Assembly: GCF_014698335.1 (NCBI RefSeq) | Contig: NZ_JACJSV010000050.1 | Span: 1-35,474 of the forward strand | DNA from: Microcystis viridis FACHB-1342 | GTDB taxonomy: Bacteria > Cyanobacteriota > Cyanobacteriia > Cyanobacteriales > Microcystaceae | Direction of reading: 5' to 3' | Length of the DNA: 35,474 bases | Shown here: in pieces, positions 1-35,474 of the stretch | Layout of the letters: each line of letters opens with the position of its first letter | Position numbering within the stretch: the stretch's first letter is position 1 | Notes under the pieces: model-generated | What the model was told of the DNA's origin: nothing | What the model saw: the letters and a program-made list of their open reading frames with translations, nothing else | Database searches by the model: none | Made by a program: the position numbers and the translations under genes

Positions 1-1
1 T

Positions 2-415
2 TTGATAATTAATCAAGATAATGGATCAGAAAATAATTCGAGACGAACTCAGTTTATGAAACGTATAGTTGAGTTTTCCCAAAAATATCAAGTTAATATA
101 CGTTTAGCTTACTATCCCCCCTACCATAGTAAATATAATCCTATTGAACGAACCTGGGCTGTGTTAGAAAACCATTGGAATGGGAGTATTTTAGATGAAA
201 TCGAAACAGCTTTGAAATTCGCCCAAACTATGACTTGGAAAGGAAAACACCCGATTGTTAAGTTGATTACTGAAACTTACGAAAAAGGAGTAAAGCTTAC
301 TAAAAAAGCCATGGAAAAAATCGAAGAAAAAATCGAACGTCTCACAGAATCAACGAATCAAGACTTTCCCGATTTGGGGCAATGGTTTATTGATATTTAT
401 TATGATAAGACCTAG
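2..415 (+). CDS. ISAzo13-family transposase, C-terminal part (cut by window edge)
   Basis: This is the C-terminal part of a DDE transposase; the rest lies left of the window. The frame is open from the first bases and ends with TAG at 413-415. Visible family signatures are a DNGSEN motif near the start (second catalytic Asp region) and a YYPPYHSKYNPIERTW block followed by VLENHWNG, which carries the catalytic Glu (PIER). This arrangement is typical of the ISAzo13 (Rhodopirellula-type) transposases common in cyanobacteria. The first Met in view is internal, so no true start is visible. A MITE is inserted directly behind the stop codon. I do not identify the right terminal repeat of the IS itself, so its boundary towards the truncated ATPase gene downstream is uncertain. 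Confidence 0.8.
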   Translation: MIINQDNGSENNSRRTQFMKRIVEFSQKYQVNIRLAYYPPYHSKYNPIERTWAVLENHWNGSILDEIETALKFAQTMTWKGKHPIVKLITETYEKGVKLTKKAMEKIEEKIERLTESTNQDFPDLGQWFIDIYYDKT

Positions 416-423
416 TTTGTAGT

Positions 424-610
424 GGCTCTTCGTTACTTGGTATGGTTCGATAGGGGGGCATAAATCGACTAAATCCTTATCTGGCAAGGGATTTAATTGA
501 TTAGTTCGCTCTAGATCGAAAATAATTAACAAAAATCGCTAAATGCCTTTCTATATAAGGGTTCCATCCCTTATAACCCCCGTTCATTGCATAACATAAA
601 CCGAAGAGCC
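424..610. mobile_element. 187-bp MITE with ISL3-like ends and 8-bp target duplication
   Basis: The element begins GGCTCTTCG (424-432) and ends with the complement CGAAGAGCC (602-610). The inner parts of the ends are also similar but imperfect. It is flanked by perfect 8-bp direct repeats TTTGTAGT (416-423 and 611-618). GGCTCTT-type ends and 8-bp duplications are the known signature of the ISL3 family, so I infer that an ISL3 transposase mobilises it. There is no coding capacity. Inside is a perfect 8-bp stem, TATAAGGG (554-561) with CCCTTATA (568-575). Confidence 0.85.
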
Positions 611-890
611 TTTGTAGTTAACTAAGATGGTTAGCTAAAAACTGTATTTGATTCTTTAACTTGTCCTTGTTATACTCGAAAAAGCTCGGAAGTATAAAAG
701 TTTATGCTGCTATTTTTTTTTCGGAAAAATAGGTTGTAATGGGAGACTCTTTGTTTTCCTAGACAAAAATAATTACTTTTTCAAAAAAACACTTTTCTAT
801 TTTTTTGTTGGGTATTTTATTCTCTGGAAGTCCCTTAAAGAGTTACCAAATGCACTTGCCGCCCATATTTTACCCGGTTTTCTGGCGAGT

Positions 891-2000
891 TTGACATCTA
901 GCAGTTGGAATATAATCACCCAAGACTTAGGGGGGGATTTGTCCCTTTATCTACAAGGTCGAGGACTCCAGAAAAAAGATTTTCAACGGATCACCGAGTT
1001 AGACCCCGATACGGAATTGATTGTTGCTTTGCCTAACTTTTTTGCGGAAGATCTCAAGGTCGCCATGCAAAGAGAGGGCGCTCCTGAAAAACTGGTGCTG
1101 TTTTTCGACACCCACGAAGCCTTTTGGGGAGAAGGGCGCAATCAAGGAAGTGCCAGATTTTTCAAGCAGGATGAGTGGCTGCGGTGTCTGTTGTCGCAGT
1201 TGTTGGAGTTGCCCCAAATTGTCATCGTCATGGCAGGACGGGAAATTCCCCAGTGGCATCGAGCCAGCTATTGTTCAATTACAGCGGACAAGTTAGAGTG
1301 CAGGCAAGTGTTCAACTTTCAAGTAACCGATGCCCTCGACTACCTACAAAGAGTCGGAATTGAGGATACCCAAGTGCAGCAGAGCTTGATTGCCTATAGT
1401 AGTTTTGATGGCGATTCCGTTCATCCTCTCTTGCTGGGGCTATGCGCGGATTTAGTCAGGATGGCGCCAGAAAAAAAAGAAGCCTTTACCGCTGCCGACT
1501 TTCAATCCGTTTCCGAGACAGGAGAGGGATTTAATCGGAAATTAGGGATTTTGGTAGAAAGGCTCCTAAAATACACGGACAGGGTGTTGGAAGATGCGGT
1601 TTATGTCTTGAGTGCCTGTCGAGCCTTTAATGAAGACCTTTACTTTCATCTGGGCGAATCCTTGAAATGCAATCCCTCCCATGCTGCCTTTGACTCGCTC
1701 CTCAGTTTTTCCTTCGTCTGGCAGGCAGAGCAACAAGGTGAAGGGTGGTATCGTCTTCATCCCTTCATCCGTCGTTTCAACCACGAGCAGAAGCGGGAGC
1801 GAACCCAGGCTGCCCATCAAGTCTTGGAGCGGTACTATCGAGAAAGGGGCAATCTGGCTGAAGCTCTCTATCATGCTTATTGGCATGGTCCTCTGAGAGC
1901 GAAAGAGGAGTGGATCGAAGTTTTTGGAAAAGCCAACCAACAGGAGGACAATGAACTATGTCAGGCACTAGCGGAAATCAAGAAAGAAATTCCTTTCTAG
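891..2000 (+). CDS. STAND/AAA-type ATPase fragment, N-terminus (Walker A) missing
   Basis: This fragment of a signalling ATPase carries a Walker-B-like strand LVLFFDTHEAFW at residues ~68-79, then helical winged-helix/sensor-like sequence and a start of TPR-like helices at the C-terminus (ALYHAYWHG...). No Walker A motif (GxxxxGKS/T) is present, although it should lie upstream of Walker B. The TTG at 891 is simply the first possible start. The frame stays open upstream to at least ~720, and the stretch from ~840 (ELPNALAAHILPGFLASL) still looks like coding sequence of this family. The 5' part therefore seems to have been lost or replaced, probably through the neighbouring IS/MITE. The C-terminus stops exactly where the next ORF continues the TPR region in another frame, which points to one original gene split by a 1-nt deletion near 1996. 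It is probably inactive as an ATPase. Confidence 0.65.
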   Translation: MTSSSWNIITQDLGGDLSLYLQGRGLQKKDFQRITELDPDTELIVALPNFFAEDLKVAMQREGAPEKLVLFFDTHEAFWGEGRNQGSARFFKQDEWLRCLLSQLLELPQIVIVMAGREIPQWHRASYCSITADKLECRQVFNFQVTDALDYLQRVGIEDTQVQQSLIAYSSFDGDSVHPLLLGLCADLVRMAPEKKEAFTAADFQSVSETGEGFNRKLGILVERLLKYTDRVLEDAVYVLSACRAFNEDLYFHLGESLKCNPSHAAFDSLLSFSFVWQAEQQGEGWYRLHPFIRRFNHEQKRERTQAAHQVLERYYRERGNLAEALYHAYWHGPLRAKEEWIEVFGKANQQEDNELCQALAEIKKEIPF

Positions 2001-2926
2001 ACGGTCAAATTGCCCAATTAATCGGGGATTATCTAACTCGCTTGCAGCGATATGAGGAAGCTAGGGAGGAATACCAAGAAGCTAGTGAAGGGTATGAAAA
2101 TATCTCTCCCGCTTCCCCGGACTTTGAGACAGCCCAAAATAACCAAAAAGTAGTTCTGGGAAAACTTAATCGCTTACCAGAGCGGCAGAAATCCAGTCAA
2201 GACTATCGTTTAGAAAAGCTCTTTGCTGTTGAAAAGGAACAATCTCGTTCAGTTTCCTTAAAAAGCCGAGTCAATTTGAGCCAATGGTTGCAAAATGTTT
2301 TTGAGGAAAGCTGGCAGACGATTGAACAGCTTTTTGCACCTGGAGAACCCTGTTTTGCCTATGCTTATGCCTTACGCGAGCGCGGGGCTGATTTTATGGA
2401 TTCCAAGACGGTTAGCGATTTAATTGAGACGATTTATACCAGTCAGGAGGAGCATCGCCGCAGACAAGCAGCACTGCGCTTGGGAGAGATGGGAACTGCA
2501 TCTTCTGAGGTATTGGCGGCTCTGACTCACTTGCTAGAGGCAACTCAGGATGAAGAAACCCGTTGGAGTGCGGCAGAGAGTTTATGGCGGCTCGCTCCGC
2601 ATAACTTGGCAGCCGGGTTGAGGAGAGTTAAAGATTTAGGAATGCTGATCGGGGAACACCCAGTGACTCTAATGGTGGCTGTCTTGCCTAAAACTGACCA
2701 AATGATAGCGGTTCTCCTCAGGGTCTATCCGATGCGAAACCAGAAATATTTGCCTGCCCACTTACAATTAGTAGTGTTAGATGAGGCTGGGAAAACCTTT
2801 TTGGAAACTGAGGCAAGAGAACTGGACAATTACATCCAACTCAAGTTTAGTGGTTCACCGGGAGAACAGTTCAGTGTCAGGGTGGGACTGGGAGAGGCAA
2901 ATATTACCGAAGATTTTACCCTCTAG
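1958..2926 (+). CDS. TPR/HEAT-repeat protein with C-terminal DUF1822 domain
   Basis: Residues ~12-75 are TPR-like (TRLQRYEEAREEYQEA), residues ~145-215 hold HEAT-like helices (RRQAALRLGEMG; RWSAAESLWRLAP), and the C-terminal ~75 residues match the DUF1822 ending (LRVYPMRNQKYLPAHL, DNYIQLKFSG, GEQFSVRVGL, ITEDF). DUF1822 proteins are a cyanobacterial family of unknown function often encoded beside CHAT proteins. The ATG at 1958 overlaps the preceding ORF by 43 nt. The first ~14 residues have no family look, whereas residues from LDGQIAQLIGDYL continue the preceding protein smoothly if one C is restored after TTTC. I therefore think this was the C-terminal half of a STAND-TPR-HEAT-DUF1822 protein. 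It may still be translated separately, as a scaffold or sensor for the CHAT protein. Confidence 0.75.
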   Translation: MSGTSGNQERNSFLDGQIAQLIGDYLTRLQRYEEAREEYQEASEGYENISPASPDFETAQNNQKVVLGKLNRLPERQKSSQDYRLEKLFAVEKEQSRSVSLKSRVNLSQWLQNVFEESWQTIEQLFAPGEPCFAYAYALRERGADFMDSKTVSDLIETIYTSQEEHRRRQAALRLGEMGTASSEVLAALTHLLEATQDEETRWSAAESLWRLAPHNLAAGLRRVKDLGMLIGEHPVTLMVAVLPKTDQMIAVLLRVYPMRNQKYLPAHLQLVVLDEAGKTFLETEARELDNYIQLKFSGSPGEQFSVRVGLGEANITEDFTL

Positions 2927-2989
2927 CAGAACTTTCCCCCTGAGAAATTGCTAGGAACTAAAGTACAAGTAAACGGAGAAAGTTTAATC

Positions 2990-3307
2990 ATGAAAACCGC
3001 ACTAACCGAATACAAGCATATTCAAATAGACGAACGCGGGATACCAATGATTGCAAGCTCGACAATGAAGGTGATTGATCTGGTGATGGCTCAGATGGCT
3101 TACGGTTGGACTCCTGAAGAAATTCAAATCAACCATCGCCATTTGAGTATGAGTCAGATTCACTCAGCCTTCGCCTACTATTGGGATCATAAAGAAGAAT
3201 TGGACGGGGCGATCGCTGCCGATCTGGAATATGCCCAAAAAATGCGGCACTCAGCGATCGAGTCGCCTTTTGTGGCCAGACTTAAAACACAAGGAATTCT
3301 CAAGTGA
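2990..3307 (+). CDS. DUF433 domain protein (VapB-like antitoxin fold)
   Basis: This 105-residue protein shows the DUF433 pattern: a short beta region, then VIDLVMAQMAYGWTPEEIQINHRHLSMSQIHSAFAYYW split here as VIDLVMAQMAYGWTPEEI and SMSQIHSAFAYYW, the winged-HTH-like core in which a region after the strand ends 'WxPEEI...HLS..QI..A.AYYW'. DUF433 proteins are mostly antitoxins of DUF5615/PIN-like toxins. No such toxin is next to it; instead it sits 31 bp upstream of the CHAT gene. The ATG at 2990 was chosen because AACGGAGAA lies at a Shine-Dalgarno distance; a TTG at 2948 would give a longer, unsupported N-terminus. Its role may be a DNA-binding autoregulator or inhibitor of the CHAT protein, which is inference only. 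Confidence 0.8.
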   Translation: MKTALTEYKHIQIDERGIPMIASSTMKVIDLVMAQMAYGWTPEEIQINHRHLSMSQIHSAFAYYWDHKEELDGAIAADLEYAQKMRHSAIESPFVARLKTQGILK

Positions 3308-3338
3308 GCCTCAAACTTTATTACGACAGGTGGTAGCG

Positions 3339-5030
3339 ATGGCTAAGTTAGTGACTGTTAAATTGGGAGAAGGCAACTGGGAACAGGGATTTCCTGTTAT
3401 CCTGCAAATTGCTGAGGAAGGCTCCCCTCCTTCGATCGAAGTTACAGGTAAATTGCCAAGCGCTCCGGAAATTCCCCAAAACTATGACCAATGGCAGTCT
3501 AGTTATAGACATTTGCCTGTTGTTGTCAGGCTAACAGCACCTGCTACCCAAATTACCAATGTTTCCACTACTGCCGACTGTCGCCAGACCCTTCAAACTT
3601 TGCAAGATAGCCTCAAACGCTGGCTGAACTCCGAGTCGTTTCGTCCAGTGAGAGAGCGTCTGTTAGAGAATTTGAACCGTTCCGAACCCATTCGCTTCAT
3701 CATTCAAGCTGGGGATGGCTATTTGCGGCGGCTACCTTGGAATTTGATTGAGTTCTTTGACCATTATCCCAAGTCAGAGGTTGCGATCGCCGCTCCTGTC
3801 TTTGAAAAAATTGTTAGCCCACCTTCCCCCACCAAAAGGCTGAGAATCTTGGCAATTTTAGGCAATAGCGAGGGCATTGACGTGACGGCAGATAGACGCT
3901 TCTTGGAGAATTTGCCAGGGGCTGAGACGGTTTTTTTGGTAGAACCGCCTCGACAAAAGATTAGCGAACAACTTTGGGAACAACACTGGGACATCCTTTT
4001 TTTTGCCGGACACAGCCATACGGAAGGGGAAGTGGGGCGCATTTATATTAATCAAAGGGAAAGTTTGACTATCGGTGAGTTAAAACATGGTTTGAGGACA
4101 GCGATCGAAGGGGGGTTACAGTTAGCCATTTTTAACTCTTGTGATGGGTTGGGGTTGGCCAAGGAATTGGAGAATTTGCAAATTCCTCAAGCGATCGTCA
4201 TGCGAGAACCTGTACCCGATAAGGTGGCACAGGAGTTTTTAAAGCATTTTCTCAAGGCATTTTCTAGGGGTAAATCTTTGTATTTGTCGGTGCGGACGGC
4301 GAGAGAACGTCTAGCTGAAGAAGGATTAGATACGGAACTGCCGGGGGTGATGGGGCTGCCCGTTATTTGTCAAAATCCTGCTGCCGTTCCTATAATTTGG
4401 CAAACTCAGAAGAGGCTGCCTATCCGTTTTTGGATAGCACTTCCCTTTGTTTTTGCCGCTTCGATGGCACTGGTGTTTATTATACCTAGCATTATCTCAA
4501 TGTCAAATCACAATGAAAATTCACCTCCAAATCGACCGCCAGAAATTGAAACCTATCAATTCCACAAGTACGGAATTTCAATAAAATATCCCCGTAACTG
4601 GCAATTACAAGAGGGAAAAGGCGACCTAGAAGGATCAGGAATTTTTGTCAAATTTTCACCAGATAAAAACGATTTATCCTCTTTTCCTCCTCGCCTTACT
4701 ATTAGCCTAGACGAATATTTGATTGGTCCACCTATGTTAGACGATTATGTGAATGACACTATCTCTAAAATAATAAATCAACAAAACTCCAGCATTATTC
4801 TTAGGTCTGAGCAGACGACCTTAGCGAATAATCAAGCTCATCTCATTGAGTATACTTGGCAAGATGATCTAGGTTTTCAGTTGAAATCTTTACAGTTCTT
4901 AATGATAAAAGGAGAAAAAATTTACAGAATCACCTACACGGCGGAAAATAAAGAATTTCCTGAGTTTTTGCCGCTTGTAACAAAGGTTATGATTAATTCA
5001 TTCCAAGTTGAACTGAATCCAAATCTCTAG
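3339..5030 (+). CDS. CHAT-domain (caspase-like) membrane protein with PsbP/Mog1-like C-terminal domain
   Basis: This 563-residue protein starts at ATG 3339, where the typical cyanobacterial N-terminus MAKLVTVKLGEGNWEQGFPV begins. A longer frame from 3231 overlaps the DUF433 gene and lacks family resemblance. Residues ~1-145 are the conserved N-terminal region of cyanobacterial CHAT proteins. Residues ~165-345 are the CHAT peptidase domain, with both catalytic residues: His225 in ILFFAGHSH and Cys268 in AIFNSCDGLG. One hydrophobic helix follows at ~363-387, then a domain at ~405-560 resembling the PsbP/Mog1 fold (YGISIKYPRNW ... YRITYT). CHAT proteins are caspase-related cysteine peptidases used in regulated proteolysis, defence and suicide circuits. 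With one helix, the peptidase is probably cytosolic and the PsbP-like domain extracytoplasmic. Substrate and trigger are unknown. Confidence 0.88.
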   Translation: MAKLVTVKLGEGNWEQGFPVILQIAEEGSPPSIEVTGKLPSAPEIPQNYDQWQSSYRHLPVVVRLTAPATQITNVSTTADCRQTLQTLQDSLKRWLNSESFRPVRERLLENLNRSEPIRFIIQAGDGYLRRLPWNLIEFFDHYPKSEVAIAAPVFEKIVSPPSPTKRLRILAILGNSEGIDVTADRRFLENLPGAETVFLVEPPRQKISEQLWEQHWDILFFAGHSHTEGEVGRIYINQRESLTIGELKHGLRTAIEGGLQLAIFNSCDGLGLAKELENLQIPQAIVMREPVPDKVAQEFLKHFLKAFSRGKSLYLSVRTARERLAEEGLDTELPGVMGLPVICQNPAAVPIIWQTQKRLPIRFWIALPFVFAASMALVFIIPSIISMSNHNENSPPNRPPEIETYQFHKYGISIKYPRNWQLQEGKGDLEGSGIFVKFSPDKNDLSSFPPRLTISLDEYLIGPPMLDDYVNDTISKIINQQNSSIILRSEQTTLANNQAHLIEYTWQDDLGFQLKSLQFLMIKGEKIYRITYTAENKEFPEFLPLVTKVMINSFQVELNPNL

Positions 5031-5087
5031 CAAAATATGAGGAGAAAAATCAATTTTGATAACAGGTCTACAGATTGAGAGAGAAAT

Positions 5088-7181
5088 TTATACTCTTCCA
5101 CCTAGAAGCTCATTAATTCTGTCAATCGCATCTTGGTAATCTTCTTTTCTATTTTGTTGTTTATAAAGTTCTGCTGCTTTTTTAAAATCTTCTAAGGCTT
5201 TTGGTTTTTCTCCGAGATCTCTATATGAAAGCCCGCGGTTGTAGTAAGCATTCGCCCAATCGGGAACCAGACGAATAACCTGAGTATGATCATTAATTGC
5301 TCCCCGATTATCTCCCAACTCACGATGAATCAAACCTCGCTCAAAGTACGCAATGTGATATTGAGGATCGTTGAGAATTGCTTGATTATAATCCTTGAGT
5401 GCTTCCTGATAAGCTTTAAACCGATTAGAATGAATCCAACCCCGAAGAAAATAGGCACGAGCATCTTTGGGGTTGAGGCTAATAGCTTGGTTCAGATCTT
5501 TAATAGCTTCTTGGTGTTCCCCTAATTCATCTCTAGCATCTGCCCGTTCTCTGTAGGCAGCTGCATATTTTGGGTTGCGCTTAATTGCTTCATTGTAATC
5601 GGATATTGACCCTTTATAATCTTTTAAGTAATAGCGGGCGTTTCCTCTGCCGAAATAGATACTCGCAGATCTAGGGACAGCAATATTCTCCTTAGTTAGA
5701 GTAACATCAAAATCTCCTCTATCTTTGCGTCTAAGCTTCAAGGTGACTTGAGTAACCGACTCACTGCTCATTTGATTAACAGTTAGTTCAACTAAATCTT
5801 CCGCACTTTTGTTCAGTGTTGATTTACCATTAATAGCTATAATTAAATCATCTAGAATCAAGCCTTGTTTGAAAGCAGGAGAGTTTTCAAAAATCTTGGT
5901 AATAATTAGCCCTTGACCAGATTCATGTCTCCGATATTGAAAACCCAAGCCAGAGTATTCTAAGAAGTTAAGGGCTTGAGTATAATCAGAGATCGCTCCT
6001 TGGTAGTCTTTTAAAGAATAGCGGGCATCGCCACGATTTTCGTAAGCCAGAAAAACATCAGGGTCGAGGCGAATTGCCTCAGTGTAATCCAAGATTGCTT
6101 TCTGATATTCCCCGAGTTCTGCATAGACAGTTCCTCGGTTGTTATAAGCTCCGCTGTATTCTGGATCGAGACGGATCGCATGGCTATAATCTTCGAGCGC
6201 ACCTTGGTTATCTTCACTATAATCACGAGCTAAACCACGCCAAAAATAAGCTCTGGAGTTGTTCGGGTTCAGCTTGATAACTTCAGTCATATCCGCAATG
6301 GCTGCTTGATATTTGTTTTGCTCGATATATGCGATGCCTCTTTGTAAATAAGCATCAACATTGTTAGGTGAAATTTGCAAAACGCGATTGTAAGCTGCAA
6401 TCGCTTCTTCATAGTTACCGCTATTGGCCTTAGATATTCCTAGAGTTAGTAAGTCTTCTGCAGTAGGCTGAAGAGCTACCGCAGGTGGCGATAGTACTGG
6501 ATTATTCCGAGCCGCCAAAAAAGTTTTGATAGGAATTGCCAACCTCAAAGCTCTATCATCTGGTGACTCACGTAGCCCATTAATACCAATTAGAAAACCC
6601 TTTTCATCTAACAACGGACCCCCTGACATCCCAACAAAGATAGTATTATTAACAACTAAAGCATAACCTCCACCTTCTGGCGTAGAGCGTCGTTCTATAA
6701 AAGAGCCAACATTAAAACTGTATTCACGTTTTTCGGTTTTTGGTTGTTTAGCCGTCCAACCCGAAGCGTAAACTATTGCAGAACCTATGATTTTGTCAGA
6801 ATCGCCTAACTTAGCAATTCTATAATTTTTATTACTCTCAAACTCCACTACTGCTAAGTCTAGCCCTGGTATTTCTTTTCTATTATAAATAGGATAACGA
6901 TTTCCATCTGAGGTTTGAATTTCATATTGTCCTGCTTGAAATTCATTACTTTTGTCGTTATAGAAAACATGACGACAAGTTAAGACAAAATATTTGTTAC
7001 CTTGTCGGTCAAAAATCACCCCAGAGCCAGTTCCTGCACCGTCAATTTTTACCGTAATTTCTTCAGCAATAACTTGAATCTCTTGAAGTGTCAACGCTAT
7101 AGCAAGCTGAGGTTGCACTAGACAAACCACTGCCCCAATTAGTGCGACTGGAATTTGATAGGAAAATTTCATCATTATCAT
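5088..7181 (-). CDS. Trypsin-like serine protease with TPR - PDZ - TPR architecture
   Basis: This 697-residue secreted or periplasmic protein has a signal peptide at ~1-30 (ending QLAIALT). Residues ~38-228 form an S1-type protease domain with a complete triad: His71 (TCRHVF), Asp108 (GLDLAVVEF) and Ser186 (GMSGGPLL). TPR repeats follow at ~244-400 (YEEAIAAYNRVLQISPNN type), then a PDZ-like domain at ~405-500 (GLIITKIFENSPAFKQGLILDD), then a second TPR array at ~505-690. The PDZ domain is thus sandwiched between two TPR arrays, unlike Deg/HtrA where it follows the protease directly. It is the last gene of a three-gene minus-strand operon (18 bp after the upstream protease) and converges on the CHAT gene with a 57-bp gap. 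ATGs at codons 1, 3 and 4 are all possible starts. A role in envelope proteolysis or assembly is likely; the substrate is unknown. Confidence 0.88.
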   Translation of the reverse strand: MIMMKFSYQIPVALIGAVVCLVQPQLAIALTLQEIQVIAEEITVKIDGAGTGSGVIFDRQGNKYFVLTCRHVFYNDKSNEFQAGQYEIQTSDGNRYPIYNRKEIPGLDLAVVEFESNKNYRIAKLGDSDKIIGSAIVYASGWTAKQPKTEKREYSFNVGSFIERRSTPEGGGYALVVNNTIFVGMSGGPLLDEKGFLIGINGLRESPDDRALRLAIPIKTFLAARNNPVLSPPAVALQPTAEDLLTLGISKANSGNYEEAIAAYNRVLQISPNNVDAYLQRGIAYIEQNKYQAAIADMTEVIKLNPNNSRAYFWRGLARDYSEDNQGALEDYSHAIRLDPEYSGAYNNRGTVYAELGEYQKAILDYTEAIRLDPDVFLAYENRGDARYSLKDYQGAISDYTQALNFLEYSGLGFQYRRHESGQGLIITKIFENSPAFKQGLILDDLIIAINGKSTLNKSAEDLVELTVNQMSSESVTQVTLKLRRKDRGDFDVTLTKENIAVPRSASIYFGRGNARYYLKDYKGSISDYNEAIKRNPKYAAAYRERADARDELGEHQEAIKDLNQAISLNPKDARAYFLRGWIHSNRFKAYQEALKDYNQAILNDPQYHIAYFERGLIHRELGDNRGAINDHTQVIRLVPDWANAYYNRGLSYRDLGEKPKALEDFKKAAELYKQQNRKEDYQDAIDRINELLGGRV

Positions 7182-7199
7182 ATTTCTTTTGAAGAATTA

Positions 7200-8045
7200 C
7201 TACTGCTTGTGGGTTCTGAGTGCTGGAAGTCCTAACTGTTTGAAGGTTTCAATGGGGATTCCCCAACTATATTGGCTCATTTTCTTATGTTGATCTGGTG
7301 TTGCTTCAGAATTATCTGTAAATTCATAGGGAATATCCCAGAGAGGTTCTGCGTGCATTCCATTAATAGCAATAACTTCACCCCGATGATTGAATAGTGG
7401 CCCCCCGCTCATTCCTTTTTCAATTACATTAGTATAGCCAATTTGATAGCCACCTTTTAAGGGCTTACTTAGTATCTGCGTGACTTTCCCGCTGGTAAAA
7501 ACAAAGCCAGTATTATAGTCTGTAATGGACGGTGAGATTGGCCTTGTAGATGATTCTACTGACAAGGGAAACCCTGCAGCAAACACCTCTTCTCCCACTA
7601 TCGCAGGATCACCAAAAGACGCTACTTTATATACAACCTTAAAGCTACGAAACTGCAACAAAGCCAAATCATTACCCTTAAATGATACAGACTGGAATAA
7701 ATTAGCTAAATAAACATGGCCATCTGAAGTCTGAATATGATATGGGGGAGTACCAGATCTCAGGACATGGGCATTAGTCAGAACTGTATAAACTGTTCCC
7801 TGACGGTTTGCTAGGAATCCCGCCCCTATGACTTCTCTTGAGAGAATTCTGACTGTGATAGACTGAGCCTGTTTTGGCAATTGCTCCGATATTAAAGATA
7901 GCCCAGCCGCTTGCCAAGATAAACCCAAAAGAGAAATCTTTGAGTCTCTACTTGGAATAGACACCCCACCATTGAGCAACCCAAAAGGAATGAAGATCGA
8001 TGAACTCCCCATACAAGCAACTACTATTACTGTCCGCCACCGCAT
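7200..8045 (-). CDS. Secreted trypsin-like serine protease (stand-alone)
   Basis: This 281-residue protein has a hydrophobic N-terminus (residues ~4-28, signal peptide or anchor). One S1-type protease domain spans ~60-275 with an intact triad: His93 (TNAHVL), Asp126 (GNDLALLQF) and Ser213 (GMSGGPLF). It has the same core as the protease domain of the next gene but no TPR or PDZ extension, so the two are likely paralogues. It lies 22 bp after the COP23 gene and 18 bp before the TPR protease, so the three are probably co-transcribed. It could process the COP23 protein or act with the TPR protease, which is an inference from neighbourhood only. Confidence 0.87.
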   Translation of the reverse strand: MRWRTVIVVACMGSSSIFIPFGLLNGGVSIPSRDSKISLLGLSWQAAGLSLISEQLPKQAQSITVRILSREVIGAGFLANRQGTVYTVLTNAHVLRSGTPPYHIQTSDGHVYLANLFQSVSFKGNDLALLQFRSFKVVYKVASFGDPAIVGEEVFAAGFPLSVESSTRPISPSITDYNTGFVFTSGKVTQILSKPLKGGYQIGYTNVIEKGMSGGPLFNHRGEVIAINGMHAEPLWDIPYEFTDNSEATPDQHKKMSQYSWGIPIETFKQLGLPALRTHKQ

Positions 8046-8067
8046 ATTAGTTTGTTTTGTAATTCAC

Positions 8068-8691
8068 TCACTGATCCCAAATGTCTGAATTTTGATCAAA
8101 TGGCGAGGAAGAAGAAGAAGAATTTGAAGGATTCACCCCTCCCAACAAACTGTTTACATCTAGGTAGAATTCGCCATTGACTTTGGAAATTTCGCTATCC
8201 CCACTTAGAAGGACGGGTTTACCTGAAGCAAGTCTGGCATTATCTTTGATCTGTTCTAAAATAATCTCAGGATTTGTCCCGCGTTTGAAAGTCACTAGCA
8301 CTCCGTCTTTAAGACAAGGGCCGCCTTTAAAAGTGGCAACGCACAAGATAGGTTCTCCTCTGAGTATTGCCGCTTTAATAAACTTCAATGTACCATTGGA
8401 GTAAAATCTTTGGAATCTTTGAGATACAATTACACAACGCTGTTGAGGAGTATGAGGTGGAGGAAAAGAATCGTCTTGCCAACGAATTAGCTCAACATTA
8501 CCCGCAAGTTCAGTGACAACAAAGGTTGCGGGTCCTCCTTCTCTGCTCATACTGCAAAAAAACTTCTGAGTTTGAGCAGAACTGGGCTGCCCACCAATAG
8601 CCAAAGCCCCAACGAAGAGGAATAGGGATAATTTTCCAGAACTATAGTCTTCAAAGCCTTGCCTAGCAAGACTACTAGGAATGATCAGCAC
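8068..8691 (-). CDS. COP23-domain secreted protein (N-terminus possibly altered by IS end)
   Basis: The 207-residue frame contains a COP23 domain at ~43-170, recognised by FFCSMSREG, GNVELIRWQDD, TPQQRCVIVSQRFQ, LKFIKAAILRGEPILCV and paired cysteines. The C-terminal tail is rich in Ser/Asn. COP23 is a circadian-oscillating membrane protein family known from unicellular cyanobacteria; its biochemical role is unknown. The hydrophobic signal sequence begins only at ~residue 20 (KLSLFLFVGALAIGG). The only start upstream of it is a GTG at 8691, three bases from an ISL3-like terminal sequence (8694-8719), and no in-frame ATG precedes the signal peptide. The natural start may therefore have been lost and the annotated N-terminus may be artificial. 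It is the first gene of the protease operon. Confidence 0.8.
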   Translation of the reverse strand: MLIIPSSLARQGFEDYSSGKLSLFLFVGALAIGGQPSSAQTQKFFCSMSREGGPATFVVTELAGNVELIRWQDDSFPPPHTPQQRCVIVSQRFQRFYSNGTLKFIKAAILRGEPILCVATFKGGPCLKDGVLVTFKRGTNPEIILEQIKDNARLASGKPVLLSGDSEISKVNGEFYLDVNSLLGGVNPSNSSSSSSPFDQNSDIWDQ

Positions 8692-8693
8692 TG

Positions 8694-8719
8694 ATTATCA
8701 TACAAAGTCGAGAAGAGCC
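8694..8719. mobile_element. Solo ISL3-like terminal sequence (IS/MITE scar)
   Basis: These 26 bp match the right end of the MITE at 22829-22961 (22936-22961) at 25 of 26 positions and end in AGAAGAGCC. No partner GGCTCTTC end is found to the left, so this appears to be the remnant of an element whose interior pointed into the COP23 gene. Confidence 0.65.
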
Positions 8720-8824
8720 GCAAAAACTCGCATTGTGACCGTTTGAAGTATAGCAAATCCGTTTTTGATCGATAGTACGATTAACTCCCAATCCAACTTT
8801 AACAACCCAGTTATGAATTGTTTC

Positions 8825-8866
8825 CCCCCTCTCCCCACTTCCCACTTCCCACTTCCCCACTCCCTC
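8825..8866. repeat. STRR-type heptamer tract (CCCACTT)n
   Basis: There are three perfect CCCACTT units (8834-8854) flanked by degenerate units. This is one of several short tandem heptamer tracts in the window, typical of cyanobacterial intergenic DNA. Confidence 0.7.
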
Positions 8867-8889
8867 AAAAAAAATTTTCCCAGAGGTGC

Positions 8890-8919
8890 TTGACATAACC
8901 CTGATGATGAAGTTACAAT
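8890..8919 (+). promoter_or_regulatory. Sigma70-type promoter of tRNA-Asp
   Basis: A consensus -35 TTGACA (8890-8895) and a near-consensus -10 TACAAT (8914-8919) are separated by 18 bp. The expected start of transcription falls ~12 nt before the tRNA. Confidence 0.75.
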
Positions 8920-8937
8920 TGGAATTGTCGCAAAAAT

Positions 8938-9011
8938 GGGATTGTAGTTCAATTGGTTAGAGCACCGCCCTGTCACGGCGGAAGTTGCGGGTTCGAGCCC
9001 CGTCAATCCCG
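8938..9011 (+). tRNA. tRNA-Asp (anticodon GTC)
   Basis: This is a 74-nt cloverleaf. The acceptor arms are GGGATTG (8938-8944) and CAATCCC (9004-9010), with discriminator G at 9011. The D-loop is TTCAATTGGTTAGAG, the anticodon stem is CCGCC/GGCGG with anticodon GTC at 8972-8974, and the T-arm contains GGTTCGAGCC. CCA is not encoded, so it would be added post-transcriptionally. A strong promoter lies directly upstream. Confidence 0.97.
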
Positions 9012-9096
9012 TAAAAATCCAGATTAGAGTCGTTTAAGGCGAGTTGACCAGTGGGCAGTAGGATGAATAAACAGAATCCTACTGCCTAGATTGGTT

Positions 9097-11631
9097 CTAA
9101 TTTACCGATAAACCAGCATTAGCTTGAATATAATCGGGTAATTCAATCTTTACCGGTTGTACCCGCCAGATTTCTTCGCAGTATTGCCGAATCGATCGAT
9201 CGCTAGAGAATTTACCCATGCGGGCCACATTAAGAATCGCTAAACGACTCCAATGTTCTTGATCTTTATAAGCGCGACCGACTCCTTCCTGACAATCGAT
9301 ATAGGACTGATAATCAGCCAGTAACATATAGGGATCATTGTAGATAAGATTATCCACAAGCGGGCGGAATAAACTACTATCACCCCGGCTAAAAAATCCC
9401 GAACCAATGAGGTCTAATACTGCCCGCAATTCTTCGTTATGGTAATAGTATTCTTGGGGATTATAACCGGCGGCTTTCTTAGCATAAACCTCCTCGGTTG
9501 TCAAGCCGAAAAGAAAGAAATTTTCCGCTCCCACCTCTTCACGAATTTCGATATTTGCCCCATCGAGAGTGCCGATAGTTAATGCACCATTCATAGAGAA
9601 TTTCATATTACCAGTTCCCGAAGCTTCTTTCCCAGCCGTGGAAATTTGTTCGGACAAGTCGGCAGCTGGATAAACCCGTTGACCTAAGGTGACATTATAA
9701 TCGGGTAGGAAAACCACTTTTAAACGTCCTGCAATCGTCGGATCATTATCGATCACTTCTGCCACAGAATTAATCAATTTAATGATTAATTTCGCCATAA
9801 AATAACCTGGGGCTGCCTTACCACCAAAAATAAAGGTACGGGGGGTAATATCGAGATTGGGATTATTTTTGAGGCGATGATAGAGAGTGACGATGTGTAA
9901 AACGTTGAGATGTTGCCGTTTATATTCGTGAATGCGTTTTACCTGCACATCAAAGAGGGTACTAGGATCAACTTTAATGCCGACTTTTTTGTCGATATAA
10001 TTGGCTAAATCTGCCTTAATATCGTATTTAATTCGTCGCCAAGAGTCCCGAAATCCCCCATCATCCACATAATTTTCTAAACCGCGTAAATCCTCCAGAT
10101 GCTTAATCCAATTTTCGCCGATTTTTTCGGTAATTGCAAAAGTTAAGCGGGGATTACTAGAAACTATCCAGCGCCGGGGAGTAACTCCATTGGTTTTGTT
10201 GCTAAACTTTTCAGGAAAGAGTTCATAAAAATTGCGTAGAACATCTTTTTTCAGTAATTCTGTATGGAGAGCTGCCACCCCATTAATTGCCTGGGAACCT
10301 ACACAGGCGAGGTGAGCCATACGGACGTATTTTTCGCCGCTTTCATCGATTATAGATAAACGGGAAATTTTGCCATCATCATGGGGATAAATAATGCGAA
10401 TTTTATCCAAGAAACGATGGTTAATTTCATAGATAATTTCCATTAATCGCGGTAAAAGACGACCAAAAATACTCAAAGGCCATTTTTCTAAAGCTTCTGG
10501 CAAAAGAGTATGATTGGTATAGGCGAAGGTATTTTGAGTGATAAACCAAGCTTTATCCCAATCGAAATGATGCACGTCAATTAACAAGCGCATTAACTCA
10601 GCCACCCCGACGGAAGGGTGAGTATCATTCAATTGTACCGACCATTTTTGATGAAAACTATTGAGACTGGGGTTCTCATGTAAGTGAATACGAATCATAT
10701 CCTGTAGGGAACAGGAAACAAAGAAATATTGCTGTTCTAAACGTAGTTCTTTGCCTTGAATTGGTTCATCGTTAGGATAGAGAACTTTACTGATATTTTC
10801 CGAGTGAACTTTATTATCCACCGCACCATAATAATCGCCGCGATTAAAGCGACCAAAATCAAAAGATTCACAAGCTTCTGACTTCCATAGACGCATGGTA
10901 TTAGCGGTGTTAACTCGATAGCCGAGAATTGGGGTATCGTAGGGAATTCCTTTGACTACATAATCGGGAATCCAACGACTGCGATAATTACCATTTTCAT
11001 CGGTATAGGATTCGGTATAACCGCCAAATTTTACCTCTACTCCCGCTTCCGGTCGGGCAATTTCCCAAGGATTTCCATACTGTAACCACTTATCGGTTAT
11101 TTCCACCTGCCAACCGTCGTGAATTTCTTGATCAAAGATACCAAATTCGTAGCGAATACCGTAACCAATAGCTGGAATTTCTAGGGTAGAAAGGGAATCA
11201 AGATAACAGGCAGCTAAACGACCTAAACCACCATTTCCTAACCCCGGTTCTTCTTCCTGGGCAATTAATTCTTCTAGTTTTAATCCCGATTCGCTGACAG
11301 CTTTCTGGACCTGTTCGTAGATACCGAGATTAATTAAATTATTGGCCAAATGGGGACCGACTAAAAATTCAGCTGAGAGATAACAAACGGTTCTGACATC
11401 TTTTTTTAGATAGGTTTGTTGGGTGGTTAACCAACGCTGCAATAAACGATCGCGGATAGTATAAGCTAAGGCCATGTAAAGATCGTTTTTGCTGGCTAAT
11501 TCCGGTAATTTACCTTGAATATAGAGTAAATTATCCCTTAAAGCCCGTCGGATAGTTTCTGTGTCTAATCCTGTTCTGTCGTCTTCGATGATAATCGGAC
11601 AAACAAAAGTTGACTCTGGAGATGGATCCAT
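9097..11631 (-). CDS. glgP: Glycogen phosphorylase
   Basis: This 844-residue enzyme phosphorolyses glycogen to glucose-1-phosphate, releasing carbon stored in the light. It is full length for the family. The pyridoxal-phosphate Lys is K677 in EASGTGNMKFSMNG, matching the universal phosphorylase motif. Other recognisable blocks are GNGGLGRLAACYLDS near residue 135 and YEFGIF. The start ATG at 11631 gives MDPSPEST, a short variable N-terminus before the conserved region. It is divergent from the HpnA-like gene with a 169-bp spacer. A possible minus-strand promoter there reads TTGATA, 16 bp, TATCTT, but the match is weak. No glycogen genes are neighbours, as is usual in cyanobacteria. Confidence 0.96.
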   Translation of the reverse strand: MDPSPESTFVCPIIIEDDRTGLDTETIRRALRDNLLYIQGKLPELASKNDLYMALAYTIRDRLLQRWLTTQQTYLKKDVRTVCYLSAEFLVGPHLANNLINLGIYEQVQKAVSESGLKLEELIAQEEEPGLGNGGLGRLAACYLDSLSTLEIPAIGYGIRYEFGIFDQEIHDGWQVEITDKWLQYGNPWEIARPEAGVEVKFGGYTESYTDENGNYRSRWIPDYVVKGIPYDTPILGYRVNTANTMRLWKSEACESFDFGRFNRGDYYGAVDNKVHSENISKVLYPNDEPIQGKELRLEQQYFFVSCSLQDMIRIHLHENPSLNSFHQKWSVQLNDTHPSVGVAELMRLLIDVHHFDWDKAWFITQNTFAYTNHTLLPEALEKWPLSIFGRLLPRLMEIIYEINHRFLDKIRIIYPHDDGKISRLSIIDESGEKYVRMAHLACVGSQAINGVAALHTELLKKDVLRNFYELFPEKFSNKTNGVTPRRWIVSSNPRLTFAITEKIGENWIKHLEDLRGLENYVDDGGFRDSWRRIKYDIKADLANYIDKKVGIKVDPSTLFDVQVKRIHEYKRQHLNVLHIVTLYHRLKNNPNLDITPRTFIFGGKAAPGYFMAKLIIKLINSVAEVIDNDPTIAGRLKVVFLPDYNVTLGQRVYPAADLSEQISTAGKEASGTGNMKFSMNGALTIGTLDGANIEIREEVGAENFFLFGLTTEEVYAKKAAGYNPQEYYYHNEELRAVLDLIGSGFFSRGDSSLFRPLVDNLIYNDPYMLLADYQSYIDCQEGVGRAYKDQEHWSRLAILNVARMGKFSSDRSIRQYCEEIWRVQPVKIELPDYIQANAGLSVN

Positions 11632-11800
11632 AGGAGTGTTTTGACTAAAAATTGACTCCTCTTAGTCTAAGATAACCCGCCCTGAAATTGTATCAAGAAA
11701 AGCTTAAATCTTGACTAAGATTAAGGTATAGTAATGATGAAGTTAAGGTGATTAAATTTCAGTTACCGATAGGAAGCGAAAACAGGGGAAAGTTTGAGCA

Positions 11801-12787
11801 ATGCGTGCTTTTGTGACGGGTGGAACAGGTTTTATCGGGGCGAATTTAGTGCGATTGCTTTTAGTCGAAGGCTACCAAGTGCGCGTCCTCGTCCGTCCCC
11901 AGAGTAATCTCAGAAATTTGCGGGGTTTGGATCTCGAAATTGTCCGGGGTAATTTAAATGATAAGAACTTATTTAAATTAATGGTCGGATGCGAAGTTCT
12001 TTTTCATGTAGCGGCGCACTATTCTCTCTGGCAAAAGGATAGACATCAACTCTACCAAAACAATGTTTTAGGCACAAGAAATGTGCTGGAATCGGCGCAT
12101 TTAGCGAGAATTACCAGAATAGTTTATACCAGTTCTGTGGCGGCTATTGGAGTGGGTAAAAATGGGGAAAGTGTCGATGAAACTTATCAAAGTCCCGCCC
12201 ATCAATTAGTGGGTTATTATAAAAAATCCAAGTATTGGGCAGAACAGGAAGCATTCAAAGCAGCGCAAAGAGGACAGGATATCGTTATAGTTAATCCTAG
12301 TACGCCGATAGGAGCCTTTGATTTTAAGCCTACACCCACTGGCGACATTATTCTCCGTTTTTTGCGGCGAAAAATGCCCGCTTATGTGAATACGGGATTA
12401 AATCTAATTGATGTGCGCGATGTGGTCTGGGGACATTTATTAGCTTTAGAAAAGGGTAGAACTGGCGAAAGATATATTTTAGGTCATCAAAACACTTCTT
12501 TAAAAACTTTGTTGACAGAATTAGCCGAAATTACTGGCAGAAATGCTCCGAAAATTGTTTTACCTTTTTGGATTCCTTTACTAATAGCTTGGCTGGATGA
12601 AAAAGTTCTTCCTGTCCTCGGAAAATCGCCCTCTATACCCCTTGATGGCGTGAAAATGTCAAAACAGTCTATGTACTACGATTCCTCGAAGGCAGTGCAA
12701 GAACTAGGCTTACCCCAATCGCCGATTAGACAAGCTTTAGCCGATGCCATCGATTGGTTTCAAACCAATGGAGACATTACTTATTAA
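11801..12787 (+). CDS. hpnA: NAD-dependent epimerase/dehydratase, HpnA-like (hopanoid-associated sugar epimerase)
   Basis: This 328-residue extended short-chain dehydrogenase/reductase has the nucleotide-binding motif TGGTGFIG (residues 6-13), the serine block VYTSSVAAIG (~108-117) and the YxxxK catalytic pair at Tyr140/Lys144 (YYKKSKYWAE). Length and motifs fit the HpnA group linked to hopanoid biosynthesis. Related enzymes act on other nucleotide sugars or dihydroflavonol-like substrates, so the substrate is not certain. ATG 11801 is preceded by GGGGAAAG at suitable distance. No other hopanoid gene is nearby. Confidence 0.85.
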   Translation: MRAFVTGGTGFIGANLVRLLLVEGYQVRVLVRPQSNLRNLRGLDLEIVRGNLNDKNLFKLMVGCEVLFHVAAHYSLWQKDRHQLYQNNVLGTRNVLESAHLARITRIVYTSSVAAIGVGKNGESVDETYQSPAHQLVGYYKKSKYWAEQEAFKAAQRGQDIVIVNPSTPIGAFDFKPTPTGDIILRFLRRKMPAYVNTGLNLIDVRDVVWGHLLALEKGRTGERYILGHQNTSLKTLLTELAEITGRNAPKIVLPFWIPLLIAWLDEKVLPVLGKSPSIPLDGVKMSKQSMYYDSSKAVQELGLPQSPIRQALADAIDWFQTNGDITY

Positions 12788-12859
12788 CACTGAGTAGGAA
12801 AGGAAAAAGATGGTCTCAATTGTGCTTAGATATTTATCTATTTTTGCGCCCTTAATAAT

Positions 12860-13264
12860 TCATCTAGGAAAACCTGTTCTTGCTAAAATAACTCCAATTT
12901 TAAGCGCAATCATCCCCCCAAGAACACTGCCCAACCAGTAAATTAAACTGAAAGTCACGTTTCCCTGCTCTAAAAACTTGTTGACCTCCAAACTATAGGT
13001 GGAAAAAGTTGTATAGGAACCACAAAAACCCGTGGCAATCATCAATCCTAATTCTGGGGCAATTATGCGAATATTTTCTCTAACCATAGTAAAAATATAG
13101 GCAATAATTAAACAACCAGAAATATTGACAAAAAATGTCCCCAAAAATCCCCATTCTTGACCGAAAATACTGTCAATTAATTCTCCGATATAAAAACGAC
13201 TCAAAGCCCCAAAAATAGCCCCAATCGCCACGAATAAACTATAACGTCCCCTGAAAAAATTCAT
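12860..13264 (-). CDS. crcB: Fluoride channel subunit CrcB/FluC (copy 1)
   Basis: This 134-residue membrane protein has four hydrophobic segments. FluC hallmarks are GAIFGALSRF (~15-24), the pore Asn47 in FFVNISGC, and GFCGSYTTFSTYS (79-91) with the Phe/Thr residues that line the fluoride path. FluC channels work as antiparallel dimers that export toxic fluoride. A second crcB gene lies 145 bp upstream on the same strand, so the two may form a heterodimer with fixed opposite topology. I see no convincing fluoride riboswitch upstream. Confidence 0.93.
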   Translation of the reverse strand: MNFFRGRYSLFVAIGAIFGALSRFYIGELIDSIFGQEWGFLGTFFVNISGCLIIAYIFTMVRENIRIIAPELGLMIATGFCGSYTTFSTYSLEVNKFLEQGNVTFSLIYWLGSVLGGMIALKIGVILARTGFPR

Positions 13265-13344
13265 GCTATCTCTCCCGCCCTTTAATAGTCAATAAATTGG
13301 AGAATTAAGTAGCTGGTTATAATTAAATTTAAAATGGATTTTAG

Positions 13345-13381
13345 GTTCGATCCCCCCTTAATCCCCCCTTGATAAGGGGGG
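13345..13381. repeat. Palindromic C/G-run repeat between crcB genes
   Basis: A C-run repeated after TTAAT is followed by a perfect 8-bp inverted repeat CCCCCCTT (13363-13370), loop GAT, AAGGGGGG (13374-13381). This is a common type of dispersed cyanobacterial intergenic palindrome and may also terminate transcription weakly. Confidence 0.6.
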
Positions 13382-13409
13382 CATCTGATAGTTTTTAACG
13401 CCTACCTAC

Positions 13410-13799
13410 TTAACCTAGAAAAACTTGGGCAATAGCTGCCCCGATTCTCACGGCAATCAATCCGAAAATGATACTAGCAACGGCAAAAAAAAGACTGAGA
13501 AAATTTTGTTGATTGCGCCAGAGTATCAGGATATCTAAACTATAGGTAGAAAAGGTGGTATAAGCTCCTAAAAATCCCGTTCTAACCATTAAATCTAGTT
13601 GGTGGGAATAAAAGGGAACACTGGGTAAAATAGCCCAAAAAAAGCCGATAGCTAGACAGCCAGTTAAATTAATAATAAAGGTTCCATAGGGAAAGCGCAA
13701 GCCGAATTTTGCTTTTGTCCATTCGGTAATATGATAACGAGATAACGCCCCCGGAAGCGCTCCGGCTACAATTGCGAAAACATCGTTCAAATCTGACAT
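13410..13799 (-). CDS. crcB: Fluoride channel subunit CrcB/FluC (copy 2)
   Basis: This 129-residue paralogue of the adjacent channel subunit has four predicted membrane segments, Asn44 in FIINLTGC and the signature GFLGAYTTFSTYS (75-87). It is the upstream member of the pair and diverges from ksgA with a 124-bp spacer. The two CrcB proteins differ clearly in their loops and termini, which fits a heterodimeric channel rather than a recent duplication. Confidence 0.93.
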   Translation of the reverse strand: MSDLNDVFAIVAGALPGALSRYHITEWTKAKFGLRFPYGTFIINLTGCLAIGFFWAILPSVPFYSHQLDLMVRTGFLGAYTTFSTYSLDILILWRNQQNFLSLFFAVASIIFGLIAVRIGAAIAQVFLG

Positions 13800-13923
13800 T
13801 GTCTCTAATTTTTTTGCTATCTTTGCCTAGGCTCTATGATAATTGATGCGGTTATCGATCGCATTGCCCATATTTTCAGGGGTGTTATTGTCGAGGACAA
13901 CCCTCTGATTTTAAAATAGAGGT

Positions 13924-14730
13924 ATGAAAATTCAACCGCGTAAACGTTTTGGACAACATTGGTTAAAAGATGAATCGATACTCGATCGCATCATCGGCGC
14001 TGCTAATTTACAATCCGAGGATCGGGTATTAGAAATCGGTCCGGGTACAGGCATTTTAACCCGTCGTCTTCTCGATGGCGCTCAATTGGTTGTCGCTGTA
14101 GAAATCGATCGAGATCTATGGACAATTTTAAATAAAAAATTTGGCCAACAAGATAACTTTCATCTCATCCCAGGGGACTTTCTTACCCTTAAACCCGAGC
14201 AACTGCCGCCAGTTAATAAGGTAGTGGCTAATATTCCCTATAATATCACCGGTCCGATCCTGGAAAAGCTGCTCGGTTCGATCGCCCATCCCTTCACCCC
14301 CCCTTACCAGAGTATTACCCTCTTGCTCCAGAAAGAAGTCGCCGAAAGATTAGTCGCTGTCCCCTCCACCAAAGCTTACAGTGCTTTGAGCGTCCGCATT
14401 CAATACCTTGCCGATTGTCAATGGATTTGTGATGTCCCCCGGCGGGCCTTTTCCCCACCTCCCCGGGTGGATTCGGCGGTAATTCAGATTTTACCCCGTG
14501 TTTTCCCGAAAAATGTCGGTAATGCGGCCTTTTTATCCACTTTAATTAGCTGGGGTTTTGCCAACCGGCGCAAAATGTTACGCAATAATCTAAAAAATTG
14601 TCTAGATAGCGATCGATTAAGCCAAATCCTGACACAATTAGAGATTAATCCCCTCGCTCGCGCCGAAGATCTCAGTTTATCGCAATGGATTGACTTGGCG
14701 GAAAAATTAGGTCAATTGCCAAAATTTTAG
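13924..14730 (+). CDS. rsmA: 16S rRNA dimethyladenosine transferase (KsgA/RsmA)
   Basis: This 268-residue SAM-dependent methyltransferase dimethylates the two adjacent adenosines near the 3' end of 16S rRNA during small-subunit assembly. Visible are the N-terminal RKRFGQHWL, the SAM motif EIGPGTGILT (~37-46), the acidic VEID (~59-62) and the catalytic NIPY (103-106). The last third is the usual C-terminal domain. ATG 13924 is preceded closely by AGAGGT. Its stop lies 17 bp before ispE, so the two form an operon, a pairing common in bacteria. Confidence 0.97.
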   Translation: MKIQPRKRFGQHWLKDESILDRIIGAANLQSEDRVLEIGPGTGILTRRLLDGAQLVVAVEIDRDLWTILNKKFGQQDNFHLIPGDFLTLKPEQLPPVNKVVANIPYNITGPILEKLLGSIAHPFTPPYQSITLLLQKEVAERLVAVPSTKAYSALSVRIQYLADCQWICDVPRRAFSPPPRVDSAVIQILPRVFPKNVGNAAFLSTLISWGFANRRKMLRNNLKNCLDSDRLSQILTQLEINPLARAEDLSLSQWIDLAEKLGQLPKF

Positions 14731-14747
14731 ATTTTTTTTCTTGACAA

Positions 14748-15689
14748 ATGCACAGTTATACCCTTCTAGCCCCCGCTAAAATTAATTTATATCTAGAAAT
14801 CGTTGGCGATCGCCCTGATGGTTTCCACGAGTTAGTCATGGTGATGCAGACGGTGGCATTATGCGATCGCATCACTCTCCGGCCGAACGGATTGCAGGAA
14901 TTCCGCCTCTTTTGCTCTCATCCCCTCGTCCCCCAAGATAGCAGTAATCTCGCCCATCGCGCCGCCACTTTGATGGCGAAGGAATTCCCCCGCCTCTTTG
15001 CCAATTACGGCGGCATCGATATCACCATCGAGAAATATATTCCCGTGGCTGCCGGTTTAGCGGGGGGTTCCACCAACGCAGCGGCGGTGTTAGTCGGTAT
15101 CGATTTAATCTGGGAATTAGGCTTAACCCGTCCGGAATTAGAAACTTTAGCGGCAAGATTGGGGTCCGATACTTCCTTTTGTGTGACAGGAGGAACGGTT
15201 ATCTGTACGGGAAGGGGAGAAATTCTCGATCCGATCGCTCCTTTAACCGGATTATGGGTGATTTTAGCTAAATACGATCATTTATCCGTTTCTACACCCT
15301 GGGCCTACCAAAGCTATCGGCAAAAATTTCAGGATACCTATCTGTCTTCTCCAGAGGACTTTCATCACCGTCGTCAGCAGGTGAGTTCCGGGGCTTTGGT
15401 ACAAGCGATCGCCCAGAAAAAACCAGCCGCTATCGGCAAATTTATCCATAATGACCTCGAAAAGGTGGTTTTACCCGAATTTCCCCTCGTAGCCGAGTTA
15501 AGACAGGTTCTAGGGGATTTAGGCGGCTTGGGAACGATGATGTCAGGCTCTGGCCCAACGGTTTTTACTCTCTGTTCATCTCAGGAAGTGGCGGAAACTA
15601 TCGTTAAAGAGGCCCGGGAAATTCTCGTCGCTCCCGATCTACAATTTTGGATAGCTCCAATCACCGATACAGGCATTCAAGTGACTTGA
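14748..15689 (+). CDS. ispE: 4-diphosphocytidyl-2-C-methyl-D-erythritol kinase
   Basis: This 313-residue GHMP-family kinase of the MEP isoprenoid pathway phosphorylates CDP-methylerythritol, feeding carotenoid, phytol and quinone synthesis. It has the N-terminal PAKINLYLE with Lys11, the ATP-binding loop PVAAGLAGGSTNAA (~99-112), Asp141 in LGSDTSFCVTGG and the C-terminal MMSGSGPTVF. It follows ksgA by 17 bp and contains three HIP1 octamers. Confidence 0.96.
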   Translation: MHSYTLLAPAKINLYLEIVGDRPDGFHELVMVMQTVALCDRITLRPNGLQEFRLFCSHPLVPQDSSNLAHRAATLMAKEFPRLFANYGGIDITIEKYIPVAAGLAGGSTNAAAVLVGIDLIWELGLTRPELETLAARLGSDTSFCVTGGTVICTGRGEILDPIAPLTGLWVILAKYDHLSVSTPWAYQSYRQKFQDTYLSSPEDFHHRRQQVSSGALVQAIAQKKPAAIGKFIHNDLEKVVLPEFPLVAELRQVLGDLGGLGTMMSGSGPTVFTLCSSQEVAETIVKEAREILVAPDLQFWIAPITDTGIQVT

Positions 15690-15742
15690 GAAAATGACAA
15701 TTAACGACCTGTAAAAATCAAAAATTGTTGTTAGGGTTAGGA

Positions 15743-15770
15743 GTCAGTAGCCAGTAGTCAGCAGTCAGGA
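15743..15770. repeat. Heptamer STRR tract (GTCAGTA-like)
   Basis: Four consecutive 7-bp units related to GTCAGTA/GTCAGCA lie in the 204-bp ispE-ureD spacer. I see nothing else there, apart from AT-rich sequence downstream. Confidence 0.6.
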
Positions 15771-15893
15771 GAATTAAGAATGAATGATAATCAGTTAAAT
15801 GGTCTATTTACATATTTTATGCGATTTAATCCCTATTTTTGACGTTTTTGAACCCTCAAAAATTGATTATGCAAGAGGTTTAATTAACCGCCT

Positions 15894-16706
15894 TCACCAA
15901 GATAACCAAACTCGCGGAATAATTGCCTCTCGATCGCTCATTTCTCGCCTTAAAATTTGCCAAACCTGCTGAAACCATTGTCGCACTTCACCGCTAGAAT
16001 TACCCCGATAACGACATAAAAGACCATCTCCTAAAGTGCTAGTAACTCCCATCTCTCCTTCCAGGGAAAAATCTCTCACTTTCTCAATTAAATTTCTGCC
16101 CACCGGTTGACCGATATAAACTAAAGTACCGATCAGGGCGCTATCATTTAAACCAGAAAATCCCTCGATCATTTTACCACCCAACAGGAAGGAGCGATCG
16201 AGCCATAAAGGTTGTCCCGATCGCCAAATTTCCCAATTAGAATGCCATTCTCCCGCTAAAAATTTCTCGCCTCGCGCACTACGACCAAAACGGGTAATTT
16301 CCCATCCCAACCAACTGCTATTTTCCCCTAAATCCACTCGTAAATGTTGGCGAAATACCGCACCATTAAAGATAATTGTTTCTTGGGGTAGCCATTCTAA
16401 ACCAGCATTGTCATCGATTTTAATCTCGATTAATTGCTGGGCCATCTGACCGTTACTATGGTAAACTTTTCCAGCAGAAGCAGTGGTAATCAGGGCATTA
16501 GTAGCGGCTTGGAGATGAATTTTTTGTTGAAGAATATCACCGCCAACTATTCCCCCCGCCGTATGTAAAATCACCGTATGACAAAGATTTTTTCCTTCAG
16601 GATAAAAGGGTCTTTGTACTTTTAAAGGGGCGGTAGCATAGACGTGATTAATCTCAGTTGCGAGATTTTTTTGCTTGTAAATTAGTTCTAGGTTTCCCTG
16701 CCACAT
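15894..16706 (-). CDS. ureD: Urease accessory protein UreD
   Basis: This 270-residue protein is recognised by LKVQRPFYPEG, the conserved LHTAGGIVGGD (~48-58), TTASAGKVY and LEWLPQETIIFNGA. UreD (UreH) binds apo-urease and helps UreF/UreG/UreE insert nickel. No other urease gene is in the window; scattered urease genes are normal in cyanobacteria. The start ATG at 16706 lies 3 bp after the stop of the upstream unknown gene, so the two are almost certainly co-transcribed. Confidence 0.94.
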   Translation of the reverse strand: MWQGNLELIYKQKNLATEINHVYATAPLKVQRPFYPEGKNLCHTVILHTAGGIVGGDILQQKIHLQAATNALITTASAGKVYHSNGQMAQQLIEIKIDDNAGLEWLPQETIIFNGAVFRQHLRVDLGENSSWLGWEITRFGRSARGEKFLAGEWHSNWEIWRSGQPLWLDRSFLLGGKMIEGFSGLNDSALIGTLVYIGQPVGRNLIEKVRDFSLEGEMGVTSTLGDGLLCRYRGNSSGEVRQWFQQVWQILRREMSDREAIIPRVWLSW

Positions 16707-16709
16707 TAT

Positions 16710-17234
16710 TTATTGATCCTCAGTCATGGTTTCTAGAAATTGCCGATAATTTTCAGGACTGAGATTAATTTTAAATTCTATTTGCTGTTCTTTATCCCTG
16801 AACAGTAAAATATATTCACTTTCCGATTTTTTGCCAACTAGGAGAGGATTTTTCATCTCGAATTTTTGATAAACTAGATGGGGTTTCGTCACCCGAATAA
16901 CTAAACTAGGTTGGGATTGGGGATAAATATATAATTGCTCCCGTTCCCGATCTAAAATTAATTGTTTAGGTGTCATGCTTCTTTCGTCAGCAAAAGTAGA
17001 TTTATGCCAATAGAGGGTAATCCCGCGAATTTGGGGCATTTGGATGCTAAATTTTTCATCAAAACCTTGCTGCTCCCAATTAATATCTTCCAGAGAGCCA
17101 GTATCGGGAATTAAACGCTGTTGCCAGAAGACTTCCTTAAGATTTAAATCTTGCCACCATTGGCTAATAATTTGGAAATTCTCCAGATTATCGGGGTTGG
17201 AATTGGCACTTTGCCAGAGGAGAGGAGTAAGCAT
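16710..17234 (-). CDS. Conserved hypothetical protein upstream of ureD
   Basis: I do not recognise the family of this 174-residue soluble protein. It lacks a signal peptide or membrane helices. It is rich in Trp, Gln and Glu in its N-terminal half (ISQWWQDLNLKEVFWQQ) and looks beta-rich in the C-terminal half (LYIYPQSQPSLVIRVTKPHLVYQ). The 3-bp gap to ureD suggests a shared transcript, and an indirect role in urea use is possible but unproven. Confidence 0.75.
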   Translation of the reverse strand: MLTPLLWQSANSNPDNLENFQIISQWWQDLNLKEVFWQQRLIPDTGSLEDINWEQQGFDEKFSIQMPQIRGITLYWHKSTFADERSMTPKQLILDREREQLYIYPQSQPSLVIRVTKPHLVYQKFEMKNPLLVGKKSESEYILLFRDKEQQIEFKINLSPENYRQFLETMTEDQ

Positions 17235-17601
17235 TTTGGGGTAATTTTTGCGCTGGGAAAATCAGGTTAATAGTCTTCGCTGGAGTTAAGGGATCATTAA
17301 TCTCAATTATCATCGATTCTTGATCTGCCAATATGGCTATGATATTAACTCTCGATCGCATTTTTATTTTATCCTAAATTATCGGGGGAAAAACTGCTAA
17401 AAGTGGTCTTTACCATTTGCTTTTTCCTCTTGTGATCGCTACTGACTTGGCACTGTTTTAAACCAGAAAAAAGAGGGATTTTATGGTAAAATAGTCCTAC
17501 AAATGGGCATATTCTGCACATCAAAAGGGTAAAAGCCCGATTTTTAGCGAATTTACTCACAAAAACGCTTTTTTTGCCTTGTTATTGGAGTTAAACCCCC
17601 T

Positions 17602-20154
17602 ATGACCGCCGCCCAGGATCATGTCGTCCCCACAGACTTAAGCAATGAAATGTCCCGTTCCTACCTAGAATACGCCATGAGCGTCATCGTTGGGCGAGCC
17701 TTGCCCGACGCTAGGGACGGACTGAAACCCGTACACCGGCGCATTCTTTATGCGATGTACGAACTAGGATTAACCCCCGATCGCCCCTTCCGGAAATGCG
17801 CTAGAGTCGTCGGGGAAGTATTAGGAAAATACCATCCCCACGGGGATACTGCTGTTTACGATGCTCTCGTCCGCATGGCCCAGGATTTCTCCATGCGCGA
17901 TCCCCTAATTAACGGTCATGGTAACTTCGGATCGATCGATAACGATCCCCCGGCAGCCATGCGTTATACCGAGTGTCGTCTGCACACCCTGGCCACCAAC
18001 GCCCTACTACAGGATATCGAGTCAGAAACCGTCGATTTCGCCGATAACTTCGATGGTTCCCAACAGGAACCCGTGGTTTTGCCCTCTAGAGTCCCACAAC
18101 TGCTAATTAATGGCTCATCGGGTATCGCCGTCGGTATGGCCACCAATATCCCCCCCCACAACCTGGCCGAGATTATCGATGGAACCGTTGCCCTCATCCA
18201 TAACCCCGATCTCACCGATACGGAATTACAGCGTTATATCCCGGGGCCGGACTTTCCCACCGGGGGGCATATCCTTGGTAGAGACGGCATTCAGGAAGCT
18301 TACACCACCGGCCGGGGTTCCATTACCCTGCGGGGAGTGGCCACCATTGAAACCATCGAACAAAGGGGAAGACCCGATCGAGATGCTATTATCATCACCG
18401 AACTGCCCTATCAAACCAATAAAGCGGCATTAATCGAAAAAATCGCCGATTTGGTCAATGATCGCAAAATAGACGGTATTTCCGATGTGCGGGACGAAAG
18501 CGATCGCGACGGCATCCGGGTAGTGATCGAACTGAAACGGGATGCCTATCCCCGCGTCGTCCTCAACAATCTATATAAACAAACGCCCCTCCAGTCTAAT
18601 TTTGGGGCGAATATGTTGGCATTAGTCGATAACGAACCGAGATTACTGACTTTAAGGGAGTTTCTCCGCGTTTTCCTCGATTTTCGGGTAGAAGTGATCA
18701 CCCGTCGTACCCGTTATGAACTCCGCAAGGCCGAGGAAAGGGATCATATCCTTCAGGGTTTACTAATTGCCCTCGCTAGTCTCGATGCAGTCATTGCCCT
18801 GATTCGCAGTGCTGCCGACACAGCTAGTGCAAAAGAGGGATTAGTGCAGAATTTTGGTCTTTCAGAGGTGCAAGCGGACGCAATCCTACAAATGCAGCTG
18901 CGACGGTTAACCGCCCTAGAATCGGAGAAAATTCAGCAAGAACACGGGGAATTACTGACAAAAATCGGCGATCTTCAGGATATTTTAGCCAAAAAAGAAC
19001 GGATCGACAGCATTATCGAGGAAGAACTGCAACAGATCAAAACGATTCACGCTACCCCCCGTCGCAGTCATATTGAACAACGGGAAGGAGAAATCGCCGA
19101 AACTGACCTGATTGCCAACGAACAGGCCTTAATTCTCGTCACCGAACAGGGTTACATCAAAAGAATGCCCGTTAATACCTTTGAGTCCCAAAATCGGGCA
19201 ACAAGGGGCAAAGCTGGCGCGAAAATGAAAGAAGACGACGGCATCGATCACTTTATCACCTGCCGCGATCACGATAGCGTTCTCTTTTTCACCGATCGCG
19301 GGGTTGTCTATAGTCTCAATGCCTATCATATCCCCACCGGTTCCCGTACCGCTCGCGGGGTTCCCATCGTGCAACTGTTAGAGATTCCCAAAGGGGAGAA
19401 AATCACCTCGGTGGTGGCAGTCAGCGAGTTCAGCGAGGATAATTACCTGATTATGCTCACACAAAAGGGATTTATCAAGAAAACCGCCCTCGCTGCCTTT
19501 AGTAATATTCGATCGAACGGTTTAATCGCCATTTCTCTCGAAGACGGTGATCAACTACGTTGGGTTCGCTTGGCTAAAGAGGAAGATAGCGTCATTATCG
19601 GTTCTCGTCAGGGGATGGCCATTCATTTTAAGGCCGATAGTCAACAATTGCGCTCCCTGGGAAGGGCAACTAAGGGCGTAAAATCGATGAAATTGCGCTC
19701 AGGTGACGAATTAATTAGTATGGACATCCTGCCTAGTCAAATTGTCGCCCAAATCGCTGAATCTAACCAAGAAGAAACCGAGGACGAAAGCGAAGAAATT
19801 AACCCCGAAGTGGCTAATAATGGCCCCTGGGTGTTAGCGATTACCATGGCAGGACTAGGAAAACGGGTTCCCGTTACCCTCCTACGTCTGCAAAATCGGG
19901 CGGGATTAGGAGTCAGAGTGATTAAATTCCGCAAAAAGAACGATAAATTAGCGGCTCTGCACGTTGTTAACCCCAACGAGGAATTTATGATTATCACCGA
20001 ACGGGGTATTATCATCCGTCAATCCGTCGATGCTATTACTCCTCAATCGCGATCGGCCGGAGGTATCCGAGTACAAAAACTCGATGAGGACGATGCGATC
20101 GCTGCGGTGGCCCTAGTTCCCCCTAGTGATGCGGAGGAATCTGAAGACATTTAG
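17602..20154 (+). CDS. gyrA: DNA gyrase subunit A
   Basis: This 850-residue type II topoisomerase subunit breaks and rejoins DNA to introduce negative supercoils together with GyrB. The catalytic Tyr122 sits in AAMRYTE. The quinolone-determining region reads [12 protein letters not shown], with Thr at position 83 and Asp at 87 (E. coli numbering coincides here). The coiled-coil and tower region follow, and the C-terminal beta-pinwheel begins around [10 protein letters not shown], a diverged GyrA box typical of cyanobacteria. ATG 17602 has GGAG 11 nt upstream. A -10-like TAAAAT lies ~115 nt upstream in an AT-rich leader. The gene is followed by STRR tracts rather than a clear terminator. Confidence 0.95.
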
Positions 20155-20175
20155 ATTTACTGGGAAGTGGGAATT

Positions 20176-20224
20176 GGGGAGTGGGGAGTGGGGAGTGGGG
20201 TGTGGGGTGTGGGGTGTGGGGTGT
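20176..20224. repeat. STRR heptamer tract, (GGGGAGT)n then (GGGGTGT)n
   Basis: About seven contiguous 7-bp units switch from GGGGAGT to GGGGTGT, in the spacer after gyrA. Confidence 0.85.
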
Positions 20225-20246
20225 CGGAAGAATAAATAGAAATAAT

Positions 20247-20299
20247 CTCCTATCTCCTGACTCCTGACTCCTATCTCCTGACTCCTATCTCCTGTCTCC
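20247..20299. repeat. STRR heptamer tract, CTCCTAT/CTCCTGA units
   Basis: Alternating 7-bp units CTCCTAT and CTCCTGA are tandemly repeated about seven times, between gyrA and the convergent helix-hairpin-helix gene. Confidence 0.85.
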
Positions 20300-20317
20300 T
20301 TTCCTGAGTATTTGGGA

Positions 20318-20848
20318 TTAAAACTGAAAAAAGTGCATTAATTGGGAGATTTCCTGCGCTTCTAGGGATAAACGCCCTTTAAAATCCACAATATTCTTAA
20401 ATAATCCCTGTTCTTCTCTGCTTTTTATAATGGCAGCTGCTAAATTATCGCTGATCAGGGGCAGGGTGGTTAACTGCTCGATCGAGGCAGTGTTAGGATT
20501 GATTTTAGGGGGTGCGAGGTGACTTTCGGGACTATAATAGGCAAATTCTAGAATCGGTTCCCAAGCTTTCAATCTAGCCACAGGAACACTCAAAGCAGCG
20601 GCTAGATCTTCAAGACAAAGCAATTCTACCCCCATACCCAACAATTCCACCAACATCCGCGCTTGATGGATGGATATCCCCGGCAATCGCAGCCAATCAT
20701 CCACACCCGCTTGATTGACATTAATTTTAATGCCCAATTGTGCCGCCATAGCGATCTCATCAAGGGAACGAAAGCGATAATAGGGATCATTGCTAATTTT
20801 GGCTTTTAAAGGCTTAAAAGTGCGTCCTAACCAGTTTTGCGGTGTCAT
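20318..20848 (-). CDS. ComEA-like helix-hairpin-helix protein
   Basis: This 176-residue protein has two helix-hairpin-helix units: ~40-70 (INVNQAGVDDWLRLPGIS, then IHQARMLVELL) and ~113-155 (INPNTASIEQLTTLPLIS, then AAAIIKSREEQG). HhH domains bind DNA non-specifically; ComEA uses them in DNA uptake. No signal peptide or membrane helix is visible, so this is a cytosolic relative rather than classical ComEA. Its ATG shares one base with the stop of the upstream TM2 gene (TAATG), implying translational coupling. Confidence 0.82.
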   Translation of the reverse strand: MTPQNWLGRTFKPLKAKISNDPYYRFRSLDEIAMAAQLGIKINVNQAGVDDWLRLPGISIHQARMLVELLGMGVELLCLEDLAAALSVPVARLKAWEPILEFAYYSPESHLAPPKINPNTASIEQLTTLPLISDNLAAAIIKSREEQGLFKNIVDFKGRLSLEAQEISQLMHFFQF

Positions 20849-21243
20849 TATAGTAGTTGTCGCCGTTTTTCTTCAAATTCGTACTCAGAAATTAATCCTT
20901 CTTGCCGGAGGCGCTCTAATTCCCTTAAAGCTGCCCCGATCGCCTCTACTTGTTTAGGCTCTAAACTGGGGACAGTGGCAGCAGCGGTGGCAGTGGGAAA
21001 ATAGTTAGCCAAAAATTGGTTATCTTGGATTAAATACCACACTGCATCGATCGCGCAAGCCACCCGGGGAATCGGAGTTTGCCAGAGGAGAAGATAGATA
21101 ATTCCCCAGAGAGGTTGGCCGAGATAGAATTTATGAATACCGGCGATAGGAAAGGGTAAAGCGAGAATACTACCGATAAAAGCCAGAAAAATCGCTAATT
21201 TACGGCTTTTGGGCTTACTTAATAATTTTTCCACCAGAAGCAT
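20848..21243 (-). CDS. TM2-domain membrane protein with C-terminal SHOCT motif
   Basis: This 131-residue protein carries a TM2 domain at ~15-75 with two membrane helices and the marker residues GIHKFYLGQPLWGIIYLLL and DAVWYL. A linker is followed by a short SHOCT-like helix at the C-terminus (ELERLRQEGLISEYEFEEKR). TM2 and SHOCT are frequent in small bacterial envelope proteins of unknown function. It overlaps the HhH gene by one nucleotide. Confidence 0.85.
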   Translation of the reverse strand: MLLVEKLLSKPKSRKLAIFLAFIGSILALPFPIAGIHKFYLGQPLWGIIYLLLWQTPIPRVACAIDAVWYLIQDNQFLANYFPTATAAATVPSLEPKQVEAIGAALRELERLRQEGLISEYEFEEKRRQLL

Positions 21244-21330
21244 GACACCTGTTCGAGATTGATTTTAGCCTGATCTGAACCTTCTATCCTAAAATACTCT
21301 TTGGTTCTAAGTAGGGAGACACAATTATTT

Positions 21331-21396
21331 GTAGGATGGGTTAGCGGTAGCGTAACATAATCTGGCGTTGGGTTTCATGCTTCAACCCAACCTACG
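21331..21396. repeat. Dispersed cyanobacterial palindromic repeat
   Basis: The sequence starts GTAGGATGGGTTAGCG and ends AACCCAACCTAC, forming an imperfect inverted repeat with a shorter internal GTTGGGTT/AACCCAAC stem. This is a familiar intergenic element type in cyanobacteria; here it lies in the spacer upstream of asnS. Confidence 0.65.
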
Positions 21397-21444
21397 TTCA
21401 TCTTATATTTAATTCCACTCAGCCACTTAACATAGGGATAAGCA

Positions 21445-22809
21445 ATGACTAGCAGAATCAAGGAAATCTTTCAAACAGGACAACCGGATCAATCCGTCAC
21501 CGTGCAGGGTTGGGTGAGAACAAAACGAGAATTAAAAGAATTTACTTTCCTGGAAGTTAATGATGGCTCATCCCTGGCCAACTTACAAGTTATCCTCGAA
21601 CCGACTTTACCCGATTATGAAAATGTACTAAAGACAATTAGTACAGGAACGGCGATCGCTGTTTCGGGAAATTTGGTTCTTTCCCCGGGTAAAGGGCAAA
21701 ATATCGAGTTAAAAGCGGCCGAAATCACCCTTTATGGTGACTGTCCTGCGGATTATCCCCTACAAAAGAAACGTCATTCCTTTGAATTTCTGAGAACTAT
21801 TGCCCATCTGCGAGCAAGAACCAACACCCTAGGGGCAGTAATGCGGGTTAGAAACGCTTGCGCTACCGCTATACACACTTTTTTCCAAGAAAAGGGCTTT
21901 ATTTGGGTACATACTCCCATTATTACCGCCAACGACTGCGAAGGTGCGGGAGAATTATTTACTGTCACCAGTTTAGATTTAAAAAAACCCGCCAATTTTG
22001 CCGAGGATTTCTTCGGTAAACGGGCCTATTTAACCGTCAGTGGACAATTACAAGCGGAAGTAATGGCCATGGCTTTATCTAATGTTTACACTTTTGGCCC
22101 GACTTTTCGTGCCGAAAATTCTAATACTTCCCGTCATCTGGCCGAGTTTTGGATGGTGGAACCGGAAATGGCTTTTTGTGACTTGGAAGGAGATCAGGAT
22201 TTAGCGGAGGCATTCCTCAAATATATCTTTAAATTCGTCTTAGAAAATTGTCCCGAAGATTTGCAGTTTTTTAACGAACGTATCGATAAAACGGTGTTAA
22301 GTACGGCCGAAAATATCGTTAATAGTGAGTTTGGCCGGATTACCTACAGCGAAGCGATCGAGTTATTGGAAAAAGCTGATCGTCAGTTCGAGTTTCCGGT
22401 AGAATGGGGCGTAGATCTACAGTCAGAACACGAACGTTATCTAGCGGAGGAACTATTTAAAAAACCCGTGATTGTCACTAATTATCCCAAGACAATCAAA
22501 GCTTTTTATATGCGTCTAGATGACAGTAATAAAACCGTTTCCGCTATGGATATTTTAGCGCCCAAGATCGGCGAAATTATCGGCGGTTCCCAACGGGAAG
22601 AACGATTAGATGTATTAATCCAAAGAATGCAGGAACAGGGAATGAATCCCGATGATTTGTGGTGGTATTTAGAGCTGCGTCGCTACGGTTCCGTTCCCCA
22701 CGCCGGTTTTGGTTTAGGATTCGAGCGTCTGGTACAATTCATGACGGGAATGACCAATATTCGCGATGTGATTCCTTTCCCCCGCACCCCTTTAAGTGCC
22801 GACTTTTAG
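21445..22809 (+). CDS. asnS: Asparaginyl-tRNA synthetase
   Basis: This 454-residue class IIb aminoacyl-tRNA synthetase charges tRNA-Asn. It has an N-terminal OB-fold anticodon-binding domain (~15-100: [19 protein letters not shown]) and a class II catalytic core with motif 2 ([20 protein letters not shown]) and motif 3 ([12 protein letters not shown]). Length and N-terminus MTSRIKEIF fit the family. The 3' end is only 19 bp from a MITE. Confidence 0.97.
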
Positions 22810-22828
22810 AATGATGTCTAGGATCGAC

Positions 22829-22961
22829 GGCTCTTCTGGTTTCTGTGTGGAAACGAAGCCTATACTGATAGTTTCTTCGGCAAAATAGTCGTAAAAGTCT
22901 TTCTCCGTCAACATTTCACGATTCCATAAGCAAAAATTATCACACAAAGTCGAGAAGAGCC
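22829..22961. mobile_element. 133-bp MITE with ISL3-like ends
   Basis: The ends are GGCTCTTCT (22829-22837) and AGAAGAGCC (22953-22961), with similarity continuing imperfectly ~15 bp inwards (TTTCTGTGTGG against CTTTGTGTGAT). It is flanked by direct repeats GATCGAC (22822-22828 and 22962-22968), 7 bp, or 9 bp if GG is counted. It has no coding capacity. Its right end is nearly identical to the solo end at 8694-8719, so both come from the same element family. Confidence 0.75.
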
Positions 22962-23019
22962 GATCGACGGGAGAAAAGTTGTAATCCTTGAGCTTTTAGC
23001 GCTAATTTGCTTGGTCTTT

Positions 23020-23150
23020 GGAGACTTGTACAACTTTATTGTACAAGTCCAAGCTCTTGAAGTCCCCAAAAACCCCAAAATCTCAAGGGAGGAGAATGTA
23101 AATATTTATTAAATTGTAACTTTTGATACAGTTACGGGGGATAGTGTGTG
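23020..23150. repeat. Copy 1 of the yefM-yoeB leader repeat, with orphan operator and no TA genes
   Basis: This ~125-bp stretch is a close copy of 24791-24915, including CCAAGCTCTTGA, a C/A-rich middle and TTTATTAAATTGTA. It contains a perfect 11-bp inverted repeat GACTTGTACAA (23023-23033) / TTGTACAAGTC (23039-23049) with two TGTACA cores 13 bp apart. No antitoxin or toxin follows it on either side. Confidence 0.75.
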
Positions 23151-23153
23151 TGG

Positions 23154-23300
23154 TTGTATGGAGAGTCAGTTATTATTACCTTGATTGAATCTGCTCAAAA
23201 TACTCCCTCAAATGATGATTCATCATGGGATAGTGAAGATTGGGAGCAATTTGACCAACTCATTGCCAATTGTCTTGTAGATTCAGGAATTGAAGATTGA
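23154..23300 (+). CDS. Possible small acidic protein (48 aa)
   Basis: A TTG-started frame encodes a short acidic peptide with the core SWDSEDWEQFDQLIANC and ending GIED. The Asp/Glu/Trp-rich composition resembles linker or antitoxin tails, and the frame lies just upstream of a TA-like pair. There is no clear Shine-Dalgarno. It could be the 3' remnant of a lost antitoxin gene. I do not recognise a family. Confidence 0.3.
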   Translation: MYGESVIITLIESAQNTPSNDDSSWDSEDWEQFDQLIANCLVDSGIED

Positions 23301-23364
23301 GCATCGGCAACACGACCACTATATTTATCGAACACCGAAGCGAGAATCCTATCCATGATTGGCA

Positions 23365-23667
23365 ATGAAATTTGAAGTTGTTACCCCTTTGGGATTTACA
23401 GTTAGAACTTCAGAAGGTTATTGGCAGAGGCTAATGGGCAAACATCCTGACCTTGAGGAGTTGGAGGAATTAGTGACCCTTACCCTAGCTTTACCAGATG
23501 AAATTCGACGCAGTAGCCACGATGCTGGGGTGCTGCTATTCTATCGCCAGCGACAGGAAAAACGTTGGGTTGTGGCAGTGGCTCGGCGTTTAAATGGAGA
23601 TGGGTTCTTGATTACTGCCTACCAAACCGATGGGATTAAAGAAGGGGAAATGCTATGGCTCAAGTAA
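23365..23667 (+). CDS. PBECR/RelE-fold-like putative toxin of a DUF2283 pair
   Basis: This 100-residue protein starts at ATG 23365; a TTG two codons earlier is less likely. Its pattern of HPDLEELEELV, then LALPDEIRRSSHDAGVLLFYR, then VVAVARRLNGDGFLITAYQT and ending KEGEMLW resembles small phage-type BECR-fold nucleases, with DUF4258 as an alternative. It overlaps the DUF2283 gene by 13 nt, as TA partners commonly do. The catalytic residues are not certain; His/Arg/Ser in RRSSHD and Tyr in ITAYQT are candidates. Ribonuclease activity is inferred, not shown. Confidence 0.7.
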   Translation: MKFEVVTPLGFTVRTSEGYWQRLMGKHPDLEELEELVTLTLALPDEIRRSSHDAGVLLFYRQRQEKRWVVAVARRLNGDGFLITAYQTDGIKEGEMLWLK

Positions 23668-23882
23668 AAGTTTTCTATGAACCGGAAACGGAATTACTCA
23701 CTGTCTTCTGGCAGCAACCCAGAAAGGAGCAGATTTGTACTGAACTGGGGGATGGGGTGATTCTGATTAAGGATTCCACCAGTGGCGAGCCGATTGGCTT
23801 GGAAATTCTCTCCTATCGCCCTGGGGACAATCGCTTTGATGCGGTGAGCGTCGAATTGGGGCAGTTGAGTCCCGTCAGTTGA
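23655..23882 (+). CDS. DUF2283 protein (putative antitoxin)
   Basis: This 75-residue protein begins AQVKVFYEPETELLTVFW, then GDGVILIKDSTSGEPIGLEIL, the DUF2283 pattern. DUF2283 genes are usually found directly with small toxin-like nucleases and are regarded as antitoxins. It overlaps the upstream gene by 13 nt and completes the pair. Confidence 0.8.
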   Translation: MAQVKVFYEPETELLTVFWQQPRKEQICTELGDGVILIKDSTSGEPIGLEILSYRPGDNRFDAVSVELGQLSPVS

Positions 23883-24000
23883 TATTGGTCATTATTCTGG
23901 TTGTCCTCTAACTTCCGAAATCATCTGGGCGTTAAGGATGGGTTTCATGGTGGGGAGTGGGAGGGAATGTCGCTATTGTCCAAGGTGGATAGCTGCCAGG

Positions 24001-24125
24001 GAGAGAAATATAAAGATTTATTAAATTGTAGCTTTTGATACAGTTGTGGGGGGGTGTGTGCTGTGCTGTTATCCTCCTTCTGTCTTGGGTTGGGCTATCG
24101 CTTAACCCAAGCTGCGAGGGGGAAC
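24001..24125. repeat. Copy 2 (3' part) of the yefM-yoeB leader repeat
   Basis: This segment matches 24858-24985 from AATATAAAGATTTATTAAAT through the G-run to AGCTGCGAGGGGG, without the operator part. It occupies most of the 300-bp spacer between the DUF2283 gene and yoeB. I see no gene there; the rest is G-rich and unremarkable. Confidence 0.7.
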
Positions 24126-24182
24126 GTACTACGTTCTTTGTCCCCTTTCTCCTGTAACAGTTCTTAATGGGTTTGTCTGAGT

Positions 24183-24506
24183 TTAGCCTGATTGATAATG
24201 ATAGCGAGCTTGTAAAAAATAAACCTTATTTCCCGTGACTTTATAAACCAAACGATGCTCTAAATCGATCCGTCGTGACCAAGTGTCGGCAGCAATATAC
24301 TTAAGAGGTTCGGGTTTACCCAATCCTGTAAACGGATCGCCATCCAAAATATCTGCCAATAAGTCTAAGATTTTATCGCCTTTTTTCGGTTCGTTCCGAT
24401 ACCACCAAGCTAAATCTGCTTTGAAATCAGGACTAAAAACGGGCAAATAACCATGAATAGGATTGTTTTTAGGTTTATCTGGCTTATTTTCTCTTTTAGG
24501 AGTCAA
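24183..24506 (-). CDS. yoeB: YoeB/Txe-family ribosome-dependent mRNA interferase toxin
   Basis: This 107-residue RelE-superfamily toxin cleaves mRNA at the ribosomal A site. The family core is intact: GLGKPEPLKY (Glu66), WSRRIDLEHRLVYKV (Arg78/79, His84) and the terminal RYHY (His103), corresponding to E46, R65 and H83 of E. coli YoeB. The N-terminus is ~20 residues longer than usual (MTPKRENKPDKPKNNP), and a shorter start may be used. It overlaps the antitoxin gene by 11 nt, the normal order antitoxin-toxin. Confidence 0.93.
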   Translation of the reverse strand: MTPKRENKPDKPKNNPIHGYLPVFSPDFKADLAWWYRNEPKKGDKILDLLADILDGDPFTGLGKPEPLKYIAADTWSRRIDLEHRLVYKVTGNKVYFLQARYHYQSG

Positions 24507-24780
24507 TTCCTAACTCCTCTTTCAATTCAGCTAATGTTTGAGGAGTTGCATCTTCTGTCTGGGTCCATGCTAAAGAGCGAAATAAGCGTTGGGCATTTTC
24601 TGGAGATCGCAGTAAATAAACACACTCTAATAAACTGGAAAGTTCATCTTCAGCAATTAACGCCACATTTTTCTGATTGCGACGCTTAATGACGATAATT
24701 TGGGATTCGTCACACACCTGATCTAAGAGACTCGCTAAATTCATTCTCGCCTGAGAGTAGGTGGTTTCTTTGCTTAACAT
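24496..24780 (-). CDS. yefM: YefM/Phd-family antitoxin
   Basis: This 94-residue protein has the Phd/YefM DNA-binding fold (YSQARMNLASLLDQV, IIVIKRRNQKNVALIAEDE, then an LLRSPENAQRL helix) and a C-terminal toxin-wrapping tail. The ATG at 24780 was chosen. An upstream ATG at 24849 would run through the operator and lacks family resemblance. Two TGTACA cores lie immediately upstream, the known motif for YefM-YoeB autorepression, so the operon is probably conditionally repressed by its own complex. Confidence 0.93.
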   Translation of the reverse strand: MLSKETTYSQARMNLASLLDQVCDESQIIVIKRRNQKNVALIAEDELSSLLECVYLLRSPENAQRLFRSLAWTQTEDATPQTLAELKEELGIDS

Positions 24781-24784
24781 GATT

Positions 24785-24985
24785 TTTAGGGGAGACTTGT
24801 ACAACCTTATTGTACAATTCCAAGCTCTTGAACTCCCCAAAAACCCCAAAATCTGAAGGGAGAGGAATATAAAGATTTATTAAATTGTAGCTTTTGATAC
24901 AGTTGTGGGGGGGAGTGTGTACTGTTCTACTATCCGCCTTTGGTGTTGGGTTGGGTTGTTGCTTCACCTAGCTGCGAGGGGGCGA
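24785..24985. repeat. Copy 3 (complete) of the yefM-yoeB leader repeat
   Basis: This 200-bp unit contains the operator and the AT/G-rich sequence out to AGCTGCGAGGGGGCG. It is shared with the copies at 23020-23150 (operator half) and 24001-24125 (distal half), all in the same orientation. Confidence 0.75.
24794..24820 (-). promoter_or_regulatory. YefM-YoeB operator (two TGTACA half-palindromes) overlapping a -10-like box
   Basis: TGTACA occurs at 24798-24803 and 24811-24816, centres 13 bp apart, inside a near-perfect 11-bp inverted repeat. Paired TGTACA palindromes are the established operator type of yefM-yoeB. On the minus strand a TACAAT sequence overlaps the distal core, so binding would block transcription. 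It lies 14 bp upstream of the yefM ATG. Confidence 0.75.
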
Positions 24986-25007
24986 ACACTTATGTACTGA
25001 GTAGCGA

Positions 25008-25448
25008 ATGGTGATGAAAAAAGGATTTTTCAGATGGCTACCAATTTTAGCCTTAACTACAGCTTTATGTTCTAACTTCTATCAGGATCACGATGATATT
25101 GCTCAAGCCCGTAATTCGAGAGTTGTAAGCAATGGTTTTGCTTTCGAGATTCAGAATTGTAATAAAGACAATAATTCTGTAGTTTGTACTTTTATGGTTG
25201 CAAACTTAGGGGAAGTCAGAGATCTTTATTTTTCTCCCACAGACTCTATCATCATTGATTCTACTGGCAAGCAATTGAAGGGATCGCAGGGCATTATTGG
25301 AGCAATAGGTCCAGGGGGGGCACTACTATTTAGGGATATGCCTTCTAGAGTCCCCATTAACGGAAAAATTCTCTTTAAAGGAAATTTGCCCGGAAGAATC
25401 GTTTATCTGCGATTAGTAGGTTCTAATTTCTCGGTTGAATGGAGGTAA
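25008..25448 (+). CDS. Secreted hypothetical protein
   Basis: This 146-residue protein has a clear signal peptide (KKGFFRWLPILALTTALC, residues ~4-21). The mature part reads like a beta-sandwich: GFAFEIQNCNKDNNSVVC with two Cys that could form a disulphide, then ANLGEVRDLYFSPTDSIIID and PGGALLFRDMPSRVPING. I do not recognise a family, though it resembles telomeric-repeat-factor-2-like or DUF4352-type binding folds in general layout only. Start ATG 25008 or the in-frame ATG 25014. It stands alone between TA modules and its role is unknown. Confidence 0.7.
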   Translation: MVMKKGFFRWLPILALTTALCSNFYQDHDDIAQARNSRVVSNGFAFEIQNCNKDNNSVVCTFMVANLGEVRDLYFSPTDSIIIDSTGKQLKGSQGIIGAIGPGGALLFRDMPSRVPINGKILFKGNLPGRIVYLRLVGSNFSVEWR

Positions 25449-25505
25449 TATATTACCTCGTTCTCAGGTTCTACCTGAAGATTTTTCCTGTGGCAGCAGC
25501 ATTAA

Positions 25506-25532
25506 GTAGGGGCGAACGCAATTCGCCCCTAC
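25506..25532. repeat. Perfect hairpin repeat GTAGGGGCGAA/TTCGCCCCTAC
   Basis: An 11-bp perfect inverted repeat with loop CGCAA lies downstream of the secreted protein gene. It is a common dispersed palindrome type in cyanobacteria. It is followed by TTTTTT at 25537, so it may also act as a terminator. Confidence 0.75.
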
Positions 25533-25570
25533 AGGTTTTTTTCGCCCGCTCGCACTTTAATATAGGAACA

Positions 25571-25595
25571 GTAGGGTGGGCATTGCCCACCCTAC
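25571..25595. repeat. Perfect hairpin repeat GTAGGGTGGGCA/TGCCCACCCTAC
   Basis: A 12-bp perfect inverted repeat around a single T lies 38 bp after the preceding hairpin. Together with it, this fills most of the 246-bp spacer 25449-25694. Confidence 0.75.
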
Positions 25596-25694
25596 CCATT
25601 TTTCCTGAATACTGAACCTTATTATTGATTGAGAGAAACAACAACTATGTACACCACAACTTACAACTTACACAATCTTGAGCTATAATCGGCA

Positions 25695-26111
25695 ATGAGG
25701 TCGAATCCGAAAAACGATCAGAAAAAACTGCTGATTGCTGAACTTAGAAAAGCAGCAATCAAACATACCCCAGAAAATATTATCAGAATTACTAAAGATC
25801 CTAGCGGGAAAATTGTTTTTCTAGAAACAGGAAAAGGAGGAGAGAGAGGTTCTGGATTACTGCATATTCTAGAAAATCATCGAGAAGATTTCCTCCAGAG
25901 AGGTATTACTGAAGAACAAATTCCCGATTTAATTGTAACAGCTATTAGTGAGGGAAAAATTATTGGCATACAAGGAAAAAGTCGCATAATTTATCAAGTA
26001 GAAATCAATGGAATTATTCAGTATGTTTCTCTAGAAATTAGTCATAATGGTTACTTAGTGAGTGCTAATCCAACTCCAACTCGATTAATTAATAAACTTA
26101 TTCAGGAATGA
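25695..26111 (+). CDS. Putative BECR-fold ribonuclease toxin domain protein
   Basis: This 138-residue soluble protein consists of a short charged N-terminal helix (~10-25) and a compact domain: KIVFLETGKGG, then ERGSGLLHILENHREDF (His57, His62), IPDLIVTAISEGKI, SRIIYQV, VSLEISHNGYLVSANP. The GLLHIL..H pattern followed by a small beta sheet ending in SANP is characteristic of C-terminal toxin domains of polymorphic and contact-dependent systems with the BECR nuclease fold. Assignment is by pattern only. It lacks any secretion or delivery domain. Its stop overlaps the next ATG (ATGA), so the two proteins are translationally coupled. Confidence 0.65.
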   Translation: MRSNPKNDQKKLLIAELRKAAIKHTPENIIRITKDPSGKIVFLETGKGGERGSGLLHILENHREDFLQRGITEEQIPDLIVTAISEGKIIGIQGKSRIIYQVEINGIIQYVSLEISHNGYLVSANPTPTRLINKLIQE

Positions 26112-26470
26112 TAGTTATGGCAATCAGAATCAAACTTTGGGCAGATTATGGAAGTTACCCACTTTGGGGAGTAGATGAAATTGATAACATTGCTCCTGAA
26201 GAATTACCATTAAGTAAAGAAACTATTCAGCGTTTAAACGCATGGCAGGATACTTACGATAAGACTTTAGATCAAGACTATCCACCTTTATCAGATTTTC
26301 CTAATCAGCAAGCTGAAATGGATTTTAAACAAGAAGGAATTAGTTTATGGAAACAGTTATGTCTTGAACTGGCCCCGGATTATGAAGTTTTCTACCAAAA
26401 TGAAGGTCAATTGTTCAGACATCTTAAGGAAATAACCAAAAAATCTACAGTACAAAAAATAACAGTTTGA
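26108..26470 (+). CDS. Putative immunity protein/antitoxin partner
   Basis: This 120-residue acidic protein has the pattern IKLWADYGSYPLWG, then PEELPLSKETIQRLNAWQDT, YDKTLDQDYPP and FKQEGISLWKQLCLEL. Proteins of this kind usually follow toxin-domain genes and are taken as immunity proteins; no enzymatic motif is visible. It overlaps the upstream gene by four nucleotides. ATG 26117 (MAIRIKLW) is an alternative start and fits the family beginning better. Confidence 0.65.
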   Translation: MIVMAIRIKLWADYGSYPLWGVDEIDNIAPEELPLSKETIQRLNAWQDTYDKTLDQDYPPLSDFPNQQAEMDFKQEGISLWKQLCLELAPDYEVFYQNEGQLFRHLKEITKKSTVQKITV

Positions 26471-26514
26471 GTATCATCACCTTCGGCTCTAGCGCAGGTG
26501 CAACCCTTAAGCGC

Positions 26515-26627
26515 CAACTAAAACCCTCTAAATCCACTGAAAAAGAAACCACAAAAGTAGGCTAAATGGCTTCTAAAAATACCATAAATACCCCTTCAAT
26601 CAATCTTGAGGAGGGTTTGTTTTTTTA
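26515..26627. repeat. TA-island repeat, copy A
   Basis: This ~110-bp repeat is shared with 27161-27272, 28172-28285 and 29032-29134. Order of parts: CCAACTAAAACCCTC, an A-rich middle with AAGAAACCACAAAAGTAG, CTCTAAAAATACCATAAAT-type sequence, then a hairpin (CCCC...GAGG...) and a T-run, as in an intrinsic terminator. It follows the putative immunity gene. Confidence 0.85.
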
Positions 26628-26651
26628 TATCTCTTTTTTGGCAATAGATGC

Positions 26652-26657
26652 TATAAT
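26652..26657 (+). promoter_or_regulatory. -10 box TATAAT upstream of the 26691 gene
   Basis: A perfect TATAAT lies 33 bp upstream of the GTG start, without a recognisable -35 at the usual distance. This is plausible for a type 2 cyanobacterial promoter. Confidence 0.35.
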
Positions 26658-26690
26658 GAAAGGCCACTCTTTAAGATTGCTTGATCGATC

Positions 26691-26927
26691 GTGGACTTTG
26701 AGATTATCAGCGGTATCACGAATATCGAGATTATTGCCACAGGAACAGGAATTCGTAATCGGGAACGGTTGCAAAAACAGTATGGCAAAGGTAAATGGAG
26801 AAAATTAAAGGGCATAGCCCAAGTTCAGCTTCCCAATGGTATAGTAGGGTTAGCTGAAGTCCATTGGTATGAAGCTCATGGCATCGGCAAAAAAGAATTT
26901 AAGCTCAAGTTACCGTTTCTAGATTGA
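26691..26927 (+). CDS. Small conserved cyanobacterial protein (78 aa)
   Basis: The GTG-started frame encodes a highly basic small protein with GIRNRERLQKQYGKGKWRKLKG, shown here in two parts as GIRNRERLQKQY and GKGKWRKLKG, and the ending AEVHWYEAHGIGKKEFKLK. I recognise this as a recurrent family of small cyanobacterial proteins without known function, often beside TA genes. The longer frame that starts at 26566 covers repeat DNA and lacks similarity. Its stop overlaps the next ATG. Confidence 0.75.
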   Translation: MDFEIISGITNIEIIATGTGIRNRERLQKQYGKGKWRKLKGIAQVQLPNGIVGLAEVHWYEAHGIGKKEFKLKLPFLD

Positions 26928-27169
26928 CCATGAAAATAGAGTCATCTCCAACAAATAAGTTCGCAGTTTGTCTCAATAATGAAGGCTACGAAGCTTCACT
27001 AGAGGTGGGCAAAATATACCGCGTTATCCCTGATGAGACAGCAGAAATAAACAGTCTAATTCGGGTTATTGATGAAAGTGGTGAAGATTACGCTTTTTCT
27101 GTGAATCGGTTTTATGCTATTGAGTTACCAAAGCCAATAGAAGAGGCTTTATTATCAGTTGCCAACTAA
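26924..27169 (+). CDS. Small conserved cyanobacterial protein (81 aa)
   Basis: Residues ~12-70 (FAVCLNNEGYEASLEVGKIY, then RVIPDE, then LIRVIDESGEDYAFSV and FYAIELP) form a small SH3-like pattern common in cyanobacterial hypothetical proteins. ATG 26924 overlaps the preceding stop by four nucleotides, so the two genes form one unit. The 3' end of this gene is duplicated at 28114-28182. Function unknown. Confidence 0.75.
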   Translation: MTMKIESSPTNKFAVCLNNEGYEASLEVGKIYRVIPDETAEINSLIRVIDESGEDYAFSVNRFYAIELPKPIEEALLSVAN

Positions 27170-27272
27170 AACCCTCTCAATCCACTGAAAAAGAAACCAC
27201 AAAAGTAGGCTAAATTACCTCTAAAAATACTATAAATACCCCTTCATTCAATCTTGAGGGGGTTTGTTTTTT
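27103..27272. repeat. Left ~170-bp direct repeat around the UPF0175-PIN operon
   Basis: This contains the last 67 bp of the 81-aa gene plus TA-island repeat copy B (27161-27272). It reappears at 28114-28285, offset 1011 bp, with only scattered mismatches. Confidence 0.85.
27239..27272 (+). terminator. Intrinsic terminator-like hairpin inside repeat copy B
   Basis: CCCCTTCA (27239-27246) pairs with TGAGGGG (27255-27261), followed by TTTGTTTTTT. It would end transcription from the 26691-27169 unit. The PIN gene on the other strand terminates inside it. Confidence 0.55.
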
Positions 27273-27757
27273 CCTTCATCAACCATCTGTAAAACACTGC
27301 TGTATAAAGGCGCAGCAACCCAAAATCCTGCTTGATTGATCAAAGCGTCTAGTAGGGGTTTCACCTCAGAGATTAACCCTCGATTCTTCGCCTCAACCAA
27401 AATGCCCAGAATTCCTGTGTATCGAAGATTCAGTCTAGCAGCAATCCTACGACCACGACGCTCATCAATCAAAACTTGATCTGCTCCCAACTCAAGTGCT
27501 AAAGCAATAGCCTCAGCTTCTCCCTTATCTAGTTCATCAGCAAGAGCTTTAATCACTGTGTGGTTAGTTACCGTTCGAGTTTGAATCCAATCTAAGGTTT
27601 GGACTTCTATTGAACCTGCTACTGGAAAATCAGGCTCAGTTAATTCTCGATAAACTGCTTCAGGAATAAAAACTATTTCGTAAAGTTGTTGTAACAGATG
27701 AAGTTGATTAATGGCGGCAAGATTGTTGATAGGGGATGTATCACTGACAACAATCAC
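27248..27757 (-). CDS. PIN-domain toxin (DUF3368 type)
   Basis: This 169-residue PIN ribonuclease has the acidic active-site residues in VSDTSPINNLA (Asp6), LDKGEAEAIALALE (Glu region ~79) and VLIDERRGRR (Asp/Glu ~97). PIN toxins cleave RNA, often tRNA. It overlaps its antitoxin by four nucleotides. The last ~8 residues (KNKPPQD) are encoded by the repeat/terminator sequence, so the natural C-terminus may have been replaced when the repeat arrived. Confidence 0.88.
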   Translation of the reverse strand: MIVVSDTSPINNLAAINQLHLLQQLYEIVFIPEAVYRELTEPDFPVAGSIEVQTLDWIQTRTVTNHTVIKALADELDKGEAEAIALALELGADQVLIDERRGRRIAARLNLRYTGILGILVEAKNRGLISEVKPLLDALINQAGFWVAAPLYSSVLQMVDEGKNKPPQD

Positions 27758-27999
27758 AATCTTCCCATCTCCCGCAAGTTCTTAATATCCTGTTCAAAAT
27801 CTTCGACATCGTAGTGTACCGGAATTTGACGACTTGCAAGTAGGTGTTGAAAAGCAATACGATTCATTCCTGCAAATCGACTCGCTTGAGCAAGGGTGAG
27901 CTTCTCTTTTTGAAAGAGCATGACCGCAATTTCCTGCCTCATCTCAGCTTCAGTCATGCGTGTTGCACTGAGAATTTCATCGGAGATATCAATACTCAT
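27754..27999 (-). CDS. UPF0175 antitoxin
   Basis: This 81-residue protein matches UPF0175: REIAVMLF-like helix (MRQEIAVMLFQKEKLTLAQA), SRFAGMNRIAFQHLLASRQI as HTH, then VHYDVEDFEQDI. UPF0175 proteins are the standard partners of DUF3368 PIN toxins. The ATGA overlap with the toxin gene shows coupling. Confidence 0.9.
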   Translation of the reverse strand: MSIDISDEILSATRMTEAEMRQEIAVMLFQKEKLTLAQASRFAGMNRIAFQHLLASRQIPVHYDVEDFEQDIKNLREMGRL

Positions 28000-28040
28000 G
28001 GCTATAACCCTATCTATCCCTTCCTATTGGAATAATATCA

Positions 28041-28080
28041 TAACCCCCTTCATTTAGTCAGTTGAGGGGGTTTATTTTTT
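28041..28080. repeat. Partial TA-island repeat (terminator end only)
   Basis: ACCCCCTTCATTTAGTCAGT and the following GAGGGGG plus T-run match the terminal part of the TA-island repeats. It lies behind the start of the UPF0175 gene, in the plus direction. Confidence 0.65.
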
Positions 28081-28113
28081 GCGTCTCTTCCTCTTACACA
28101 TTTTACACATTAA

Positions 28114-28285
28114 GAATCAGTTTTATGCTATTGAGTTACCAAAGCCAATAGAAGAGGCTTTATTATCAGTTGCCAACTAAAACCCTCCCAATCCACCGAA
28201 AAAGCAACCACAAAAGTCTGCTAAATTACCTCTAAAAATACCATAAATTCCTCCTCATTCAGTCAGTTGATGGGTTTATTTTTTT
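28114..28285. repeat. Right ~170-bp direct repeat, with truncated 3' copy of the 81-aa gene
   Basis: 28114-28182 encodes the last ~20 residues found in the 26924 gene (FYAIELPKPIEEALLSVAN), in frame to the stop but without a start. It is followed by TA-island repeat copy C (28172-28285) ending in GATGGG and a T-run. I see no separate gene between 28000 and 28316. Confidence 0.85.
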
Positions 28286-28316
28286 GAATTCCTCCCTCAA
28301 AAAATTCTCAAGGACA

Positions 28317-28727
28317 CTAGAAAATCACTAAAAACTCTGCTGGAGTAATAATTGGAATCCCTTGATAAGTATTGAGAATTAAAAGATCCTTATCGCCTGT
28401 TATGATGTATTGTGCCATTCCAGATACAGCTAATTCTAGGAATTTATTATCATCTAAATCGGAACAAACTCTCGTTTCATGCGATATATCAACAAATAAG
28501 CTCCTATTTCTAAGAGACGACAAGAAATCTAACCTATCATCTTTTTCTAAATATTTGTCAAATTTCTTTTTACTTATTCTCGTTGCCAATTCTTGATAAG
28601 TTGCCTCGCTCTGGAGAATAGTAAATTGACTGACTGCTATATTGATTACTTTTTTGGGTGTTCCTAGGGGATTGAGTAAAGCACTAATAAAAACATTGGT
28701 ATCTATAACAACTCGATTAGGATTCAT
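28317..28727 (-). CDS. PIN-family toxin of a putative TA pair (COG1569 type)
   Basis: This 136-residue PIN protein begins RVVIDTNVFISALLNPLGTP, with Asp9. Further acidic active-site positions are in CSDLDDNKFLELA (~88-100) and YIITGDKDLL (Asp112). The start and family pattern match the 'putative toxin component, PIN family' group. It overlaps its antitoxin by 11 nt. It differs clearly from the DUF3368 PIN 0.6 kb away, so it is not a duplicate. Confidence 0.88.
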   Translation of the reverse strand: MNPNRVVIDTNVFISALLNPLGTPKKVINIAVSQFTILQSEATYQELATRISKKKFDKYLEKDDRLDFLSSLRNRSLFVDISHETRVCSDLDDNKFLELAVSGMAQYIITGDKDLLILNTYQGIPIITPAEFLVIF

Positions 28728-28923
28728 CTACTAATAGTTCTGTTAGTTTATCTTCTGTCAAACCTTTAGCTTGAGCTTTTTTGCCGACTTTATCCATAAT
28801 TGAGATAAGACTTTCTGAATTTTCCTCAATCGTCAGATTAACTTCTTGTTCAGGAGAAAAACCTAACTGAGCGATTAGTGCAGGAATCTCCGATACCTTA
28901 ATATTTTTGAGAACTTGTTTCAT
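28717..28923 (-). CDS. Putative antitoxin of the PIN pair
   Basis: This 68-residue protein has an AbrB/MazE-like short N-terminal region (LKNIKVSEIPALIAQL), EQEVNLTIEEN and a basic/acidic C-terminal helix (VGKKAQAKGLTEDKLTELL). This composition is common in antitoxins of PIN toxins. ATG 28923 is upstream of the toxin gene and overlaps it by 11 nt. Confidence 0.75.
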   Translation of the reverse strand: MKQVLKNIKVSEIPALIAQLGFSPEQEVNLTIEENSESLISIMDKVGKKAQAKGLTEDKLTELLVDES

Positions 28924-29031
28924 GGCTTAACTAGGTGTATCTTCAACTTTCATTGTACCCTATTTAATCACATTTAACAGTGTTCCTCAAATCGTCCTCG
29001 ACCTCTTCGCCACAACTTCAACCCTGAAGCG

Positions 29032-29134
29032 TAAACTAAAACCCTCTAAATCCACCGAAAAAGAAACCACAAAAGTAGGGTAAATTGTCTCTAAAAATAC
29101 CATAAATGCCCCCTTAATTCAGTTAGTTGAGAGT
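29032..29134. repeat. TA-island repeat, copy D
   Basis: It starts AACTAAAACCCTCTAAATCC, continues with AAGAAACCACAAAAGTAGGG and CTCTAAAAATACCATAAAT, and ends with a weaker hairpin lacking the long T-run. Similarity to copy A extends ~15 bp further upstream (AACCCT.AAGCG). It marks the right edge of the accessory island. Confidence 0.8.
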
Positions 29135-29224
29135 GGGAAACGTCGGAACAGCAGCCAGCCGTCGAGAAATGATGTCAAATCCCGTCATACTTTATCTTTA
29201 TTTCTGACTGGCTGCCTAGAGAAA

Positions 29225-30787
29225 TCAGAAAGTAAAAGTTGTGCGGATAGTGCCGATAACTAAGGTGGAATTGTTGTTATTTGAGTTAGGAGAAGTAATC
29301 ACGATTACCCCCGGAGTAAGGGCAATATTATCGGTGAGTTTCCACTCATAAAATCCTTCGATATGAAAGGAAGTATCGGGATCATTGGTGGAACTGCCAT
29401 CATTTAATCTAATACTAGAACTAGATACCCAGGGCTGCATACCAACAATAATACCGGCCGTATTTCCTTCCTTAAATAAATCAGGAAAAGCCAAAGTTAC
29501 CGCCCAATTCCAGATATCTAAATCCCCGCGTTCTAGTTGTCCATCTAAGGTGCTAAGGGTGATAGCTTTTGTGTAACCACCCCAACCACCGAGGACAAAA
29601 CCATCGACAATTCGCCAACTAAATTGTAAACCCAAACTATTATTAATTGTCGGGACAGCCTCCCCCAATAGTTCTTTGGTGAAAAATCGGAAATTCGAGC
29701 GCTGGCTTCCCGTTCCCGTATCTAATTGGTTATAACCATGAAAGTAGGATAAAGCAATGCCAAAATTCTCGTTAGGAACATAACCCAGCTGCCCTAGGGC
29801 AGTATAGGAACCGTTAAATAAACCCGCTCCTGGGTTAGGATCGTTAGCATCCCCGGCAAGATAACCGGCGCTGAATTGCAAAGCCCCATAATTACCCTGT
29901 AAACCGAGTCCAGTTTGTCCGGGGGCAAAATAAAGGGGATTGCGGGTACCAAAAGCGGAAAGCGCCCCACTAGCACCATCTCCATCCAAAAAGTTGAGGG
30001 TATTGGTAAAGTCATCTTTAGCACCTCCCGTCGCTTCTAACCAGAGGTGGATATTTTCCGTTACGGGGAAACTGTAGTTTAAAACTTCTAGCAGTAAATC
30101 GTTGCCGTCCGGTTGGGTAAAGGCTAAGGTACTGGCAAAAGTTCCCGTAGTATCGGCTAAATCGGCAATATTTCCCGTTGCTAGACGGGTATAGAGTAAA
30201 TCTTTGCCTGTGAAGCTAGTATTTAATTCTAAACGGGCCCGATAACCAAAAGCTGGCACTTGGGGAATCCCTTCACCACCGTTTTTTCCTCCTGTGGCTA
30301 CCCCATATAATGCCATCACCACTTCCCCGGTTAATTTAGTAGTGGTGGAAAATTGATTATTTTCCAGAAAAGCGACTCGATTTTCTAAGTTATCAACCCT
30401 AGCACCCAATGCCGCTAATTCTGTCTCGAATTCCTTGACTAATCGCTTGATTTTGTCTAGATCTTCTTTTAATACCGCTACTCCTTCTTGAATCAATCTT
30501 TCTAGGGTATTTAAGCAGGCATTCAACCCGGCGGCAAATTCCCAACGAGTTAAAGCGCGTTCACCGCGAAAAGTGCGGTCAGGATAACCTACTATACAAC
30601 CATACCTCTCCACGAGACTTCTTAAGGCCTCAAACGCCCAGGCGGTGGGAGAAACATCCCGCAATTGATTGACACTTGTTACCTGTGCCATGGGGTTACT
30701 AGAGAGGTTTTCGAGACTATTAGCCAGTACCGGACTAGAAAAACCCAGTAATATCGCTGCTGTTAGGAAATTTTGCTTGATTTTCAT
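29225..30787 (-). CDS. SLH-domain outer-membrane porin (OprB/iron-uptake porin type)
   Basis: This 520-residue protein has a signal peptide (KIKQNFLTAAILLGFSSPV..., ending at VLA). One SLH domain follows at ~45-100 (LRDVSPTAWAFEALRSLVER, GYPDRTFRGERALTRWEF), then a coiled coil at ~105-145 (LDKIKRLVKEFETELAALGA) and a ~370-residue beta barrel ending in the aromatic TFTF. This is the major cyanobacterial porin layout, with SLH anchoring to peptidoglycan. The ATG at 30787 is preferred to a GTG five codons upstream. Such porins are linked to inorganic ion and iron passage. It is a monocistronic unit. Confidence 0.92.
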   Translation of the reverse strand: MKIKQNFLTAAILLGFSSPVLANSLENLSSNPMAQVTSVNQLRDVSPTAWAFEALRSLVERYGCIVGYPDRTFRGERALTRWEFAAGLNACLNTLERLIQEGVAVLKEDLDKIKRLVKEFETELAALGARVDNLENRVAFLENNQFSTTTKLTGEVVMALYGVATGGKNGGEGIPQVPAFGYRARLELNTSFTGKDLLYTRLATGNIADLADTTGTFASTLAFTQPDGNDLLLEVLNYSFPVTENIHLWLEATGGAKDDFTNTLNFLDGDGASGALSAFGTRNPLYFAPGQTGLGLQGNYGALQFSAGYLAGDANDPNPGAGLFNGSYTALGQLGYVPNENFGIALSYFHGYNQLDTGTGSQRSNFRFFTKELLGEAVPTINNSLGLQFSWRIVDGFVLGGWGGYTKAITLSTLDGQLERGDLDIWNWAVTLAFPDLFKEGNTAGIIVGMQPWVSSSSIRLNDGSSTNDPDTSFHIEGFYEWKLTDNIALTPGVIVITSPNSNNNNSTLVIGTIRTTFTF

Positions 30788-30991
30788 TGCTGGTTCCCAC
30801 ACCTACAAGAATGATTATTGTTCTCAGTATAATTAGGTTAGCAAACTTTTTCTAGTCTGGCACTGTTGCAAATATTTTTCAAATGTTACTCTAGATAAAA
30901 TCTGAATTGCCTAGCATTTATTGATTAAAATAAATCTTAAATGATAATAAAAGCAATAAGTAAATAATTTTATTGTTGCTAAAAACAAGAT

Positions 30992-31015
30992 AGAGACGCT
31001 GCTGACAGCATCTCT
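30992..31015 (-). terminator. Intrinsic terminator behind the PSI accumulation factor gene
   Basis: AGAGACGCTG (30992-31001) pairs with CAGCATCTCT (31006-31015) around CTGA, with one wobble pair. On the minus strand the hairpin is followed by a T-rich stretch ending TTGTTTTT. Confidence 0.65.
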
Positions 31016-31057
31016 AAATGATTATTTTTGGTTCAATTGAGGATAAAAAAGAGGTAA

Positions 31058-31627
31058 CTAGCGCAATTCAGCGTTAAACTCGTTAAAAGAGCGTCTTTTT
31101 AACTCTACCGATTCTGATCGAGGCAAAAGATCAAAAACCTTTCTTAAGACATCATCCACATCTTCATATTTAACATTGCCCAAACCATCATAAACCACTT
31201 TACCTTGTTGGTCTAAAACCACCGTTTGGGGAACCCCACCGCGATAATAGTAACCCGGTTCATCGGGACGATAGGAAGACTTTAAGGGGATAGAATCGAC
31301 AGTAACGGGGATAATACTGGCGGCGCGACCGTAAAACTCTTGAAAACGGGAGACAATCGCCGCAAATCGCTTACAATCACTACTATCATCCAGATAATAG
31401 ACGATTATAGCTGGAATTTTCCGTTGAAAAGTTTCCGCTAAATTTAGACGCGGTGGTACGAGGGAACCATTACCCGCGTAGACCACAAAAATATTACCAT
31501 CGAGGCGATCGTCATCGATCCCCGCGTAGGCGCTAGGGGTTAGCCAAGGAGACAAACTCGTCAGGGCCATAATAAGAAAGACAAGACAGATCCGAAGACG
31601 CAGGCGATAACGAGATTTCATGATCAA
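31058..31627 (-). CDS. Thylakoid membrane photosystem I accumulation factor (thioredoxin-fold)
   Basis: This 189-residue protein has an N-terminal signal anchor (~8-35, ending PSAYA), then DGNIFVVYAGNGSLVPPR, PAIIVYYLDDSSDCKRFA, IPVTVDSIPL, GYYYRGGVPQTVVLD and SVELKRRSFNEFN. This is a thioredoxin-like fold without the CxxC active site. The pattern matches the cyanobacterial family known to be needed for normal PSI levels in the thylakoid. It diverges from the J-domain gene with a 41-bp spacer. Confidence 0.88.
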   Translation of the reverse strand: MIMKSRYRLRLRICLVFLIMALTSLSPWLTPSAYAGIDDDRLDGNIFVVYAGNGSLVPPRLNLAETFQRKIPAIIVYYLDDSSDCKRFAAIVSRFQEFYGRAASIIPVTVDSIPLKSSYRPDEPGYYYRGGVPQTVVLDQQGKVVYDGLGNVKYEDVDDVLRKVFDLLPRSESVELKRRSFNEFNAELR

Positions 31628-31668
31628 CAGAGTTAGAATATTAAGACAATTTTTCGGTAAAAAATATT

Positions 31669-32163
31669 GTGACCTTCGAGCGCGATAATTCCCAAACCAC
31701 CTCGCGAGTCATTGCCGCTAACTCGCGCTTTGCCAATACTTATTATGCCATTCTAGGACTACATCCGAGTGCCTCGGTGATCGAAGTGCGACGCGCCTAT
31801 CGGGAACTCAGCAAACGATACCACCCCGATACTACCGAACTCAGCCCCGAAGTGGCAACGGCTAAATTCCAGCGTCTTAACGAAGCTTATGCCACCCTGA
31901 GTAATCCCGATCGCCGTTCCCTGTATGATTTACAGATAGGTTACTCGCGCTGGAATGTCATCCAAACTATCCCCGATAGCGATGAACCCATAGCTAATCG
32001 TAGCGCCTATCTCGATCCGACCGATCGCCCCCTATCTTCGGGAGAAATTTTTGCTTTGTTTATCTTGGCACTCACCCTGCTCGGCTGCTTGTTACTGGCG
32101 GTGATTATTGCTATGCTTCGAGGAGAGAATGCTGTCACTGTAGCCCAATTATTTTTGATTTAG
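31669..32163 (+). CDS. J-domain (DnaJ-like) protein with C-terminal membrane helix
   Basis: This 164-residue protein starts with GTG. A J domain lies at ~24-92 (YYAILGLHPSASVIEVRRAY, HPD motif in KRYHPDTTE, FQRLNEAYATLSNP). A hydrophobic helix at ~130-152 (IFALFILALTLLGCLLLAV) anchors it, so it probably recruits a DnaK/Hsp70 to a membrane. It lacks the Gly/Phe and zinc regions of true DnaJ. Five bp separate it from the DUF3143 gene, so the pair is an operon. Confidence 0.9.
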   Translation: MTFERDNSQTTSRVIAANSRFANTYYAILGLHPSASVIEVRRAYRELSKRYHPDTTELSPEVATAKFQRLNEAYATLSNPDRRSLYDLQIGYSRWNVIQTIPDSDEPIANRSAYLDPTDRPLSSGEIFALFILALTLLGCLLLAVIIAMLRGENAVTVAQLFLI

Positions 32164-32168
32164 ATGCG

Positions 32169-32441
32169 ATGAAGATTCCCACTGCTGATACTCCCCTCTA
32201 TAATCATCCCTTACCGGCGATCGAAGCATGGCTAGTTAAGTTAGGTTGTCGGAAAAATACCGAGAATGTCCACTGTTGGACTGTGGAAAAACTGACATGG
32301 AAAGCGGAAATCTGCCTCGATATCGAAGAAATCACCGTTCGTTACTTTCGGGCAGCCAATGATGGCAGTGACATCAATCGCGCTTTTAAATACTCCCTTA
32401 GTCGTCAAGATATCGAATCGGCGGTTTTTTCTGGTCCCTAA
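32169..32441 (+). CDS. DUF3143 protein
   Basis: This 90-residue protein matches the DUF3143 family (LYNHPLPAIEAWLVKLGC, then WTVEKLTWKAEICLDIEEI, then YSLSRQDIESAVFSGP). It is conserved in cyanobacteria and plastid lineages, of unknown function, and regularly adjacent to the J-domain gene, which suggests a common job in membrane protein folding. Confidence 0.88.
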   Translation: MKIPTADTPLYNHPLPAIEAWLVKLGCRKNTENVHCWTVEKLTWKAEICLDIEEITVRYFRAANDGSDINRAFKYSLSRQDIESAVFSGP

Positions 32442-32553
32442 TCAATAGTCCAACTTTTGACTAAAAAGTGCCAGCGATTGGAGCGATCGGGGGGAGAATT
32501 CAGGGACTTTTTCCCTGAAAATTGGCTAATTGACCACCTGAAAATCGGTAAAA

Positions 32554-32590
32554 CCCCACACCCCACACCCTACACCCCACACCCTACCCC
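32554..32590. repeat. STRR heptamer tract (CCCCACA/CCCTACA)
   Basis: Five contiguous 7-bp units (CCCCACA, CCCCACA, CCCTACA, CCCCACA, CCCTACC) lie in the convergent spacer between DUF3143 and arsS. Confidence 0.85.
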
Positions 32591-32682
32591 GTTAAGACAG
32601 CGCCGGAGTGGGCAGCAGGGAGAGCTATTCCAAGCATTTGTACTAAATTTCCCGAGACAGGCTGTCAATCCAGTACACTTGT

Positions 32683-33660
32683 TCAGTTTGAAGTCAAAGC
32701 TCCTCCACAACTGGAACCGCTCCCGGCAGTGCAACCGTAGCAATAGGAAGCGGTTTGTACCTCTGCAATTAGATCTAAACTATCCGCTTGTAATAAATCT
32801 GGCAGGGTTAATTTTTGGCCTTGACTGGTGCAAGCAGCCAGAGCCTCCATCTGATTAAAATCGCAGTCATAGATATTACCTAAATAATCGATCGAAAGCT
32901 GATTACGACACATCAAATGTTCGATAGTATCCCCATTAAAATGACTTTCAAGGAATTGAAGATAGGGTTGATAGAGTTGCCGGTGTTCCAGATGGAAGCG
33001 CGTCCTGCCGACGGGTAAGTTAGTGATAGTAAACAGATTGTTAAAAGAAATATTAAAATGTTCTTGCAAGAACTTTTTGTAATCCTGTGTTAGGGATACC
33101 TGATCCGGTGTGAGAGAAAAATTCTCTGACTTAGGAATCTGGGGATTATAGACTAAATCCACAATCAAATTCGGCTCTTGAGCGTAGCCAAGACGGTTTA
33201 ACCATTGTAAAGCATTGATCGATCGATCATAGACTCCCAGACCGCGCATTTTATCCACATTATCGGCAAGATAACAGGGTAAAGAAGCCACCACCCGCAG
33301 CTGATGGGCAGCGCAATATTCAGGAATATCAGTAAATCCTTTCTCGAAATAAATAGTTAAATTCGAGCGCACAATTACCTCTTTTCCCGCTTTTCTAGAG
33401 GTTTCCACAATTGGTTTAAAACCGTAGAGCATTTCGGGAGCGCCGCCGGTCAGATCGACGGTTTTAATTTGGGGAAATCTTGCGATCAGTTCGATAATTT
33501 GTTCGCATACTTCTGGAGTCATTTCTTCGGAGCGAACTGGACTAGCTTCCACATGACAATGGCTACAAGCAAGGTTACATCTTTTCCCTAAATTAATTTG
33601 CAGAACCGAGATTTTTTGCTTAGTTAAAGGAGTTTTTAGTTTCTCAAAAAAAGGAATCAT
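32683..33660 (-). CDS. arsS: Arsenosugar biosynthesis radical SAM protein ArsS
   Basis: This 325-residue enzyme has the radical-SAM 4Fe-4S motif C28xxxC32xxC35 (GKRCNLACSHCHVEASP), the TGGAPE stretch at ~81-86, and a C-terminal Cys-rich SYCYGCTAGSGSSCGG as in the DUF3641/ArsS domain. ArsS converts methylated arsenic with SAM into dimethylarsinoyl adenosine-type arsenosugar precursors. The partner methyltransferase ArsM is not in the window. The gene stands alone. Confidence 0.92.
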   Translation of the reverse strand: MIPFFEKLKTPLTKQKISVLQINLGKRCNLACSHCHVEASPVRSEEMTPEVCEQIIELIARFPQIKTVDLTGGAPEMLYGFKPIVETSRKAGKEVIVRSNLTIYFEKGFTDIPEYCAAHQLRVVASLPCYLADNVDKMRGLGVYDRSINALQWLNRLGYAQEPNLIVDLVYNPQIPKSENFSLTPDQVSLTQDYKKFLQEHFNISFNNLFTITNLPVGRTRFHLEHRQLYQPYLQFLESHFNGDTIEHLMCRNQLSIDYLGNIYDCDFNQMEALAACTSQGQKLTLPDLLQADSLDLIAEVQTASYCYGCTAGSGSSCGGALTSN

Positions 33661-33777
33661 GGGAGAGTAATCACTAATCAGTAATTAGTAAACAGAATCA
33701 CTAATCAATGATAACTGATAATGGATGAGTTTTTTGTCAATGGGCAACTACTAACTCAGATAAACTTGATTTTTCTC

Positions 33778-35202
33778 TTAGTTGCCAGGGGATAGCTCAG
33801 AAAGATTAGCTGATTTTTCTTGCCAATCTTGACCAATTTTAATTGTCACATCAGAAGCGAGATTCCCTGTACTTTCCACCAAAACTTCCCCGACACCAAG
33901 GCTATTATGCAGGGCAGCAGCGAGGGAATTATCCCCTTTTTGAGCAATAATTTTGGTAGTTTCTAGAATTGGCGATGAAGACTTAGAGACAAAAACATTT
34001 TCATAACCCAATGAGCGCAGATATCTGACTAGAGTTTGCACCGCTTCTGGATTATCGGTGCTATCTTCCACAGCGATGCGAGTCGGTTGCGTAGTTTCTT
34101 CAGTGTCAGCCATAAAAAAGCCGTGGTTGAAATGTTGAGCCACTAGCTCTTGAATTTTACTTTGATTGGGCAACCAATAACTGATCCCTTGCCGACCATC
34201 ACCATTAAAGTCTCCTGGTAGGAGTAGCATTTGCACATCAGCTCGCTCAGTTTTGGAGGCAAAACCGGCTAGGGCGAGTAACTCCTCTAAACTGAGATTA
34301 GTATCGATACTATTGCGGATAACCTCGATAATATCAGGAATTTTCAATAAAGTTGCTGGTTTTAGGGTTTGTTCCACTAAAGACCGCATTAATTGCTGTT
34401 GTCGTTGGATACGACCGATATCGCCTTTAGCATCGTAACGAAAACGGGCAAACTGGAGGAATTTCTCGCCGTTGAGGTGTTGTTCCCCTTTTTTCAGGTC
34501 AATGTAGAGGTGTTGACTAAAATCTTGGTACTTCATGTCTTTGGGAACATATACCGTCACCCCCCCCAAAGCATCAATTAATTTTTCCACACCCTGCACA
34601 TTAATGCGAACATAGCGATCGATAGCGACTCCCTCTAAAAGATGACTAACCGTTTCCGCCGTTAAAGCAGGTCCACCGAGGGCGTTAGCTTCATTGATTT
34701 TTTTCTCCCCGTAACCCTCGATATCGGTGCGGGTATCCCGGGGGATGGAAAGCATGGTTAACTTCTGTCTTTGGGGGTCAAAACGCAGTAACAGCATGGT
34801 ATCGGTTAAACCCTCCAAGGAATTAACCGGGGCATGATAACCCAAATCTGGGGTTTCTGCCTCCTTGACATCGGATGTCAACACTTTTGCGCCGACTACC
34901 AGAATATTAACGGGGCGGTTGAGGGCGGGAAGTTGCAGATTTTCATAGGATATGGCCTGCTGATTGTTAAAAGCGGCGGCTTCTTGAGGACTAAGAGCAG
35001 CTTGTCGCAAAGGTGTGGAGGAGAGAGACACAGCCAACATAGCACCGGCCGTAGCGGAAACTAGGGCGCAGCCAGTTAAGCCTAGGGCTGTCAGGAACCA
35101 TTTACTGGACAATCGCCGCTTTTTAACAGGTTTAGCCGCTAATTTGCTTGATTTTCCGCTTTTAAGCCTTGATTTTGTCTTGTTAACCACAAATTGCCTC
35201 AC
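33778..35202 (-). CDS. LytR-CpsA-Psr (LCP) family protein with LytR_C domain
   Basis: This 474-residue protein has a basic cytosolic N-terminus (~1-33), one membrane helix (~35-60), an LCP domain at ~95-270 (VNILVVGAKVL, TDTMLLLRFDPQ, SIPRDTRTDIEGYG, ARFRYDAKGDIGRIQRQQQL) and a C-terminal LytR_C domain at ~375-460. LCP enzymes transfer lipid-linked glycopolymers to cell-wall or exopolysaccharide acceptors in the periplasm. The conserved Arg residues in IPRDTR and GRIQRQQ are present. In Microcystis-like cells this points to capsule or wall glycan attachment. Confidence 0.9.
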   Translation of the reverse strand: MRQFVVNKTKSRLKSGKSSKLAAKPVKKRRLSSKWFLTALGLTGCALVSATAGAMLAVSLSSTPLRQAALSPQEAAAFNNQQAISYENLQLPALNRPVNILVVGAKVLTSDVKEAETPDLGYHAPVNSLEGLTDTMLLLRFDPQRQKLTMLSIPRDTRTDIEGYGEKKINEANALGGPALTAETVSHLLEGVAIDRYVRINVQGVEKLIDALGGVTVYVPKDMKYQDFSQHLYIDLKKGEQHLNGEKFLQFARFRYDAKGDIGRIQRQQQLMRSLVEQTLKPATLLKIPDIIEVIRNSIDTNLSLEELLALAGFASKTERADVQMLLLPGDFNGDGRQGISYWLPNQSKIQELVAQHFNHGFFMADTEETTQPTRIAVEDSTDNPEAVQTLVRYLRSLGYENVFVSKSSSPILETTKIIAQKGDNSLAAALHNSLGVGEVLVESTGNLASDVTIKIGQDWQEKSANLSELSPGN

Positions 35203-35384
35203 ACAATCACTAAATATCTCCCTAAAACCATATTTTAAAGGGATGAACTATTTTTTTTCTCAGATACCCGGAAAAGATTATTAAACTAATTGGGTTTTCT
35301 AGAGAGTTAGCAGATAATATAGCAGAATTTTTCCTTATCGTTGTTCTGCATGGCAATTTTGTCGAAATATCTAGGGTTTGCTGG

Positions 35385-35469
35385 TGGGGAAGTGGGAAAG
35401 TGGGGTGTAGGGTGTGGGGTGTAGGGTGTAGGGTGTAGGGTGTGGGGTGTGGGGTGTGGGGTGTGGGGA
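35385..35469. repeat. STRR heptamer tract (GGGTGTG/GGGTGTA)
   Basis: About ten contiguous 7-bp units alternate GGGTGTA and GGGTGTG at the window edge. The rest of the spacer 35203-35384 is AT-rich and shows no gene. Confidence 0.85.
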
Positions 35470-35474
35470 GAATA

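Follow-up and report, generated by a model that had tools for sequence, protein, structure and literature searches.

A probable accessory-island copy of the EACC2-CHAT/DUF1822 system, cut by an insertion sequence, in Microcystis viridis FACHB-1342

The CHAT caspase-like gene of Microcystis viridis FACHB-1342 lies in a locus that is very probably an accessory-island copy of the known EACC2-CHAT/DUF1822 system in its rarer STAND form, with a DUF433 gene as an inserted orphan. The window analyzed here is a stretch of 35,474 nucleotides (contig NZ_JACJSV010000050.1), and the features of the locus are collected in Table 1. Genes for CHAT and DUF1822 proteins, mostly together with an extracytoplasmic function (ECF) sigma factor, have been described as the EACC2-caspase conflict system (eLife 2021, PMC8195603). 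The locus forms an island that the three congeners used for comparison (G004, G007, and G008) lack at this site; in them, a gap of 53 to 64 nt separates the left flank from the sequence matching window position 8788 onwards. PADLOC gave no match for the four window proteins scanned, and a scan of genome contigs gave one partial relative, which was left out.

Table 1. Coordinates of the features of the CHAT locus in the window
Feature	Positions	Strand	Basis
Insertion sequence, right part	1..834	+	Pfam DDE_Tnp_ISAZ013, E 8.2e-36; copy on contig C48 with the same end
Putative STAND-type NTPase gene, C-terminal two thirds	838..2000	+	Alignment with the full-length G020 and G051 relatives
TPR/HEAT/DUF1822 protein	1958..2926	+	Pfam DUF1822, E 5.8e-41; HEAT_2, E 1.5e-7
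DUF433 protein, 105 aa; most likely the orphan antitoxin of a DUF433-DUF5615 pair	2990..3307	+	69-74% identity to DUF433 proteins of congeners
DUF5615 toxin gene remnant	3304..3336	+	11 codons including the stop, the first eight alignable; compared with L098:4053 onwards
CHAT caspase-like protein, 563 aa	3339..5030	+	Pfam, catalytic dyad, hydropathy

The CHAT protein consists of an N-terminal constant region and a CHAT domain (Pfam, 45.8 bits; cutoff, 24), a single hydrophobic helix at residues ~364 to 386, and a PsbP_2-like tail (37.8 bits; cutoff, 27). It contains the catalytic pair His225 and Cys268 (563-aa numbering), and both residues were found in 48 of the 49 CHAT relatives with letters at both alignment columns (three fragment rows with gaps there were left out); the sole exception, L127, lacks both. 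Pfam, alignment, and hydropathy thus bear out the original prediction of a caspase-like protein with this dyad, a membrane helix, and a PsbP-like domain, including the conservation of the pair, which had been put forward as a check. The listed start of the gene (3231) is too early; the longer ORF from there overlaps the DUF433 gene out of frame, and from the start given in Table 1, the N-terminal ~100 residues align with those of the relatives almost from residue 1. We refer to this region as a putative EACC2 on the basis of its position and the description in PMC8195603, rather than a match to an EACC2 model. The C-terminal domains of the nine CHAT relatives scanned were CHASE2, TPR, nSTAND1-WD40, or PsbP_2. 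The single-sequence structure model of the CHAT protein was of unusable quality (mean pLDDT, 37.6), and a search of PDB sequences matched no chain at E values up to 1.

In a quick tree of 49 CHAT rows (4 short rows of 53, including L149 and the G051 fragments, were dropped), the window protein fell within a set of 16 (support, 94) and L094, from genome G020, in another set; L148 was on a long branch with an unsure placement, and 20 of the 45 inner branches had support below 80. A single origin of the STAND-linked CHAT proteins is unproven, since this tree splits the window protein from L094, and on the same 49 rows a single origin of the PsbP_2-tailed proteins is likewise unproven.

The recurrent partner of CHAT is DUF1822, which was found within 2 kb upstream of 38 of the 51 other CHAT ORFs examined and is the next same-strand ORF in 37. 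Upstream of DUF1822 in these 38 were 13 genes of the L102 sigma family (3 of the matches being weak, with E values of 1e-5 to 6e-4), 19 genes of the L103 type, a family of short genes without a name, and 2 STAND-type genes, with none of these kinds in the remaining 4. That the short L103-type gene encodes a sigma factor is unproven, a comparison of its profile with that of the L102 sigma family having given a probability of 1.5%, and neither the window nor the final 13.9 kb of contig C76 gave a match to the L102 or L103 profile. The window DUF1822 gene overlaps the end of the STAND gene by 43 nt. Its product matched DUF1822 (141 bits) and HEAT_2 (32 bits; cutoff, 27.7), as expected of the repeat scaffold originally proposed, whereas the TPR part of that proposal had matches below the cutoffs only. 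The picture of an operon of the signaling or conflict type in which a caspase-like membrane protein is encoded together with DUF1822 and a STAND-type protein is supported, and of the linkages suggested for checking, that with DUF1822 recurred whereas the STAND-type gene occurred in only 2 of the 38 loci. No publication was found by pairing the names DUF1822 and CHAT.

The STAND-type gene is broken. The contig starts inside an insertion sequence, with a transposase fragment at positions 2 to 415 and the terminal repeat GGAAGTCCC at positions 826 to 834, followed by TTA. This element, ending at position 834, cuts the gene, so that ORF 891 to 2000 represents the C-terminal two thirds only, and the missing N-terminal part, which carries the P-loop GDGGNGKS, lies at the end of contig C76, starting at position 43257. 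The two halves, on contigs C76 and C85, have matching terminal repeats and TTA at both sides; these ends and the synteny suggest that the contigs are joined through the insertion sequence, a junction that no single contig spans. ORF 891 to 2000 lacks a P-loop, and Pfam gave it no STAND match (MalT score, 13.9 bits, passing no cutoff). The G051 relative scored 20.4 bits with AAA_16 (cutoff, 32.6), and neither the G020 relative nor the C76 half matched a STAND or related profile over the cutoff. The STAND label is therefore a putative one, based on the P-loop and the overall pattern of the full-length relatives, which agree with the gene type first proposed; as a working component of the locus, however, the gene is broken, with its P-loop half separated.

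The STAND-DUF1822-CHAT order is uninterrupted in the fetched stretch of G020, where it stands beside a ParA-type gene, and degraded in G051, where CHAT is cut short; in both genomes no gene lies between DUF1822 and CHAT. None of the other 11 genomes of the genus gave a STAND relative.

The 105-aa protein encoded between DUF1822 and CHAT scored just under the DUF433 cutoff in Pfam (22.1; cutoff, 23.6), but its DUF433 label is confirmed by near-whole-length alignment with DUF433 proteins that precede DUF5615, including 74% identity to a paired DUF433. The DUF5615 partners of the congeners' DUF433 genes are intact or damaged. A DUF5615 gene is at least partly present beside 14 of the 19 DUF433 relatives fetched (L075 to L093), being of full length beside 9. 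The full adjacent toxin gene is missing here, and about eight alignable codons remain just before the CHAT start, reading VSLKLYYDRW-stop as compared with VNLKLYMDEN. The aligner placed the break at the same base as in G003, G004, and G010; the break is not at an identical base, because the likeness to VNLKLYMDEN runs about two codons beyond that point. Among the 49 other CHAT stretches, DUF433 was found in only one, that of G051, where it is on the opposite strand beside the truncated CHAT. Linkage searches with two profiles ruled out DUF433 as a recurrent CHAT partner, and no publication was found naming DUF433 with the CHAT domain or with DUF5615. The idea of DUF433 as a new regulator of CHAT was not supported, since, apart from G051, the linkage was seen only in this genome.

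The DUF433 gene most likely came in with a toxin-antitoxin pair that inserted between the DUF1822 and CHAT genes and afterwards lost its toxin. That its reading frame is intact despite the toxin loss, and that only 2 nt separate the stop codon of the remnant from the CHAT start, would also suit a working regulator, in which CHAT replaced the DUF5615 toxin, is read from the antitoxin promoter, and is coupled via the remnant, so that DUF433 controls CHAT synthesis or activity. VapB10, a DUF433 protein of Synechocystis, is reported to bind and activate its own promoter (PMC3834315), which favors such an arrangement. We nevertheless consider it quite improbable: it was seen in one genome only, genes of this DUF433 group have often lost their toxin or have a damaged one, PMC4963859 lists DUF433 genes of Synechocystis that stand alone, and the genome has 26 DUF433 matches, which makes a chance insertion easy. 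It is very improbable that CHAT in the place of the toxin constitutes a caspase-based toxin-antitoxin module made by gene replacement, with a self-activating antitoxin-type regulator controlling a membrane-bound protease. Hardly credible at all is the complete STAND-DUF1822-DUF433-CHAT suicide switch first envisaged, with DUF433 as a native partner; the gene order in the window alone speaks for it, against the ORF without its P-loop half, the toxin remnant after DUF433, and a DUF433-CHAT linkage that does not recur.

We regard it as possible, though rather unlikely, that DUF1822-DUF433-CHAT is a dead remnant, silenced by polar effects of the insertion sequence and by decay. The cut STAND gene, the absence of the island from three congeners and of STAND relatives from the 11 other genomes, and the truncated CHAT in the similar G051 locus are in line with this, but neither the DUF1822 nor the CHAT frame is truncated, and CHAT retains its catalytic pair. 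The inserted-orphan reading has observations counting against it as well: no intermediate of the DUF433 insertion was found and no close CHAT ortholog that lacks DUF433; of the two other CHAT loci of the STAND type, that of G051 also has a DUF433 near CHAT; and DUF5615 is also missing beside 5 of the 19 DUF433 relatives.

As described in PMC8195603, the EACC2-caspase system shares with the window locus a constant N-terminal region with a caspase domain, an adjoining DUF1822, and a variable C-terminal domain that may lie outside behind membrane helices. An ECF sigma factor is reported there in the majority of the neighborhoods with DUF1822, and a TRADD-N partner in the other subgroup. The window locus differs in having a STAND-type gene instead of the sigma factor gene, as well as a PsbP_2 tail and DUF433; the terms "PsbP" and "DUF433" are absent from the main text of that paper. 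VapBC10 of Synechocystis, a DUF433(COG2442)-PIN pair (PMC3834315, PMC4963859), resembles the locus in its antitoxin-size DUF433, and relatives of the window DUF433 precede a PIN-like DUF5615 gene, whereas in the window about eight alignable toxin codons are followed by CHAT. HetF of Anabaena likewise has a CHAT domain and one predicted membrane segment, but it has TPRs and a cell division role (PMC8406250), and the window protein scored 26.9 bits with the HetF model (cutoff, 1200). TPR-CHAT of Craspase is also a bacterial CHAT caspase-like protease but is CRISPR coupled (PMC9729208).

If the locus is indeed such an EACC2-CHAT/DUF1822 copy, the STAND-type NTPase gene would occupy the place of the sigma factor or other small gene of most copies. 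The single helix would anchor the CHAT protein with its peptidase inside and its PsbP_2 domain outside the cytoplasmic membrane, and DUF1822 and, where the locus is intact, also an NTP-dependent STAND switch could relay or gate a signal from the outer domain. Activated by self-cleavage or partner cleavage, the peptidase may then elicit a stress, anti-invader, or cell death response. Such a membrane-bound protease response, as predicted from the sequence, is probably impaired here; as encoded, the STAND protein cannot bind NTP, which makes it probable that the system has become uncoupled or is decaying in this genome.

The window holds a damaged, strain-specific copy of a CHAT/DUF1822 system that has been described before (PMC8195603). 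Mobile DNA can give rise to what looks like a new partnership between genes: in this locus, one gene was interrupted by an insertion sequence, and two others were most likely separated by a toxin-antitoxin pair that later decayed. What deserves further attention is the DUF1822-CHAT system in its rarer STAND form, present in three genomes, one of them with uninterrupted order; this form suggests that the caspase system can exchange its upstream input module.

The CHAT protein of the locus bears the features that the original prediction assigned to it: the His225/Cys268 dyad is present in the alignment, a single hydrophobic helix lies near residues 364 to 386, and the tail scores as PsbP_2 (37.8 bits; cut-off, 27). 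Its start agrees with that of its relatives (MAKLV...); a longer ORF from position 3231 was rejected because it is out of frame with the DUF433 gene, which it overlaps, and because the start at 3339 matches the relatives. PsbP_2-like tails were also seen on CHAT proteins from another family of the order, in the fetched stretches L149 (2396 to 3613; 43.3 bits) and L148 (3980 to 5656; 20.2 bits, below the cut-off of 27). A perfect TTGACA-16-TATAAT promoter-like site lies inside the CHAT gene on the minus strand (4506 to 4479), and promoter-like sites in total numbered 6 against a shuffle mean of 5.5, i.e., no excess.

Features of the CHAT locus and the adjoining insertion sequence in the window
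Feature	Coordinates	Strand	Remark
Insertion sequence, end part; transposase fragment	2-415	+	Terminal repeat at 826-834
STAND-type fragment	891-2000 (listed ORF)	+	Frame open from 838
TPR/HEAT/DUF1822 protein	1958-2926	+	
DUF433 protein	2990-3307	+	
CHAT protein	3339-5030	+	563 aa

Both His and Cys were found at the catalytic columns in 49 of 53 aligned CHAT rows; three of the others are fragments gapped at these columns, and one has neither residue. With the window row left out, the pair is kept in 48 of the 49 rows with letters at both columns, although the rows are not independent (two were identical in the tree input). Conservation of this strength, which the original prediction had made a point to check, speaks for peptidase activity in the CHAT family. 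The exception, in comparison genome G074 (L127, 2966 to 5455), has N and G at the two columns and is possibly an inactive regulator.

Relatives of the CHAT and DUF1822 proteins occur, linked or not, in 79 and 81 of 98 genomes, respectively (own genome included; E up to 0.001). Linkage was assessed in stretches at 49 CHAT-match places besides the window, drawn from well over 150 matches listed; for the most part these were each genome's top match, to which the STAND-type loci and the own genome's second copy were added. These stretches hold 51 CHAT ORFs, with a split gene of G096 counted once and two short fragments of G051 included. Of these ORFs, 38 have a same-strand DUF1822 gene no more than 2 kb upstream, which in 37 is the next same-strand ORF; the other 13 have none within 2 kb. 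Beyond DUF1822, 13 loci carry a gene of the sigma family represented in L102 (one fused to DUF1822, three weak), whose L102 member scores as sigma-70/ECF (60.3 bits; cut-off, 42.9); 19 carry a short gene from another family, 2 carry a STAND-type gene, and 4 carry none of these. Of the STAND, DUF1822, and DUF433 genes put forward as CHAT neighbours, DUF1822 is common in these stretches, STAND occurs at two loci besides the window, and the DUF433 linkage does not recur. The CHAT-DUF1822 pairing is common and, as the consulted part of PMC8195603 indicates, already published; EACC1, a related system of earlier date, is treated in PMC7159879.

In FACHB-1342, CHAT matches total 14. Contig C97 carries another CHAT-DUF1822 set, with two short sigma-family ORFs; its CHAT protein, which has a CHASE2 tail, shares ~34% identity with the window CHAT and is listed in six congeners too. 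Its open frame, shortened in the CHASE2 tail, is 572 aa versus 825 to 827 aa in those congeners, and this second set may therefore be damaged too.

The STAND gene of the window is cut by an insertion sequence. The fragment aligns to residues 197 to 568 of a 568-aa, full-length relative in G020 and to the corresponding region of a 591-aa relative in G051, and both relatives carry GDGGNGKS in their first 70 residues. The STAND label given to them derives from this P-loop and the overall pattern; in Pfam neither passed a cut-off (best for G051, AAA_16 with 20.4 bits versus 32.6), nor did the C76 half of the window gene. That missing half, P-loop included, occupies the extreme end of contig C76 from position 43257 and runs into insertion-sequence DNA; the insertion is marked by the element end repeats GGGACTTCC/GGAAGTCCC and by TTA on each side. 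The gene for the proposed upstream sensor is real but broken, and the protein as encoded here should not bind NTP, the P-loop half being gone. Inside the insertion sequence, a ~187-bp repeat (424 to 610) recurs elsewhere in the genome in at least 38 copies of 85% to 100% identity (40 of 114 candidates scored), while a further copy of the insertion sequence, on C48, is without it; the repeat looks like a miniature mobile element.

The STAND fragment has a relative in 5 of 98 near genomes, and the full-length G020 protein has one in 8 of the 386 genomes searched across the phylum; both counts include the own genome. Among the nine other genomes in the two lists, DUF1822 and CHAT sequences adjoin the STAND gene in G020 and G051; in the other seven it takes the form of a single long STAND-TPR protein, and the stretch fetched shows no DUF1822-domain or CHAT match. 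The STAND and DUF1822 frames overlap by 43 to 55 nt in the window, G020, and G051, which suggests that the two proteins are made together. The window CHAT does not group with that of G020 in the weakly resolved CHAT tree; the linkage to STAND may therefore have arisen repeatedly or have been exchanged as a module.

The DUF433 protein had been proposed as a regulator of the peptidase in a possibly new partnership. Searched against the ORFs in the CHAT and STAND stretches, a profile of its subgroup recovered the window protein only, and a broader DUF433 profile, applied to the window plus 56 stretches (49 containing CHAT and 7 containing STAND-TPR genes), added two: one in a STAND-TPR locus without CHAT (L187) and one in G051 (L095; 67.6 bits). 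The latter is encoded on the opposite strand and overlaps the end of a CHAT fragment truncated to 115 aa, and from its different strand and position and the truncation we read it as another insertion. The array to which it belongs (L095, 7335 to 17235) comprises, besides this DUF433 gene, two CHAT fragments (115 and 89 aa), a long CHAT of 992 aa, two DUF1822 genes, and a STAND-type gene. That this DUF433 also sits in a STAND-type locus speaks partly against an insertion relic. With 26 DUF433 matches in the own genome (25 over the Pfam cut-off), a given 3-kb stretch has a ~1.7% chance of holding one.

The closest DUF433 relatives in the 98-genome search, 69% to 74% identical, are in seven congeneric genomes. 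The gene that follows is an intact PIN-like DUF5615 (50.7 bits; cut-off, 23.8) in G005 and G011 and a damaged one in G001, G003, G004, and G010; in G008, no DUF5615 gene was found in the DNA fetched. Among 19 DUF433 relatives (L075 to L093), a full-length DUF5615 lies alongside nine, a partial one beside five (L076, L078, L079, L082, and L091), and none at E up to 0.001 beside five (L080, L081, L090, L092, and L093). In G004 (L076/L099), G003 (L079), and G010 (L082), DUF5615 is without an internal stretch (about residues 7 to 45), a case of toxin decay in which the antitoxin survives. Where DUF433 ends in the window, a short ORF of 11 codons starts (VSLKLYYDRW plus stop). It aligns with the toxin start VNLKLYMDEN along eight residues, with six identities, and its stop is 2 nt ahead of the ATG of CHAT. 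The DUF1822-CHAT gap is 412 nt here versus 28 nt in G020 and a short overlap in G051, neither of which has a gene between the two. The window DUF433 is best explained as the leftover of a DUF433-DUF5615 pair, and its combination with CHAT as an insertion relic.

The locus is an accessory island, spanning window 838 to 8787 and C76 42818 to 43937 (L174) and bounded by a flank shared across the genus on one side and the tRNA-Asp/phosphorylase region on the other (tRNA-Asp, 8937 to 9012). The C76 DNA left of the STAND gene (40676 to 42719) is 96% to 98% identical in all 11 other congeneric genomes searched (split over two contigs in G001). In these 11, matches to window 5100 to 8050 did not exceed 73 bp, the search for STAND-fragment relatives found none, and the best CHAT matches were at most 49% identical among the matches listed. 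At the site fetched in G004, G007, and G008, the left flank (to about C76 42818) is followed after 53 to 64 nt by window 8788 onwards, so the STAND, DUF1822, DUF433, CHAT, and 5088-to-8691 genes are missing there together. The convergent set at 5088 to 8691, which shares the island with the CHAT operon, encodes two trypsin-like proteins, the first with PDZ and TPRs, and COP23; a 1,295-aa ORF near the CHAT locus of L136 (ending at the stretch edge) matches the two trypsin-like proteins.

From the observed parts and their conservation, we infer that each step in an intact locus would most likely run as follows: the outer PsbP_2-like domain and/or the STAND protein would sense a trigger, DUF1822 would relay the signal to the CHAT peptidase, and the peptidase would cut itself or a partner. 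This is in line with the consulted part of PMC8195603, whose authors propose that a stimulus is sensed and the peptidase then self-activates. The locus is a damaged copy, with genuine parts, of a known kind of system; as the STAND input is broken in FACHB-1342, the CHAT-DUF1822 pair would be driven by other inputs or be decaying.
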